From the NCBI GenBank assembly GCA_944324185.1, contig CALUVI010000008.1, forward strand, positions 1 through 57,169: a stretch of 57,169 nucleotides of DNA, written 5' to 3'. Position 1 is the stretch's first letter. Every line of letters starts with the position of its first letter. The notes under the pieces were generated by a model, which made no database searches, had not been told where the DNA came from, and saw only the letters and a program-made list of their open reading frames with translations. A program made the translations under genes and the position numbers. Below are positions 1-57,169 of this stretch, piece after piece. This DNA comes from Candidatus Gastranaerophilales bacterium (GTDB lineage: Bacteria > Cyanobacteriota > Vampirovibrionia > Gastranaerophilales > Gastranaerophilaceae).

Positions 1-102
1 TTCCTTCCGCCGGAAATAATTGAAAGCATAATGAACGGAACCCAAGATCCGGAGTTGAATGTAAAGAAGTTAATTGAGATGGCGGAAACTTGTTGTCAAT
101 AA
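1..102 (+). CDS. C-terminal tail of a probable serine site-specific recombinase (partial)
   Basis: An open frame runs in from the window edge and ends at TAA after 33 residues. It reads FLPPEIIESIMNGTQDPEL, then NVKKLIEMAETCCQ. The pattern 'P-x-I-x-E-x-I-x-N-G-x-Q' followed by a short leucine-containing tail resembles the C-terminal region of large serine recombinases and invertases. Only the tail is visible, so no catalytic residue can be checked. Its position close to tmRNA, a common integration site, fits a mobile-element gene. The family call is a weak inference from a short motif; the reading frame itself is clear. Confidence 0.4.
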   Translation, partial: FLPPEIIESIMNGTQDPELNVKKLIEMAETCCQ

Positions 103-145
103 TTAAAATATGATTAATTCTTATAAAGTTCTTATTTAAAACTTG

Positions 146-151
146 TATAAT
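146..151 (+). promoter_or_regulatory. -10 box of a probable leaderless promoter
   Basis: A perfect TATAAT lies 6 nt before the ATG at 158, and no Shine-Dalgarno is present. Transcription would start at or next to the start codon. Confidence 0.5.
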
Positions 152-157
152 ATTTTT

Positions 158-937
158 ATGCATTCAAAAGACATTTGTAAATTTTGTGGACAAAATAAAA
201 AATTAATTAAGGCTCATATAATTCCTCGTCATTTCTATCTTGATTATAAAGACGAACAATATGTTAGTGTAAATTCTTTGTCTGGAAAATTTAAAATACA
301 ACAAAGTGGAGCATATGATAAAAATGTTTTATGCTTAGATTGTGACAGTAAAATCTTAGGTCAATTTGATAAAGAAGGGTATAGAGTTTTATTCGATGAA
401 ATCAAGAAACACAAGCTTAATAAGATTGGTAATGATATTATATTATATTACTTAACATCTAAAGATTGCAATTTTGAATATTTAAGGAATTTTTTTATTT
501 CAATATTATGGAGAGCATCAATATCTTTCCTACCAGATTTTAAAGATATTAATCTGGGTGAATATCAACAAAAAGCTTTAGAAATTTTGCAGGGAAAGAA
601 ATCGTATGATAACTTGTTTAAGATATTTATATTTAAATATCCAGAAGGTAAAGATTTTAATAAACTTATTTTTCTATCAAAAGCTAAATTCTATAATCGC
701 AAAGCATATGTAATCAATATGGCTGGATACTTTATTACTATCATTTTGAATGGTAAAAACCTAATATTTAACAATAAACTCCATTATATTAGTGAAATGA
801 TAATTAATGATAAAGGTTTTTATATTATTGAAAGTAATAGATTATATTTGCAACATTATCATTTTGCAAATAAGAAAATGCAAGAAATGTGGATGAAAGG
901 ATATAAACCGCCATTTGCTCCAAAAATTAAAAACTAA
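158..937 (+). CDS. HNH-like zinc-binding protein of unknown role
   Basis: The frame can open at a TTG at 143, but that codon overlaps the -10 hexamer, so I take the ATG at 158 (259 aa). The N-terminus has a treble-clef pattern: CKFCG at about residues 8-12, KAHIIPRHF about ten residues later, and LCLDCD near residue 60. This C-x2-C / H-I-I-P / C-x2-C arrangement is typical of HNH nuclease-like proteins, but I cannot identify a complete HNH triad. The remaining 190 residues are rich in Lys, Ile and aromatic residues and I do not recognise them. Base composition is clearly more AT-rich than the housekeeping genes further on, which with the recombinase tail upstream suggests acquisition by transfer. 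Possible roles are a nuclease of a mobile element or a defence gene. The function is not established. Confidence 0.6.
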   Translation: MHSKDICKFCGQNKKLIKAHIIPRHFYLDYKDEQYVSVNSLSGKFKIQQSGAYDKNVLCLDCDSKILGQFDKEGYRVLFDEIKKHKLNKIGNDIILYYLTSKDCNFEYLRNFFISILWRASISFLPDFKDINLGEYQQKALEILQGKKSYDNLFKIFIFKYPEGKDFNKLIFLSKAKFYNRKAYVINMAGYFITIILNGKNLIFNNKLHYISEMIINDKGFYIIESNRLYLQHYHFANKKMQEMWMKGYKPPFAPKIKN

Positions 938-1060
938 AAGGACTCTTTTTATTGACCCAAAGAGAATTTGAGGTAAATAAAAGAGAATATCTTGTTATTT
1001 GCAATATATTAGATTTTCTGAAATCTGCTAAAGCTCGCTTTGTGCGGGAAAATTTGCATT

Positions 1061-1085
1061 AAAAAAGAGGTTATATTAAGCCTCT
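1061..1085 (-). terminator. Rho-independent terminator of tmRNA
   Basis: On the minus strand AGAGG and CCTCT flank a 10-nt loop and are followed by a run of six T. It lies 13 nt beyond the mature 3' end of tmRNA. Confidence 0.75.
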
Positions 1086-1097
1086 AATGATTAAATC

Positions 1098-1495
1098 TGG
1101 AGATGGCGGGAGTCGAACCCGCGTCCATCGTGGATAAATACGAACCTCTACGAGTGTAGTAACTTATTATCTCGACCTGACACGGAAAGTTACAAAACCT
1201 GAATCAGATCAGAGACTTTTTGCGGAAGCCTAACCTCCAATGGTTAACTTAATACGCATACCATCATCTGCGTACTGCAGCTTGCATAGTGGTCTGATAC
1301 TGCCGGCAAGCTGGGCAATACCAGAGGCTGACTGCAAAGTCTGTTATGCAGCTCTACGAGCAGCAGCTCTAGAGAAATCAGCAACTACAACATTATCTGT
1401 AGCATTTAATTTAGTTTGCTCGTTGATAAGCGGGAACAGCGCCCGCACCCGCAATCCGGATCTACCAATCACAACGTCAAAACCGGTGCATCCCC
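1098..1495 (-). ncRNA. ssrA: transfer-messenger RNA (one-piece)
   Basis: The molecule rescues stalled ribosomes and tags the unfinished protein for degradation. The minus strand ends with a T-arm, GCGGGTTCGACTCCCGC, and the acceptor strand CATCTCC (1099-1105). This pairs with 5' GGGGATG at 1489-1495, seven pairs with one G-U. The discriminator base is A (1098), and the next bases are not CCA, so the CCA tail must be added after transcription. The 5' domain contains the usual GGTTTTGACG. An internal frame at 1344-1403 encodes a tag that I read as ATDNVVVADFSRAAARRAA followed by TAA, with GCT as the likely resume codon. The tag ends in AA, as protease-recognised tags do. Gene order is not permuted. 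I have not modelled the pseudoknots. Confidence 0.93.
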
Positions 1496-1805
1496 TTGAT
1501 ATTAAACTGAGAAGCAAACAAACCTCACCCGAATTTCTAAATGCGCTCTGCTCATCAAGAAATTCTACCCTCTCCGCCTTCCGCTTACGCTCTGCGGAGA
1601 GAAAGCTGTTTGTATTCACTTCTCTGTAAATTATTACTTTCTCAATGTGCGTAAATACAGTATATTCCATATTTTAACCTTTTTCAAGTCCTTTTCTGCA
1701 TTAAAAAATTATACTTTCGGACTAAACAATTTTGTCACAACTTTAAAAAACGATTTTATCATTAACGGTAATTTATCCGGCAGAAATAAATGCCAATATA
1801 GAATT
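1496..1805. other. Intergenic stretch between tmRNA and a small ORF
   Basis: About 310 nt separate the 5' end of tmRNA from the small ORF at 1806. The part next to tmRNA must hold its promoter: TTTAAT lies 5 nt before the first base of the RNA on the minus strand. At about 1560-1600 is a GC-rich imperfect palindrome (CTCTCCGC ... GCGGAGAG) of the kind seen in other intergenic repeats. Frames crossing this region show no protein-like pattern. Confidence 0.4.
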
Positions 1806-1958
1806 ATGAAAATAAAAAGTTTCTTTAAATTAGTCAACAGAAAAATAAATAAGTATGATAAAGCCGCTTCAAATCCGTTTGAGGCGATTCCTCTTACCAT
1901 AACTCTTGTATGGGTTGAGGAAGAAAATCCAACCCGCAGAAACAATCAATATAATTAG
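1806..1958 (+). CDS. Small basic protein of unknown function (50 aa)
   Basis: The ATG at 1806 gives a 50-residue protein beginning MKIKSFFKLVNRKINKYDKA and ending in EEENPTRRNNQYN. It has a basic start, a short hydrophobic stretch (IPLTITLVWV) and a charged end. Support comes from three sides. The composition is protein-like. Its TAG overlaps the stop codon of the convergent gene at 1955 by a few bases, as happens at two other gene junctions in this window. TGC-CAATAT also sits exactly 6 nt before the ATG, the same geometry as the leaderless promoters elsewhere. No Shine-Dalgarno is visible. I do not recognise a family. Confidence 0.4.
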   Translation: MKIKSFFKLVNRKINKYDKAASNPFEAIPLTITLVWVEEENPTRRNNQYN

Positions 1959-2398
1959 CCAAGCAGACTCAAGCCCTCTTGTTCTCCGATATCAATTCCT
2001 TTTTCCTTGCATGCTTCTGCAACAAGCTTTTGTTCCGACGGAAGCAACTTTTCAAAAATTGATGACAGAGCAAATGACGAACCAAAAGACGCTGCTGCAG
2101 CAAGTCCTGCTACAACTACACCTGCGCCGGATGCCATACCGAGAATCACTGCAGGAACCGCAATATAGCTTAGACATTTAATTGCACTTTTTCCAAGTTC
2201 CTTTAAACCGGATTTCCAGTTCGTACCTTCGACTTTTTCGCCTTTTGTATTGTAGTCTAAGCTGAATGCTCCGGGAACAGTTAAAAAATCCGTAAGACAA
2301 AACAAAGCACCCAGTGCTGCGCCGCCTGTAGCCTTTTTTAGCTGTGCAAGCTTTTGTGCTCCTTTATTTAACGGTAATACCTGAGTTACTGCTGTCAT
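1955..2398 (-). CDS. Small glycine/alanine-rich membrane protein, unknown
   Basis: This 147-residue protein begins MTAVTQVLPLNKGAQKL. A GGGGAAA sequence sits 4 nt before the ATG as Shine-Dalgarno. Residues about 25-45 (GGAALGALFCLTDFLTVPG) and 75-110 (YIAVPAVILGMASGAGVVVAGLAAAASFG) are hydrophobic and small-residue-rich, consistent with two or three membrane-associated helices. The C-terminus is soluble and charged. I recognise no enzymatic motif. The Gly/Ala helix style resembles parts of the 738-aa protein at 24886, so both may belong to the same lineage-typical class of membrane proteins. That link is inference. Confidence 0.7.
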   Translation of the reverse strand: MTAVTQVLPLNKGAQKLAQLKKATGGAALGALFCLTDFLTVPGAFSLDYNTKGEKVEGTNWKSGLKELGKSAIKCLSYIAVPAVILGMASGAGVVVAGLAAAASFGSSFALSSIFEKLLPSEQKLVAEACKEKGIDIGEQEGLSLLG

Positions 2399-2503
2399 AA
2401 TTTCCCCAATAAATTAACTTAATCTTATTCCCTAAATATATAAAAATATTTTGTAATAAAAAATTGACTTTTTATTACAAAATATTAAGATAGAATTTAT
2501 TTT

Positions 2504-3100
2504 TTAATATGTAGTTCTTGTAAGAATTATTTCAGATTCTTTGTTATAAAGATTATGCTTATACCAGACACCTTCAAATTCTCCGTCAGGTTTAAACAGG
2601 TACTGGCAGTCTTTTGATACAAAATATATGGCGCTCACCGGCTTGCCGGAGATTCTGTACTGAATTGAATAGTAAGGGAAATCCGGATATTCTCCGTAAA
2701 TAAAATCTACGTATCTGAGCTTTCCTAAAGCGTCATAATAGTATGCCTTTGAAACATCTTTTTTGTCTTGAAGCGCGTACATATAAATGTTTTTCATCTT
2801 TTTGTAATAAAAAGCCGAAAGATTATAATCCCCGAGTTCTTTATAGCCGGCGGAAGCTGCATAATAGTTATCCAGATGGTTTTTGTCTTTCAATTTATCT
2901 TTAAACTGTTCTTTAAAATCTTTTTGTTTTTCTATAGGGGTTTCAAAAATTATATCTTTAACTTCACTTATAATAGCTTCTTTTTCAACTTCTGACTTAT
3001 TAATCCAGTCATATTGTATATCTGCAATATAAATGTCGTTATAATTAGCAAATACAGCCGCCGGCATTAACAAAAACAAAAAAAGCAAAAATTTTTTCAT
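2504..3100 (-). CDS. Secreted protein of unknown function
   Basis: The longest frame starts at a GTG (3106). The ATG at 3100 has the sequence AAGGGG 5 nt upstream and is the better start, giving 198 aa. The N-terminus is a clear signal peptide: two lysines, then LLFLFLLMPAAVFA with cleavage likely after AVFA. The mature part is rich in Lys, Tyr and Asp. It includes a helical stretch like a short TPR (YYAASAGYKELGDYNLSAFY) and a C-terminal beta-rich part containing DGEFEGVWYKHNLY. No known domain is evident. Nearby genes run the other way, so it is probably transcribed alone. Confidence 0.7.
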   Translation of the reverse strand: MKKFLLFLFLLMPAAVFANYNDIYIADIQYDWINKSEVEKEAIISEVKDIIFETPIEKQKDFKEQFKDKLKDKNHLDNYYAASAGYKELGDYNLSAFYYKKMKNIYMYALQDKKDVSKAYYYDALGKLRYVDFIYGEYPDFPYYSIQYRISGKPVSAIYFVSKDCQYLFKPDGEFEGVWYKHNLYNKESEIILTRTTY

Positions 3101-3195
3101 ACTCACCCCTTTATTAAGCTAACATATCTAAGTATAACATATAATTAATTTAGCCTGTTATAAAAAAGTCTGTTTCCGGCAAAACCATTTTATAG

Positions 3196-3201
3196 TATAA
3201 T
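3196..3201 (+). promoter_or_regulatory. -10 box of a probable leaderless promoter
   Basis: TATAAT lies 7 nt before the ATG at 3209 and overlaps the alternative ATG at 3200. No Shine-Dalgarno precedes either start. Confidence 0.45.
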
Positions 3202-3208
3202 GAGTTTT

Positions 3209-3880
3209 ATGGTTAGAATATTAGACGGAAAAAATACAGAAATAATATCAAAGCTGGTATTTAGAATTTTAAAAACCCAGGAGCTTTTTACAAGAATAAT
3301 AGAGGTAGGTAATCCTAACATAAAACCTTGTGTTTATGCAATGTGGCATTGTCATCAATTTTGTATACACGGGCTTCCGGAGAGGGCGAATACAAATGTT
3401 TTGATAAGCCGCTCAAAAGACGGGGATGTTATAGCAGATGTTGTGGAAAGATGGGGATTTAAGACAATCCGCGGCTCTAAAGGTAAAAAGGGCGCGGTAG
3501 AAGCCAGCATGCAAATGATTGAAGCACTTAAGCGCGGCGAGAATTGTGCAATGATGGTTGACGGTCCGCGAGGTCCCGCAAGAGTTGCTAAAGACGGAGC
3601 CATTAAAATTGCAAAACTTGCAGGAGTTCCGGTTGTTCCTGTTTTCTGGTATTCTAAGAATTTTACCTGGGCAAAATTTAATTCGTGGGATAATATGCGA
3701 AGCCCTATTTTTGCAACCAACTTGATTAATATTTACGGCGAGCCGATTTATATTTCTCCTGACGGGGATGAAGAAGAAGCGCGCCTGAAGTTACAAAAAA
3801 GTCTCGAAGAACTTGAACAAAAAGCTCCGAAAGCGTTTGATGAGGTATACAAATTCGGAATATGGAGAAGAAAAAAATAA
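3209..3880 (+). CDS. DUF374 / lysophospholipid acyltransferase-like protein
   Basis: Proteins of this family transfer acyl chains in membrane lipid or lipid A synthesis; many members are uncharacterised. The sequence shows the family signature MWHCHQF near residue 46, an acyl-acceptor region SRSKDGD, then RGSKGKKGA and the strongly conserved DGPRGP, followed by a hydrophobic strand AGVPVVPVFWYS. Length (223 aa) is normal. An ATG at 3200 would add three residues but overlaps the -10 box, so I prefer 3209. The next gene starts 19 nt before this one ends, so the nitrilase and the peptidase behind it are probably read from the same transcript. Confidence 0.85.
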   Translation: MVRILDGKNTEIISKLVFRILKTQELFTRIIEVGNPNIKPCVYAMWHCHQFCIHGLPERANTNVLISRSKDGDVIADVVERWGFKTIRGSKGKKGAVEASMQMIEALKRGENCAMMVDGPRGPARVAKDGAIKIAKLAGVPVVPVFWYSKNFTWAKFNSWDNMRSPIFATNLINIYGEPIYISPDGDEEEARLKLQKSLEELEQKAPKAFDEVYKFGIWRRKK

Positions 3881-4683
3881 AACTTCTTGCAATTCAAATG
3901 GAATCTGCAATCGGTAATTTGGATTTGAATATTGAAACAGTCCGGAATTTACTCAGGGCAAATCTTGAGAAATACGGGAATGTTGATTTTGTATTCTTGC
4001 CGGAATTATGGACTGTAGGCTGGGACTGCCCGTCGTTTCCCCAGAGTGCGGAAACTCTTGAAGATTCGCGCGCGGTTAGAATGCTTATGGAAATTGCAAA
4101 AGAGTACGGAGTTAATATTTTAGGCGGAAGTTTTGTGAGAAAAGAGGGAGATAAACTCTTCAATACCTGTCCCGTAATCAACAGGGACGGTGAGATTGTT
4201 TGTATATATAACAAAAACCATCTGTATTCATATAACGGAGATACGGAAAACAGCTATATAACAGCAGGCTCCAACCCTGTAATGGTTGAAATTGAAGGGG
4301 TTAAACTCGGAATTTCAATATGCTATGATATTCGTTTCCCTGAAATATACAGAGCGTACAGAAAAGCCGGCGCAGATATTCTTGTTAATATGGCAGCATG
4401 GCCTAAGTCAAGAAAAGTTCACTGGGATACGCTTGCTCTTGCAAGAGCGATTGAAAATCAGACATATATGATAGCGCTTACCCAGACAGGTTTGCTGGCT
4501 GACGGAGCGGAGAATCTCGGGCATTCAATGATTATTGATTATAACGGGAAAATCTTAGATGAAATAGAGGAAAATGAAGGCGGAATTTATGCGGAAATAG
4601 ATTTAGAGGATATGTATAAATTCAGAGCCAACTGTAATATTTTGAATGATGTAAAGGACTCTTACGAGGTAATAAAAAAATGA
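3862..4683 (+). CDS. Carbon-nitrogen hydrolase (nitrilase superfamily, omega-amidase-like)
   Basis: Members hydrolyse C-N bonds of amides such as 2-oxoglutaramate and act in the cytoplasm. The catalytic triad is visible: Glu48 in FLPELW, Lys118 in YNKNHLY and Cys154 in ISICYDIRFPE. The length of 273 aa fits branch 10-type amidases with an omega-amidase or YafV-like role. The start overlaps the acyltransferase gene by 19 nt and the stop overlaps the next gene (ATGA), so the three genes are translationally linked. The substrate cannot be told from the sequence. Confidence 0.88.
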   Translation: MEKKKIKLLAIQMESAIGNLDLNIETVRNLLRANLEKYGNVDFVFLPELWTVGWDCPSFPQSAETLEDSRAVRMLMEIAKEYGVNILGGSFVRKEGDKLFNTCPVINRDGEIVCIYNKNHLYSYNGDTENSYITAGSNPVMVEIEGVKLGISICYDIRFPEIYRAYRKAGADILVNMAAWPKSRKVHWDTLALARAIENQTYMIALTQTGLLADGAENLGHSMIIDYNGKILDEIEENEGGIYAEIDLEDMYKFRANCNILNDVKDSYEVIKK

Positions 4684-6020
4684 AGAAAATTTTGGCGGCA
4701 ATTCTGGTATTTTTTATGGCGTTATCCGTCCAAGCCCGCGGTGCTAAACCGCAAAAGGCTGATTTTGCGTCTGTAATAAATGATTCCGGAGTCGAAAAAA
4801 ATTCTATTGCAATTTCTGTCAAGGATGTGAATACAGGAAAACCCGTATATGAATTAAACGAAAAAATTCTTATGCATCCGGCGTCTGTACAAAAAGTTTT
4901 GACTCTTCTTCCGGCAGTAGAGGCTCTGGGTGAGGATTATGAATTTACAACAACAATATATAAACGAGGGGATGACAGTTATGTTATCAAACTCGGCGCT
5001 GACCCGTATTTAACCTCTTCTGATTTAAAGAGCCTTGTAAACAATATTGACCGCGAAACTGTTAAGAAGATTTATGTAGATGACAGTATTCTAGAAAAGA
5101 AAAATTGGGGTGAAGGCTGGCAGTGGGATGATGATATGAATGTTCTTATGCCGAGATTCAATTCATACAACCTTGACGGGAATTTGATAAAACTAACTTT
5201 AATGCCTGCAGGGAAAGGCGAGCCGGCTTTGATTATAAACCCGAGCAAGTATCCGTTTGTATTTTTGAATAATGTTATAACCGGAGACAAAAACGAGGTT
5301 ACTGTATCACGTGACAATTCGATTTCCGCAAATACGCTTTCTTTAAGCGGAACCGTAAATAAACCGTATATTGTAAGAGTTCCGGCTAATAATTTAAAAA
5401 GATATTTTGACATAAGATTTACGAATACCATTCACGATAAAAATATTTATCTGAAACAAAATCTTATTGCGGATAAAGTTACAGAAGATGATACAGAGCT
5501 TGATAAAATTACCCATCCAATATCTCAGGCAGCGGAGGATATTCTGAAAAACAGCAACAACCTCGCTTCTGAAACCCTATCAAAGCTTGCAGGCGGAAAA
5601 GTTTATGAGGACAGGGGAACGGATATTGACGGAATAAAAGTTTTTAATAACTACTGCAAAAAATTAGGGCTTGATACTTCAAGAATCCGTATTGTTGACG
5701 CAAGCGGAGTTTCTAAAAACAATTTAATAAACGCTGATTTTATCTCGGAATTTCTGGTTAAGACCAAAGACAATCCGCTTATGCAAAACCTTCCGGCAGC
5801 AGGTGAAGGAACGCTCACACAGAGAATGCTTCCGCTTAAGGATAATTTGAAAGCTAAAACCGGAACTCACGGGGATTTAAGCTCTATTGCCGGATATTTA
5901 ACCACAAAAAAAGGGAATAAATACGCTTTCTGCATTATAATAAACGACACAACCGCAACAATTTCCGACATGAAATCTCTTGAAGATTATTTTATTCGTG
6001 AAGCTTATTTGAGATTATAA
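4680..6020 (+). CDS. dacB: D-alanyl-D-alanine carboxypeptidase/endopeptidase (PBP4, peptidase S13)
   Basis: It trims or cuts peptidoglycan crosslinks in the periplasm. An N-terminal signal sequence (KKILAAILVFFMALSVQA) is followed by the three penicillin-binding motifs: SVQK (Ser69-Lys72), SKN (Ser345-Asn347) in DASGVSKNN, and KTG (393-395) in KAKTGTHGDLSS. The large insert between the first two motifs is the mark of the S13 family. Length 446 aa is normal. GAGGTAA precedes the ATG, which overlaps the nitrilase stop codon. The xer recombinase gene follows after two bases. Confidence 0.92.
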   Translation: MKKILAAILVFFMALSVQARGAKPQKADFASVINDSGVEKNSIAISVKDVNTGKPVYELNEKILMHPASVQKVLTLLPAVEALGEDYEFTTTIYKRGDDSYVIKLGADPYLTSSDLKSLVNNIDRETVKKIYVDDSILEKKNWGEGWQWDDDMNVLMPRFNSYNLDGNLIKLTLMPAGKGEPALIINPSKYPFVFLNNVITGDKNEVTVSRDNSISANTLSLSGTVNKPYIVRVPANNLKRYFDIRFTNTIHDKNIYLKQNLIADKVTEDDTELDKITHPISQAAEDILKNSNNLASETLSKLAGGKVYEDRGTDIDGIKVFNNYCKKLGLDTSRIRIVDASGVSKNNLINADFISEFLVKTKDNPLMQNLPAAGEGTLTQRMLPLKDNLKAKTGTHGDLSSIAGYLTTKKGNKYAFCIIINDTTATISDMKSLEDYFIREAYLRL

Positions 6021-6022
6021 TT

Positions 6023-6874
6023 ATGTATCAGATAATTGCTCAATATTTAGAATATCTCGAACTTGAAAAAGGTCTTTCGCAAAACACGATAGACGCGTAC
6101 AGGCGCGACCTTTCGGAATTTTCCCGCGGGATTGATGATATTCAAAAAATTGACAGAATGACAATAAATTCTTTTATAAGAAAACTCAGGGAAGAGAAAC
6201 TTGCATCTACAAGTATAATAAGAAAAATAGCTTCTTTGCGCGGATTTTTCAAATGGGCGGCGTCAGCCGGAATCATTACAAGAAATCCCGCTTCAACTCT
6301 TGAGCAGCCGAAAGTTCCTCAGAGGCTTCCGAAAGTTGTTTCTATAAAAGAGATTGAAGAGATGCTTCATAATAATCTCACCCCCTTAGAGCATGTCATT
6401 ATGGAGCTTCTTTACAGCTGCGGATTAAGAGTCTCGGAACTTGTTAATTTAAAACTAAATGACATCGACCTTAATTCCAAATACGTACGCTGCTTCGGAA
6501 AAGGCTCAAAAGAACGCATTATCCCGATGGGTGAAACTGCAAAAAATGTTATAAAAGAGTATTTACCTCAAAGAGAATTGTTAACAAAAAAATATAACCT
6601 GAATACAAAATCCCTGCTTATTTGTCCAAACGGCAGGCAGATTACAAGGCAGGATGTTTATACATTTATTCACGAGCAGGGAAAATTAATCCACAAAAAT
6701 ATTTCTCCGCATACATTAAGACATAGTTTTGCAACCCATCTTCTTGAAAACGGGGCGGATTTGAGAGTTGTTCAGGAACTTCTCGGACATAGTGATGTTG
6801 CTACAACCCAGCTTTATACGCATATAAGCAAAAAAAGATTAAAGGATGTATATTTTTCCGTAAACAGCGACTAA
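6023..6874 (+). CDS. xerC: Tyrosine recombinase, XerC/XerD type
   Basis: Such enzymes resolve chromosome dimers at dif. All catalytic residues are present: Arg136 (GLRVSEL), Lys160 (GKGSKERIIP), His230 and Arg233 (HTLRHSFATHLL), His256 (LLGHSDVATTQ) and Tyr265 (LYTHIS). An N-terminal SAM-like core-binding domain covers residues 1-85. The length of 283 aa is slightly short for XerC/D (about 298) but within range. The location in a housekeeping run beside dacB, rather than at an element border, argues for the chromosomal Xer enzyme over a phage integrase. Whether it is XerC, XerD or a single XerH-type enzyme cannot be decided here. Confidence 0.88.
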   Translation: MYQIIAQYLEYLELEKGLSQNTIDAYRRDLSEFSRGIDDIQKIDRMTINSFIRKLREEKLASTSIIRKIASLRGFFKWAASAGIITRNPASTLEQPKVPQRLPKVVSIKEIEEMLHNNLTPLEHVIMELLYSCGLRVSELVNLKLNDIDLNSKYVRCFGKGSKERIIPMGETAKNVIKEYLPQRELLTKKYNLNTKSLLICPNGRQITRQDVYTFIHEQGKLIHKNISPHTLRHSFATHLLENGADLRVVQELLGHSDVATTQLYTHISKKRLKDVYFSVNSD

Positions 6875-6985
6875 GAGATTCAGCCGGCATTTATAGCTTA
6901 ATATAATTTAACATTTCCCTTTACAAATTTGCGCTTATCCGGTTTTTATGATAAATTTTCAATAGAACTAAAGTGGTGAGGATTT

Positions 6986-7546
6986 ATGAAGAGTACAACG
7001 CTGAGAAGATCAAATATTACCAGAGAAAAAGTTGCTATGATGGAGGCTCTAAACCGTTATAACAGAGCCCATCAGGATGAAGATTATTACAGAACGCAAA
7101 GCAAGAACAGAGAACTTGATGCTCTGTGGCAGTCTTTTGGCGTAAAACCGCAAAAGAGCGAAAAAGCTCCTCAGGTTTATTTTGTTACAGGTTTGATTGC
7201 GGGAGTTATCATAACATTACTTATCACCACATTTGTAAGTTTACTCATCAATTTTTCAACCCCGAAAGATGACGGTGCTATACCGGCTTCTAAGCCTGTA
7301 GCGGAATCCTCGGGAAGATTTTCATTTATCCCTGCCGACAATACTTCTTCTAAAAAAATTGCCGCACCTGTATCTTTGAACGAAGAATATACAGTTAAAG
7401 AAGGCGACACTTTAGAAAGTATTGTAATAAGATTTTACGGTGCTTTTGATATGAATAAAGTTAATTTAATTCAAGAAGCTAATAAAATGGCTAATCCGAA
7501 CGCTTTATCAATCGGTCAGAAGTTAATCATCCCTATGAATCAATAG
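6986..7546 (+). CDS. Membrane-anchored LysM domain protein
   Basis: This 186-aa protein has a charged cytoplasmic N-terminus (residues 1-65), one transmembrane helix at about 67-90 (VYFVTGLIAGVIITLLITTFVSLLINF), a linker, and a LysM domain at about 134-184 starting YTVKEGDTLESIV and ending IGQKLIIPM. LysM binds glycan chains of peptidoglycan, so the protein probably links the inner membrane to the wall. GAGG lies 6 nt before the ATG. RadA follows only 3 nt downstream, so the two are likely co-transcribed. Confidence 0.8.
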   Translation: MKSTTLRRSNITREKVAMMEALNRYNRAHQDEDYYRTQSKNRELDALWQSFGVKPQKSEKAPQVYFVTGLIAGVIITLLITTFVSLLINFSTPKDDGAIPASKPVAESSGRFSFIPADNTSSKKIAAPVSLNEEYTVKEGDTLESIVIRFYGAFDMNKVNLIQEANKMANPNALSIGQKLIIPMNQ

Positions 7547-7549
7547 TTT

Positions 7550-9121
7550 ATGGCTAAAGTCAAATCAAAATATGTATGTCAGAGCTGCGGATATGAAACA
7601 GCGGGTTATCTTGGTAAATGTCCGGAATGTGGAAGCTGGGGAACTTTTGTTGAAGAGTTAGATACTCCGGTTAAAAAGGCTGCACAAACAGAGCTTCCGG
7701 ATGATTTACCGCCGATGAGACTTGACGAGATTGAGATGAATTCTGAAATCAGGATGAGTACTAATATTTCAGAATTTGACAGAGTCTTAGGCGGGGGTAA
7801 ATGTATTGGGTCAGATGACGAGTCTACAGATTTGGCGTTATCAAACGGGGGTAAATGTATCGGGTCGGGTGATGAGACTACAGATGTGGCGTTATCCAAT
7901 GGTGGTAAATGTATTGGGGCGGCTTGTGGAGCTGCAAACAACGAGTCTTCCCTCGCCCCTTCGGGGAGAGGGTCAGGGAGAGGGGCTGAATCTAAATCAC
8001 AAGGGATTGTTAAAGGCTCGCTCGTCTTACTTGCAGGCGATCCGGGAATCGGTAAGTCAACACTTTTATTGCAAACCGCCGGCGAATTATGCAAAAGCGG
8101 GAAAAAAGTTCTCTATATTTCAGCGGAAGAATCAGCAGGTCAGATTAAATTAAGGGCTGAAAGATTAGAAGTAAAATCCGATAATCTTTACATTTATCCC
8201 CAGACAAATCTAGAGCTAATAAAAAAGCATATTGAAGAGATGATGCCTGATTTAGTTATTGTGGACAGTATTCAGGCTATTTACACTTCACAAATCCAGA
8301 GCTCAGCCGGAAGCGTTTCACAAATCAGGGAATGCTGCAATATGCTTATGCAGATTGCAAAAACCAAAAATATTTCAATAATTGTAATCGGGCATGTTAC
8401 AAAAGAAGGAAATATTGCGGGACCGAAGGTTCTTGAACACATGGTTGATACTGTTATTCAGTTTGAAGGGGATAAATATAAATCCTACAGGATTTTGCGT
8501 TCGATTAAAAACCGTTTCGGAAATACTTCGGAAGTCGGGATTTTTGAGATGGAAACTAAAGGCTTGAGAGAAGTTATTAATCCGAATGAACTTTTCTTAA
8601 AAGAATACAACCAGACCCAGACTCCGGGGAGTACGATTATTGTAACAAGCGAAGGTACCAGACCTCTTTTAGTAGAAATTCAGGCGCTTGTCGGAACAAC
8701 ACCTTATCCGGCGCCAAGAAGGATTGCAAACGGAGTTGATACGGGAAGAGTTTTGCAGATTCTTGCGGTTCTTGAAAAAAGAATCGGGCTAAATTTATCA
8801 AAGCAGGATGTTTATGTAAACGTTATCGGCGGAATTGATGTTAATGAGCCGGCTGCAGATTTAGGAATTGCGCTTGCAATCGTCACCTGTGTAAGAGATG
8901 TTGTTTTTGATTCCCACACGGCAATAGTCGGTGAAATCGGGCTTTCAGGTGAAATAAGGGCAGTTAATCATATTGAAAGGAGAATAACGGAAGCCCAAAA
9001 ACTCGGATTTAAGCGGATAATAATTCCGGCGGCGAATGAATTGCAGGAAGAGATTGAAGGAATTGAGATTGTGAAAGTCCGGAAAATTCTTGAAGCAATC
9101 ACAAGAGGGGTATCAAATTAG
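7550..9121 (+). CDS. radA: DNA repair protein RadA (Sms) with an in-frame repeat insertion
   Basis: RadA is a RecA-like ATPase/helicase that processes recombination intermediates. The N-terminal zinc finger is C10-x2-C13 ... C24-x2-C27. Walker A is GDPGIGKST (163-171) and the KNRFG motif follows at about 322. A Lon-like P-domain closes the protein. Ordinary RadA runs directly from RVLGGG to IVxGSLVLL. Here about 69 residues (84-152) are inserted between them. They consist of three 18-residue copies of KCIGS-x-D-E-x-T-D-x-ALSNGG type, the last truncated, then a Ser/Gly/Arg-rich piece. Without the insert the length is about 454 aa, normal for the family. The insertion is explained by DNA repeats at 7793-7998. 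Everything else looks intact. Confidence 0.93.
   Translation: MAKVKSKYVCQSCGYETAGYLGKCPECGSWGTFVEELDTPVKKAAQTELPDDLPPMRLDEIEMNSEIRMSTNISEFDRVLGGGKCIGSDDESTDLALSNGGKCIGSGDETTDVALSNGGKCIGAACGAANNESSLAPSGRGSGRGAESKSQGIVKGSLVLLAGDPGIGKSTLLLQTAGELCKSGKKVLYISAEESAGQIKLRAERLEVKSDNLYIYPQTNLELIKKHIEEMMPDLVIVDSIQAIYTSQIQSSAGSVSQIRECCNMLMQIAKTKNISIIVIGHVTKEGNIAGPKVLEHMVDTVIQFEGDKYKSYRILRSIKNRFGNTSEVGIFEMETKGLREVINPNELFLKEYNQTQTPGSTIIVTSEGTRPLLVEIQALVGTTPYPAPRRIANGVDTGRVLQILAVLEKRIGLNLSKQDVYVNVIGGIDVNEPAADLGIALAIVTCVRDVVFDSHTAIVGEIGLSGEIRAVNHIERRITEAQKLGFKRIIIPAANELQEEIEGIEIVKVRKILEAITRGVSN
7793..7998 (+). repeat. 54-bp tandem repeat plus GC-rich hairpin inside radA
   Basis: The motif GGGGGTAAATGTATTGGG and relatives occurs three times with TAAATG at 7798, 7852 and 7906, a period of 54 bp (18 codons). 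The first two units are full length; the third breaks off after about 20 bases. It is followed by a palindrome at 7950-7972, CCCTCGCCCC / GGGGAGAGGG around TTC. The same GGGGGTAAATGTAT core forms the intergenic arrays at 9633, 24598, 28397 and 47437, with different periods (49 and 56). Confidence 0.85.
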
Positions 9122-9463
9122 TTAAAGTGGTGTGGTAAATTTGTGATTTACCGCATTCTACATTTCTCACCTCTCCAATCGGAGAGGTCGCATTTGTGCG
9201 AGTGTTAGCGAGTTACAAATGCGGGTGGGGTTCTGTCAAAGTTAATCCCCATCCTAACCTGCTTGGTTGCCGGCGATAAATGAGTCTCCGGACTTTGCTT
9301 CCGCAAAGCTTCTTCACTCTCTGCCAACAATCCGCTTCCCCGATTGGGGAAGGAATGCGCTTGTGTCGTCTAATTAGTATGTAGTTTGGCTAAAACCCAA
9401 CAACAATATAGATTACCGCGAGAATTGAAGTTTTTCTCGCAATGACGCTAAGCGGGCAGCCCT

Positions 9464-9553
9464 AGTAGTGTGGAGCTTGCTCCACAGAATTTAAATTATA
9501 TAATAAATAATTAAAATTTTACACAATGCTTGTGGAGCAAGCTCCACACTACT
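9464..9553. repeat. REPIN-like element, copy 1
   Basis: Perfect 23-nt inverted ends at 9464-9486 and 9531-9553 begin AGTAGTGTGGAGC and surround an AT-rich 44-nt centre. Each end also holds its own small palindrome (TGTGGAGC / GCTCCACA). A GTAG tetranucleotide before a palindrome, in inverted pairs, is the architecture of REPINs mobilised by RAYT transposases. Confidence 0.8.
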
Positions 9554-9632
9554 GCCTAATTACTTGACATGTACAGCAATGACGACCGACTTGTAGGCTT
9601 ACTCCGTAACTTAAATCATTTCCCCCCGCTAT

Positions 9633-9825
9633 GACACCAAGCCGATAGTTTTACCTACCAACCTAATACATTTACCCCCTGGACACCCAGCCGGTAGTTT
9701 TACCTACCAACCTAATACATTTACCCCCTGGACACCAAGCCGATAGTTTTACCTACCAACCTAATACATTTACCCCCTGGACACCCAGCCGGTAGTTTTA
9801 CCTGCCAACCTAATACATTTACCCC
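9633..9825 (-). repeat. 49-bp tandem array, four units, two alternating types
   Basis: Units begin at 9633, 9682, 9731 and 9780, exactly 49 bp apart. Read on the minus strand each carries GGGGGTAAATGTATTAGG, so it belongs to the same family as the radA insert. Units 1 and 3 contain GACACCAAGCCGATAG; units 2 and 4 contain GACACCCAGCCGGTAG. This gives a 98-bp higher-order repeat and suggests duplication of a dimer. Confidence 0.9.
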
Positions 9826-9826
9826 T

Positions 9827-9852
9827 AAAAAAAAGACCTTGTAAAACCAAGG
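9827..9852 (-). terminator. Possible minus-strand terminator (small transcript?)
   Basis: On the minus strand CCTTG-6 nt-CAAGG is followed by TCTTTTTTTT. The stem is only 5 bp. No protein gene lies upstream on that strand before the divergent operon at 10019. A TTGACA at about 9928-9933 on the same strand could drive a transcript of about 80 nt ending here. The call is tentative. Confidence 0.3.
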
Positions 9853-10018
9853 CCTGTCCGTTTAAATAAGAAGAGAGAGCTTTATGCTTTTCTTAAAAAG
9901 CGTGAATAAAAAATTTTGCTAGTCAGATGTCAAATTTTTTACAAAACTTAACAAATATTTCTTTTTATTTTTGAACAAAAAAAAATATTTTTCGTTATAC
10001 TGATATAGAGGTTACAAA

Positions 10019-10366
10019 ATGGAAAATAAGTGTTCAAAATACGAAGGTTTATTTGTTTTTACTGATGATGAAACATTAAAGAAGCATCTTGCGGAATGTG
10101 AGGAATGCCGCAAAGAGCAGGAAAAAATGGACAGAGTTTCAGAATTAATAGGAGAAGTTAAGTCACATTATTATAAAAAAAGAGAAAAGAAACCTGTCTT
10201 AAAAATAGCCTGCGCTTTGATGCTGCTATTGTTTTCAACAGCCTCAATAGGTGTAATAGGAAATTATGATGCCATGATGGATACTATAGAATATGGTGAT
10301 ACTTTATCCGCAGAGGAGCTGGGATTTCCTGTCGATTCTTACGGACTCATAGTGGTGGATGAATGA
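10019..10366 (+). CDS. Zinc-finger anti-sigma factor, single membrane span
   Basis: The 115-aa protein has the ZAS/zf-HC2 pattern H-x3-C-x2-C in KKHLAECEECRKE (about residues 22-34), a charged linker, and one transmembrane helix at about 62-80 (VLKIACALMLLLFSTASIGVIG). The periplasmic tail is short and acidic. Such proteins hold an ECF sigma factor at the membrane until an envelope signal releases it. The partner follows immediately, overlapping by ATGA. GAGG lies 7 nt before the ATG and TATACT further up. The order anti-sigma then sigma is less usual than the reverse. Confidence 0.8.
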   Translation: MENKCSKYEGLFVFTDDETLKKHLAECEECRKEQEKMDRVSELIGEVKSHYYKKREKKPVLKIACALMLLLFSTASIGVIGNYDAMMDTIEYGDTLSAEELGFPVDSYGLIVVDE

Positions 10367-10860
10367 ACTTTAACGAATTAATTAAAACTAATAAAAATAA
10401 TATTAAAAATATAATCAGGCTGATTACCAAAAGTGAAAATGAAGATTTGGAACAAGAGGTATATATAAAGCTATGGAAAAATTCTGAAAAATACAAAGAG
10501 CAGGGGGCTCTGAAAAGCTGGGTCGGAACTATTGCCAAAAATACATCTAAGGATTATTTAAAATCAGCTGTATTCAGGTATGAAAAAGATTCAACTTCCG
10601 AAGAGTTTGTGCTCACAAGTATACAGGACAAGAAAAAATCTCCGGAAGGCAATATTCTGGCTCTTGAGCGCCGGCAGAGAATAATTAAAGCTATAGATGG
10701 TTTGAAACCGAAACTCAGAGAAACCATAATGTTGTGTGAGATATACGGATACACTTATGAAGAAGCGGCACAAAAATTAAAATGCCCTATCGGCACAATA
10801 AAATCAAGAATATATAATGCAAAAAAAGAGCTTGCAGATAAGTTAGAAGATTTATTATAA
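10363..10860 (+). CDS. ECF-type RNA polymerase sigma factor
   Basis: Of 165 aa, region 2 covers residues 15-75 (DLEQEVYIKLWKNSEKYKEQGALKSWVGTIAKN) and region 4 residues 105-160 (LKPKLRETIMLCEIYGYTYEEAAQKLKCPIGTIKSRIYNAKKEL), with the helix-turn-helix clearly visible. There is no region 3, as in all ECF factors. The start codon overlaps the anti-sigma stop (ATGA), so synthesis is coupled to its inhibitor. The Spy-like gene 18 nt downstream is a likely member of its regulon. An envelope-stress role is inferred from this context. Confidence 0.88.
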   Translation: MNFNELIKTNKNNIKNIIRLITKSENEDLEQEVYIKLWKNSEKYKEQGALKSWVGTIAKNTSKDYLKSAVFRYEKDSTSEEFVLTSIQDKKKSPEGNILALERRQRIIKAIDGLKPKLRETIMLCEIYGYTYEEAAQKLKCPIGTIKSRIYNAKKELADKLEDLL

Positions 10861-10877
10861 AACAAGAGAGGTAAGTT

Positions 10878-11435
10878 ATGAAAAAATTAGCAATTATGAT
10901 GTGTGCATTATGCATCGTATCATCAGCAGCTTATGCTGCCGGAGAAAAAATCGGCGGAGCCGAGGCTGCAACAAATGTGCAGACAACAAACGAAGGGATA
11001 AAAAATCCGCCTTCAAAAGAAGAAATGATTAAACTGAGAAAGGCAAGAGAAGCTGCCTTTGAACAGAAATTAGGTTTAACGGAAGCTCAGAAAGCAAAAG
11101 TTAAGGAGCTTCGTATTGAAGGTCGCAAAAAAATGAAACCAGTAATGGAGCAGATTAAATTAAAGAGACAGGAAGCAAGAGTAGTAAAATTATCAAGAAT
11201 TTCTGTTGAAATGCAGGAAGAAAAGCTTGCTGTAATTGATAAAGAGCTTGCAAAATTAGAAAAACAGGCAAATCAAATCAGAAAACAGAATATGAAAGAT
11301 TTTGAATCAATTTTGACAAGAGATCAAAAGAAGATTCTTAAGCAGATGAAAAAAGAAGGCAGGGAAAATTTTAAAAGAGGTCAGCGTCCATGCCCTCCGC
11401 CTTGCCCTCCTCAAGCAGACATTGAACAAAAATAG
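10878..11435 (+). CDS. Spy/CpxP-like periplasmic protein
   Basis: A signal peptide (KKLAIMMCALCIVSSAAYA) is followed by a long charged helical region. At about residues 68-80 it has LGLTEAQKAKVKELR, matching the LTxxQ motif of the CpxP/Spy family. These are periplasmic chaperones or sensors that respond to envelope or metal stress. Length 185 aa is normal. The C-terminus is a Cys/Pro-rich tail (CPPPCPPQ). The gene follows the sigma factor within 18 nt, with AGAGAGG before its ATG. Its last 35 bases and the terminator are duplicated at 12166. Confidence 0.8.
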   Translation: MKKLAIMMCALCIVSSAAYAAGEKIGGAEAATNVQTTNEGIKNPPSKEEMIKLRKAREAAFEQKLGLTEAQKAKVKELRIEGRKKMKPVMEQIKLKRQEARVVKLSRISVEMQEEKLAVIDKELAKLEKQANQIRKQNMKDFESILTRDQKKILKQMKKEGRENFKRGQRPCPPPCPPQADIEQK

Positions 11436-11477
11436 CATTATGGAAACGGGCGGGAAAAATTTCCCGCCCGTTTCTTT
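11401..11477 (+). repeat. 77-bp direct repeat, left copy (end of Spy-like gene plus terminator)
   Basis: This segment matches 12166-12242 at 73 of 77 positions by eye. It holds the last ten codons of the Spy-like gene and the whole terminator. The two copies flank the toxin-antitoxin cassette. Confidence 0.9.
11443..11477 (+). terminator. Rho-independent terminator of the sigma/Spy operon
   Basis: A 14-bp stem (GAAACGGGCGGGAA with its complement) and a 4-nt loop are followed by TTT. It starts 8 nt after the stop codon of the Spy-like gene. Confidence 0.9.
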
Positions 11478-11511
11478 ATAAATATGATTGTTTTGACATA
11501 GCGTTTGAGTA

Positions 11512-11814
11512 TTACAGTATTGAACAAACATCTTGATAAGTCGTTAAAATTCTCAGTATTCTTAAAGTTTTGTTATCAATAATTCTATAGATAATCAAAT
11601 AATTCTTTTTAACAATATAAAATTTTACATCCAAATATGTAAAATCTTCTCTTGATTTACCAAGATGAGGATGCTTGCACAAAGTTTTAAATGTTTTGTA
11701 AAATAATTTTATAAATTTTGTTGCAGCAGTTTTATTGTCTTTGGCAATATAATCCGAAATTATTTCAATGTCATTATATGCTTTACTTGTAATTTCAAGT
11801 TCTAAATCATTCAT
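11512..11814 (-). CDS. parE: RelE/ParE-family toxin
   Basis: The 100-aa protein reads MNDLELEITSKAYNDIEIISDYIAKD, then a region KTLCKHPHLGKSREDFTYLDVKFYIVKKNYLIIYRI. This is the typical RelE/ParE pattern: an N-terminal helical pair, a 'HPxLG' loop and a C-terminal beta sheet ending in an arginine-rich strand. ParE toxins poison DNA gyrase and RelE toxins cut mRNA on ribosomes; the sequence alone does not decide between them, but the ParD-like partner favours ParE. The ATG overlaps the antitoxin gene by 8 nt, antitoxin first. Base composition is AT-rich. Confidence 0.85.
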   Translation of the reverse strand: MNDLELEITSKAYNDIEIISDYIAKDNKTAATKFIKLFYKTFKTLCKHPHLGKSREDFTYLDVKFYIVKKNYLIIYRIIDNKTLRILRILTTYQDVCSIL

Positions 11815-12043
11815 ATTTTTTAATCAATTTTTCCATCGCAGAATGTCCGTCTAAAATTATGGTATCGTTCCAGCCTTCTTCAATCTCCTTATTTAACTGC
11901 TCAATTCTTTCTTGAGATATTTTATCCTTGGAAGCCATCATTCTTAAAGCCTCCCTAATGACTTCGCTGACTGAATTATATAACCCGGATGCAACTTTAT
12001 CCTGTACAAATTTTTCTAATGTTGGTGTTAAAGATATGTTCAT
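11807..12043 (-). CDS. parD: ParD/CopG-type antitoxin
   Basis: I start at the ATG at 12043, preceded by GAGG, giving 78 aa; an ATG at 12055 would add four residues and overlaps that Shine-Dalgarno. The N-terminus MNISLTPTLEKFVQDKVASG followed by YNSVSEVIREALRMM is the ribbon-helix-helix fold of ParD antitoxins. The acidic C-terminus (EEGWNDTIILDGHSAMEKLIKKYE) would wrap the toxin. It binds and neutralises the downstream toxin and probably represses its own promoter, where an inverted repeat is visible. Confidence 0.87.
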   Translation of the reverse strand: MNISLTPTLEKFVQDKVASGLYNSVSEVIREALRMMASKDKISQERIEQLNKEIEEGWNDTIILDGHSAMEKLIKKYE

Positions 12044-12075
12044 AAAATGCCTCATTTATATCAATATATATCTAT

Positions 12076-12104
12076 ATAATAACAAAGATTGTTATAATTT
12101 TCAA
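12076..12104 (-). promoter_or_regulatory. Toxin-antitoxin promoter with operator palindrome
   Basis: On the minus strand TTGAAA (12099-12104) and TATTAT (12076-12081) are 17 nt apart. Between and overlapping them is a perfect 7-bp inverted repeat ATAACAA-n3-TTGTTAT (12079-12095). Its position suits autorepression by the ribbon-helix-helix antitoxin. Confidence 0.65.
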
Positions 12105-12165
12105 TTGTATAAATAAATTTTATAACATTCGAGAAGCTCGATTGTGCATACTTGCTCAACAATAA

Positions 12166-12242
12166 CTTGCCCTCCTGAAACAGATATTGAACAAAAATAG
12201 CATTATGGAAATGGGCGGGAAAAATTTCCCGCCCGTTTCTTT
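12166..12242 (+). repeat. 77-bp direct repeat, right copy
   Basis: It repeats 11401-11477 with four substitutions. It still encodes CPPETDIEQK and a stop, in place of CPPQADIEQK, although no gene body precedes it. The terminator (12208-12244) is preserved. Confidence 0.9.
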
Positions 12243-12244
12243 TT
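12208..12244 (+). terminator. Duplicated terminator hairpin
   Basis: The stem is the same as at 11443 with one C-to-T change that leaves a G-T pair, followed by a longer T run. It lies just beyond the stop of the minus-strand gene at 12265 and may serve both strands. Confidence 0.75.
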
Positions 12245-12264
12245 GTAGTGTAGTAATTTATATA

Positions 12265-13581
12265 TTATTGCTGTCTGTTAATCTGTTCCAGCGCTCTTGC
12301 TGCTGACATTGCAACCTGCGGGTTCGGATCTGCCTGAGCTAAGGAGTAGAGAGTAGATAATTCGTCCTTGTATTCTTTTCTCTGAATATATCTGAGTGAA
12401 TCAATAGCAGCAATCTTTACTCCTGCATTCGGACTGTATCTGAGAGCGTCAACAATTGCGGCTGAGCCCGGAAGATCCGTAAACGGAACTACATTCCCTG
12501 TATGTCTTTCTACTTCATCAGTATAAACTTTTGTAAGAATTGCCATTGTAGTCAGGGCGTATTCTTTGTTGCGTTCTGCCATTTCAAGCGGCGAGAGTTC
12601 GTTTGCCAGCGCAAAATCAGCTTCTGTTATCTGATAAGGAAGTTTTATATCCTTACGGTTTTGCTGTCTTGCATTCTCTATAAGAATAAAGTTTGTAATT
12701 AATTTTTTTCTTGCATCTATCTGAGCGTCAGACGGTGCTGCAAGGTTAGTTGTATCTTTTTTAGAAATATCTATCAAGCTTGAAAATACATCTCTTACAA
12801 GGTAAGGTACCGCATTTTGAGGATTGTCAAGAGAAATTCTTGCGATTTCTTCCATCTGCTGCGCCTGTACATCATAGTTTTCACTCTTTAGATTAGATAA
12901 AACAAGCGGAATATCAACTTCAGGAGTTATTTCTTCTCCGGGAATAATTTCCGGTCTTTTGACCTGAACATTGTTATCTGCTTTTACTTTTGCCTCATCA
13001 TCAGCCCCGTGAAAAGCTATTTCATTTTCACCTTTTTCAGCTTCTACAGTTGTATAATTAGGCACCGGAACTTCCGGTTTGGTTTCTTCCGTAACGGCTG
13101 CTTTATTATCAGTTTCAATTGTTTCGTTTTCGCCTGCTTCAACATTCTCGGCTGCAACGATAGTTTCTGTTTCTTCCTGAATTTCCTCCGGAGCTATTTC
13201 AGGAGTTTCGTTTTTTACAACCTCTTCAGCCTCTTCGGCTTCTTCCGGCTCAGGAAATTCCAATCCCATTTCTAATTCGTTTTCCATTTTAGGAAGAATA
13301 ACATTTGTTGTATGATATGTTACCGGAAACTTTACCGGACAAGGATTAAAATTCATCATATCGCATGTTATAAGTTCTTCTGCATACGGATAATCATAAA
13401 CTTTTTTAGGTTCGGTGTTAACTGTCGGATTGTCTATTTCAATATTGACCGCATTGTAGATTCCGTTATCGTCTACATAACTTGTTTTTTTGTCACCGGC
13501 ATTAACCTCCGGTTTTTTTATATTAATCTTTACTGCGTTATAATTCGGTCTGTTAACACTATAATCAAATGATTGAACCAT
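12265..13581 (-). CDS. Acidic, partly disordered protein with C-terminal HEAT-like repeats
   Basis: The 438-aa protein has three parts. Residues 1-80 contain two related strands of the type NYNAVKINIKKPEVN and IYNAVNIEIDNPTVN. Residues about 105-235 are highly acidic and Pro/Thr-rich, so probably disordered. Residues about 240-438 are helical; the end (GSAAIVDALRYSPNAGVKIAAIDSL ... NPQVAMSAARALEQI) has the alternating pattern of HEAT repeats, which serve as protein-binding scaffolds. There is no signal peptide. AAGGAAG precedes the ATG. I do not recognise the full-length family. Confidence 0.75.
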   Translation of the reverse strand: MVQSFDYSVNRPNYNAVKINIKKPEVNAGDKKTSYVDDNGIYNAVNIEIDNPTVNTEPKKVYDYPYAEELITCDMMNFNPCPVKFPVTYHTTNVILPKMENELEMGLEFPEPEEAEEAEEVVKNETPEIAPEEIQEETETIVAAENVEAGENETIETDNKAAVTEETKPEVPVPNYTTVEAEKGENEIAFHGADDEAKVKADNNVQVKRPEIIPGEEITPEVDIPLVLSNLKSENYDVQAQQMEEIARISLDNPQNAVPYLVRDVFSSLIDISKKDTTNLAAPSDAQIDARKKLITNFILIENARQQNRKDIKLPYQITEADFALANELSPLEMAERNKEYALTTMAILTKVYTDEVERHTGNVVPFTDLPGSAAIVDALRYSPNAGVKIAAIDSLRYIQRKEYKDELSTLYSLAQADPNPQVAMSAARALEQINRQQ

Positions 13582-13701
13582 ATTTTACTTCCTTTCGACA
13601 CATACATATCTGATATGTTAAAGCCTGTAAACATGAAAAATTGCTTAAATCCGGAAGGATTTTTACAAATATTTACAAGAAATATTAGAATATGAATAAC
13701 A

Positions 13702-14304
13702 TTAAAGATTAATAACGTCAAGCCCTTTAAATTCAAATATTGTTCTTGTGTTGTTTTTAAGCTTTTCTTCTGCAAGCAGGCAGCCGACAATTGCTTCCAA
13801 TTGCGCAACAGGCATCATATTTGAAGGAAGAGAATTAAACCCGTATTCTAATTTGAGCGCGGACTGAAGGAATTTGCAATCAGCGCTTGAGCGTTCTTTA
13901 AAATTGGAGTAAAGGTTAAACCTTTGTCTTGTAAGATAAATTTCAAATCTTGAAATATCAACGCCCCCGGATTTTAGTTTCAAAAACAATTCACTTCCTC
14001 TTGTTGAAAAACGCTGCATCCAGTTATCTCTGTTCGGAAACTCTGTTTCTCCGGAATGAATAAGCTGGTAAGGCTTTGATAAGACCCGCCATTTCCCTTC
14101 AAGCATTGTGTTATCCCACGGAAGAGAAATACAAAATACAGAATCCTTAACAGAAGAATAATTATCCAGAAAAAATTGGACATCGTTCATAGAAAACAAT
14201 TTGTCTACGTAAATCAGTTTTCCCGTTGAAATTTCTCTTACCGCAACTCCGCTTTCTACTGATGAAGTTGGACCCAGTGACATTCCTACCGAAAATTGTA
14301 TCAT
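13702..14304 (-). CDS. Hypothetical protein coupled to motB
   Basis: The 200-aa protein starts MIQFSVGMSLGPTSSVESG and has no signal peptide. The opening beta strand followed by a G-x-x-x-G-P-T-S-S loop, then a second strand, could be an RNase H/actin-like fold, but this is only a visual impression. A conserved-looking centre is NRDNWMQRFSTRGSELFLKLKSGG. Its start codon overlaps the motB stop (ATGA), so it is made together with the motor proteins and may have a related role. No family is recognised. Confidence 0.65.
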   Translation of the reverse strand: MIQFSVGMSLGPTSSVESGVAVREISTGKLIYVDKLFSMNDVQFFLDNYSSVKDSVFCISLPWDNTMLEGKWRVLSKPYQLIHSGETEFPNRDNWMQRFSTRGSELFLKLKSGGVDISRFEIYLTRQRFNLYSNFKERSSADCKFLQSALKLEYGFNSLPSNMMPVAQLEAIVGCLLAEEKLKNNTRTIFEFKGLDVINL

Positions 14305-15362
14305 AATCCAAAATCCTCATCCTCGGGTATGTTTGAATCCAATCTTATTACCCGCCTTTCAATCGGCGGCATAGAGCTGTTCCCTTCTTTATCAAGGTTT
14401 ACGTATAATTCCATGTTGCTCTTAGAAAGCTTTTCACTTTTTTGTTTTTTAATTCTTTCTCTGTTTTCTTCCAGTAATTTTCTTGCAGCAGGAGAAATTG
14501 AATCTCCCTCAACTTCCTGAATAATTTGCTGCCGCTGTCTTTGTATTGCTTCCTGCTGGGCTTTTGTAAGATTCATGGTAGTATCGTGTATGGTTTCAAA
14601 TTCTCTCCTGTACTTGTTTTTCATAACAAGAATTTCTACCCTTCTGTTTGCCGGATCTTTAGGAGAAATTGCAGTCTCAAGAGGTCTTGTATCTGCATAT
14701 CCGATTGCGGAGAATAGAGACGGAGAAAATTTAAATCGTGAAATCATATATCTTACAACCGATGAGGCTCTGGCTGCTGAAAGCTCCCAATTAGACGGAT
14801 ATTGAACACTGCTTATCGGGTCGCTGTCCGTATGACCTTCTATCCTCATTGCGTGGAGTACAAATTTTTTGCAAATCAAAACGCCGACTTTATCTAAAAG
14901 TTTTTTTGCACTGCTGTCAAGATAAGCGGAAGCCGGAGCAAAGAGATATTTGTCGTCAAAAGTTATTAATAAACCTTTATCTGTTATTTTGGTGGAAATT
15001 CCGTCAAGCTCTCCCGCTTCCGTAAGCTTTTGTATGGATTCTTCAATCTCTTTGAATGACTCTTCTTCATATTTAGGACTGATGTATTCGAGCATCAGAC
15101 TCGGAATAAAGGAGTTTGCCTGCTGCTGGTCAAACAGGGAGTCGCTTCCGTCCATAACTGACTGCTGACCGTCAAAAAGGTTGCCGCTTTGAGCAAATGC
15201 ATTTTTAAGAGATTCTTCGAGCTTTGCAAAATCCGTAGCATCCACCTGAGCAAGCGCGTATAACACAACGAAGGTTGCGAATAATAGCGTTATAAAGTCT
15301 GCATAAGATACCAGCCATCTTTCCAGATTTTCATGTTCGGGATGCTTCTTTTTTCTAGCCAT
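14301..15362 (-). CDS. motB: MotB-like stator protein (OmpA/MotB domain)
   Basis: The frame extends upstream to 15416, but the ATG at 15362 overlaps the motA stop and begins the conserved MARKKKHPEHENLERWLVSY. This gives 353 aa. A single transmembrane helix follows at about 19-38 with Asp22, the proton-carrying residue of MotB. The peptidoglycan-binding OmpA-like domain shows EGHTDSDPI, NWELSAARASSVVRYM and NRRVEILV. About 100 charged residues beyond this domain (QQEAIQRQRQQIIQ onward) are an unusual C-terminal extension. With MotA it forms an ion-driven stator. No other flagellar gene is in view, so gliding or another motor-driven process is possible. Confidence 0.88.
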   Translation of the reverse strand: MARKKKHPEHENLERWLVSYADFITLLFATFVVLYALAQVDATDFAKLEESLKNAFAQSGNLFDGQQSVMDGSDSLFDQQQANSFIPSLMLEYISPKYEEESFKEIEESIQKLTEAGELDGISTKITDKGLLITFDDKYLFAPASAYLDSSAKKLLDKVGVLICKKFVLHAMRIEGHTDSDPISSVQYPSNWELSAARASSVVRYMISRFKFSPSLFSAIGYADTRPLETAISPKDPANRRVEILVMKNKYRREFETIHDTTMNLTKAQQEAIQRQRQQIIQEVEGDSISPAARKLLEENRERIKKQKSEKLSKSNMELYVNLDKEGNSSMPPIERRVIRLDSNIPEDEDFGL

Positions 15363-16125
15363 TCGGATTCTCTTCCTTATTACCTTCCAGAATGAAGGAA
15401 CGCAGTTTTCTTTCAATCAAAACAGGGCTTTCTCCGGCTTGAATTGATAAAACGCCTTCAAGTATCATATTTTTGTATAACATTACATCCTGAAAGATAA
15501 ATTTAATACGTGTACTAATAGGAATCATAACCAGGTTTGCCGCAAACAGACCGTAAATTGTTGCAACGAATGCAACCGCAATACCGGCGCCGAGCTTTGA
15601 CGGGTCAGAGAGGTTCTGCATAACCTGAATCAACCCCATAACTGCACCGATAATACCGAGTGTCGGAGAGTATCCTCCGAATGATTCAAAAACTTTTGCA
15701 GCATTGTTTATATAATTTTCAAATTGTTCAATCTGGTTTTCCATCATTTCTCTGACTAATGTCGGGTCTGTACCGTCCGCTACAGCACCGAGACCAAGGG
15801 TTAACAATGCGTCAGATGCATTATAAGCTTCTTTTTCAAGAGAAATAATACCTTCTTTTCTTGCTTTTGTTGCAAAACCGCCGATTTCTGTTATAAGAGC
15901 ATTAAAATCAGTTTTTGGCGGCATAAATACATTTTTTAACATTTTTATTGCCGAAAGCAGAGTCTTTGGCGGGAAGCTTAATATAACGGCACCTGTAGTA
16001 CCGCCGAGAACGATAAATGCAGCTGTTATTTGTAATAACTGGGCAATATTACCGCCTTCCATGGCTTGCCCTATCAAAATCATTGTAATACCGAAAAACA
16101 GCCCGATGACTGCAAAAATATCCAT
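15355..16125 (-). CDS. motA: MotA-like stator protein (MotA/TolQ/ExbB family)
   Basis: The 256-aa protein has four predicted membrane helices: two near residues 5-48, separated by a short loop, and two at about 150-205 (GIIGAVMGLIQVMQNL; GIAVAFVATIYGLFAANLVMIPI). The large cytoplasmic loop between them is the place of torque generation in MotA. The family signature A-x-A-F-V-A-T-x-Y-G is present. GGAGAT precedes the ATG. It overlaps motB by 8 nt. Confidence 0.9.
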   Translation of the reverse strand: MDIFAVIGLFFGITMILIGQAMEGGNIAQLLQITAAFIVLGGTTGAVILSFPPKTLLSAIKMLKNVFMPPKTDFNALITEIGGFATKARKEGIISLEKEAYNASDALLTLGLGAVADGTDPTLVREMMENQIEQFENYINNAAKVFESFGGYSPTLGIIGAVMGLIQVMQNLSDPSKLGAGIAVAFVATIYGLFAANLVMIPISTRIKFIFQDVMLYKNMILEGVLSIQAGESPVLIERKLRSFILEGNKEENPNG

Positions 16126-16254
16126 AACTATCTCCGAATTGTATACTATTCTGTTTATATTAAACTATATTTTTTCATCGTTGAAATCCATTAAATATAG
16201 GAATATAGGAGAGATATCTTCAAAGATTGTTATTGGAGTCAAGAAGTTTTATGC

Positions 16255-16260
16255 TAATAT
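16255..16260 (+). promoter_or_regulatory. Extended -10 box of a leaderless promoter
   Basis: TGC-TAATAT ends 6 nt before the ATG at 16267; no Shine-Dalgarno is present. Confidence 0.5.
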
Positions 16261-16266
16261 TGTTTT

Positions 16267-17907
16267 ATGATAAAAAGTTATTTAAAAACTTTTGCAGGAG
16301 ATTGTCTCGGGAGCTTGAACGCTTCGATTGTTGCACTTCCGCAGGCTCTGGCATTCGGGGTTGCTACAGGCTTTGGCGCCGGTGCAGGCGTATGGGGGGC
16401 TATAATCCTAACATTCATTTCAGGAATTTTGGGCTGTAAAATTCCTCTCGTATCAGGAATTACAGGACCTGTAACCATTGTCGTGGCATCGATTATGGCA
16501 GCATTAAACGCCAACATCTCATCTGTTATTCTTGTCATGTTTATGGCAGGTATTTTGCAGGTAATTCTTTCTCTAACATCACTTCCTGCTATTGTAAAAT
16601 ACGTTCCGTATCCGGTAATTTCAGGCTTTATGAACGGCGTAGGGATTATCATAATTCTGATGCAGCTAAATCCGCTTATCGGTTTCCCTGTTATGTCAAA
16701 TACAATAACAAGCATTAGTGCATTTTTTAAAAATCTTTCGTCAATAAATACTGACGCTCTTTTTATAGGTGCTTTAACTCTTTTAATTGTATTTGCAATA
16801 CCTAAAAAATTTAATAAAATTATTCCGGGACAGGCAATTGCACTTCTTGTCTGTACATTTGTTTCAATAAAAACGGGACTGAATGTAGAAAGGATTTCTG
16901 AAATCTCAATTTCTTTTCCGGCGCTTACGCTCCCGAAAGCTAATTTGCATGATGTAATCACATATTTTCATTATGCAGTAACCCTTGCAATTGTTCTGTC
17001 GTCCGAGAGTTTGTTAACCGTTCTTGTTGCCGATTCGCTTTTAAAGACCAAAACTTCATCTAAAAGTATGCTGCTGGGTCAGGGTGTAGGGAATATGGTA
17101 TGCGCCCTCTCCGGCTCGGTTCCGGGTTCTGCCGCCACAATGAGAACTGTTGCTGCTATAAATTCAGGTTCTTCAACAAGAATTACCGCAATGATTTGCC
17201 CTGTTATACTTTTATTTCTGTTATTCAAACTCTCCGGCTTTGTCGCCCAGATTCCGCTTGCAGTTCTTGCAGGCATTCTGATAAAAATCGGATACGATAT
17301 TATTGATGTTAAATTACTGAAAGTTATCAAATTTGCGCCAAAAGACGATTTGTACGTTCTGGCTGTCGTCTTTTTACTTACGGTATTCTATAATCTGATT
17401 GTAGCTGTCGGTGCGGGAATTACCTGTGCTGCGCTTCTTTATGCAAAAAGAACGGCTGACAGTGCTAAACTTGTTCAAAAAACGGTTTATGACAAAGATA
17501 TAGCAAGGCTTGAAAAGATTCTGGAAAAGGATTACAAGCATAAAATCCGCGTTGTGCATATTGACGGACAATTTTTCTTCGGCTCAGCTACCCAGCTTGT
17601 ATCTCAGTTTGAAGAAATTCTCGGAACAAAATTCCTTATACTTGATTATTCTTCGCCAAACCTTCTGGATATCTCGGCAATCTTTGCGCTGGAAGATATT
17701 ATTATTAGGCTTCATGCTCAAAAGATTAAAATAGTTCTTGTGCTTGAACATGACAGTGTTAAAGAACAGTTTGAAAACCACGGAATTATTGCTCAGCTGG
17801 GGGAAGAAAATCTTTTCAAAACAGAAATGGAAGCAATAGAGTTTGCAAAAAACTGCCTAAAAAATAAAGTAAAAAAACACCACCACTTTTTTAATCTCCG
17901 CAAATAG
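16267..17907 (+). CDS. SulP-family anion transporter with STAS domain
   Basis: SulP proteins carry sulfate, bicarbonate or other anions across the inner membrane. The 546-aa protein has about 11-14 hydrophobic segments from residue 15 to 410 and the family stretch SIVALPQALAFGVATGFGAGAGVWGAII near the start. The C-terminal STAS domain (about 420-540) contains VVHIDGQFFFGSATQLVSQFEE and FLILDYSSPNLLDISAIFALEDII. It is divergent from the minus-strand motA. A histidine-rich tail (KKHHHFF) closes it. The substrate cannot be stated. Confidence 0.92.
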   Translation: MIKSYLKTFAGDCLGSLNASIVALPQALAFGVATGFGAGAGVWGAIILTFISGILGCKIPLVSGITGPVTIVVASIMAALNANISSVILVMFMAGILQVILSLTSLPAIVKYVPYPVISGFMNGVGIIIILMQLNPLIGFPVMSNTITSISAFFKNLSSINTDALFIGALTLLIVFAIPKKFNKIIPGQAIALLVCTFVSIKTGLNVERISEISISFPALTLPKANLHDVITYFHYAVTLAIVLSSESLLTVLVADSLLKTKTSSKSMLLGQGVGNMVCALSGSVPGSAATMRTVAAINSGSSTRITAMICPVILLFLLFKLSGFVAQIPLAVLAGILIKIGYDIIDVKLLKVIKFAPKDDLYVLAVVFLLTVFYNLIVAVGAGITCAALLYAKRTADSAKLVQKTVYDKDIARLEKILEKDYKHKIRVVHIDGQFFFGSATQLVSQFEEILGTKFLILDYSSPNLLDISAIFALEDIIIRLHAQKIKIVLVLEHDSVKEQFENHGIIAQLGEENLFKTEMEAIEFAKNCLKNKVKKHHHFFNLRK

Positions 17908-17910
17908 TTC

Positions 17911-18009
17911 AGTAGTGTGGAGCTTGCTCCACAAGCATCATATACGTTTTTCGTTTATATATAATTTAAATTTTGTGTTTAAATTTTGTGGAGCAAGCTC
18001 CACACTACT
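17911..18009. repeat. REPIN-like element, copy 2
   Basis: Perfect 23-nt inverted ends at 17911-17933 and 17987-18009 match copy 1 base for base and surround a 53-nt AT-rich centre that differs from copy 1. It lies 4 nt after the stop codon of the SulP gene. Confidence 0.85.
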
Positions 18010-18101
18010 GCAACAAGAATGCTTCGGTAATCAAAGATTACCAAAACCTACGAACTCAACAGAAAAGGAACGAACCAGGCAAGAGCCGGACATTAAGCAC
18101 A

Positions 18102-18974
18102 TTATTCACTTAGCTGTTTTTTTAGATTGGTCTTAACTCCGCTCAATGGTCCGTTATTAGGGGCAATTAGATTTTGATAATAGTGTTTTACATAAACAAA
18201 CGGAAATTTAGGAAGCCAGGAGAATTTCATAATAACACCTGCTGCATCCGCCCCCTGAGAAAACATTAACTCGTCAATCGTATCTTCATAAGCAGGCGAG
18301 ATTGAAGAAAATACTTTTAATAAATAGTTTGTAGCCGTAACCCCGTAGTAACCTGTTGTTGTAACAGGTTTTGTAACAAGCTCTGTTATTGTAAAGTTTG
18401 AAGTATCACCCAAAGCCGCCAAGTTTTGAGGAAGAGTCATTTCATCCGCTCTGATTCCTTCAATTTGATAAGTTTGTCCGTTGTAGACTATGACCATAAC
18501 ATTGGGTTTTGGCATATAAATATCATCGAACATATTATCTAAAATCGGCTGACCGTTCATATCAGTTACGCCGTATTTATAGTTCTTACAAGTAAGAAAC
18601 ATACCGCCGAACAATAAATCTATAGAAGAGTATTCCGGAGGCAGAATCTCAAAACCTTTTTCGTCAAAAAGTCCACACCTGCTTCCGCGCGTCAGTTTGG
18701 CATATTTACCCAGAATCCGCTCTGCTCTTGTATATTTTGGTTCTACAAGTATTTGACCGTTATCATTCATTATCCCGAATTTTGTTCCATCCTGAATAAT
18801 CCAGCCGGTTTCACCGAGACGGATAAGTTTTTTATACTCGGCATCAACAATAATTTTTCCTGCTTCATCTTTCAAACCGAATTTGCCTTCTTCATTGAAA
18901 ACTACAGGTTTTGCAAACGATGTATTTTGCAGAATTAATATTAATAATAAAATTAGTAAAGCTCGAATCTTCAT
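18102..18974 (-). CDS. Exported WG-repeat protein
   Basis: A signal peptide (RALLILLLILILQNTSFA) is followed by at least four WG-type repeats of about 35-40 residues, such as FGLKDEAGKIIVDAEYKKL, FGIMNDNGQILVEPKYTRA, CGLFDEKGFEILPPEYSSI and YGVTDMNGQPILDNMFDDI. Such repeats form beta folds used in extracellular binding. The C-terminal third (from about residue 200) is different and ends with hydrophobic and Lys-rich segments. Total 290 aa. No Shine-Dalgarno is present, but TGC-TAATCT stands 6 nt before the ATG. Confidence 0.8.
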   Translation of the reverse strand: MKIRALLILLLILILQNTSFAKPVVFNEEGKFGLKDEAGKIIVDAEYKKLIRLGETGWIIQDGTKFGIMNDNGQILVEPKYTRAERILGKYAKLTRGSRCGLFDEKGFEILPPEYSSIDLLFGGMFLTCKNYKYGVTDMNGQPILDNMFDDIYMPKPNVMVIVYNGQTYQIEGIRADEMTLPQNLAALGDTSNFTITELVTKPVTTTGYYGVTATNYLLKVFSSISPAYEDTIDELMFSQGADAAGVIMKFSWLPKFPFVYVKHYYQNLIAPNNGPLSGVKTNLKKQLSE

Positions 18975-18980
18975 ACTAAA

Positions 18981-18986
18981 AGATTA
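18981..18986 (-). promoter_or_regulatory. Extended -10 box of a leaderless promoter
   Basis: On the minus strand TGC-TAATCT ends 6 nt before the ATG at 18974. Confidence 0.45.
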
Positions 18987-19028
18987 GCATAATAAAAATG
19001 TAAATACAATTTTATCAAAAATTTTTAC

Positions 19029-21011
19029 CTAAACCATCTCTCTTAATTTCTTTAGCCGGTCTCTAATTTCAGCCGCGCGTTCAAAATCAAGAATTTTTGC
19101 AGCTTTATGCATATCTTTCTCAAGTTTTGTAATAAGTTTCGGCAGATCTTTCTTTTCTATACCTAAATCAACCATTTCTTCCGCAACAATATCTTCAAGG
19201 TCTCTGTAACTTGCAACAAGTGAGAGCAGGTTGTTTTCAATCGGCTTCTTAATTGTCTGCGGAATAATTCCGTATTTTTTGTTATGCGCAAGCTGAATTT
19301 CACGCCTTCTGTTGGTTTCATCAATTGCTCTCTGCATAGAATCAGTGATTTTATCCGCGTACATAATAACTTCGCCGCAAGCATTACGCGCAGCTCGTCC
19401 GATTGTCTGGATTAAGCTTGTATCAGACCTTAAAAACCCTTCTTTATCAGCATCCATAATTGCCACGAGCGAAACTTCCGGAATATCAAGCCCTTCCCTT
19501 AAGAGGTTAACACCTATAAGAACGTCAAACTCGCCCAGCCTTAAATCTCTCAAAATTTCTACACGCTCTATTGATTTAATTCCGCTATGCAAGTATCTTA
19601 CACGAATTCCTTCCTGCAAAAAGAAGTCGCACAAATCTTCCGCCATACGTTTTGTTAAAGTTGTTATAAGAACACGCTCTTCTTTTTTAGCTCTCTTTTC
19701 AATCTCAGCCTTCAAATCAGGTATTTGCGACTCAATCGGTCTTACGCTGATTTTCGGATCAACAAGTCCTGTAGGACGGATAATTTGTTCAACCATCTGC
19801 TGGGAAGTTTTTCTTTCAAATTCACCCGGTGTTGCAGAAATATAAATCTTTTGTCCTACTTTTGCAAAAAATTCTTTGCTTTTTAAAGGTCTGTTATCTT
19901 TTGCACACGGAAGTCTGAAGCCAAACTCCACAAGCGTATTTTTTCTTGAAGCGTCGCCATGGTACATTCCGTTTAGCTGCGGAATCGTAACATGGGATTC
20001 ATCAATAACTGTTAAAAAATCTCCTCTAAAGTAATCCAGAAGCGTTGCCGGCGCTGAACCTACAGGACGGCGCTCAATTATTCTTGAATAATTTTCAATT
20101 CCGGAGCAGTATCCCATTTCTTTAATCATTTCAATATCATATTTGACTCTCTGCTGAAGTCTCTGGGATTCAAGGATTTTATTCTGGCTTTCCAGTTCCG
20201 CAACTCTGTTTTTAAGTTCTGCCCTTATCATTGCAATCGTTTCATCTTCATTTTCATCATACGCAATATAATGAACTGCAGGATAAATCATTACACTCTC
20301 CGGGGCTTCAAGAATTTCACCCGTTAAATTATCAATTCTTACAATTTTTTCGATTTCATCCCCGAAAAAATAAATCCTTGTAATAATTTTCTCGTAAGCC
20401 GGCATGATTTCCAGAATATCACCTCTTGCGCGGAAAGTTGAACGCTCAAGAACCAAATCATTTCTTGTATATTGAGTCATAACAAGATGCTTAATTAAAT
20501 CTGCCCTGTCCAGAGTGTCGCCGACACTTATTTTTATTGTTCCTTTAAAATAACTTTCCGGCAAACCTAAACCGTAAATGCAGCTTACGGATGCAACAAT
20601 TATAACATCGTTTCTCTCATACAAACTTCGTGTTGTATTGTGTCTCAACCGGTCGATTTCTTCATTAATACTTGCAGATTTTTCTATATACGTATCAGTC
20701 CTCGGAATATAAGCTTCCGGCTGGTAATAATCATAATAAGAGATAAAATATTCAACCGCGTTATTCGGAAAAAGTTCTTTGAACTCATTATAAAGCTGCG
20801 CCGCAAGTGTTTTATTGTGAGCAATAATAAGTGTCGGCTTTTGGATTTGTTCAATAACATTTGCTATGGTAAAGGTTTTGCCGGACCCCGTTATACCCAG
20901 AAGAGTCTGCGTATCATCTCCGGCTTTCAGTCCTTCCACAAGCTCCTTTATTGCCTTAGGCTGGTCGCCGGCGGGCTTATATTTCGACACAAGTTCAAAT
21001 TTTCTTTCCAT
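19029..21011 (-). CDS. uvrB: UvrABC system protein B
   Basis: UvrB verifies damage in nucleotide excision repair. The frame can be opened at a TTG at 21032, but the ATG at 21011 begins the family's usual MERKFELVSKYKPAGDQPKAI and gives 660 aa, the normal length. Walker A is GITGSGKT (39-46). The damage-probing beta hairpin is YYDYYQPEAYIP at about 92-103, and helicase motifs DESHVTIPQ and QTIGRAAR follow. The C-terminal UVR motif is at about 620-655 (LEKDMHKAAKILDFERAAEIRDRL). TATAAT lies 6 nt before the ATG and no Shine-Dalgarno is present. Confidence 0.96.
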   Translation of the reverse strand: MERKFELVSKYKPAGDQPKAIKELVEGLKAGDDTQTLLGITGSGKTFTIANVIEQIQKPTLIIAHNKTLAAQLYNEFKELFPNNAVEYFISYYDYYQPEAYIPRTDTYIEKSASINEEIDRLRHNTTRSLYERNDVIIVASVSCIYGLGLPESYFKGTIKISVGDTLDRADLIKHLVMTQYTRNDLVLERSTFRARGDILEIMPAYEKIITRIYFFGDEIEKIVRIDNLTGEILEAPESVMIYPAVHYIAYDENEDETIAMIRAELKNRVAELESQNKILESQRLQQRVKYDIEMIKEMGYCSGIENYSRIIERRPVGSAPATLLDYFRGDFLTVIDESHVTIPQLNGMYHGDASRKNTLVEFGFRLPCAKDNRPLKSKEFFAKVGQKIYISATPGEFERKTSQQMVEQIIRPTGLVDPKISVRPIESQIPDLKAEIEKRAKKEERVLITTLTKRMAEDLCDFFLQEGIRVRYLHSGIKSIERVEILRDLRLGEFDVLIGVNLLREGLDIPEVSLVAIMDADKEGFLRSDTSLIQTIGRAARNACGEVIMYADKITDSMQRAIDETNRRREIQLAHNKKYGIIPQTIKKPIENNLLSLVASYRDLEDIVAEEMVDLGIEKKDLPKLITKLEKDMHKAAKILDFERAAEIRDRLKKLREMV

Positions 21012-21017
21012 AACATA

Positions 21018-21023
21018 ATTATA
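21018..21023 (-). promoter_or_regulatory. -10 box of a leaderless uvrB promoter
   Basis: A perfect TATAAT on the minus strand ends 6 nt before the uvrB ATG. Confidence 0.55.
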
Positions 21024-21083
21024 CACTCTCAAATTTCATTGCGACTATTCAATTTAATATTTTTGCAGCTTTTCCGTATCTGC

Positions 21084-22322
21084 TTAAGAGAGTATAGCGT
21101 TCTTCCTTACAACGGTAACCCCGCCTTCGGAGACGTAAAAACCTCTCTTGATATCCTCTTCTCTGTCAATTCCTATTTTTGTATAAGGAGGAATATCAAC
21201 ATTCTTGTCAATAATTGCTTTTCTTATTTCAGAATATCTGCCGACATTTACGTTTTCCATCAGAATACTGTCCGAAACCTGCGAATAACTGTTAATCTTT
21301 ACCTTTGGAGAAAGTACGCATCTTGAAAGCATACCGCCGGATACAATACATCCTTCCGAGACCATGGAGTTTGTAGCCATGCCGACTCTATCACCCTGCT
21401 GCCAGATAAATTTAGCAGGCGGATAATTATAATTGAATGTCCTTATCGGCCACTCTTTTGAATATAAATTCAACTCCGGCTCATAGTCCAGCAAATCCAT
21501 ATTTGCCTGCCAGTAAGCATCTATTCCTCCCACATCACGCCAGTATCCTTTTTCTTTTTCAGTCATCCCCGGAAAATGATTTTCATTAAAATTGTATATA
21601 AAAATTCTCTTTCCCTGCTTTAAAAGCATAGGTATTACATTTTTGCCGAAATCATGGTTTGAAGTTTGAATTGAAGCATCTTCCTCAAGTGCTTTCAAAA
21701 GAATATCTTTGTTAAAAATATAATTACCCATTGACGCCAGACACTTATCCGGATTATCAGGCATCGGCTTAGGCGGAGCTGCAGGTTTTTCTACAAAACC
21801 GGTAAGCCTCCAGTTATCATCAACCTCTATAATCCCAAATTCATGCGCTTCTTCAATTGGTATCGGTATTGCAGATATAGTTAAATCCGCATGATTTTTC
21901 TTATGGAATTTCAACATCTGTGATACATCCATTTTATAGACATGGTCTCCACCAAATACACAAACATAATCAGGATCCTCATCGTGTATATGAAATGCAT
22001 TCTGGTACACGGCATCTGCGGTTCCCTGATACCACATGCCTCCGGTTCTCATTTGTGCCGGCACAAGATCCACATACTGATTCAGAAAAGGAGAAAGCGC
22101 CCAGCCTTTTGAAATATGTTTATTTAATGAATCCGACTTATACTGGGTCAAAACTTTTATTTTGAAAAAACCGGAGTTTATAAAATTATTCAAGACAAAA
22201 TCTATTATTCTATATCTGCCGCCGAACGGAACTGCGGGTTTTGCTCTATCCTGCGTCAACGGAAAAAGACGTCTTCCTTCACCGCCTGCCAGAATCATAA
22301 CCAGTGCGTCATCTATAGACAT
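21084..22322 (-). CDS. glgC: Glucose-1-phosphate adenylyltransferase
   Basis: GlgC makes ADP-glucose for glycogen synthesis. I take the ATG at 22322, which follows GGAGG, over upstream in-frame starts; this gives 412 aa. The nucleotidyltransferase core has AGGEGRRLFPLTQDRAKPAVPFGG, the sugar-phosphate region KPMPDNPDKCLASMGNYIF and the GGDH-Y/K motif (FGGDHVYKMD). The C-terminal left-handed beta helix has the expected hexapeptide pattern and includes SEGCIVSGG. No other glycogen gene is nearby. Confidence 0.94.
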   Translation of the reverse strand: MSIDDALVMILAGGEGRRLFPLTQDRAKPAVPFGGRYRIIDFVLNNFINSGFFKIKVLTQYKSDSLNKHISKGWALSPFLNQYVDLVPAQMRTGGMWYQGTADAVYQNAFHIHDEDPDYVCVFGGDHVYKMDVSQMLKFHKKNHADLTISAIPIPIEEAHEFGIIEVDDNWRLTGFVEKPAAPPKPMPDNPDKCLASMGNYIFNKDILLKALEEDASIQTSNHDFGKNVIPMLLKQGKRIFIYNFNENHFPGMTEKEKGYWRDVGGIDAYWQANMDLLDYEPELNLYSKEWPIRTFNYNYPPAKFIWQQGDRVGMATNSMVSEGCIVSGGMLSRCVLSPKVKINSYSQVSDSILMENVNVGRYSEIRKAIIDKNVDIPPYTKIGIDREEDIKRGFYVSEGGVTVVRKNAILS

Positions 22323-22444
22323 ATAAACCTCCTGTTCCTTCTTCTCTACCCTCAAATATTTTATCAAATTTGAAGAAAAATTGCACTCATCCTTAAGTAT
22401 GGTTGATAACCTTATTTATTCGCCGGATACTATTTTTATATGAT

Positions 22445-22472
22445 TTGAAAGTTATCGGAAGTTTTGTATAAT
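22445..22472 (+). promoter_or_regulatory. Sigma-70-type promoter
   Basis: TTGAAA (22445-22450) and TATAAT (22467-22472) are 16 nt apart, upstream of the thioredoxin-like pair at 22515. Confidence 0.6.
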
Positions 22473-22514
22473 ATTAAAATGATATAAGAACATAAATTAA
22501 GGATATTTAAAGAT

Positions 22515-23033
22515 ATGAAAAAAGAAAAATTAATTCTGATTATATCATCAATACTTATAATTTGTGCACTTGCAGCCATTGTTATTCAGGTCGTACAAAA
22601 CGGATTTGTAAAAAAAGAAGATAAAGTTGAAGCAACCGGAGACACTTTCAGATATTCAAAAAGTGTTGCTTCCGGTGAAGCAATAAAATATCTGCTAACA
22701 CAAGAAGATGTAGCAAAAAATGCCGGAGTTAAAAACATTGTTGTTTATTATACAGGCAAAGACTGGAATCTGGCTGATAATATGAAAAGTGCTATAGAAC
22801 AACTTCAGGAAAAAGAAGATTTTGCATCAACTTACTACTTCCATCCGGAAGCTGATAAAAATTCTAAATTTTTCCTTTCTCAGGACGAGGCGCTTGCATA
22901 TGTTGAATTTAATAAGCTTTGCGAACAGTTTTGTATTGTAAATCCTGTGAAAAAACAAATCATACAGCTTGAAAATATTACAGAAGAAAATATTAATGAA
23001 CTTGCGGAAATATTGACCAAATTTAAAGATTAA
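22515..23033 (+). CDS. Membrane-anchored thioredoxin-like protein, paralogue 1
   Basis: The 172-aa protein has one N-terminal membrane helix (residues 5-26) and a soluble domain. The order VKNIVVYYTGKDW ... SAIEQLQ ... STYYFHPE ... FCIVNPVKKQIIQL ... ELAEIL fits a thioredoxin fold, with NP at the cis-proline position. It shares this pattern with the next gene, including a C-x3-C in LCEQFC, but the place of the active-site cysteine reads TGKDWNL instead of GTGCPYG. It is therefore probably not a simple disulfide oxidoreductase. It forms an operon with paralogue 2 (11-nt gap). The function is unknown. Confidence 0.7.
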   Translation: MKKEKLILIISSILIICALAAIVIQVVQNGFVKKEDKVEATGDTFRYSKSVASGEAIKYLLTQEDVAKNAGVKNIVVYYTGKDWNLADNMKSAIEQLQEKEDFASTYYFHPEADKNSKFFLSQDEALAYVEFNKLCEQFCIVNPVKKQIIQLENITEENINELAEILTKFKD

Positions 23034-23044
23034 AAGGAGATGCG

Positions 23045-23566
23045 GTGAAAAATATTTTAATTTTTATACTGCTGCTTGGATTGTTATACGGCTTATCAAC
23101 TCTCAACAAGGGGCGTTCCCCGATTGAAATTATATCCGGCAATAAAACCGAAAAAATTACTCTGTCCGGTCTGGAAGGAATAAATTATTCAATCGTTGAT
23201 ATTCCGGGGGAAGTAATGGTTTATCTCGAAACAGATAAATATAAAAATGTACCCTCCAATAAAAAAATTGTAAGATATTTTGCAGGAACCGGCTGCCCTT
23301 ACGGAGATACCTTTGCTAAAGCTATTCAGCCTCTGGCAAACAGTCTTGAATATACTTCAAAATATTACTTCAACCGGGAAAAGGTTATCAGCTATAAAAA
23401 ATTTAAAGACCGCAAAAGCGCACAAATTGCAATGGATTTTGAAAGACTCTGCAAAGAATTTTGTATAATAAATCCTGAAAAATCACAAATATTCCGAATT
23501 TCCGGCGTCGGATTTGAAGAAGCTGTAAAATTGCCGGTCATTGTCGAACAACTTAAAAACTGGTAA
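23045..23566 (+). CDS. Membrane-anchored thioredoxin-like protein, paralogue 2
   Basis: The start is GTG with AGGAG 5 nt upstream. The 173-aa protein has an N-terminal helix (ILIFILLLGLLYGL) and a soluble domain with FAGTGCPYGDTFAKAI. This resembles the first half of a DsbA-type CPYC site with Gly in place of the second Cys. A second pair, LCKEFC, is shared with paralogue 1, followed by INPEKSQIF with the NP of a thioredoxin fold. The two genes clearly arose by tandem duplication. A role in periplasmic redox or protein folding is inferred from the fold alone. Confidence 0.7.
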   Translation: MKNILIFILLLGLLYGLSTLNKGRSPIEIISGNKTEKITLSGLEGINYSIVDIPGEVMVYLETDKYKNVPSNKKIVRYFAGTGCPYGDTFAKAIQPLANSLEYTSKYYFNREKVISYKKFKDRKSAQIAMDFERLCKEFCIINPEKSQIFRISGVGFEEAVKLPVIVEQLKNW

Positions 23567-23593
23567 TTCAAAACCTGAAAATTTTGAGTGTGC

Positions 23594-23599
23594 TATAAT
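23594..23599 (+). promoter_or_regulatory. Extended -10 box of a leaderless promoter
   Basis: TGC-TATAAT ends 6 nt before the ATG at 23606. Confidence 0.55.
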
Positions 23600-23605
23600 T
23601 TTTTT

Positions 23606-24598
23606 ATGAGCAGGATTAGAAAGCTTTATTACTTTGATAAAAAAAATATGCAGGAAATGATATCGTTTCTGAACAACAGAGACGCATATATAAGCCATGT
23701 AATGTTTAATCCGTTTTTACCGCTGCATCATATGCTTCCTTTAAAATTAAAATTTCTACCGGAATCATATGTTCTTAAAGACAACAAAGAGATTAAAGGA
23801 CTGATTACTGTTGCGCCATCTAAAAGCCCTGTAAAAAGAATGGAAATTCTACGCTTGTTTTTTGAAGAAAATTGCTATGAAGACGCCTGTGAACTTATTC
23901 AATATGCAGTCTCCAAATACAAAGCACTCGGTACAATATCTTTTATAGTAAGAATTGATGACTCGCTGCCGGATCTTCTGCGTGTTTTTGTCTCGAAATG
24001 CGGATTCAGCCAACTTTCTTATGAAAGGTTATGGAAAATTACTGTACCACAAACTCTCGAATTTAACAAAAATAACTTTAGAGAATTTAGAAATAGTGAT
24101 GCTTCAACAGTTTCTACATTATATAATGAGTCATTGCTCCCGCACTTCAGACCGCTCTTAAGCAGCGATACAAAAGATTTTAAAGAAGCTGCTTTCAGAG
24201 GACTATCTTATTTTAGTGAATATAAATATGTCATTGAAGATAAAAAATCAAAAAATATTACAGGATATATTTCTATAAAAACATCTGATAATGAAAACTA
24301 TATTCTTGACATTATACAATCCTCCTGGGTTGAGCTTGATATAAATCAGATTATAAATTTCGGAATAAAACAGATTCAGAAAAGACAGAAAGTTTTTAAA
24401 GTTTTTGTTAAGACTAAAAAGTACACGCAATCCGGAGAAAAATATGAACAATTATTTATGGAACACCGGTTTGAATGTGTTCAAAATCAAATTGTACTCA
24501 CAAATTCTTCTGCAAAAATTATAAAAGAACAGGTCAGATCCGGAAAATTTACCATTTTAAACCAATTCTGCGACAGAAGTATTAATGTTCCCGGCTAG
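23606..24598 (+). CDS. Probable GNAT-like acetyltransferase, two-domain
   Basis: The 330-aa frame is taken from the ATG at 23606, because the upstream GTG at 23588 lies within the promoter. Two halves look alike in layout. The first (residues 1-145) contains a central strand EIKGLITVAPSK and a helix DACELIQYAVSKYKALG. The second (from about 150) has FREFRNSDASTVSTLYNESLLP and a strand SKNITGYISIKT, typical of GNAT N-acetyltransferases. The exact acetyl-CoA loop (Q/R-x-x-G-x-G/A) is not obvious, so activity is uncertain. The TAG stop is directly followed by the G-run of a repeat array. Confidence 0.55.
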   Translation: MSRIRKLYYFDKKNMQEMISFLNNRDAYISHVMFNPFLPLHHMLPLKLKFLPESYVLKDNKEIKGLITVAPSKSPVKRMEILRLFFEENCYEDACELIQYAVSKYKALGTISFIVRIDDSLPDLLRVFVSKCGFSQLSYERLWKITVPQTLEFNKNNFREFRNSDASTVSTLYNESLLPHFRPLLSSDTKDFKEAAFRGLSYFSEYKYVIEDKKSKNITGYISIKTSDNENYILDIIQSSWVELDINQIINFGIKQIQKRQKVFKVFVKTKKYTQSGEKYEQLFMEHRFECVQNQIVLTNSSAKIIKEQVRSGKFTILNQFCDRSINVPG

Positions 24599-24700
24599 GG
24601 GGGAAAATGTATCGGGTTGGCAAGTAAGACTACAAGTTCAATGTCCTCCGAAAGGGGGGGGAAATGTATCGGATAAATAAGTTAGCAGTAGTGTGGAGCT
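24598..24700 (+). repeat. Two GGGGGTAAATGTAT-family units and half a REPIN
   Basis: Two degenerate units (cores AAATGTATCGGGTTGG at about 24605 and AAATGTATCGG at about 24662) stand about 57 bp apart. Fourteen bases of the REPIN end (AGTAGTGTGGAGCT, 24687-24700) follow and stop at the centre of its small palindrome. The rest of the gap to 24885 shows no gene; a TTGTAAAGG lies shortly before the next start. Confidence 0.75.
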
Positions 24701-24885
24701 GTCATTTACTCTTACTCTCACAAGAATAAAGAAAACAATTGCGGCAGGCAGTTCATTAGACTCTATATGACAGAAGCTTAATCGTTCTTTACATTTCTTA
24801 CTAAAACCATGATTTTCAGGCAATTTTTTGTAAGCCGATTACTTTATATATTTAGTTAGGTTTATTTTTGTAAAGGTTTATTGTT

Positions 24886-27102
24886 GTGTCACAAATTAAT
24901 CCGAATATAAATAATCAATATAATCAGGAACAGGCAATGCTTATGCAGCAGCCGCGCCCTCAGCAAATGCAGCCGGTTCGTTTACCTAACTATTATTATG
25001 TTCCTGATACGTACAGACCGAGTGTAAAAGAGATGATTAAAGAGAATCCGATGTACGACATGTTCTTAAAACCTTTTATAGAACATCCGCTTGCGCTTCT
25101 CGGCACATGGCTGGGGCTGGGAATCGGGCTTGATGCGTATTCAAGAGCTTGCGGGGGAGAGTACGATAAGAGTCTGGTAAAGAAAGCTGCAGATTTCGGA
25201 GACAACATTCAAAACTCAAAATTTGTACAGAGCAAGCCTGTTCAAACAGTAATAAGCGGGTTTAATGCTGCAGGAAAAGCCGGACATAAAGCGGTTCAAA
25301 ACAGTGCAATTCTGCGTGCTATGAAAGAAACTCCGACAATGCCGGAATGGCAAATGGTTAAGTCTCAAATGTTTAACCAGAAACAGGAAATCGTACAGGA
25401 ATTTTTGAAAATTACAGATACATTAAAACTCGAAAATGCTGAAATTCCGAAGTTAAAAGACCTCGGGCTTAATGATTATGAAAAATCAATGCTCAAGAAA
25501 GTATTTAATGTCCAAAAAATCTCACAAATTCCGGAGCAGGAAGCGGTTAATCAAATTCTTTTGAACCGTCTTGGAAAATCACCTGATGAGATTCAAAAGA
25601 TACAGAAACTCGGCGCAATATCAACAAAGACCGTAAAAGAAGAAATCTTAAAAGAAATGGGTTTAACGACAGACAAGCTTAAACTCATTAAAGATGATGT
25701 TTACGGAAACTATATAAATGATGTTAAGACTGCTGCCGAGAAAGTAAAAGGCAAAGTCAGAATCGGAGCCGGTCATTATCCGTGGCTGGGAGCTTTCACC
25801 AAGCCTTTTGAAAGAACAATCGGATGTGATGAGGTTTATAATAAACTTCACAGTATTATGGAAGGTCCTAAAACCGCAACAGGAAGATTTACTTCAAAGC
25901 TTATGCAGATGGTACACCGCGGATTTACCTTCGGCGGCGGTAAACTCGGAGCTTTAATATTTATTGCGCCTCTTCTTGTTGAACTCGGGGTCAATGTTAA
26001 AAAGGCAGACAAAGACCAGAAAGTCGGAACTGCTGCAAACGGTTTTGTTGATAATATCTCGTGGGTATTCACTTTCCCTCTGGCTCTTAGAATGCTGCAC
26101 GCTATAGGCGGTATTAAACATGCCGGCATGGGAAAAGATAAAGTTGAACAGGTTAGAAAACTTACGGAAGATTTTAACAAACGTGTAGAAACAACTATAG
26201 TAAAAGACGGTGTAAAAATTCCTAATCCGAACACCTTCAAGAATAAATTAGAATATGACATTGCAAGGGCTCAGGTTGAAAAACAAATCAAAGCTTTGAA
26301 AAAAGTTGAAGGTCAGAATATTTTCACAAAAGGAGTAAGAAAACTTGCAGGAATTTTGACTCCTGATTTATGCCGTTTGAACAGTTACAGAAATTCTAAT
26401 GCTATTGCAAATACAACCCGTAAACTTCCTGCCTTCTTTAGAAACTGCGCCGGTATTCCGATAAGAGTCGCAGCTTGGGCAGCTTTATCTATGGGAGTTC
26501 TGGGCGCAGCGCTTACAAAATGCACAACGGCAATTTTTGGAAAGTCTTATGATTCAATGAAACAGGACGAAAGAAAAGATAACTTAAAAGCCCAGCAAAA
26601 ATTCCTGAAAGATGATTTAAACGAACGTTTATACGAACTCCAGCGTATAAAACAGTACGGAAATACTCCCGCAAGGCAGGTAATGCCTCAAGGACAAATG
26701 ATAGCTTCAAGAGGCAGGTCAGAGAACGGGATGAATATAACTTATCCGGAAATAGAAAATGATACGGTTGATAATTATACTTATATCCCGTCTCAAGACA
26801 ACAAAATCCCTTATATTCCGGAAAACAACAGTGTAGATAATTATACCTATATTCCGTCTCAGGATTCGAAGATTCAGTCTCCGGTTAAAGACGGTAAAAC
26901 GGATAATTACACTTACATACCATCTTGGGAAAATAAAATAAAACCGGAGCCGGAGAAGAGCAGATATATTCCGTCCCAGAAGGCTGCAAATATCCAGAAA
27001 ACCTTTGATAACTCCGGAATTCAGGGAGTTTTGGACAGAGCACAAAAAGCGGAAGACAAAGCTTTGAGGGTTCTTGCAGGAAACTTTGAGGGAATGGTAT
27101 AA
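24886..27102 (+). CDS. Large membrane-associated protein of unknown function with C-terminal YIPSQ repeats
   Basis: The 738-aa protein begins at GTG 24886; an ATG 51 nt further on, preceded by AGGAA, is a possible alternative start. Residues 1-35 are Asn/Gln/Pro-rich. Hydrophobic stretches lie at about 65-85 (HPLALLGTWLGLGIGLDAY), 355-375, 385-405 and 525-545. Between them are charged helical regions. From about residue 625 three copies of a unit with DNYTYIPSQ (or PSW) and a fourth, shorter one are spaced about 22 residues apart, then a helical tail. No known domain is evident. It looks like a lineage-specific structural or surface-linked protein, possibly one of a family in the genome. Confidence 0.8.
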   Translation: MSQINPNINNQYNQEQAMLMQQPRPQQMQPVRLPNYYYVPDTYRPSVKEMIKENPMYDMFLKPFIEHPLALLGTWLGLGIGLDAYSRACGGEYDKSLVKKAADFGDNIQNSKFVQSKPVQTVISGFNAAGKAGHKAVQNSAILRAMKETPTMPEWQMVKSQMFNQKQEIVQEFLKITDTLKLENAEIPKLKDLGLNDYEKSMLKKVFNVQKISQIPEQEAVNQILLNRLGKSPDEIQKIQKLGAISTKTVKEEILKEMGLTTDKLKLIKDDVYGNYINDVKTAAEKVKGKVRIGAGHYPWLGAFTKPFERTIGCDEVYNKLHSIMEGPKTATGRFTSKLMQMVHRGFTFGGGKLGALIFIAPLLVELGVNVKKADKDQKVGTAANGFVDNISWVFTFPLALRMLHAIGGIKHAGMGKDKVEQVRKLTEDFNKRVETTIVKDGVKIPNPNTFKNKLEYDIARAQVEKQIKALKKVEGQNIFTKGVRKLAGILTPDLCRLNSYRNSNAIANTTRKLPAFFRNCAGIPIRVAAWAALSMGVLGAALTKCTTAIFGKSYDSMKQDERKDNLKAQQKFLKDDLNERLYELQRIKQYGNTPARQVMPQGQMIASRGRSENGMNITYPEIENDTVDNYTYIPSQDNKIPYIPENNSVDNYTYIPSQDSKIQSPVKDGKTDNYTYIPSWENKIKPEPEKSRYIPSQKAANIQKTFDNSGIQGVLDRAQKAEDKALRVLAGNFEGMV

Positions 27103-27103
27103 T
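27098..27103 (+). promoter_or_regulatory. Extended -10 box overlapping a stop codon
   Basis: TGG-TATAAT ends 7 nt before the ATG at 27111 and includes the TAA of the preceding gene, so the two genes need not share a transcript. Confidence 0.5.
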
Positions 27104-27110
27104 AAGAGGC

Positions 27111-27584
27111 ATGGAAAATAAGATTGCAAAAATATTGACGGAAAGAGGGCTTACAATCTCCACAGCCGAATCCTGTACCGGCGGGCTTTTAAGTTCTAAA
27201 CTTACCGACGTCAGCGGAAGCTCCGCTTTTGTTACACTTAATGTCGTGACTTACGCAAACGAAGCAAAACATAAAATCCTCGGCGTGAGCCTTGAAACTT
27301 TGAACACAAAAGGCGCTGTAAGCGAAGAATGCGCTTTAGAGATGGCAGAAGGTCTTTATAAATTAACGGGTTCGGATATTTGTGTCTCGACAACAGGCAT
27401 TGCCGGACCGACAGGCGGAAGTGAAGAAAAACCCGTAGGTCTTATGTATTCCGCTATTTATACAAAAGACAAACATCAGGTTTACAAAATTTTACTTTCG
27501 CCAAACATTGACAGAGTCACAATGAAAGAAAAATTTGCAGAAGCTGTACTTAATAATATTTACACTTTTCTGGCTTTTGTATAA
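27111..27584 (+). CDS. CinA-family protein (C-terminal amidohydrolase domain only)
   Basis: The 157-aa protein carries the CinA/PncC signature: TAESCTGGLLSSKLTDVSGSS at residues 18-38 and STTGIAGPTGGSEEKPVG at about 92-109. This domain deamidates nicotinamide mononucleotide in the cytoplasm (PncC activity). It lacks the N-terminal MoCF-like domain of long CinA, so it is the short form. AGAGG stands only one base before the ATG, too close for a Shine-Dalgarno. The next gene follows after 9 nt. Confidence 0.9.
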   Translation: MENKIAKILTERGLTISTAESCTGGLLSSKLTDVSGSSAFVTLNVVTYANEAKHKILGVSLETLNTKGAVSEECALEMAEGLYKLTGSDICVSTTGIAGPTGGSEEKPVGLMYSAIYTKDKHQVYKILLSPNIDRVTMKEKFAEAVLNNIYTFLAFV

Positions 27585-27587
27585 AAT
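27582..27587 (+). promoter_or_regulatory. -10 box of a probable leaderless promoter
   Basis: TAAAAT ends 6 nt before the ATG at 27594 and overlaps the end of the CinA gene. Confidence 0.4.
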
Positions 27588-27593
27588 AAGTAT

Positions 27594-28385
27594 ATGGGAG
27601 TGGGTATCAAAAATGTTATTTTATTTTGCATAAGTCTTATGCTTATTTGTCCTGCCGGAGTTTTTGCAGACGATAACAGTGATTTTTCCGGCTATATGAC
27701 AGTCTTGCAGGGTAAAATCCAGAAAAGCTGGAATCCGCCCGAGTGTATGGAGCGTGACGGACATGCAACAGTAAAATTCAGTATTACACGTAGCGGAGAT
27801 GTTTACGCAAGTGAAATTGCAGAAAGTTCCGGAGATCCGGTTTTTGATGAATCTGCTCTGGAAGCAATAAGAAAAGCCTCTCCTTTTGAACATTTCCCCG
27901 CAAGTACATCCAGAGGCTCGCTTACTATAAAATATTCTTTTGATACCTCTATTGTTAAGACTTACGATATGCAAGGTTATCTTGCCAATGCCGACAAGTT
28001 CTATAATGTAAATAATAAAATGGCTCTTGATTACATAAATAAAGCCATTAATGAAGTCGAAGGCGATACAAACGCATATTTTCTTTACGGCAAGAGAAGC
28101 AAGATAAAACGGGCGCTCGGTGATACTCAGGGCGCTGAAGAAGATTTGAACGAATCAAAAAGATTAAAAGCAAAATACGACCAGAAACGGATTATGGCAA
28201 GCAGACTCATTGCAGAGATGGAACAGTCTCCTTATTCTTATTTTAACCTCGCACATTCTTACGAGATTGCAGGAGAGTACGAAAAAGCCATTGAGGCAAT
28301 AGATAAAGCCATTGCGCTTACCGAATTAAATAATAATTACAAACGCTACAGAAATGACCTTGTTAATAAACAGGCTTCTCTGTAA
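27594..28385 (+). CDS. Exported TonB C-terminal domain protein with TPR region
   Basis: A signal peptide ends near FADD (about residue 25). Residues 30-118 form a TonB C-terminal-like domain: YMTVLQGKIQKSWNPPE, then GHATVKFSITRSGDVYASEIAESSGDPVFDESALEAIRKASPF, then a last strand GSLTIKYSF. From about 125 to 263 the helices are TPR-like (YFLYGKRSKIKRALGDTQGAEEDLNESKRL; YFNLAHSYEIAGEYEKAIEAIDKAI). There is no transmembrane anchor besides the signal sequence, so it is not a classical energy-coupling TonB. An envelope-assembly role is inferred. Confidence 0.82.
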   Translation: MGVGIKNVILFCISLMLICPAGVFADDNSDFSGYMTVLQGKIQKSWNPPECMERDGHATVKFSITRSGDVYASEIAESSGDPVFDESALEAIRKASPFEHFPASTSRGSLTIKYSFDTSIVKTYDMQGYLANADKFYNVNNKMALDYINKAINEVEGDTNAYFLYGKRSKIKRALGDTQGAEEDLNESKRLKAKYDQKRIMASRLIAEMEQSPYSYFNLAHSYEIAGEYEKAIEAIDKAIALTELNNNYKRYRNDLVNKQASL

Positions 28386-28396
28386 GTTTTTTTGGG

Positions 28397-28603
28397 GGGG
28401 GTAAATGTACCGGGTTGGTTAGTAAGATTACAGGCTTGGCGTCCTCCGGAAAGGGGATAAATGTATCGAGTCGATTAGTAAGATTACAGGCTTGGCGTCC
28501 TCCGGAAAGGGGATAAATGTATCGAGTCGATTAGTAAGATTACAGGCTTGGCGTCCTCCGGAAAGCGGGTAAATGTATCGGGTTGGTTAGTAAGGCTGCA
28601 AGC
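28397..28603 (+). repeat. 56-bp tandem array of the GGGGGTAAATGTAT family
   Basis: TAAATG recurs at 28402, 28458, 28514 and 28570, exactly 56 bp apart. Units 2 and 3 are identical; units 1 and 4 differ slightly, and unit 4 is cut short by the REPIN at 28604. Shared parts with the radA insert include the TAAATGTAYCG core, GACTACAG/GATTACAG and TTGGCGT at matching distances. Confidence 0.9.
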
Positions 28604-28694
28604 AGTAGTGTGTAGCTTGCTCCACAATCATTGTTTAAGTTTTTGTCGGGTTTCACCAAACCTGCATTTCTTGTGGAGTAAGCTACACACTACT
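28604..28694. repeat. REPIN-like element, copy 3, with paired substitutions
   Basis: Ends at 28604-28626 and 28672-28694 pair over 23 nt. Compared with copies 1 and 2, the left end has GTGTAG for GTGGAG and the right end has CTACAC for CTCCAC, a double change that keeps the pair. A second difference leaves a G-T pair. The remaining bases to 28726 hold only a TTTACCCCC fragment, another remnant of the array family. Confidence 0.85.
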
Positions 28695-28726
28695 GATATT
28701 TATTTTTTAAATACATTTACCCCCTG

Positions 28727-29791
28727 TTACCGTATTTCAGGTTCACAGCACATCTGACATGCACCGAAAGTTCCGCCGCTTGCTTTGAGATTCTTTCTGA
28801 AACAGCAATAATGAGGGGCATTAAAAAGTTCTTTCAGACTTTTTTCTTTTACATTGCCTATTTTCATCGAAAGACAAGGGTAAACAAAACCTTCCGGATT
28901 TATCATCATATTGTTATAAGGATATGTGCAGGGTTTGTAAATCTTATTTACGGGAGTCTCCGGAGGCAGGTTAAAAAACTTTTCTATTGTTTCCAGAGGA
29001 TTTTTTGAGTATTCAAATTTTGGTGAAAAGCGCAGCTTTGTTTTTCCCTTCAAGCTTTCAATTTCTCTAAAGACTTCCTTAAAATGTTCCATATCAAAAT
29101 AACAATTTATCGGATAATTTTGTGTAAATTCCGGTATAAAACTTTCTTGCAAAACTGAATTTTGTTTCCAGTTATTATTTCTCAAAAACGATATCGAGAG
29201 GAATTCAAACCCCATTTTGTCGCAAAATTTATAAAGCTTAACCAGATCATCAAGATTGTTTTCAAGTACAATTGTTTTTATATCAACCATTTGTTTCGGT
29301 TTTTGGGATTTTAGATTCTCAAGATTGGAAACAATTTTGTCAAAAATACCCTCTTTTCCTCTGTTTTTATCATGGTTTTCTCCCCAGCCGTCCAGAGAGA
29401 CCGAGAGCAGCAGAAGACGGTATTTGATAAAAGCTTTAATAATCTCATCGTTTATTAATATCCCGTTTGAAACCACGTGGACTTTATTCATAATTCTTTT
29501 TGAAGTATATGCAAAAATATCAATAAAATCTTTTCTCACAAGAGGCTCTCCGCCCACAAGAGTTGCTATTGAATAAAAAGGAAGCTCATCAATAACTTTT
29601 TTCCACTCTTCTGTCGTAAGTTCATTTTTGTTTCTTTCTTTTCCGACATAACAATAAGGGCAGGCAAGATTGCATCTGTATGTCAACTCTAAAAAGTATC
29701 TGAACGGGATTTTTGCTCTTCCGTATTTATCGTTGTATGAAAGCGAAGTATATAAATTCCTCGCAAAATCAAATAAGTTTGAATAATTCAT
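28727..29791 (-). CDS. Radical SAM protein with C-terminal SPASM/twitch-like cysteines
   Basis: I start at the ATG at 29791, giving 354 aa; an upstream frame to 29893 runs through a hairpin and a promoter. Cys40-x3-Cys44-x2-Cys47 in YRCNLACPYCYVGKE binds the SAM-cleaving iron-sulfur cluster. LVGGEPLVRKD is the SAM-contacting GGEP motif. The C-terminal part has further cysteines (KPCTYPYNNMMINPEGFVYPC ... CCFRKN ... CQMCCEPEIR), as in SPASM domains that hold auxiliary clusters. Such proteins modify peptides or small molecules; no obvious precursor peptide gene is adjacent. The neighbours are glycosyltransferases. Confidence 0.85.
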   Translation of the reverse strand: MNYSNLFDFARNLYTSLSYNDKYGRAKIPFRYFLELTYRCNLACPYCYVGKERNKNELTTEEWKKVIDELPFYSIATLVGGEPLVRKDFIDIFAYTSKRIMNKVHVVSNGILINDEIIKAFIKYRLLLLSVSLDGWGENHDKNRGKEGIFDKIVSNLENLKSQKPKQMVDIKTIVLENNLDDLVKLYKFCDKMGFEFLSISFLRNNNWKQNSVLQESFIPEFTQNYPINCYFDMEHFKEVFREIESLKGKTKLRFSPKFEYSKNPLETIEKFFNLPPETPVNKIYKPCTYPYNNMMINPEGFVYPCLSMKIGNVKEKSLKELFNAPHYCCFRKNLKASGGTFGACQMCCEPEIR

Positions 29792-29797
29792 ATAACA

Positions 29798-29803
29798 GTT
29801 ATA
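29798..29803 (-). promoter_or_regulatory. Extended -10 box of a leaderless promoter
   Basis: On the minus strand TGT-TATAAC ends 6 nt before the ATG at 29791. Confidence 0.45.
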
Positions 29804-29814
29804 ACATAAAGAAA

Positions 29815-29836
29815 CCTCTCTTAGAAAAAAGAGAGG
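29815..29836 (-). terminator. Hairpin upstream of the radical SAM gene
   Basis: CCTCTCTT and AAGAGAGG flank a short A-rich loop. On the minus strand the stem is followed by TTTCTTT, as in a terminator, and a TATAAT lies about 50 nt before it. It could end a very short transcript or act as an operator near position -35 of the radical SAM promoter. Confidence 0.35.
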
Positions 29837-29966
29837 AAAGTTTGAGCGATGAGGATTCTTTATTATATTAAATCCTGACCGCCATGGTTTCATTAAACTT
29901 TTTTCTAATGTAAAGCTTAGGTAAATAGCGTCGTTTATATCAGAAGTAAAAAAATTTTTTTCATTG

Positions 29967-29972
29967 TAAAAT
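29967..29972 (+). promoter_or_regulatory. -10 box of a probable leaderless promoter
   Basis: TAAAAT ends 6 nt before the ATG at 29979; no Shine-Dalgarno is present. Confidence 0.45.
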
Positions 29973-29978
29973 ATATTT

Positions 29979-30962
29979 ATGGTAAAAGTTTCTGTAATAG
30001 TTCCGGTCTATAAAGTTGAGAGATATCTGGATATTTGTCTGGACAACCTGATTAACCAGACTTTTGAAGATTTTGAGGTAATTTGTGTAAATGACGGGTC
30101 TCCGGATAATTGCATAAATATTTTGAAACAGTACGCAAAGCTGGATAAGAGAATAAAGATTTTTTCGCAGAAAAATCAGGGACTTTCTGCAGCCCGAAAC
30201 ACCGGACTGAAGTACGCCGAGGGAGAATATATAACTTTTGTTGATTCTGATGATATGCTCTCTCCTGTTGCACTGGAGAGAATGTATAATAATATTTCCG
30301 CAAATGAAAGTGATTATATGTATTCTTACGTTTACCAGTTTTATCCGGATAAGGGAGGATATTGGGAACTGCCTAATAGAAAGGAATTTAATAAATTTAT
30401 AAAAACTCCTGTATTTAACGAATCTGATTTAGGGGCGGAATTTTATTTGAAATTCATCTGGAGTGCATGGGCGAAGATGTACAGGAGAGATTTTATAAAA
30501 AACTTTTCTTTTCCGGAAGGTCTTATTTTTGAAGACATGCCGTTTTTTGCGCAGTGTTATTTAAACGCAGAAAAAATTTCTTACGATTTTGAACCTTTAT
30601 ATTTTTACAGAAAAACTCCGGCATCTCTCATTTCATGCGCCGGCAAAAATTTTCTTGATTTATTTGAGATTAATAAAATTGTTACAAAAATTTTTGAAGA
30701 ATCCGGAAAGATGAAAAAATACAAAACCGTTTTACTTGTAAGCCAGATGGAAAGCGTACTTATAAGAACACTGGAAACAAAAGGGTCACTAAAAAAAGAA
30801 ATGTTTAATGCTCTTCAAAAAACATTCGGTCATACAGATTTTTCAGAATATGATATGAATATTCTTGAAAAGAAAAATATTTATTACGCATATAAAGAAA
30901 TTTTAAATAAGAGTTACAGTGAATTCAGAGACTTTGAAAGCAGGTTAAAGCATGGAAGTTAA
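29979..30962 (+). CDS. Family 2 glycosyltransferase A
   Basis: The N-terminus has the GT-A fold pattern VSVIVPVYKVERYLDICLDNLINQT, then VNDGSPDNC and the nucleotide/metal-binding DSDD in ITFVDSDDMLS (about 90-97). The acceptor region shows a FEDMPFFAQ motif near residue 185. Total length 327 aa with no membrane segment, so it is a cytoplasmic enzyme that probably extends a surface polysaccharide or lipid-linked sugar. The next glycosyltransferase overlaps its end by 11 nt. Confidence 0.9.
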   Translation: MVKVSVIVPVYKVERYLDICLDNLINQTFEDFEVICVNDGSPDNCINILKQYAKLDKRIKIFSQKNQGLSAARNTGLKYAEGEYITFVDSDDMLSPVALERMYNNISANESDYMYSYVYQFYPDKGGYWELPNRKEFNKFIKTPVFNESDLGAEFYLKFIWSAWAKMYRRDFIKNFSFPEGLIFEDMPFFAQCYLNAEKISYDFEPLYFYRKTPASLISCAGKNFLDLFEINKIVTKIFEESGKMKKYKTVLLVSQMESVLIRTLETKGSLKKEMFNALQKTFGHTDFSEYDMNILEKKNIYYAYKEILNKSYSEFRDFESRLKHGS

Positions 30963-31959
30963 TCCTCTCATATCCGTAATTATACCGGTATATAACAGCG
31001 GGAACTATCTGGAAGAATGCCTGGAATCTGTCCGTCTTCAAACTTATCAGAATTTAGAAATTTTATGTATCAATGACGGTTCTGTTGATAATTCTGTTGA
31101 TATTCTGGATAAATACGAAAAAAATGATAAACGATTTGTTATAATAAACCAGAATAATCTCGGTGCGGGCAAAGCCCGCAATACAGGATTTTCTGCGGCA
31201 AAAGGCGAATACATATCATTTGTGGATTCTGACGACAGAGTGTCTTTAAGTTTGTACAAAAAATTTACAGATTTACCGCAAAAACCGGACATCTATATGT
31301 TCAATGCCTGTGAATACAATAAAAAAACTAAAAATATTTCTCCGCGTTACTTTTTTTCGGTACAGGAATGGAAGAATCATAAGGATGACAGAAGTGTACA
31401 CTCTTTTGACGATAATATAAATCCTTTCCATAGCAATATGTCAGCTGTCAATAAAATTTTTAAGAAGAGTTTTTTAAACGACCTTGCTAAAACAAAAGCT
31501 GACAGAAAACTTTTTCCGGCGGGGTTGATTTTTGAAGATCAATACTTTTCACTCTTTTCGATGATGAAGGCAAAATCAATTATGATTAACCCGGACCCTC
31601 TTTATTATTACAGAAGTTTGAATGCAGATTCTGTAACTTGGAATCTGGCTGATAGAGTTTTCGATATATTCAAAATTATGGATATGATTGAAGGGCTGCT
31701 GAAAGATGCAAACTGCTATGAAGCATACAAATACGCATTTTTTCAGCATAAATACCAGCAGTACGCACATTTATTTTTCAAAGCCGACTTTAATTCCCGT
31801 AAAGATTTCTATAATGAAATGAAAAAACGCCTGAGTATATATAAAAATGAAAAACTTGATCCTAATATTTGCGAACGCCTTGTTTTATACGGGGTTTATA
31901 AAAATATAATGCGTCTTGGTGCTGATGAATTTTACGAAAAATATAAAGACAAAGTTTAA
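30952..31959 (+). CDS. Family 2 glycosyltransferase B
   Basis: The 335-aa protein has the same layout as its upstream neighbour: ISVIIPVYNSGNYLEECLESV, INDGSVDNS, DSDDRVS, and FEDQYFSLF in the acceptor part. The two are related and probably duplicated, acting in the same surface-glycan pathway. It starts inside the upstream gene and its stop overlaps the stop of the convergent prenyltransferase by 4 nt. Confidence 0.9.
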   Translation: MEVNPLISVIIPVYNSGNYLEECLESVRLQTYQNLEILCINDGSVDNSVDILDKYEKNDKRFVIINQNNLGAGKARNTGFSAAKGEYISFVDSDDRVSLSLYKKFTDLPQKPDIYMFNACEYNKKTKNISPRYFFSVQEWKNHKDDRSVHSFDDNINPFHSNMSAVNKIFKKSFLNDLAKTKADRKLFPAGLIFEDQYFSLFSMMKAKSIMINPDPLYYYRSLNADSVTWNLADRVFDIFKIMDMIEGLLKDANCYEAYKYAFFQHKYQQYAHLFFKADFNSRKDFYNEMKKRLSIYKNEKLDPNICERLVLYGVYKNIMRLGADEFYEKYKDKV

Positions 31960-32924
31960 ATAAGAGCAAGAACTATGGCTGCAGAGAGTATTAAAGAATA
32001 ATAAATCATTAAATTTCTTGACTGATAAATCCTTGTCATAAAAGCCGGCTCACCCATCATATTTTCCATCGGAAAATGATACCACTTATGCTCCGGAACA
32101 GATTCCGGATCTACGGAAAAATCTACCATCGACTTATATAAATCAACTGCAAGCGGTATTGTAAGCCAGACTGCAAATACCTGCCAGTCTGCAATATCAA
32201 AAATACAAAGAAGTACGGGAGTAATATATGCAAGTATTAAAAGCCACTTGAGAACTACAAGCGAATCCAGCCTTGAATTAAACGAATTTGCAATTGTTTG
32301 GTGTCCTTCGTTAATATCAAAATCAAAATCCATTACCGTATGAATGTATAACAAAATAACTGTTACAATCATTGAAGGAATTGAAAGTATAATAGCATCC
32401 CACGAATAGGTTTTTGTCATTACATAGTAAATTCCGCCGAATAATGCCGGACCGTATGCAATAGCTACAGCAACTTCAGAAAGCCTTATTTTGGATAGGA
32501 AAGAATATAAAACAGTTAATATTCCGCCAATAAGCGCAAAATAAATAACCCCGGCTCCGCATTTAAAGAAGAAGTACACGCCTATCAATATTGCAAGCAA
32601 GAGATAAATACAGCCGAGTGCAAAAATCTGCCGCGGTTTCATAAGACCGGCTATTATATAGCGGCACTTTGTTTTTTGTGAATTTTTTAAATACTCTTTT
32701 TTATTAAAATCTACCTGCTTTATAAGTGATTTATAATCAAAATAATCATCAAAGACATTTGTCGCAAGATGAGCAAGGCAAACCCCGATTAGCGCAAGAA
32801 ACCCGTATCTTATATGTCCTGCAACAAGAGATGAATATGTAAAAATTACTAACCAGGACATAATTGTCATAGGAAGGGAAAAAACTCTTGAGCACTCTAA
32901 AATTGTTGTAATCTGGTTAAGCAT
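31956..32924 (-). CDS. UbiA-family prenyltransferase (MenA-like)
   Basis: These integral membrane enzymes attach a polyprenyl chain to an aromatic acceptor in quinone synthesis. The 322-aa protein has about eight hydrophobic segments. The first Asp-rich motif is N56-x2-D59-D60-x2-D63 (TNVFDDYFDY), the second DFDFDINEGHQTIAN at about 200. The first motif type is closest to MenA (menaquinone), but no other quinone gene is in the window, so the acceptor stays open. TGG-TAAAAT stands 6 nt before the ATG, without a Shine-Dalgarno. Confidence 0.85.
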   Translation of the reverse strand: MLNQITTILECSRVFSLPMTIMSWLVIFTYSSLVAGHIRYGFLALIGVCLAHLATNVFDDYFDYKSLIKQVDFNKKEYLKNSQKTKCRYIIAGLMKPRQIFALGCIYLLLAILIGVYFFFKCGAGVIYFALIGGILTVLYSFLSKIRLSEVAVAIAYGPALFGGIYYVMTKTYSWDAIILSIPSMIVTVILLYIHTVMDFDFDINEGHQTIANSFNSRLDSLVVLKWLLILAYITPVLLCIFDIADWQVFAVWLTIPLAVDLYKSMVDFSVDPESVPEHKWYHFPMENMMGEPAFMTRIYQSRNLMIYYSLILSAAIVLALI

Positions 32925-32930
32925 AAGGTA

Positions 32931-32936
32931 ATTTTA
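32931..32936 (-). promoter_or_regulatory. Extended -10 box of a leaderless promoter
   Basis: On the minus strand TGG-TAAAAT ends 6 nt before the ATG at 32924. Confidence 0.5.
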
Positions 32937-32955
32937 CCATATTTCCATCCAAACA

Positions 32956-32982
32956 AAAAGACCTGATAATATCAGGTCTTTT
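32956..32982 (-). terminator. Terminator after the DegT aminotransferase gene
   Basis: A 12-bp stem (AAAAGACCTGAT with its complement) has a 3-nt loop and A/T tails, so it can work on both strands. It lies 18 nt beyond the stop of the aminotransferase gene. Confidence 0.85.
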
Positions 32983-33000
32983 AGATATTTTATTTCTGTA

Positions 33001-34119
33001 TTATACAGCAGCTTTTGATTTTTCAATACAACCGATAAGCGTTGATGCAACTGTCTTTTGCTCTTCCAGAGTCAATTCAGGGAACATTGGTAGAGAAATT
33101 ACACACTCTGTATCCTTTTCTGTATTTGGAAGAGAGCCCTTCTTCCAGCCAAGGTATTCATGAACTTTCTGAAGGTGTAAAGGTATCGGATAATAAAGCA
33201 TTGCACCGATTCCAGCTTCCTGAAGCATTTTGTGAATATTGTCTCTGTTAGGAATCTTAACCGTATACTGGTGGTAAACACAGTATGTATCAGGTAATTC
33301 TTTCGGAGTTTGAATATCAGGGCAATTTGCAAACAATTCATTATAAGTTTTCGCATGCGCTCTTCTTTGTTTGTTCCAATCGTCAATATAATTTAGTTTT
33401 ACTCTCAAAATTGCAGCCTGAATTTCATCTAAACGTGAATTTATACCGATTTCATCATGATGATATCTGATAGCGCCGCCGTGATTTCTGAGCGCTATAA
33501 TTCTGTTTCTAAGATTTTCACTGTTAACTGTAATTAAGCCGCCGTCACCCATTCCGCCGAGATTCTTTGTCGGATAAAAGCTGTAACAGCCGATATCACC
33601 GAATGTACCGACCTTTTGTCCTTTGTATTCTGCTCCGATTGCCTGACAGCAGTCTTCAATAACATACAGATTGTAGCGTTTTGCAATATCCATAATTGCA
33701 TCCATATCACAAGGCTGACCGTATAAGTGTACCGGAATTATGGCTTTTGTTTTTGGAGTAATTCTTTCTTCAATTTTCTTAGGGTCAATATTAAATGTAT
33801 CAGGGTCGATATCCGCAAATACAGGCGTTGCTCCTACAATACCTATAGCTTCCGTTGTGGCAACAAACGTAAATGCTGTTGTAATGACCTCATCGCCTTT
33901 TCCTATATCTAATGCTCTTAGTGCAAGATGCAGTGCATCTGTACCGGAGTTTAATGCAACCGTGTAGTTGCAGCCGATGTATTTTGCAAGTTCAACTTCC
34001 AGAGCCTTGCAATTTGGTCCTAAAATATATGAACCTGAACGCAAAACTTCGCATACAACTTTTTCAATCTCATTTCCGATTGTTGCATATTGTCTCTTAG
34101 AATCTAAAATTGGTATCAT
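33001..34119 (-). CDS. DegT/DnrJ/EryC1/StrS-family sugar aminotransferase
   Basis: PLP enzymes of this family aminate nucleotide-linked keto sugars for polysaccharide synthesis. The PLP lysine is Lys185 in SFYPTKNLGGMGDGG, with Asp156 in VIEDCCQAIGA pairing to the ring nitrogen. LNSGTDALHLALRAL forms the phosphate-binding turn. The length of 372 aa is typical. AGGAGGG precedes the ATG. Together with the two glycosyltransferases this suggests a surface glycan containing an amino sugar. Confidence 0.92.
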   Translation of the reverse strand: MIPILDSKRQYATIGNEIEKVVCEVLRSGSYILGPNCKALEVELAKYIGCNYTVALNSGTDALHLALRALDIGKGDEVITTAFTFVATTEAIGIVGATPVFADIDPDTFNIDPKKIEERITPKTKAIIPVHLYGQPCDMDAIMDIAKRYNLYVIEDCCQAIGAEYKGQKVGTFGDIGCYSFYPTKNLGGMGDGGLITVNSENLRNRIIALRNHGGAIRYHHDEIGINSRLDEIQAAILRVKLNYIDDWNKQRRAHAKTYNELFANCPDIQTPKELPDTYCVYHQYTVKIPNRDNIHKMLQEAGIGAMLYYPIPLHLQKVHEYLGWKKGSLPNTEKDTECVISLPMFPELTLEEQKTVASTLIGCIEKSKAAV

Positions 34120-34304
34120 ATTTCCCTCCTGTTAATTCCTCTATATACTATAGTTTAACACACTTAATTACGACCTTTATATAATCTTAATTGGATGAAA
34201 TTCTTGTCTGGCTAAAGCCTGACCTATTACTTTTTTAAGGATTCAGACATATTGCTAAAAGCGGCAGTAATCCCCGGACGAAGCCAGCAAGTTTGCAAAA
34301 AACA

Positions 34305-35132
34305 CTACAGCGCCTTTTTTATTCTTATTTTTATCCCGAATTTAATAAGTTTATTTATAATCCCCTGTGGAAGTTTAGAAATAAATCTTGCCGCACATGC
34401 GTCTCTGCCTACGGTATAAGTCAACTTAGGCTTCTTTACACTATCAGCTTTCAGTATAACATCAACAACCTTTTCAGCACTAAGCCCGTTAAATTCATTC
34501 TTTTTTGCATTTTTGATTAAAAATCGCATTTCATTTTCATACCCCTCACAGTTATCAAGATATTTGGAATTTTCTTCAACCGATTTTCCCCATAGAGGCG
34601 TAGCTATTACTCCCGGTTTTATTGAGACAACTTTAATATTCTTTTTATTTTCTATCAACAGTGAGTTAAAAAATATATCCAGACAACGCTTAGACGCACA
34701 GTATGGTGATATAAACGGAAATATTCCGTAACTTGCCATTGAACTTACATTAATAATTCTTCCCCCGTCCAGAAGTTCTATCAAATCTTTAGTAAACTCC
34801 AAATGTCCGAATACATTTACATCAAACTGACGCCTTATTTCACCCATCTCAATTTTCTCAACCGGACCTGCCACAACACAGCCTGCTATATTAACAAGCG
34901 TATCTATACTTGTACATTTTGACTTTACAAATTCCGACGCACTGCCTATTGTTTCAGGCTTTGCGTAATCTACATAAAAAGGGTAAATATTTGATGAAAT
35001 CGACTTTAATTTTTCCGCTTTATGTTGACTGCGATAACCCGCAAATACAATATTATTATCAGCAAGTCTCTTAATCAAAGCCTCGCCGATACCCGAGGTG
35101 GCGCCTGTAATAACGTAAGTTTTAGTCCTCAT
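34305..35132 (-). CDS. Short-chain dehydrogenase/reductase
   Basis: The 275-aa protein has the Rossmann motif TGATSGIGEAL at residues 9-19, the NIAG strand (VNIAGCVV), and the active-site SxxY-x3-K (S-P-Y-C-A-S-K). After the coenzyme-binding domain a C-terminal part rich in Lys and Ile resembles SDRs that act on lipids or retinoid-like substrates. It overlaps the small upstream gene by 11 nt and may be the last gene of the pilus operon transcript. The substrate is unknown. Confidence 0.88.
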   Translation of the reverse strand: MRTKTYVITGATSGIGEALIKRLADNNIVFAGYRSQHKAEKLKSISSNIYPFYVDYAKPETIGSASEFVKSKCTSIDTLVNIAGCVVAGPVEKIEMGEIRRQFDVNVFGHLEFTKDLIELLDGGRIINVSSMASYGIFPFISPYCASKRCLDIFFNSLLIENKKNIKVVSIKPGVIATPLWGKSVEENSKYLDNCEGYENEMRFLIKNAKKNEFNGLSAEKVVDVILKADSVKKPKLTYTVGRDACAARFISKLPQGIINKLIKFGIKIRIKKAL

Positions 35133-35403
35133 ACAAAGGTCTCATCAAAAGTATTGTTGATAAATTTACCTGCATGAAATCGTACGATTCAACTTCTTTT
35201 TGCGGAGTCAGCTTGGATTCAAGCGTGCAGTTTTTTACCGCAATAAAATGCTTGCTGGTATTGAGAATTTCAGATAACAACCTGCTTTTTTTACCGATTT
35301 TCGGCATAAAAACATAACCTCTGATTATATATTCAGCCGTCTCAATATATACCTTTTCCCGCCAGGCAGATGTTGTGAGTTCTAAAATCTCTTTATTTTC
35401 CAT
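35122..35403 (-). CDS. Small conserved-looking protein at the end of the pilus operon
   Basis: From the ATG at 35403 (preceded by GAGAAGG) the protein has 93 aa. It reads MENKEILELTTSAWREKVYIETAEY, then a beta-rich centre with YVFMPKIGKKSRLLSEILN and KHFIAVKNC. This looks like a small beta-barrel or DUF6812-like protein and has no signal peptide. It begins 18 nt after the pilC stop and runs into the SDR gene. Function unknown. Confidence 0.65.
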   Translation of the reverse strand: MENKEILELTTSAWREKVYIETAEYIIRGYVFMPKIGKKSRLLSEILNTSKHFIAVKNCTLESKLTPQKEVESYDFMQVNLSTILLMRPLYED

Positions 35404-35420
35404 TTTCCTTCTCTCCAAGA

Positions 35421-36620
35421 TTATTGCATATATGACTGGAACAACGGTAAGTAAAGTGCTAAAGCCATTACAAGAACGATACTACCAATTACCAGAAGCA
35501 TTATAGGCTCAATCATTTTTGTCAAAGTATCAATAATAGCATCCAGAGTTCTATCCAGGAAGTTTACACCTTTCTCAAGCATATCTCCCAGACGACCGGA
35601 TTGTTCACCGGTTGCAATCATAAACAGAAGCATTCTCGGCACAACATTTGTGGATTTTAATGCCTGAGAGACCTGCAAACCTTGTTGAACCTTTACGATT
35701 GCACCGCTCATTTTATTCTTCAATACCGAGTTCGTTAAGGTAATTACTGCAAGATGCAAACAGTCGACAACCGGAATACCTGCATCGTACGACACACTCA
35801 ATACAGATAAAAAGTTTGAATAGTTTGAATATAAAATCAAATTGTTAATAAGCGGAATCTTCAATACAAACTTATCTAAAAGATTTCTTGCGGGCTGCCA
35901 GTTTACCATTAAGTAACAAAAAGCTATTACGGCAACTATAAATATAGGAATCGTAAACCAGTAAGTTTTTAAATAATCACCGGCATTAATCATCATTGCC
36001 GTAATCCAAGGCAGCGCCTTTTCCTGCTGTGCAAACATATCTTTAAATGCCGGAAATACAAATGTTAACATAATTATAATAATGAAAAATGCCAGCACGA
36101 CAACAAACATAGGGTACATCAACGTACCGACAACTTTTCCTTTAATATTAGCCTGTTTTGTCAATAATTCTTTAATACGATCTAAAGTTTTTTCAAGTTC
36201 ACCTGATTCTTCACCGGCTTTTACAAGACCAATAAATATATATCCGAAAACCTGCGGATATCTTGCCATAGTATCAGCAAAAGTCGAACCACCCATAATC
36301 TGCGTCTTTAAAATTTTAGACATATCACGGATTTTCTTTTTAGCCGCCTCCTGTTCCATAAACATAAGAGATTCAACTGCCGGAATACCTGACGTCAGCA
36401 ATATTTGCAGTGTCGAAATAAAATCTATTTTCTCACTCAGCGATAATGCGGAAAGCTGCTGTGCCTTTTTTGCTTTTATGTCTACATATTCGTTAATCTG
36501 GGTCGGAACAAGCCCCATTTTACGGATAACTTCTCTGGCATCTTTAACATTTGACGCCGTTATCTCGCCTCTGACTAATTCTTTACCCTGTTTAAGCGCT
36601 GTATAACTGAATATTGGCAT
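35421..36620 (-). CDS. pilC: Type IV pilus/type II secretion inner-membrane platform protein
   Basis: The 399-aa protein is a PilC/GspF homologue, the membrane platform that couples the ATPase to pilin insertion. Two T2SSF domains (about 65-190 and 270-390) are separated by membrane helices, including MFVVVLAFFIIIIMLTFVFP and FTIPIFIVAVIAFCYLMV, and the last helix near the C-terminus (LLVIGSIVLVMALALYLPLF). The family phrase GEESGELEKTLDRI is present, repeated as GEQSGRLGDMLEKG. GAGG lies before the ATG. It follows pilB by 23 nt. Confidence 0.92.
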   Translation of the reverse strand: MPIFSYTALKQGKELVRGEITASNVKDAREVIRKMGLVPTQINEYVDIKAKKAQQLSALSLSEKIDFISTLQILLTSGIPAVESLMFMEQEAAKKKIRDMSKILKTQIMGGSTFADTMARYPQVFGYIFIGLVKAGEESGELEKTLDRIKELLTKQANIKGKVVGTLMYPMFVVVLAFFIIIIMLTFVFPAFKDMFAQQEKALPWITAMMINAGDYLKTYWFTIPIFIVAVIAFCYLMVNWQPARNLLDKFVLKIPLINNLILYSNYSNFLSVLSVSYDAGIPVVDCLHLAVITLTNSVLKNKMSGAIVKVQQGLQVSQALKSTNVVPRMLLFMIATGEQSGRLGDMLEKGVNFLDRTLDAIIDTLTKMIEPIMLLVIGSIVLVMALALYLPLFQSYMQ

Positions 36621-36643
36621 ATTAAACCTCGTGTTTTTCTCTA

Positions 36644-38701
36644 CTAATCACTTGCATAACCCAAAACTCTTATAAATTCACTTGAAGTTGTAACACCTTC
36701 AACAATATGATTCAAACATGAAGATTTAAGAGTTTTCATACCGGCTGCAACAGCAGCTTCTTCAATCTCAATGTCATGCGCTCCCTGCGCAATCAATTTC
36801 TTGATTTCTCTTGTTATTGGCATAACTTCATATATACCGAGACGTCCGGTATACCCCAGATAACCGCAATCCTTACAACCTTTCTTCCTGTACAGTTTTG
36901 TCTTCAACAATTTTTGTTGTAAATCAGGATTTGTTGTAATATGCTTTACCTCTTCTTCTGTCGGAATATATTCTTCCTTACACTTATCACACAATCTTCT
37001 CACAAGACGCTGTGCAATAACACCTGTCAAGGTTGAAGATACAAGGTAATCTTTTGCACCCATTTCTATCAAACGTGTAACTGTTGCTGCTGCAGAGTTT
37101 GTGTGAACAGTACTCAATACTAAGTGACCGGTAAGAGCTGCTGATATAGCAACTTCTAATGTTTCAAAGTCACGGATTTCACCGATGAGAATAATATCAG
37201 GGTCTTGTCTTAATATTGCTCTCATACAGGATGCGAACGTGATATCCGCCTTAGGGTTTACCTGAGACTGGTTTATACCTTCAAGCTTGATTTCAATAGG
37301 GTCTTCAATCGTTGTAATATTAACATCTTCTTTATTCAAAGATTTTAATATTGTATAAAGAGTCGTTGTTTTTCCTGAACCTGTAGGACCTGAAGTCAGA
37401 ATAATACCGTTCGGACATTGAACCATATCATGAATTTTCTGTATATCAGACTCTTCTGCCCCGGGAATAATCATTTTATCACCGGCTGCCTTCAAACTGA
37501 CAGCAGGCGCAAGAATACGGATAACGACCTTTTCTTTACCGGATACAGGAAGAGTATTAATACGGAAATCGTACATTCTCTCATTATATTTGATTGAAAA
37601 CGTACCGTCCTGAGGACGTCTGTGTTCTGCAATATTCATTCTCGCAAGAACTTTAAATCTTGTAATAACAGCCTGCTCGATACTGCCTGGAATTTCCAGA
37701 ACTTTTTTCAATATACCGTCAGAACGGGTTCTTACAACATAATACCCTATACGCGGTTCTATATGAATATCGGAAGCTTTTGCATCAATTGCATCGGTAA
37801 TAATTTTATAAACAAATTTCGCAACATTTCCGCTTGCGTCTTGAAGCTCTTTTTCTACCTGTGTCCAGAGAGATTCTTCACTGCTAAACTCGGCTGCTTC
37901 TTCTTCAATACTCTGAATAATTCGCTCTGTCTCTTTTACTGCCTGGGCAGATTTTTTATCAATATAATATTCTTTTAAGTATTTTTCAAACTCAAATGAC
38001 GGAATACAATATACATTCAAAGAACGCCCTGTCGAAAGAGATATCTCACGGATTGTGTACTTATCATTCGGATTAACCATAGCAACACCGAGCTTGTTGC
38101 CTTCCATTGACATAATAACAACCTGCTTTTTCTCAACAATATCATCAGGAAGTTTTTTCAGAATACTCTTATCTACTTTTATCTGAGCACGCGAAACAAT
38201 GTCATGACCGTACTTCTTTTTTAAATAAGATGCAATTCGTTCATACGGCAAATATTCCTTTTCAAATAGCACGGTATCTAAAGGAACATTGCGCTCACGG
38301 GCTATTCCGACACATTCGTTCAACTGTTCCCTTGTAAGCCAGCCGATTGAAACAAGAATTTCTTCAGCTGTAGGTTCTGCTGGTTTTTGTGAAACTGCCT
38401 GCTCTTCTTCCGGTTCATCATCCACTGCAGGCAAATCTATACTTGTAATACTGTCAAAAACCTCTTCAAAATCCTTGCCCGGTATCGGAATGAACTGTGG
38501 GGTCAAATTCTGAAACTTTTCTTTTATAATTGAAGCTATTTGAGATTTATTATCACTCAAGTCCTTATTAAGAATTACAAAAAAATCGGACTGTCTTTTG
38601 TCTACTGGAATAAAACCTGATGATTTCATCAGGTTTAATTCAAAATTATTAACATATTCTTTTTTTATGCTATGTTTGAGTTTTTCCAGTTGATTAGACA
38701 T
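36644..38701 (-). CDS. pilB: Type IV pilus extension ATPase (PilB/GspE)
   Basis: This 685-aa hexameric ATPase powers pilus growth or secretion. An N-terminal MshEN-type domain (about 110-255) precedes the core. Walker A is GPTGSGKTTTLY near residue 440, followed by the Asp box (TTIEDPIE), the Walker B region (DPDIILIGEIRDFETLE) and the His box (GHLVLSTVHTN). A zinc-binding tetracysteine element is CDKC ... CKDCGY. Length is large because of the N-terminal domain. The start is 6 nt after the secretin stop codon. Confidence 0.94.
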   Translation of the reverse strand: MSNQLEKLKHSIKKEYVNNFELNLMKSSGFIPVDKRQSDFFVILNKDLSDNKSQIASIIKEKFQNLTPQFIPIPGKDFEEVFDSITSIDLPAVDDEPEEEQAVSQKPAEPTAEEILVSIGWLTREQLNECVGIARERNVPLDTVLFEKEYLPYERIASYLKKKYGHDIVSRAQIKVDKSILKKLPDDIVEKKQVVIMSMEGNKLGVAMVNPNDKYTIREISLSTGRSLNVYCIPSFEFEKYLKEYYIDKKSAQAVKETERIIQSIEEEAAEFSSEESLWTQVEKELQDASGNVAKFVYKIITDAIDAKASDIHIEPRIGYYVVRTRSDGILKKVLEIPGSIEQAVITRFKVLARMNIAEHRRPQDGTFSIKYNERMYDFRINTLPVSGKEKVVIRILAPAVSLKAAGDKMIIPGAEESDIQKIHDMVQCPNGIILTSGPTGSGKTTTLYTILKSLNKEDVNITTIEDPIEIKLEGINQSQVNPKADITFASCMRAILRQDPDIILIGEIRDFETLEVAISAALTGHLVLSTVHTNSAAATVTRLIEMGAKDYLVSSTLTGVIAQRLVRRLCDKCKEEYIPTEEEVKHITTNPDLQQKLLKTKLYRKKGCKDCGYLGYTGRLGIYEVMPITREIKKLIAQGAHDIEIEEAAVAAGMKTLKSSCLNHIVEGVTTSSEFIRVLGYASD

Positions 38702-38706
38702 ATTTA

Positions 38707-40545
38707 TTATAAAGTATCCGCTACCGTACCTTCACCGTCATTGATTATACGTGGAGTTAACATTATAACCAATTCACTCTTTGTTTTGGTTGAGTCAGAA
38801 GATCTGAATGCCATACCGATTACAGGTAAATCACCCAAGAAAGGAATCTTTCTTACAATCTTAGTATCTTCTTCCTGAATCAAACCGCCGATAGCAAGAG
38901 TTTCACCATCTTTAATTCTTACATTTTTCAAGTCGAGATTTCTTCTGCTTAAAAGCGTTGCTTCAATATTGTTCTGTCCCGGAACTTCTGTAGGTGTTGT
39001 CACCTCACGGGCAATTGTAGCATAGTTTGGCTTAATGTTCATTGTTACGTAGCCTTCAGGTGAAATAAACGGCGTTAATTCAATTTTTATACCTTGATCC
39101 TTACCGATTGTATAAGTTCTTTGAACGTTACCGGTTGCACCTTCACCTGCCGCAGTAGATGACAAGAATTCAGATGTTGTCTTTTCGATATAGTCTTGAG
39201 TCAAGTCTATAATAGATGTCTGACCGCTTGTAATCAACAATTTTGGGTTTGCAAGAACTCTACCCTTGCTGTTCTCAATTAAGTAATTGAGCTGCCATGA
39301 AATATAAGCATTATTACCTTTAGGAACAATTATATCCTGACCATCAGGTCCTTCTATAGTAGTATATCTTTGTCCCGGACCTGAAGTTCTGCCAATACTT
39401 GTTGTATCGGAAGAGAAACTGAATACCCAGTTTTTAGAATCAATGTTCCAAGTGTTATTAAACTCTTTACTTCCTTCTTCATTCAATTCAATAATTGAAA
39501 CTTCTAAGTATGCCTGCGGCTGTTTAATATCATTATCTTTAATAAATTTTTCAATCATCTCAAGCTGCGCCTGAGAACCGCCCATAAGAGTAATTGTACC
39601 TCTTTGCGGGAAGTATGAAATAGACAGATTCTGTACATCAAAAGGCGCAGAATTTGTTGTTGCCGCAGTTGATGTTGCAACCGAGCAGGCAACAATACCT
39701 TCACCCAGTTTTAATTCATCTCCGGAAGATGAAGCGGCGCCACCTGTCATAATTCCTGCTGCAGCACCAGTAGTACCAACTCCCGGTGTCGGAGGAACAC
39801 TTGCCGGCGCACTGCCGCCGCCTGAACCTGACGAGCCGCGTGACGGTAAGAGCATATTACAAATCATATCTGCCATCTCGGCAGGTGTCGTATGGTTAAC
39901 CGTAAAGGTTTTCGTTAACGGTTCTCTATCTAACTGCGAAATTACCTTTTCAACTATTGCCGCATCAGATGGCATGCCAAAAACTATAATTTCATTTGTT
40001 GCCGTATTAACTGTTGCAGCATCAACTCCTGAGAGTCCTGCTTTTTTCATTCCAAAAACATTTCTGTTCAAAAAGTCTGCAATTTTTGAAGCATTTACAT
40101 ATTTAACAGGGAATACCATCATTTCCTGTTTTGAGAAAGAGGCATTATCCGCATTATTTTTAGCAATAACAATCAAAGTATTGTTCTGCGTATAATAATT
40201 TAAACCTGCAATTTATAATACCAGAGCAAAAGCATCATTTATCGGCATATTAACTAAATCCAAAGTAACTTTGCCGCTGACCGAAGAGTGGAACACGACA
40301 TTCATCCCTGCCTTATCGGCAAACATTCTCAAAACCTGTTTCACATCTGAATCTCTGAGTGACAGTGTTATCAATTCATTCTTATCAGTCAGTTTTACAT
40401 CACCGGTAAGAACCATTGCATCAGTCATTGTATCAGTATATGACTCACCTGCATTACACATAAATGCCGGTGAAAGCCCAGAAGGTGTCATAAACGTTAA
40501 CAATAACGCAGCTGACAAAAATCTTTTTATATGATTACATCTCAT
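38707..40545 (-). pseudogene. pilQ: Secretin (PilQ/GspD) interrupted by one in-frame stop codon
   Basis: The secretin forms the outer-membrane pore of the pilus. Reading on the minus strand, a good start with GGAGGGG at 40545 encodes a signal peptide and an STN-like domain ending NMPINDAFALVL, then TAA at 40213-40215. The same frame continues IAGLNYYTQNNTLIVIAKNN without interruption through N-domains and the complete secretin core (NPKLLITSGQTS; LTPFISPEGYVTMNIKP; IGGLIQEEDTKIVRKIPFLGDLP) to 38709. A single AAA-to-TAA change explains it: related secretins have a Lys there. Undamaged, it would have 612 aa. The downstream part has no signal peptide of its own. Alternatives are an assembly error or stop readthrough. 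Confidence 0.85.
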
Positions 40546-41213
40546 CGTCTTTCCCCTCCGAATTTGTTATGTAAGTTTGAAACGTCGTTATAATTTATAG
40601 ACCCTTCTGTCAAAATTTCACCTATACCAGCCTTATAAGTGTTTTTACCCAGCATTACCGTTACACTATCCTGCATGATATTAAGAATCTTATAATTATT
40701 TACTACATCACCTTTTTTGACCAGATAGTCATTGCCTTCAATATTCAAAATCGCAGAAGGACTGTACTTATCATACAGGATACCGGAAACAACAGTATCC
40801 ATAACACGTGCAGCTTCTGAACCTTCGCTTATAATTTCCGGCGGTTCTACCAGATCGTATTTTGGAACATCTTTTACCGCATTAGATTTACTGACATCTC
40901 TGTACGGCAAAAACGGATTCGCCTTCACTGTTCCGGTCGGTATTGATATCAAATCCTTTCTGGTTGTTGTCGCTGCAACAGGAGCTGCCGCAAGCGTAAG
41001 CATATTACTGTCCTCTTCCATAATATCAGGAGCATGCAACGACAAAACGGCAGAAACTGACGGTATTGCAATCCCCAGAATCAGTGCCGGAATAATAAAC
41101 ATTTTCCAATGCATTTTTTTACGATGCCCGATTTTTGCTATCAACTCTTCTGCTGTTAAACATTGAGCATCTAATGACTTTTCTTTTCTCTTCATATAAT
41201 TGCGCATTTTCAT
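40542..41213 (-). CDS. PilP/GspC-like inner-membrane pilus protein
   Basis: The 223-aa protein has a cytoplasmic N-terminus of about 35 residues, one membrane helix (MFIIPALILGIAIPSVSAVLSL), a Thr/Pro-rich linker and a periplasmic domain from about 135. The latter (VVSGILYDKYSPSAILNIEGNDYLVKKGDVVNNYKILNIMQDSVTVML) is the beta fold of PilP and GspC HR domains, which contact the secretin. The C-terminal GGERR overlaps the secretin start. It is the first gene of the operon; pilMNO are not in the window. Confidence 0.8.
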   Translation of the reverse strand: MKMRNYMKRKEKSLDAQCLTAEELIAKIGHRKKMHWKMFIIPALILGIAIPSVSAVLSLHAPDIMEEDSNMLTLAAAPVAATTTRKDLISIPTGTVKANPFLPYRDVSKSNAVKDVPKYDLVEPPEIISEGSEAARVMDTVVSGILYDKYSPSAILNIEGNDYLVKKGDVVNNYKILNIMQDSVTVMLGKNTYKAGIGEILTEGSINYNDVSNLHNKFGGERR

Positions 41214-41355
41214 ATATAACTTCTAACTATTAAATTGCTTCTCTCGTTCTTAAACTATACACCAGTATTTTGTATTTTAAATCCTATGTTTATACTATTC
41301 CATTCCTGTTTTTATATAAATTCTAATACGAACCTGTGTAACCTATAATAATCAT

Positions 41356-41385
41356 ATCATACTTTTTCCAGATTGCAATTATCAA
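41356..41385 (-). promoter_or_regulatory. Promoter of the pilus operon
   Basis: On the minus strand TTGATA (41380-41385) and TATGAT (41356-41361) are 18 nt apart, with a leader of about 135 nt to the first gene. Confidence 0.5.
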
Positions 41386-41412
41386 TTCTTTATTACAAAT
41401 TGTTAAAATTTT

Positions 41413-41997
41413 CTAATGCAGAAATCGGATGTATGTATAGGCGTTAAAATCCAGTGACCCGAAAATCACCTTTACAAAACTTTCATTATACGGCAGAAGC
41501 CTTACAAAATCAATATGTTCTTCGTCGTAATCATCTTCTGTTTTATATGCCCTGACTTTTCCTTCAAGAGCATGCGACTGATAAAACAAAAGATATACCT
41601 CCTCGTTTTCATCTTTTTCCGCCATAACTTTATAATATCCTTTTTCAAGAACTTTGCTGCCTATTATAAGATTAACCGGCACATTTAAAAGCATTCCGTC
41701 TTCATTCTTTGTAAGAGGAGTTATATCCGTAATATCGCTGTCGGGACTTAGTTCAGGATAAAGACTTTCACCGCCGCCGCTTATTTTCTTAATAAGCTTT
41801 TTGCGTTTTTTTGCTTCTTTTTTCTTTTTATTACCCTCAAGCGCATTTATTGCCTCTTCAAACTCCTTGTTTGTAACAGATTTCTGCCCGTCCCAAGCTC
41901 TGTCCACTCCGGAAAACTCATCCCAGCTGTCCTCTGCGAAACTCCCTGATGAAAATATCAAAAATGATAAAATAATAAACAAAAAAGGCTTCTTCAT
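41413..41997 (-). CDS. Secreted protein of unknown function
   Basis: A signal peptide (KKPFLFIILSFLIFSSGSFA) precedes a lysine-rich stretch (ALEGNKKKKEAKKRKKLIKKI) and a beta-rich C-terminal half (LLNVPVNLIIGSKVLEKGYYKVMAEKDENEEVYLLFYQSH). 194 aa in total. No domain is recognised. No Shine-Dalgarno stands before the ATG, but TAATAT lies 5 nt upstream, close to the leaderless geometry. Confidence 0.65.
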   Translation of the reverse strand: MKKPFLFIILSFLIFSSGSFAEDSWDEFSGVDRAWDGQKSVTNKEFEEAINALEGNKKKKEAKKRKKLIKKISGGGESLYPELSPDSDITDITPLTKNEDGMLLNVPVNLIIGSKVLEKGYYKVMAEKDENEEVYLLFYQSHALEGKVRAYKTEDDYDEEHIDFVRLLPYNESFVKVIFGSLDFNAYTYIRFLH

Positions 41998-42105
41998 ACT
42001 TTATATTATTTAACAAAAATCTTTATAAAGTAAACCGTTTTTATTAAAACTTTTATTTTTCGAATATATAATGTATAATAAATATTGTAATAACGAGAGA
42101 GCTAA

Positions 42106-43767
42106 ATGACTGATACTAATATAATAATTATTATAACAGCCTTCGTTGTGGCTATTGCTGCAATATACATACTGTATTCAATAATCTTATTTCAAGGCGG
42201 TTCTTCCAAAAGAGGAGACGAGCTTCAGCTCTCTACAAAAAACATACTTGATCAAGTGGAAGTTTTATTCGACAAAAAAGAATATTCGCTTGTTCAGCTT
42301 CTGGCAACAAAATATCTGGACAGAGTTCCGAGCCATGTTGATGTGAGAATTTATCTGGCTAAAGCATATTATGAAGACAAAAAATACAATCAAGCAATAA
42401 GACAGTGCTCAATTATTCTCAAGAAGAAACCCAACAGTCTGGATACAAGAAAAGTTCTCGGAAACTGTTATATAAAGAAACAAGCGCTTGGAAAAGCAAT
42501 AAAAGAATATGAATTCCTGTTTGAACACCAGAAAAACGATAAAGAAATCGTCAGAACACTTGCACAATTATACAGAGATACAGACCAGCTTTACTCGGCA
42601 ATAAATGCTTATGAAGTATTATCAGATTTATTAGATCTGGAAGAAGATATTGCTGATGTTCAGTCCATCCTTGCGGAATTAAATGAAGAAGCACATGATT
42701 ATCCTGCAGCATTTGAAGCTTACAAAAGACGACTTGGCATTTATCCTAATGACGTTGATACAAACCGGAAACTAACGGAATTATATATCAAGATAAAAAA
42801 CTATCCCGTTGCGATTGAAACCCTGCTTTATATGCTTTCATTTGTAACAGATGCAAAAACTTTATTATGGGTTTATGAAACACTCGTTACATTATATGTT
42901 GAATCAGAGGATTATGACAAAGCTATTGAATATTCCGAAAAACTTCTTGATGTTCAGGGCTCAGACAAATTCAAGGTAAGAAATGATATTGCAACATTTA
43001 ATATAAAATTAAAACGTGTTGGAGAAGGCATTGAGATACTGGAAGATCTCGCGATGATGTCTCAAAATGGTTTTGATGTAACCCTAGAACTTGCTGATGC
43101 ATACATTCAACAAAAGAATTATGACAAAGCGCTTGAAAAATACACTCTTCTTATGGACAAAGCAACTCAGAGAGAAGCAAAAACCGTTAATCTTCTTTTA
43201 TGCGAACTGTATATAAAATGGGCTATGGATATGGCTGAGCAGGGAAAATTTGATGAGTCTTACGAAAACCTTAAAAACGCAACCCAGTATAATGCAATCA
43301 ATCCGGAGATTTATTACAATGTTGCAAAAAATAATTACACACAAAAAAACTTTACTTCCTGTGTAGAAGCTGTCAATAAAGCTATAGAATATGATAAACA
43401 GAATGATTATAAGGCAAAATATCTGCTCTTGCTCTCAGAAGCACATCATCAACTCGGAAATTTCTTTGAAGAGAAGAAAGCTCTCACAGACCTGTTGAAA
43501 TTTGATGAAAAAAATCCTCATGGACTTTACAGGGTAGGACTTATGTATGCTGCACAGCATGATTTCAAAAATGCCGAAGAAGCATTCAAAAAAGCAATCA
43601 TGTACAATCCTGAACTTATTCAGGCAAAATACAATCTTGCTCTTTTGTATGAAAATAATAACAGAGATAAAGCCAAAGAACTTTATATGGAAGTTCTTGA
43701 ACAGGATCCTTCTTTTGAAGAGGCAAAAAACGCCCTTGCCGATTTATCTACATCAGACTTCTTTTAA
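42106..43767 (+). CDS. Membrane-anchored TPR protein
   Basis: The 553-aa protein has one N-terminal membrane helix (IIIITAFVVAIAAIYILYSIILF, residues 5-27) and then tetratricopeptide repeats to the end. Clear examples are VDVRIYLAKAYYEDKKYNQAIRQCSII, LDTRKVLGNCYIKKQALGKAIKEYEFL, and PELIQAKYNLALLYENNNRDKAKELYMEVLEQDP. At least ten repeats can be counted. Such proteins are scaffolds for protein complexes at the membrane. GAGAGAG precedes the ATG, with TATAAT further up. The stop overlaps that of a small convergent gene. Confidence 0.82.
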   Translation: MTDTNIIIIITAFVVAIAAIYILYSIILFQGGSSKRGDELQLSTKNILDQVEVLFDKKEYSLVQLLATKYLDRVPSHVDVRIYLAKAYYEDKKYNQAIRQCSIILKKKPNSLDTRKVLGNCYIKKQALGKAIKEYEFLFEHQKNDKEIVRTLAQLYRDTDQLYSAINAYEVLSDLLDLEEDIADVQSILAELNEEAHDYPAAFEAYKRRLGIYPNDVDTNRKLTELYIKIKNYPVAIETLLYMLSFVTDAKTLLWVYETLVTLYVESEDYDKAIEYSEKLLDVQGSDKFKVRNDIATFNIKLKRVGEGIEILEDLAMMSQNGFDVTLELADAYIQQKNYDKALEKYTLLMDKATQREAKTVNLLLCELYIKWAMDMAEQGKFDESYENLKNATQYNAINPEIYYNVAKNNYTQKNFTSCVEAVNKAIEYDKQNDYKAKYLLLLSEAHHQLGNFFEEKKALTDLLKFDEKNPHGLYRVGLMYAAQHDFKNAEEAFKKAIMYNPELIQAKYNLALLYENNNRDKAKELYMEVLEQDPSFEEAKNALADLSTSDFF

Positions 43768-43934
43768 ATCGGATCCTCCGGAATATATATTACAGTATCG
43801 CTGAGATAATCACGTGCGTCTTCTGCTGTAGAAAACCTCGGTACAAGTCTTTGATAGTCCTGTATAACTGATAAAATGTCGTCCGTTGACATTTTAATTA
43901 ATCTTCTGCCGCCTGATTCAATAATTCTTGCCAT
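43764..43934 (-). CDS. Small protein of unknown function (56 aa)
   Basis: On the minus strand an ATG preceded by GCGGGAAG opens a frame of 56 residues that begins MARIIESGGRRLIKMSTDDI and ends DYLSDTVIYIPEDPI. The sequence is protein-like, with a helix (DDILSVIQDYQRLV) and an acidic end. The stop codon overlaps the TPR gene's stop by 3 nt, a tight convergent packing. It does not resemble any family I know. Confidence 0.65.
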   Translation of the reverse strand: MARIIESGGRRLIKMSTDDILSVIQDYQRLVPRFSTAEDARDYLSDTVIYIPEDPI

Positions 43935-43996
43935 TCTTCCCGCCTTTTTAATTTACAATTGTATTAACGGAAAAAATTTCTTAAACTTTAGTAAAA

Positions 43997-44530
43997 TCAA
44001 ACATTTGCGTTAGGAAAAACCTCTCCACTTTGAATATAAATCTCAAACTCTTCACAAATATTAACACTGGCAGCCGTTATTATGTACCCGTCAAAGTGAA
44101 TTTTTTTAAATTTCTGCGCCGGTTTTCCGAGCTTATATTCCGCTTCGTATTTCGTCCACTCGTTATAAAACTCTTCTAATGTCTTACACTTGAAACCCAT
44201 ACGCTCTGAAATATCTTCAAAAGCTCTGATTTTAATTTTTTCGATATCCACACCGCAATCATAATCCGAAAATGCCAGCACTATAAAATCTCCGCTGTGA
44301 CTTATACTGAAAAACTTCTGCCTGTTCTTCAAGAAAGGTTTTTTCCCGAAAAAAACAATCTCCCTGTCATCAATTCCGTAAAAATCCCTTAAAATTCTGT
44401 CTGTCATTAAATAAGAAAGGCAGTGTTCATTCCATTTTTTAAGATTAGAAATTTCTTTTTTTTGAAACTCTTTTAAAAGCTCTTTATGAACATTATCCGC
44501 ATCTACAATTTCAAATACAAAAATATCCAT
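43997..44530 (-). CDS. 4'-phosphopantetheinyl transferase (Sfp-like)
   Basis: The enzyme attaches phosphopantetheine from CoA to carrier proteins. Family motifs are visible: FFSISHSGDFIVLAFSD (SxSHS), CGVDIEKI (the Mg-binding G-V-D-x-E) and FYNEWTKYEAEYKLG (W-T-x-K/Y-E-A). With 177 aa it is shorter than Sfp, but all motifs are kept. It begins one base after the rnc stop. The substrate could be acyl carrier protein or a peptide/polyketide synthase; the window contains none of these. Confidence 0.85.
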   Translation of the reverse strand: MDIFVFEIVDADNVHKELLKEFQKKEISNLKKWNEHCLSYLMTDRILRDFYGIDDREIVFFGKKPFLKNRQKFFSISHSGDFIVLAFSDYDCGVDIEKIKIRAFEDISERMGFKCKTLEEFYNEWTKYEAEYKLGKPAQKFKKIHFDGYIITAASVNICEEFEIYIQSGEVFPNANV

Positions 44531-44531
44531 T

Positions 44532-45206
44532 CTACTCTTCTATCACCCCCAGAGCTTTACAGGCTTCGTAAGCGCAATTTTGCTGGGCTTCTTTTTTGGT
44601 CTTGCCTTCTGCTTTTGCAATAATCCTGCCCTGCCACTCAACCTCAATCTCAAATACAGGCTTATGTGCAGGACCTTTTGTTCTTATGGTTCTGTATACA
44701 GGAAGTGTTTTATCAATTCCCTGAGTATACTGCTGCAAAATATCTTTTGCATTATATTTAACAAAATGCTTATCAACATCATCGGCGTAAATCATCACAT
44801 AATCTTTGATGAATTTTTCAATCTTTTCAGCCTGACCGCTAAGATAATATGCCCCCAAAACTGCTTCCGTTGCGCATGCAAGATTAGATTCGCGCTTTCT
44901 CCCGCCCTGCTTTTCCTCTGCAGGACCGAGAATAATTTCCTTATCAATTCCGATTTGTATGGCAGCCTTTGCAAGAATTGCGTCGGATACAAGTATTGAA
45001 CGGATTTTGGAAAGCTCACCCTCGGGAGATTCAGGATAAGTTTCGTACAAGAGTTTTGACGTAAACAACTTCAAAACAGAATCCCCGAAAAACTCCAGCC
45101 TTTCATAGTTTTCAAGCGGGCTTAATTCGTTCTCGCTTGTGTAAGAAGGGTGCGTAAGCGCCTGCTCTACAAGTTCGTTTCTTTTTCCGAATACATCCTC
45201 TAGCAT
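44532..45206 (-). CDS. rnc: Ribonuclease III
   Basis: RNase III cleaves double-stranded RNA in rRNA and mRNA processing. The signature NYERLEFFGDSVLKL (33-47) contains the catalytic Glu38 and Asp42. The second acidic site is in ACATEAVLGAYYLSG. The C-terminal dsRNA-binding domain (about 153-220) ends KTKKEAQQNCAYEACKAL. Length 224 aa is normal. Its start overlaps the cdsA end by 7 nt, with AGAGGAA as Shine-Dalgarno. Confidence 0.96.
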   Translation of the reverse strand: MLEDVFGKRNELVEQALTHPSYTSENELSPLENYERLEFFGDSVLKLFTSKLLYETYPESPEGELSKIRSILVSDAILAKAAIQIGIDKEIILGPAEEKQGGRKRESNLACATEAVLGAYYLSGQAEKIEKFIKDYVMIYADDVDKHFVKYNAKDILQQYTQGIDKTLPVYRTIRTKGPAHKPVFEIEVEWQGRIIAKAEGKTKKEAQQNCAYEACKALGVIEE

Positions 45207-46069
45207 GGGAATATTCCTCTGAATAAATCAAAGAAATTGTTTACCACAAAGAAATATAAATAATAATGCAGAACCGGAATCGTTAAAATATAGCTGTCAG
45301 TTCTGTCTAAGAATCCGCCGTGTCCCGGAAGAAGGTTGCTTGAATCCTTAACTCCTGCATCGCGCTTAATCATTGATTCACAAAGGTCGCCAATCTGAGC
45401 AAATCCTGCAATCAAAAGCCCGATAATTATGCTGTGATACCATGGAATTTGTATTACAGGTCCAAATATCATACAGAAAATCATACAGGTTAAAGTCCCG
45501 CCGATAGAGCCTTCTACAGTCTTGTTCGGGCTGATAACTTTTGATAATTTGTGTTTTCCAAACCTTAATCCGGCATAATAGCAGAAAGTATCGGTTAAAA
45601 TTACCGCAAACAGTAAGAATAAAGCATAACACGCGCCCTGATAAGTCACGTTGTATTTAATTATTCCGGAATATGCAGGCAGGCTGCCTAAATCCCTTAA
45701 AAATAAAAGATGAAGCGGAAACCAGCCGCAATAAACAAATCCGAGAATTGTTGTAGCTACATTTGCAATATAAGGCTGCTTACCTTTAAACAGTACTGAC
45801 ATAAATGCCATTATAGAACAGGCTGAAAACGCTAACGCCACAAGGTCAAACCTGTTAAAGTACGCAAGCGCCGCAAAAATTAAGCTTGAAAGTATAATTA
45901 TTTTGAAACTCGGCAAAAACCCTTTATGCTTCAAAATAAACGTATACTCCCTTGCTGCCAGCACTACTATTGTCAATACCAGAGCTACCAGATACAACCC
46001 GCCCGCAAGTATTGCAAACAAAGCGGCGAATCCGAAGACAAGCCCCGTAAGCAGTCTTTTATTCTTCAT
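45200..46069 (-). CDS. cdsA: Phosphatidate cytidylyltransferase
   Basis: CdsA makes CDP-diacylglycerol, the branch point of phospholipid synthesis, in the inner membrane. The 289-aa protein has about eight hydrophobic segments and the family signature SMIKRDAGVKDSSNLLPGHGG, then FLDRTDS near the C-terminus. SPNKTVEGSIGG is the second conserved stretch. The ATG overlaps the frr stop (TAATG). In many bacteria uppS stands between frr and cdsA; here it is absent. Confidence 0.95.
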   Translation of the reverse strand: MKNKRLLTGLVFGFAALFAILAGGLYLVALVLTIVVLAAREYTFILKHKGFLPSFKIIILSSLIFAALAYFNRFDLVALAFSACSIMAFMSVLFKGKQPYIANVATTILGFVYCGWFPLHLLFLRDLGSLPAYSGIIKYNVTYQGACYALFLLFAVILTDTFCYYAGLRFGKHKLSKVISPNKTVEGSIGGTLTCMIFCMIFGPVIQIPWYHSIIIGLLIAGFAQIGDLCESMIKRDAGVKDSSNLLPGHGGFLDRTDSYILTIPVLHYYLYFFVVNNFFDLFRGIFPC

Positions 46070-46635
46070 TATACAGTCATAACCTCTTTTTCTTTTTCCG
46101 CTACAAGCGAATCAATTATCCCTACATATTTATCAGTCAGTTTCTGAATCTTATCCTGATTATCTTTTACAGCATCTTCAGGCATATTTTCTTCTTTTTC
46201 AATCTTCTTCAAAGAATCAACCATATCGCGTCTTACGTTTCTTACCGCAACTTTAGCATCTTCGCCGTATTTTTTAACTTCTTTTGCAGTTTCTCTTCTT
46301 CTCTCTTCTGTCAGAGGCGGGAAGTTTAATCTGACGCAAGTTCCGTCATTATTAGGCGCAACCCCGAGTTCTGCCTTTATAATAGCTTTTTCCAATTCTT
46401 TCATAATACTTTTATCGAAAGGAGTGATTACAAGTGTAGTACCTTCGCTTACACTAACCTGAGCCATCTGCCTGATTGGAGTCGGAGCTCCGTAGTATTC
46501 AACAATAACCTTATCTAAAATACCCGGATTGGCACGCCCCGTACGAACAGACGAAAATTCTTTCTTCATCTGGGCTACAGCCTTTTCCATCTTTTCTTCA
46601 CCAAATAAATACATCTCATCAAGAGCTTCTGACAT
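46069..46635 (-). CDS. frr: Ribosome recycling factor
   Basis: RRF splits the post-termination ribosome together with EF-G. The 188-aa protein has the conserved EFSSVRTGRANPGILD, YYGAPTPIRQMAQV, and RLNFPPLTEERRRETAKEVKKYGEDAKVAVRNVRRD. AGGAG precedes the ATG. It lies 23 nt after pyrH, as is usual. Confidence 0.96.
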   Translation of the reverse strand: MSEALDEMYLFGEEKMEKAVAQMKKEFSSVRTGRANPGILDKVIVEYYGAPTPIRQMAQVSVSEGTTLVITPFDKSIMKELEKAIIKAELGVAPNNDGTCVRLNFPPLTEERRRETAKEVKKYGEDAKVAVRNVRRDMVDSLKKIEKEENMPEDAVKDNQDKIQKLTDKYVGIIDSLVAEKEKEVMTV

Positions 46636-46658
46636 AATTTTCTCCTTTATAAAAAATA

Positions 46659-47375
46659 TTAACTTACGTACGTCCCGACGGCTTCGCCGTTCATAATTCT
46701 TGCTAAACTTCCTTTTGCTTTAAAATCAAATACAATAATCGGAATTTTGTTCTGCTTGCATAAAGCGCAGGCAGATGTATCCATAATCTTTAATTCGTTT
46801 TTGATTATGTCGTCATAAGACATTTTGTCAATTTTTTTAGCCTCCGGATTTGTTTTAGGATCATCACTGTAAACCCCGTCGACTCCGTTTTTCGCCATAA
46901 GCATTGCTTCAGCGTTAATCTCGGAAGCCCTTAGAGCAGCAGCAGTATCTGTTGTAAAGAACGGATTACCTGTACCTGCCGCAAAAATTACAACTCTTCC
47001 TTTTTCTAAGTGTCTGATTGCTCTATGCCTTACATAAGGCTCGGCAATCTGGTTCATATCAATAGCTGTCTGAACCCTGCATTCCACATCAATTTTCTTA
47101 AGCGCGCATTGAAGAACTACGGCGTTCATAACAGTAGCGAGCATGCCGACATAATCACCGGAAGCCTGATCCATACCCAGCTGTGCACTGTTTTTCATCC
47201 CGCGGAAAATATTCCCGCCGCCGACTACGACAGCAACCTGAGCGCCCTGTTCATATATGGATTTAATCTCCTGAGATATCATCTCGACAGGCTCATAATC
47301 AATCCCGAACTGCTGGTTTCCGAGCAGTGCTTCTCCGCTAATCTTCAATAACACACGTTTATATTTTGTAACCAT
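46659..47375 (-). CDS. pyrH: Uridylate kinase
   Basis: PyrH phosphorylates UMP to UDP in the cytoplasm. The 238-aa protein starts [20 protein letters not shown]. It contains [12 protein letters not shown] and [23 protein letters not shown], hallmarks of the family, and ends in [15 protein letters not shown] stands before the ATG. It is the first visible gene of the pyrH-frr-cdsA-rnc run; the rpsB-tsf genes that often precede it are not here. Confidence 0.96.
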
Positions 47376-47727
47376 TAGTAACCTCTCGTTGTATTAATAG
47401 TATTCAAAAATGGAATAAAAGTAAAGGGGGGGGGGAGGGGTAAATATATTCGAGGTGGCAGGTAAGTGTAGTAGTGTGGACCTTGCTCCACAAGAAATGT
47501 CGGTCGGGCTTTAGTAAATAGTTTGGGCTTTAGCCTGACAAAAACTTACGCAATATTTGTGGAGCAAGCCCCGCACTACAAATTTACTGTCATTCTGAAC
47601 CAGATAACAATTAACGGGTGAAGAATCCCTTTATTATTTCCTTTACTACTCCCGTAATAAGAATCGTATATCAGAATTTCTTTGACATTAACTTAATCGC
47701 ATATTTTCATGTAAGTTAAATTTGTGT
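47376..47727. other. Intergenic stretch with repeat unit and REPIN
   Basis: This stretch separates the divergent pyrH and methionine gamma-lyase genes. A long G run at 47425-47440 leads into one TAAATATATT unit of the array family (47441). A REPIN follows. GGGCTTTAGCCTGAC at 47524 is a further short element seen in similar form near 34212. At 47588-47635 is CATTCTGAACCAG ... GGTGAAGAATCCC, a degenerate intergenic repeat. No gene is evident. Confidence 0.6.
47470..47580. repeat. REPIN-like element, copy 4 (diverged)
   Basis: The left end 47470-47492 and the right end 47558-47580 still pair over most of 23 nt but carry several substitutions (GGACC on the left, CCCCGC on the right). The centre of 65 nt is the longest of the set. 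Confidence 0.75.
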
Positions 47728-47757
47728 TTGACACGTCTGATTATTTATTTTTATAAT
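47728..47757 (+). promoter_or_regulatory. Consensus sigma-70 promoter
   Basis: Perfect TTGACA (47728-47733) and TATAAT (47752-47757) are 18 nt apart, upstream of the methionine gamma-lyase gene. Confidence 0.85.
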
Positions 47758-47774
47758 GGCTCAGAGGGAAAAGT

Positions 47775-48998
47775 ATGTTGTACGATTTTAAATTAGCCGA
47801 AAAAAAGTTAGAAAAAGAATTTGAACTAATAAATGACATAAGAGATTATAACCAGAGAAAAGTTTTAAAAGCTTTTTACGATAATCATGTTGCGCCTGAA
47901 CATTTTTATACCGTGTCAGGATACGGGCATGATGATTTGGGGCGCGAAGTTCTGGACAAAGTCTTTGCGCAGGTTTTCAAAGCGGAAAAAGCTCTTGTAA
48001 GAATACATTTTGCCTCCGGAACACATACTCTTGCCTGCGCGCTTTTTGGAAATTTAAAATACGGGGATAAACTCCTCTCCGCAGCCGGAACGCCTTACGA
48101 TACAATGCAGGAAGTTATAGGTACAGCCGGAGATGATGAGACAAAACGCGCCTCGCTTATAGGAAACGGCATATTGTATGACGAAGTTCCGCTAAAAGAC
48201 GGGAAGGATATTGACTTTGAAAAGCTGGAGCAAATGGTTGATAAAACAACTACAATGGTTTTGATTCAGCGTTCAAAAGGATATTCTACAAGAAAATCAC
48301 TTTCTATGGAAACAATTAGCAGGATTTGTAAAGTTGTAAAAGACAAAAATCCTGATTGTATTTGTTTTGTAGACAATTGTTACGGAGAATTTGTAAATAA
48401 ACAGGAACCTTTGGAAGTAGGTGCCGATTTAATTGCAGGTTCTCTCATAAAAAATCCCGGCGGCGGAATTGTGGAAGCAGGCGGATACATCGCAGGTAAA
48501 GAGCTGCTTGTCGAACGTTCCGCAAACCGCCTGACAGCTCCGGGCATAGGTTCGGAAGGCGGTGCCATGTTTAATCAGCACAGACTGATTTTTCAGGGAC
48601 TTTTTATGGCACCTTCTGTTGTTTCAGAAGCAGTAAAGGGTGCTATTCTTGCTGCAAAAGTTTTTGAAGATATCGGATTTAATTCAAGCCCTAAATACAA
48701 TGAAGAAAGGACTGATATTATCCAGAATATAATTTTCGGAAACCCTGGACATCTGGAAGAATTTTGCCGTACTATCCAGTCACTGTCACCTGTTAACGGT
48801 TATGTAACTCCGATACCGGAATATATTCCGGGGTATGAAGATCAGGTAATAATGGCAGGCGGAACTTTTATTGAAGGCTCGACCATTGAACTTTCTGCCG
48901 ACGGTCCGATGAGAGAACCTTATGTTGCCTATATGCAGGGCGGGTTAAATTACGCACACGTTAAAATTTGTTTGGAAGAAATTGTAAAGAAGCTTTAA
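47775..48998 (+). CDS. Methionine gamma-lyase family protein (YnbB/COG4100 type)
   Basis: A PLP enzyme of the group once called aluminium-resistance proteins; members are thought to cleave C-S bonds of sulfur amino acids. The PLP lysine is Lys226 in GSLIKNPGGG, with Asp200 in CFVDNCYGEF. The N-terminal HFYTVSGYGHDDLGRE and RIHFASGTHTLACALFG are typical. Length 407 aa is normal. GAGGG precedes the ATG. A MerR regulator follows after 44 nt; in Bacillus ynbB also stands next to a MerR-family gene (glnR). Confidence 0.92.
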   Translation: MLYDFKLAEKKLEKEFELINDIRDYNQRKVLKAFYDNHVAPEHFYTVSGYGHDDLGREVLDKVFAQVFKAEKALVRIHFASGTHTLACALFGNLKYGDKLLSAAGTPYDTMQEVIGTAGDDETKRASLIGNGILYDEVPLKDGKDIDFEKLEQMVDKTTTMVLIQRSKGYSTRKSLSMETISRICKVVKDKNPDCICFVDNCYGEFVNKQEPLEVGADLIAGSLIKNPGGGIVEAGGYIAGKELLVERSANRLTAPGIGSEGGAMFNQHRLIFQGLFMAPSVVSEAVKGAILAAKVFEDIGFNSSPKYNEERTDIIQNIIFGNPGHLEEFCRTIQSLSPVNGYVTPIPEYIPGYEDQVIMAGGTFIEGSTIELSADGPMREPYVAYMQGGLNYAHVKICLEEIVKKL

Positions 48999-49042
48999 CC
49001 TTTATTATTTAGCAAAAAATCATCGCTCAAAAGGAGGAAAAT

Positions 49043-49459
49043 ATGTATACAATAAAAGAAGTTGCAGATAAGATGGATATCTCTGAACATACGCTCAGAT
49101 TCTGGGCAAAGTGCGGTTTTTTCCCTTTTGTTACAAGAAACAGAAATAATATCAGAATGTTTTCCGATGACGACTTAAACTGGGTCAGGATTGTTAAATG
49201 CCTGCGCTCCGTAGGTACGGAAAATAAACTGGTTAAAAGATACATAGATTTGTGCATTGCAGGTGATTCAACGATTGCCGAGCGTTATGAAATTATCAAA
49301 ACAACAAAAGAAAAAGCTTTAAAACAGATGGAAGAATTGAAAAACCAGCTTGAAATGCTTGATTATAAAGAAGAGCATTACAAAAACCTTATCAAACACA
49401 ATCTCCGTGACAGCTGGAATCCGATGAATCAGGTTCAACAAACGGAGTGTGCGGTTTAA
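49043..49459 (+). CDS. MerR-family transcriptional regulator
   Basis: The 138-aa protein has the N-terminal winged helix MYTIKEVADKMDISEHTLRFWAKCGFFPFVTRN with a recognisable RMFSDDDLNWV wing. A C-terminal coiled-coil dimerisation helix spans about residues 80-125 (EIIKTTKEKALKQMEELKNQLEMLDYKEEHY). There is no metal-binding Cys cluster at the C-terminus, so the ligand is probably organic or none. AGGAGG precedes the ATG. Candidate targets are the lyase upstream and the efflux operon that starts 130 nt downstream. Confidence 0.88.
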   Translation: MYTIKEVADKMDISEHTLRFWAKCGFFPFVTRNRNNIRMFSDDDLNWVRIVKCLRSVGTENKLVKRYIDLCIAGDSTIAERYEIIKTTKEKALKQMEELKNQLEMLDYKEEHYKNLIKHNLRDSWNPMNQVQQTECAV

Positions 49460-49519
49460 AGGTTTTTAATCGGAAAGTTCTGCACGGCTACTTTATTTGA
49501 TTGAAATTTATGTTATAAA

Positions 49520-49548
49520 TTGACATAATTTTTTATAAAAATTAAAAT
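49520..49548 (+). promoter_or_regulatory. Promoter of the RND efflux operon
   Basis: Perfect TTGACA (49520-49525) and TAAAAT (49543-49548) are 17 nt apart, 40 nt before the adaptor gene. Confidence 0.75.
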
Positions 49549-49588
49549 TAGTATAGATTATTCTGTTTACTTGGAATTGGAGAGAGGT

Positions 49589-50737
49589 ATGAAATTAAAA
49601 CTTACGCGTAAGCAGGTCGGAGCTATTATTTTACTTATAATTATAGTTCCTATTATTTATAATAAGGCGGCAGGATTTGTAGCCGGTGTAATTCAAAGAC
49701 GGGCTTTAAGCATGCCAAAAGAGGTTATTGTAGACAATCCTCATGTGGAAAAAGTCAATGTTTCGGCAGAAGCAACCGGAAGAGTTGAGGCTAAATATTC
49801 TATTGATGTTATAGCAAGAGTTTCCGGATTTTTGCTTAAAAAATATTTTAATGAAGGTGATTTTGTTAAAAAAGGTCAGCTTCTTTTCCAGATAGACCCG
49901 AGAGAATTCCAGTTGTCTGTAAATAATGCTATGGCAACGGTTAATCAGTATCAGGCTTTGTATACAAATGCCCAGCAGGAATTAGACAGGGCAAATGCCC
50001 TTGTCAAAGAAGATTTGATAAGCCGCTCTGACGTTGACCAGAGCCTTGCAACCAGAAACCAGAATAAGGCGCTACTGGATGCAGCAAAACAGCAGCTTGA
50101 ACTTTCGAGGGTAAATTTAAGCTATACGACTATTAAATCGCCGATTGACGGAAGAATCGGTAAGGTCAATATAACAGAAGGGAACTATGTAACGGCTTCC
50201 TCGGGCTCGCTTGTTAATGTTGCGAGCGTTTCGCCTGTTTATGTTACCTTCAGCCTTAAAACCGATGATTTTGTAAAACTCTTGAGAGCAAGCAACCGGT
50301 TTGAAGATGTTCAGGTAAAAGTTCAGTTTTCTGACGGCGACTGGTACGATGAAGTCGGCAAGATTAATTTTGTAGATAACAAAATCGACCAGAATTCAGG
50401 CTCTGTTACAATGCGTGCAACTTTTGACAACTCAAAAGGCTGGCTTGTTCCGGGCGCTTATATGAAAGTTAAACTTATTGCGCCGCAGCTTGTCGAATAT
50501 ATGACGGTTCCTCAGGCATGCACTAAAGGCGATGCAATGAGCGGGTATTATGTATGGGCTGTTGAGAACAACAAAGCTGTCAGAAAAAATATTGAAGTTT
50601 CCGATGATATTAACAACAACTGGATAGTGGAGGACGGATTAAAAATGACTGATGTAATAGTTGTATCCGGTATCCAGAATGTTTCTCAGGAAGGGCAGAA
50701 GTTAAAGACCATAACTAATCAGAGTGAAAAAGAATGA
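49589..50737 (+). CDS. RND efflux periplasmic adaptor (membrane fusion protein)
   Basis: I use the ATG at 49589 after GAGAGAGG rather than the TTG at 49571, giving 382 aa. An N-terminal membrane helix ([15 protein letters not shown]) anchors it; there is no lipobox. The lipoyl-like domain is in two halves around a helical hairpin: [30 protein letters not shown] and [23 protein letters not shown]. The hairpin (about 105-165) docks to the TolC channel. The stop overlaps the pump start (ATGA). Confidence 0.93.
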
Positions 50738-53700
50738 AACAGATTTTTGATAAAGAAAAACTATTTTTCTTCATAAGGAAGCCGAGATTTGCGTTAGTAA
50801 TTTCCGTATGTATTGTGATTATGGGTTTAATCTCAATGATGAGCCTGAAACAGGAAAGCTATCCGGATGTTACACCGCCTCAGGTAAGAGTTTCCGCAAA
50901 TTATCAGGGCGCAAGTGCAGAGGTTATTGAATCTTCAGTTGCAACAGTTCTTGAAAACAAACTTAACGGTGTTGAAGATATGACTTATATGACTTCAACC
51001 TCGTATGATGGAAGCTACTCGTTAACTTTGTACTTTAAAGTCGGCTCTGATAAAAATATTAACCTGATGAATGTCCAGAACAGAATCCAGCAGGTTCAAT
51101 CCCAATTGCCGGAAGATGTTCAGAGAACGGGTGTTACCGCAATCAGCAGAACGTCAGGCTCCGGTGCTATTATCCTGACTCTTTATCCTGAATCCGGAAA
51201 CTGGACTCAATTAGATTTAACAAACTACGGTTCTATTTATATTAAAGATGAACTTAAACGTATAGACGGTGTAGCTGACGTTGAGGTTTTCGGAGGCGGC
51301 AATTATTCTATGAGAATCTGGCTTGATCCGCAAAAAATGGCAGGCTTGAATATTTCCACAAGCGAAGTTAAGACTGCTATAGCTAACCAGAATACTCAGG
51401 TAACGGCAGGCGCTTTAGGTCAGCTTCCTACGGATGAGCCGAACGCATTACAGCTGACACTCAAAACCCAGGGACGTCTGGATGAAGTTGAACAGTTTGA
51501 AAATATTATTATCCGCTCAAATATGGACGGATCAAATGTAAGAATTAAAGATATTGCAAGAGTAGAATTAGGTGCAGAATCTTATTCAAATCTGGGGCTT
51601 GTTAACGGTAAACCGTCAGCGGTTGTTGTAATTTCCCAGCTTCCTGACGCTAACGTAATCAACCTTTCTAAAGCGGTTAAAACTAAGGTTGAAGAATTAA
51701 ACGCTCAAATGTCTAACGGTATCAAGATTATGTACGTTAAAGATGATGCGGATTATATTCATGAATCAATGAAGGAAGTTGAATTTACAATTCTTCTAAC
51801 CGGCTTTATTGTTGTAGTTATTATATTCTTGTTTCTCGGTGACGGAATGGCAACTCTTGTACCTTGCGTTACAATTCCGGTATCTTTAGTCGGAACATTT
51901 GCATTTTTGAAAGCTCTTGGAATGTCCATTAACCTTCTGACCTTGTTTGCAATGGTTCTTGCGGTTGCGGTTGTAGTCGATGACGCTATCGTTGTTATAG
52001 AAAACGTAAAAAGGCACATTGATGAAGGAAAGTCGGCAATTATTGCTACCCAGCTTACAATGCAGGAAGTAGGTTCAGCACTTGTCGCAATGGCGCTTGT
52101 GTTGATGGCAGTATTTGTTCCGATTGTATTTATGGGCGGTATGACTGGTATAATGTACAAACAATTTGCGGTTTGTATAGCAGTATCTATTGCATTATCC
52201 GCAATCTGCGCTCTTACGCTTTCTCCTGCTATGTGTTCGCACTTCCTCGGACATCAAGGAGAGGGCAAGCTTAATCAAAAATTCCCGATTCTCAAGAAAA
52301 TCGAAGAAAAAGGAAATCTTATTGTAGTCAAGTTTAATGAAATGTTTGCAAAACTTGAAGATTTTTATATGGAATACGTCATCAAGTTTGTGCACGATAA
52401 AAAGCTTGTACTAATATGTTATGCAATTATAATTGCACTTACGCTTTTATGTTTTAAAACAATATCAACAGGTTTTATTCCGGACGAAGATCAGGGGGTT
52501 TTGCTTGCACAAATTACACTTCCTGACGGCGCTTCTTTAACAAGAACAGAAGAAGTTTCAAGGAGATTCACCGAACAGGTTAAAAACATTGACGGGGTGG
52601 ATAAAGAAAAACTGACAGTATTCGGCGGAAACGGTTCTGTAAACCAATCTACCGTTATCATTCAGCTTGATGATTATGCAGACAGAAACATTGGTGTTGT
52701 TGAGTGGATAAAAAGAAAAATTAAAGGCAGACCTACCGATTTATCACACGTTGCTATTTTGAATCAGGTAAGGGCAATTGCTTCAAGCTTCAAAGAGGCT
52801 TCAATTGTAGCATTTTCACCGCCTGCAATCAGCGGTATGAGTATGATGGGCGGCTTTGAATTCCAAATGCTTTCTAAGGGCGAATATACTCCGCAAGACT
52901 TAGAAGGCTGGGCAGGCAAGTTGATTGCGGCAGCCAATCAGAATCCTTCTCTATCAAGCGTTTACACTTCATTTCAGGCAAACGTTCCGCAATATATTGT
53001 AGAAATCGATTATGAAAAAGCACTTGCTCAGAATGTTGACTTGCAGGAACTTTATTCAACACTTTCTTCAATGCTCGGTACTTATTATGTTAACGACTTT
53101 AACAAATATGACAGGGTTTATAAGGTACAGTTGCAGGCAGAAAGCCAATTTAGAAATAAAGCAACGGATTTGTCCGGAATATATGTAAAGAATAATAATG
53201 GTGTTATGGTTCCTGTTTTATCAATAGTAAAATTGAGACAAACAATCGGTACGGCATCAATTACAAGGTATAACCAGTACAAGTCTGTACAAATTCAAGG
53301 TCAGCAGGCTGCGGGAAAAAGCTCCGGCGATGCAATGAACGCTATGGAAGAAGTGTCTAAAGAAGTACTTCCGGCAGATATTTCTTATGACTGGTCAGGA
53401 ACTTCCGCCCAGGAAAGAGAAGCTTCGGGACAGACAGGGTTAATTGTCGGAATGGCTCTGGTGTTTGTATACTTGTTCCTTGTAGCGCTTTATGAAAGCT
53501 ATACAATCCCGATTGCGGTACTTTTGATTTCACCGATTGCGGCGTTGGGCGCTCTGTTATTCCAGTTAATGCTGAATCAATCTTTCGATATATATTCGCA
53601 GGTTGGTATGATAACACTTGTCGGTCTTGCGGCTAAGCAATCCATTTTGATTGTTGAGTTTGCAAAGGAAGAGCACGAAAAACACGGCTTATCCGTAAAA

Positions 53701-53964
53701 GATGCGGCAGTTAAGGCGGCTAAGTTAAGATTCAGAGCAATTATGATGACAGAATTAGCATTCATTATCGGTGTACTTCCGATGCTTTTTGCACACGGTG
53801 CCGGTGCTAATTCAAGAATATCCGTAGGCTCAACTGTATTCGGCGGTATGATTGCGGCTGCAACTCTAGGGGCTGCTCTTACTCCGGCATTCTATGTAAT
53901 CGTTCAGGAATTAGTTGATAAATTCCCGAAAAAAGAAATTACCGAAAAAGACTTGGAGATGTAG
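50734..53964 (+). CDS. RND-family efflux transporter (AcrB/MexB type)
   Basis: This 1076-aa inner-membrane pump exports small molecules using the proton gradient. Twelve membrane helices are placed as in AcrB, with two large periplasmic loops. The proton-relay Asp pair is in [21 protein letters not shown] and the Lys in [18 protein letters not shown]. The first residues ([40 protein letters not shown]) and the funnel sequence ([17 protein letters not shown]) are characteristic. It belongs to the HAE1 group, pumping drugs or hydrophobic compounds; substrates cannot be stated. Confidence 0.96.
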
Positions 53965-53965
53965 G

Positions 53966-55474
53966 ATGAAAAAGGTTTTAAATATATTACTAATATGCTC
54001 GCTTATAACGGCAATTTCTTCTCCGGCTCTTGCTAAATCAAAAAAAGAGAAAAAGCAGGAGAAAGAAAAAATAGAAATTGTAAAACCTGAAAAGGAAAAG
54101 GTTAACAGGCGGCTTGAGTGGAAAAAATTTAAAAATAATGAAAAAGCCAGAAAAGATTCCTCTAAAGAAGCAAAAGGAATGTATGAGACAAAGTTTCCTA
54201 CAATCACCAGCCAGATTGAATACGCCGATATGAACGGTGAAGTAACTTTGAGTGACTGTATTAAGCTTGCAATCACCCATCACCCGACAATTATGTCAGC
54301 AATCAGCAACGCCGAGATTTATAAAACAAGAATCGGTCAGGCATGGTCTAATTATTTCCCGACCTTCGGCGCCGGAGTGAGCTACTCAAGAAACGATATG
54401 CTTATGTCCACAATGCCTGCAAACATGTCCAGAATGATGCAGCAAAAGTACAATATGTTTTATGTTCCGACTCTTTCTGCTAATCTGCTTTTATTTGATT
54501 TTGGTAAAACCAAAGCTATTGCAGATACGGCAAAAAGAAACTGGGAAGCTTCAAGATATGATGCGGAATCCAGCATTGAAACAGTTATTTATAACGTAAA
54601 AGTCGCTTATTACAATATGGTTTTTGCAAAAATCCAGAGAGAAGTTTATGAAGAAACGGTTAAAGACTTTGAACTTCAGTGGAAACAGGCAAAAGCATAT
54701 TATGAAATCGGGAAGAAAGCTAAAATTGATGTTACGACTGCTGAATATAACCTTGGAAACGCACGTGTAAACTTAATCAAAGCTAAAAATACGCAAGAAG
54801 TTGCAGCCGTAGAACTTGCAAATGCAGTCGGCATTCCGGAGCTTGAAGGGGTCATTTTAAAAGACAAGTTAAACAATAAAAAGTATGAGGTTAACTTTCC
54901 TGACCTCATAAAGACGGCAGAAGAATCCCGTCCGGCGCTTCTGGCTGCAAAAAAAGCCATGGATGCTGCAGAACTTAATGTAAGAGCCGCAAAACGGGCA
55001 TTCACTCCGGATGTAAGCGGATTTGCAGGATATGACCACGGCGGAAGGCAGATTAATAATGACTACGGCTACCAGTTTGGAGTCCAGCTTAATTATACGG
55101 CAATGAACTTAATGCTCCTCAAAAAACAGGTTGATGAAGCAAAAGCTACTTACAATAAAGCGGTTGCTGATTATGAGCAGCAGAAACAGAATGTTTATCT
55201 GGAAGTTAAGAGCGCTTATATTAACCTTCTTAACTCCCATGACAGCCTTGATGTTGCAAAACTTGCGCTGCAGCAGGCAAAAGAACGTCAGTATCTGGCA
55301 TTTAGAAGATATCAGGTAGGACTCGGAGACGCTATTGAGTTTAAGGATTCTGAAAATACGTACTTAAATGCACAATTAGATTATTACAATAACCTCTTAA
55401 ATTACAACATAAACGCTGCTGAACTTGAGAGGGTAATCGGTGCGCCGATTAAAGAATCGGATATTGATTTATAA
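53966..55474 (+). CDS. TolC-family outer-membrane channel
   Basis: The ATG at 53966 follows the pump's stop codon by one base and begins the signal peptide KKVLNILLICSLITAISSPALA. The 502-aa protein has a Lys/Glu-rich stretch right after cleavage (about 24-60) that is unusual for TolC. The two structural repeats follow: LSDCIKLAITHHPTIMSAISNAEIYKTRIGQAWSNYFPTF and a second with AELNVRAAKRAFTPDVSGFAGY, ending with helices LDVAKLALQQAKERQYLAFRRYQVG. It completes the tripartite pump. Confidence 0.93.
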   Translation: MKKVLNILLICSLITAISSPALAKSKKEKKQEKEKIEIVKPEKEKVNRRLEWKKFKNNEKARKDSSKEAKGMYETKFPTITSQIEYADMNGEVTLSDCIKLAITHHPTIMSAISNAEIYKTRIGQAWSNYFPTFGAGVSYSRNDMLMSTMPANMSRMMQQKYNMFYVPTLSANLLLFDFGKTKAIADTAKRNWEASRYDAESSIETVIYNVKVAYYNMVFAKIQREVYEETVKDFELQWKQAKAYYEIGKKAKIDVTTAEYNLGNARVNLIKAKNTQEVAAVELANAVGIPELEGVILKDKLNNKKYEVNFPDLIKTAEESRPALLAAKKAMDAAELNVRAAKRAFTPDVSGFAGYDHGGRQINNDYGYQFGVQLNYTAMNLMLLKKQVDEAKATYNKAVADYEQQKQNVYLEVKSAYINLLNSHDSLDVAKLALQQAKERQYLAFRRYQVGLGDAIEFKDSENTYLNAQLDYYNNLLNYNINAAELERVIGAPIKESDIDL

Positions 55475-55561
55475 AATATCAACCTTAATCTCCACCGTAT
55501 GCACGATACAAAATATCATTTTTTTGATTATAATTGAAGATGTGTATTGGGAGAGGTTTTG

Positions 55562-55891
55562 ATGAACAGACGCTGGTATGATTCAAACGAGTATACTGAA
55601 AAAGCTTTATCTATCCTGAAAGATATGGATGAAGAAAGACGCCGTGCGCTTTCAAGAGATTTGACGGCTGTTGTCCGTCAGATAAAAGAAATGCGCGAAG
55701 AAGAAGAGGATGAAGATCAGGAAGTAAGTATCGGAATTGACAGAGTTCTCGGGCTTTATAAGATTTCAAATTCAAGAAGATGGTATGATAAAGTAAGCCT
55801 GCTCTCTTATGCTATGAAAACAATGTCTACCCTTCCGAAAGAAGATTTTTATAACATTATGGAAGGGATTTCAACCTCATTATCCGCGTAG
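55562..55891 (+). CDS. Small conserved-looking protein upstream of tpiA
   Basis: From the ATG at 55562, preceded by GGGAGAGG, the protein has 109 aa. It starts MNRRWYDSNEYTEKALSILK, has a very acidic centre (MREEEEDEDQEV) and a second half opening with SRRWYDKVSLLSYAMKTMSTL. The RRWYD motif thus occurs twice, at the head of two helical segments. No signal peptide or known domain is visible. A TATAAT at about 55529 suggests its own promoter. Confidence 0.72.
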   Translation: MNRRWYDSNEYTEKALSILKDMDEERRRALSRDLTAVVRQIKEMREEEEDEDQEVSIGIDRVLGLYKISNSRRWYDKVSLLSYAMKTMSTLPKEDFYNIMEGISTSLSA

Positions 55892-55959
55892 TTTTTAACC
55901 TTGATTTTTCTGCCTGTTTATTCTAAACTTCAAGTGTTAGATAAATAAGGAGACGGATT

Positions 55960-56754
55960 ATGTCAAGAAAACCAATTATTGCAGGAAACTGGAAAATGAA
56001 CTTACTTCAAGACGAAGCAAAAGCTTTGTTTGAAGGTATCAAGAATTTTACAAAAGATTTTACGGCGCCTCAATTGCCTACAATTGTTATAGCACCTGTA
56101 TTCACATCTTTGAATGTTGTAAATACGGTAAAATGTGATTGCGGCTGCGGCGGTGACAAAATTTCAATTGCCGCTCAAAACTGCCACTGGGAAAAATCCG
56201 GCGCTTATACAGGCGAAGTTTCTGTTGAAATGCTCAAAGATGCAGGCTGCTCTTATGTAATTATCGGGCACTCTGAAAGAAGACAGTATTTCTCTGAAAC
56301 AGATGAAATGATTAACAAAAAAGCAAAAGCAATCTTAGCAGGCGGTCTGATTCCTATTATCTGCTGTGGCGAAACTCTTGAACAAAGAGAATCAGGTGTA
56401 ACCGACCAGCACATTGCAACCCAAATCCGCGCAGCATTAAACGGCTTAAGTGAAGAAGAAATTGCAAAATCAGTTATCGCTTACGAACCAATCTGGGCAA
56501 TCGGAACAGGCAAAACTTGCGACAGCAAAGAAGCTAACAGAGTAATTGCCATGATTAGAAACGTTGTAAGAGAAGTTTCTTCATCTTCTGCAGCAGATTC
56601 AATCAGAATCCTTTACGGCGGTTCTGTAAAACCTAATACAATTGAAGAACAGATGTCTCAGTCAGACATCGACGGCGCACTTGTAGGCGGTGCAAGCCTG
56701 AAAGCTGACAGCTTCAATGAAATTATCGCAAACACTATGAAAGTCGGCGTTTAA
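55960..56754 (+). CDS. tpiA: Triosephosphate isomerase
   Basis: TIM interconverts dihydroxyacetone phosphate and glyceraldehyde 3-phosphate. Catalytic residues are all present: Lys12 in AGNWKMN, His104 in IIGHSERRQYF and Glu176 in AYEPIWAIGTGKT. The phosphate loop GGSVKPNT is near the end. A cysteine-rich insertion after residue 57 (VKCDCGCGGDK) replaces the short loop usual there. AAGGAGA precedes the ATG. Length 264 aa is slightly above the common 250, due to this insertion. Confidence 0.96.
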   Translation: MSRKPIIAGNWKMNLLQDEAKALFEGIKNFTKDFTAPQLPTIVIAPVFTSLNVVNTVKCDCGCGGDKISIAAQNCHWEKSGAYTGEVSVEMLKDAGCSYVIIGHSERRQYFSETDEMINKKAKAILAGGLIPIICCGETLEQRESGVTDQHIATQIRAALNGLSEEEIAKSVIAYEPIWAIGTGKTCDSKEANRVIAMIRNVVREVSSSSAADSIRILYGGSVKPNTIEEQMSQSDIDGALVGGASLKADSFNEIIANTMKVGV

Positions 56755-56780
56755 TAATTTTAAAAATAACTATATTTTGA

Positions 56781-56809
56781 GACGGATGAGATATCTCATC
56801 CGTCTTTTT
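56781..56809 (+). terminator. Rho-independent terminator of tpiA
   Basis: GACGGATGAG and its complement surround ATAT and are followed by TTTTT. Confidence 0.92.
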
Positions 56810-57113
56810 AGCGGGTTTTGTAACAATGCTTATAGTTGATTTCAGTTACTTTTAACGTAGATTGCTCCAAACTGTCGTCCATCCCGCCTTACTCTCTTAG
56901 GGAAGAAACACACGGCTGCCGTCCTGTTAACATCTCCCCGCGCCCTGAAAATAAATGCTCTCGCTCAAGTCTTATGAGGCAATATTCGCTTTGTTACAAA
57001 TATTAAGGGAATGCTTCCCGCTATACTTGTGTAAGATTTTTGTTTATGTGAAAATTAATATAACTGGTAATCACAGTAAATCGTAGTAGTAAAATATAAA
57101 GGAAACTAAGAAA
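56810..57113. other. Intergenic region before fusA
   Basis: These 300 bases hold no convincing frame or tRNA. The left half is GC-richer (CTGCCGTCC, CCCCGCGCCC) and may be an old repeat. The right half is AT-rich with TATAAC at about 57059 and AAAGGAAA at 57098, a promoter and Shine-Dalgarno for fusA. Confidence 0.45.
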
Positions 57114-57169
57114 ATGGCTAGAAAAACTCCATTAGAAAAGATCAGAAATATTGGTATTGCTGCTCACAT
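57114..57169 (+). CDS. fusA: Elongation factor G (N-terminal start only)
   Basis: The frame reads MARKTPLEKIRNIGIAAH up to the window edge. This is the characteristic beginning of bacterial EF-G, just before the G1 loop (DAGKTTTTE, outside the window). AAGGAAA lies 9 nt before the ATG. EF-G moves tRNAs on the ribosome and works with RRF, encoded at 46069, in ribosome recycling. It stands as a first gene here, without rpsL-rpsG directly upstream. Confidence 0.92.
   Translation, partial: MARKTPLEKIRNIGIAAH

Follow-up and report, generated by a model that had tools for sequence, protein, structure and literature searches.

In-frame copies of a small intergenic repeat within radA and two other conserved genes of Gastranaerophilales

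The radA gene of a Candidatus Gastranaerophilales bacterium carries, shortly before the sequence encoding the Walker A motif, a stop-free insert built from tandem units of a repeat that otherwise lies almost entirely between genes. The same repeat is found in frame within gcvPB and mnmE, and the number of units varies among related species. We consider it very probable that this small intergenic repeat now and then enters loop or terminal sites of genes, where copies that are in frame and free of stops survive as tolerated linkers of variable length. The gene is located on contig C8 of a 1.97 Mb genome assembled in 67 contigs. The window that was analysed is this whole stretch of 57,169 nucleotides, and coordinates refer to it unless another contig is named.

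The insert in radA

The radA coding sequence (7550-9121, plus strand) is an open frame of 523 residues that matches TIGR00416 with 587.5 bits, against a cut-off of 403, in a scan for the RadA (Sms) family. Its product displays the C4 zinc motif, Walker A, KNRFG and the Lon-like domain of that family, the catalytic motifs are invariant in 26 aligned RadA sequences, and it is the only full RadA encoded in the genome. Relatives without the insert read RVLGGG|IVQGS, with the bar marking the position at which 204 nucleotides are added here (7799-8002, plus strand; 68 residues, KCIG...SKSQ). When one glycine is included the insert measures 207 nucleotides and 69 residues, in agreement with the length of about 69 residues originally predicted.

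TRF analysis placed an array of 2.4 copies, with a period of 54 bp, at 7792-7918. Two full 54-bp units occupy 7792-7845 and 7846-7899 (both plus strand; model matches of 42.7 and 45.9 bits, respectively), and they are followed by a third, partial and diverged, at 7900-7945 (plus strand); the original prediction of three units thus stands for the first two, while the third is incomplete. A GC-rich hairpin, CCCTCGCCCC-TTC-GGGGAGAGGG, which belongs to a second repeat family, follows within the RadA frame at 7950-7972 (plus strand). The insert ends 11 residues before an intact Walker A motif, GDPGIGKST (8036-8062, plus strand). The TRF array, the open frame and the comparison with relatives together confirm that a 54-bp repeat and a GC-rich hairpin lie in frame inside radA, ahead of Walker A.

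Pneumococcal RadA, in which Walker A comprises residues 95-103 and the ATPase domain residues 65-275 (PMC11612176), aligns (5LKM) up to residue 84 and resumes from residue 84, indicating that the insert is absent there. Judged from the aligned sequences, the insert is inside the ATPase domain but outside the catalytic motifs. In an AF2 model the insert had pLDDT values of 22-28 and no secondary structure; because the model is weak overall (mean pLDDT of only 53.8), disorder of the insert is only suggested.

The repeat family and its known counterparts

The repeat unit is a non-palindromic sequence of about 50-56 bp (5'-GGGGTAAATGTATYGGGTTGGTAGGTAAAACTACAAGYTTGGYGTCATTGCG), whose start, GGGGTAAATG, is sharply defined and whose end, near GTCATTGCG, is looser. 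A sequence model built from 26 units, with both RadA units included in the training, gave 165 matches in the genome at E<=0.1, nearly all of them intergenic. In the related Candidatus Gastranaerophilales MAGs G028, G035, G053 and G052 it gave 147, 187, 121 and 25 matches, respectively, and of the family's 79 genomes only 6 had matches at a stricter threshold. When two mismatches were allowed at most, a 15-mer core was matched 167 times in the genome versus 10 times for the reversed control; the repeat family is far above chance. Stretches of this genome sampled around repeat matches gave 180 distinct hits, counting fragments, and the ones inside bona fide genes lay in radA, gcvPB and mnmE.

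Most arrays have periods between 49 and 62, and periods of 52-53 are the commonest. Within the window, intergenic arrays of the radA repeat are found at 28397-28604 on the plus strand (period 56) and at 9633-9825 on the minus strand (period 49), along with a pair of units at 24600-24676 (plus strand). Both periods had been proposed for intergenic arrays of the window, and both were borne out (28397-28594, and 9633-9825 on the minus strand). RNAalifold returned no consensus base pairs for the 26-unit alignment, and hence no conserved stem; no terminal inverted repeat was seen on the repeat unit, and an Rfam scan produced no match on the RadA insert, only generic hairpin matches on the REPIN. 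The RadA junction is G-rich, such that a 3-bp duplication is indistinguishable from the GGGG of the unit itself.

The hairpin family occurs about 20 more times in the genome, and in places it encloses units of the first family, which then directly follow CCCTCTCC or CCCTCGCC. Single units nested exactly in the hairpin family, before a G-rich partner (e.g. GGGAGAGGG), were observed around C7:36167, C12:38642, C17:30448, C20:36998 and C44:454, and these sites may represent natural unit ends. The genome also contains two Y1 transposase ORFs, of which the RAYT-like one (C15:247-576) is flanked on both sides by GTGGAGC REPIN palindromes, not by the 54-bp repeat. REPIN-like elements, consisting of inverted pairs of GTAG-tagged palindromes GTAGTGTGGAGCTTGCTCCACA, identical to those around the RAYT-like ORF, are present in the window at 9463-9555, 17910-18009, 28602-28694 and 47469-47579, and also at L141. 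Elsewhere in the window there is a 77-nucleotide direct repeat pair (11401-11492 and 12166-12242; 95% identical, 765 bp apart) that ends in a strong GC-rich hairpin, GGGCGGGAAAAATTTCCCGCCC.

Small dispersed repeats located in frame within protein genes are known as RPE in Rickettsia and WPE in Wolbachia (PMC10969869, PMC2229807, PMC4224334), and WPE-like inserts occur in the recombination genes addA, addB and priA (PMC4224334). The radA repeat resembles them in combining intergenic copies (among about 165 hits) with in-frame copies in unrelated conserved genes (radA, gcvPB and mnmE), in its recurring peptide and in its apparent tolerance by enzymes. RPEs are palindromes of 105-150 bp, about half of them intragenic, whereas the radA repeat is about 52 bp long, tandem and almost always intergenic, and its unit number varies between sister species. 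The 26-unit alignment revealed no palindrome or stem-loop with terminal inverted repeats, the adjacent second element alone being a hairpin. Because its unit is not palindromic, the radA repeat is no RPE member by structure, with RPEs compared by description, and its host belongs to a different phylum; the parallel drawn in the original prediction holds for the way of working, but not for membership.

GTAG/CGTC REPs are likewise found inside ORFs, often as several units encoding 20-82 residues, and many of the genes concerned act in DNA repair and tRNA modification (uvrA, uvrB, recB, truB; PMC3733652). The likeness to the radA repeat lies in the multiple units within ORFs and in the frequency of repair genes. 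However, REPs are tagged stem-loops linked to RAYTs, whereas the 54-bp unit has no conserved stem, does not consist of GTAG palindromes in inverted pairs and is not RAYT-linked. Intragenic ERIC and Correia elements are small open-frame repeats fused in frame with host genes (reviewed in PMC2229807), but neither their terminal inverted repeats nor their target duplications were recognised for the radA repeat. Small in-frame repeats in conserved genes are therefore already established (RPE, WPE, REPs), and the tandem, non-palindromic form described here works alike. Within the library of papers that was searched, none dealt with repeats of this kind in Gastranaerophilales.

The repeat in related genomes and in other genes

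The proposed alignment of RadA from relatives revealed presence, absence and variation in copy number. There are three radA units in the genome under study (G000; the third partial), two in each of the sister species G028 and G035 (inserts of 150 and 141 nucleotides, respectively, with the hairpin as in G000) and none in G053, the next relative of G028 and G035, whose radA has no insert. RadA identity between the insert-bearing sister species is 95-97%. When 65 genomes of the genus were scanned by pattern for an insert of any kind at the radA boundary, 4 had one. The outgroup G052 has its own 51-nucleotide radA insert, RGKCISAANSTTSELCQ, at the boundary used in G000. In a three-gene tree, in which node support within the clade is uneven, G052 branches outside the insert-free G002, G063 and G053; for this reason two separate radA insertions would be the simpler reading by parsimony, with one gain and later losses a possible but less simple history.

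Downstream of radA, the repeat-rich stretch 9122-10030 differs from the corresponding sequence at L092, L096, L094 and L098, which have a common downstream gene, and this places it at a rearrangement point.

Looking for the repeat inside other coding sequences, as had also been proposed, identified in-frame copies in two further genes that, from their conserved sequence, we take to be gcvPB and mnmE. In GcvPB the units follow MKTIFE and number three, three, four and two in G000, G028, G035 and G053, respectively, with none in the other relatives read. In MnmE they are situated between MNI...NKIF and KFKHGFIVD and number one, three and two in G000, G028 and G035, with none in G053 and G054. Copy number in both proteins differs between close species by whole-codon steps. 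The inserts in all three genes are in frame and stop-free, and every capture reads GGT AAA TGT AT(T/C), encoding GKCI, a frame that 86 of 173 units keep open over 54 nucleotides. More units are open in a reverse frame than in GKCI, but the reverse frame searched gave no real capture. Because the protein query comprised the GKCI frame of the unit plus one reverse frame, and so covered two reading frames, the uniform use of GKCI is due in part to ascertainment.

MnmE contains a second, adjacent insert, in which a CCCTCCC...GGGGCGGGG hairpin element is combined with a short tandem repeat of the TCACTCAGTCACT type (peptide SVTQSLSHS). It is in frame (L054, L204, L205), and its length in G035 is unlike that in G000 and G028. 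HemW (C17, about 24010) was considered as a fourth capture and rejected, the match being weak (E 0.15) and G063 and G002 having a loop of equal length without similarity to the repeat. Open frames over units upstream of enolase, together with several spurious ORFs of 120-240 residues, were judged non-coding.

Origin and fate of the insert

Among the three sister species, dN/dS was 0.02-0.06 for the RadA core and 0.38-0.66 for the insert (few sites). The core is under strong purifying selection and the insert is much less constrained. Translation of intergenic units would yield mostly GKCIGLVGKTTSLASLRG; the peptide of captured units tends to be GKCIG(S/A/L)(A/G/D)(D/G)E(T/S)T(S/D)LA(S/L)S(N/G). 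The mean GRAVY is -0.42 for captured peptides versus +0.04 for intergenic translations (Mann-Whitney p=0.003, with the units being related and non-independent). This hydropathy shift suggests that captured peptides either drifted or were mildly selected toward a soluble linker, and the choice of donor among intergenic variants could lie partly behind the K-to-E difference.

The comparison of relatives and the search of other coding sequences both favour capture of an intergenic repeat in frame within radA, as the original prediction held. A non-palindromic repeat of about 50-56 bp is dispersed between genes, also as tandem arrays, within one subclade of a Gastranaerophilales genus, and a rare copy would land inside a conserved gene (radA, gcvPB, mnmE). 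Survival would be restricted to loop or terminal sites and to copies that read G-K-C-I... and whose total length is a multiple of three; other coding insertions, we infer, were purged. After capture, units would be gained or lost in whole-codon steps, presumably via slippage or recombination, and the captured peptide would drift toward small, polar, acidic residues. Most likely the RadA insert appears in the protein as a flexible surface linker that is tolerated and leaves the enzyme working, although translation, toleration and surface exposure are what we infer from the sequence. Because the insert is weakly constrained and variable in length, toleration is favoured over modulation; both had been put forward at the outset, and modulation found no support.

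A domesticated, functional role for the insert, as a regulatory segment that repeat copy number would tune in RadA (and likewise in GcvPB and MnmE), is unlikely. Such a role would fit the retention of captures in three sister species, a convergent polar and acidic shift in separate genes, an insert dN/dS below 1 and a RadA site struck twice by parsimony. Against it, unit number and sequence vary between species that are 95-97% identical in RadA, dN/dS of the insert is roughly ten times the core value, and most species of the genus have no insert. We give similarly little credence to the idea that the in-frame tandem units in the three genes constitute a length-variable tuning device, with whole-codon steps in copy number altering enzyme behaviour and the RadA G-G-G/I-V boundary acting as a recurrent insertion hotspot beside the nucleotide site. 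Removal of the insert before the protein works, either as an RNA-level intervening sequence or through ribosomal bypassing, is highly improbable: the insert adjoins the conserved ATP-binding core and has a hairpin, but the frame is kept without stops in three genes and in three or four species, which removal would not need, 68 residues is far below intein size, and Rfam had no match on the insert.

The two outcomes that the original prediction had named as fatal to it are scarcely credible. Although every genome here is a MAG made up of short contigs and containing repeats, an assembly or binning artefact is at odds with three separate assemblies (our own, BRZ_KP bin30 and A6_L3 bin.29) that share the insert at the identical base, with flanks and frame intact, differing unit numbers and diverged units. 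Nothing was found in favour of an old RadA domain resembling the repeat by chance; the insert is absent from nearly all relatives and from pneumococcal RadA and is not conserved in distant relatives, and its unit 2 matches the genomic repeat model with 45.9 bits (both RadA units among the 26 training units).

In summary, we favour capture of an intergenic repeat, a process that is best known in core genes from Rickettsia, Wolbachia and some proteobacteria and that would extend to gut Gastranaerophilales. It also serves as a warning that odd insertions in MAG proteins can derive from repeats rather than domains. The sister species, with 0-4 units in three enzymes, offer a natural series that may indicate how much lengthening is tolerated by a conserved ATPase, GTPase and decarboxylase, and that may likewise be informative on the amelioration of captured junk peptide.
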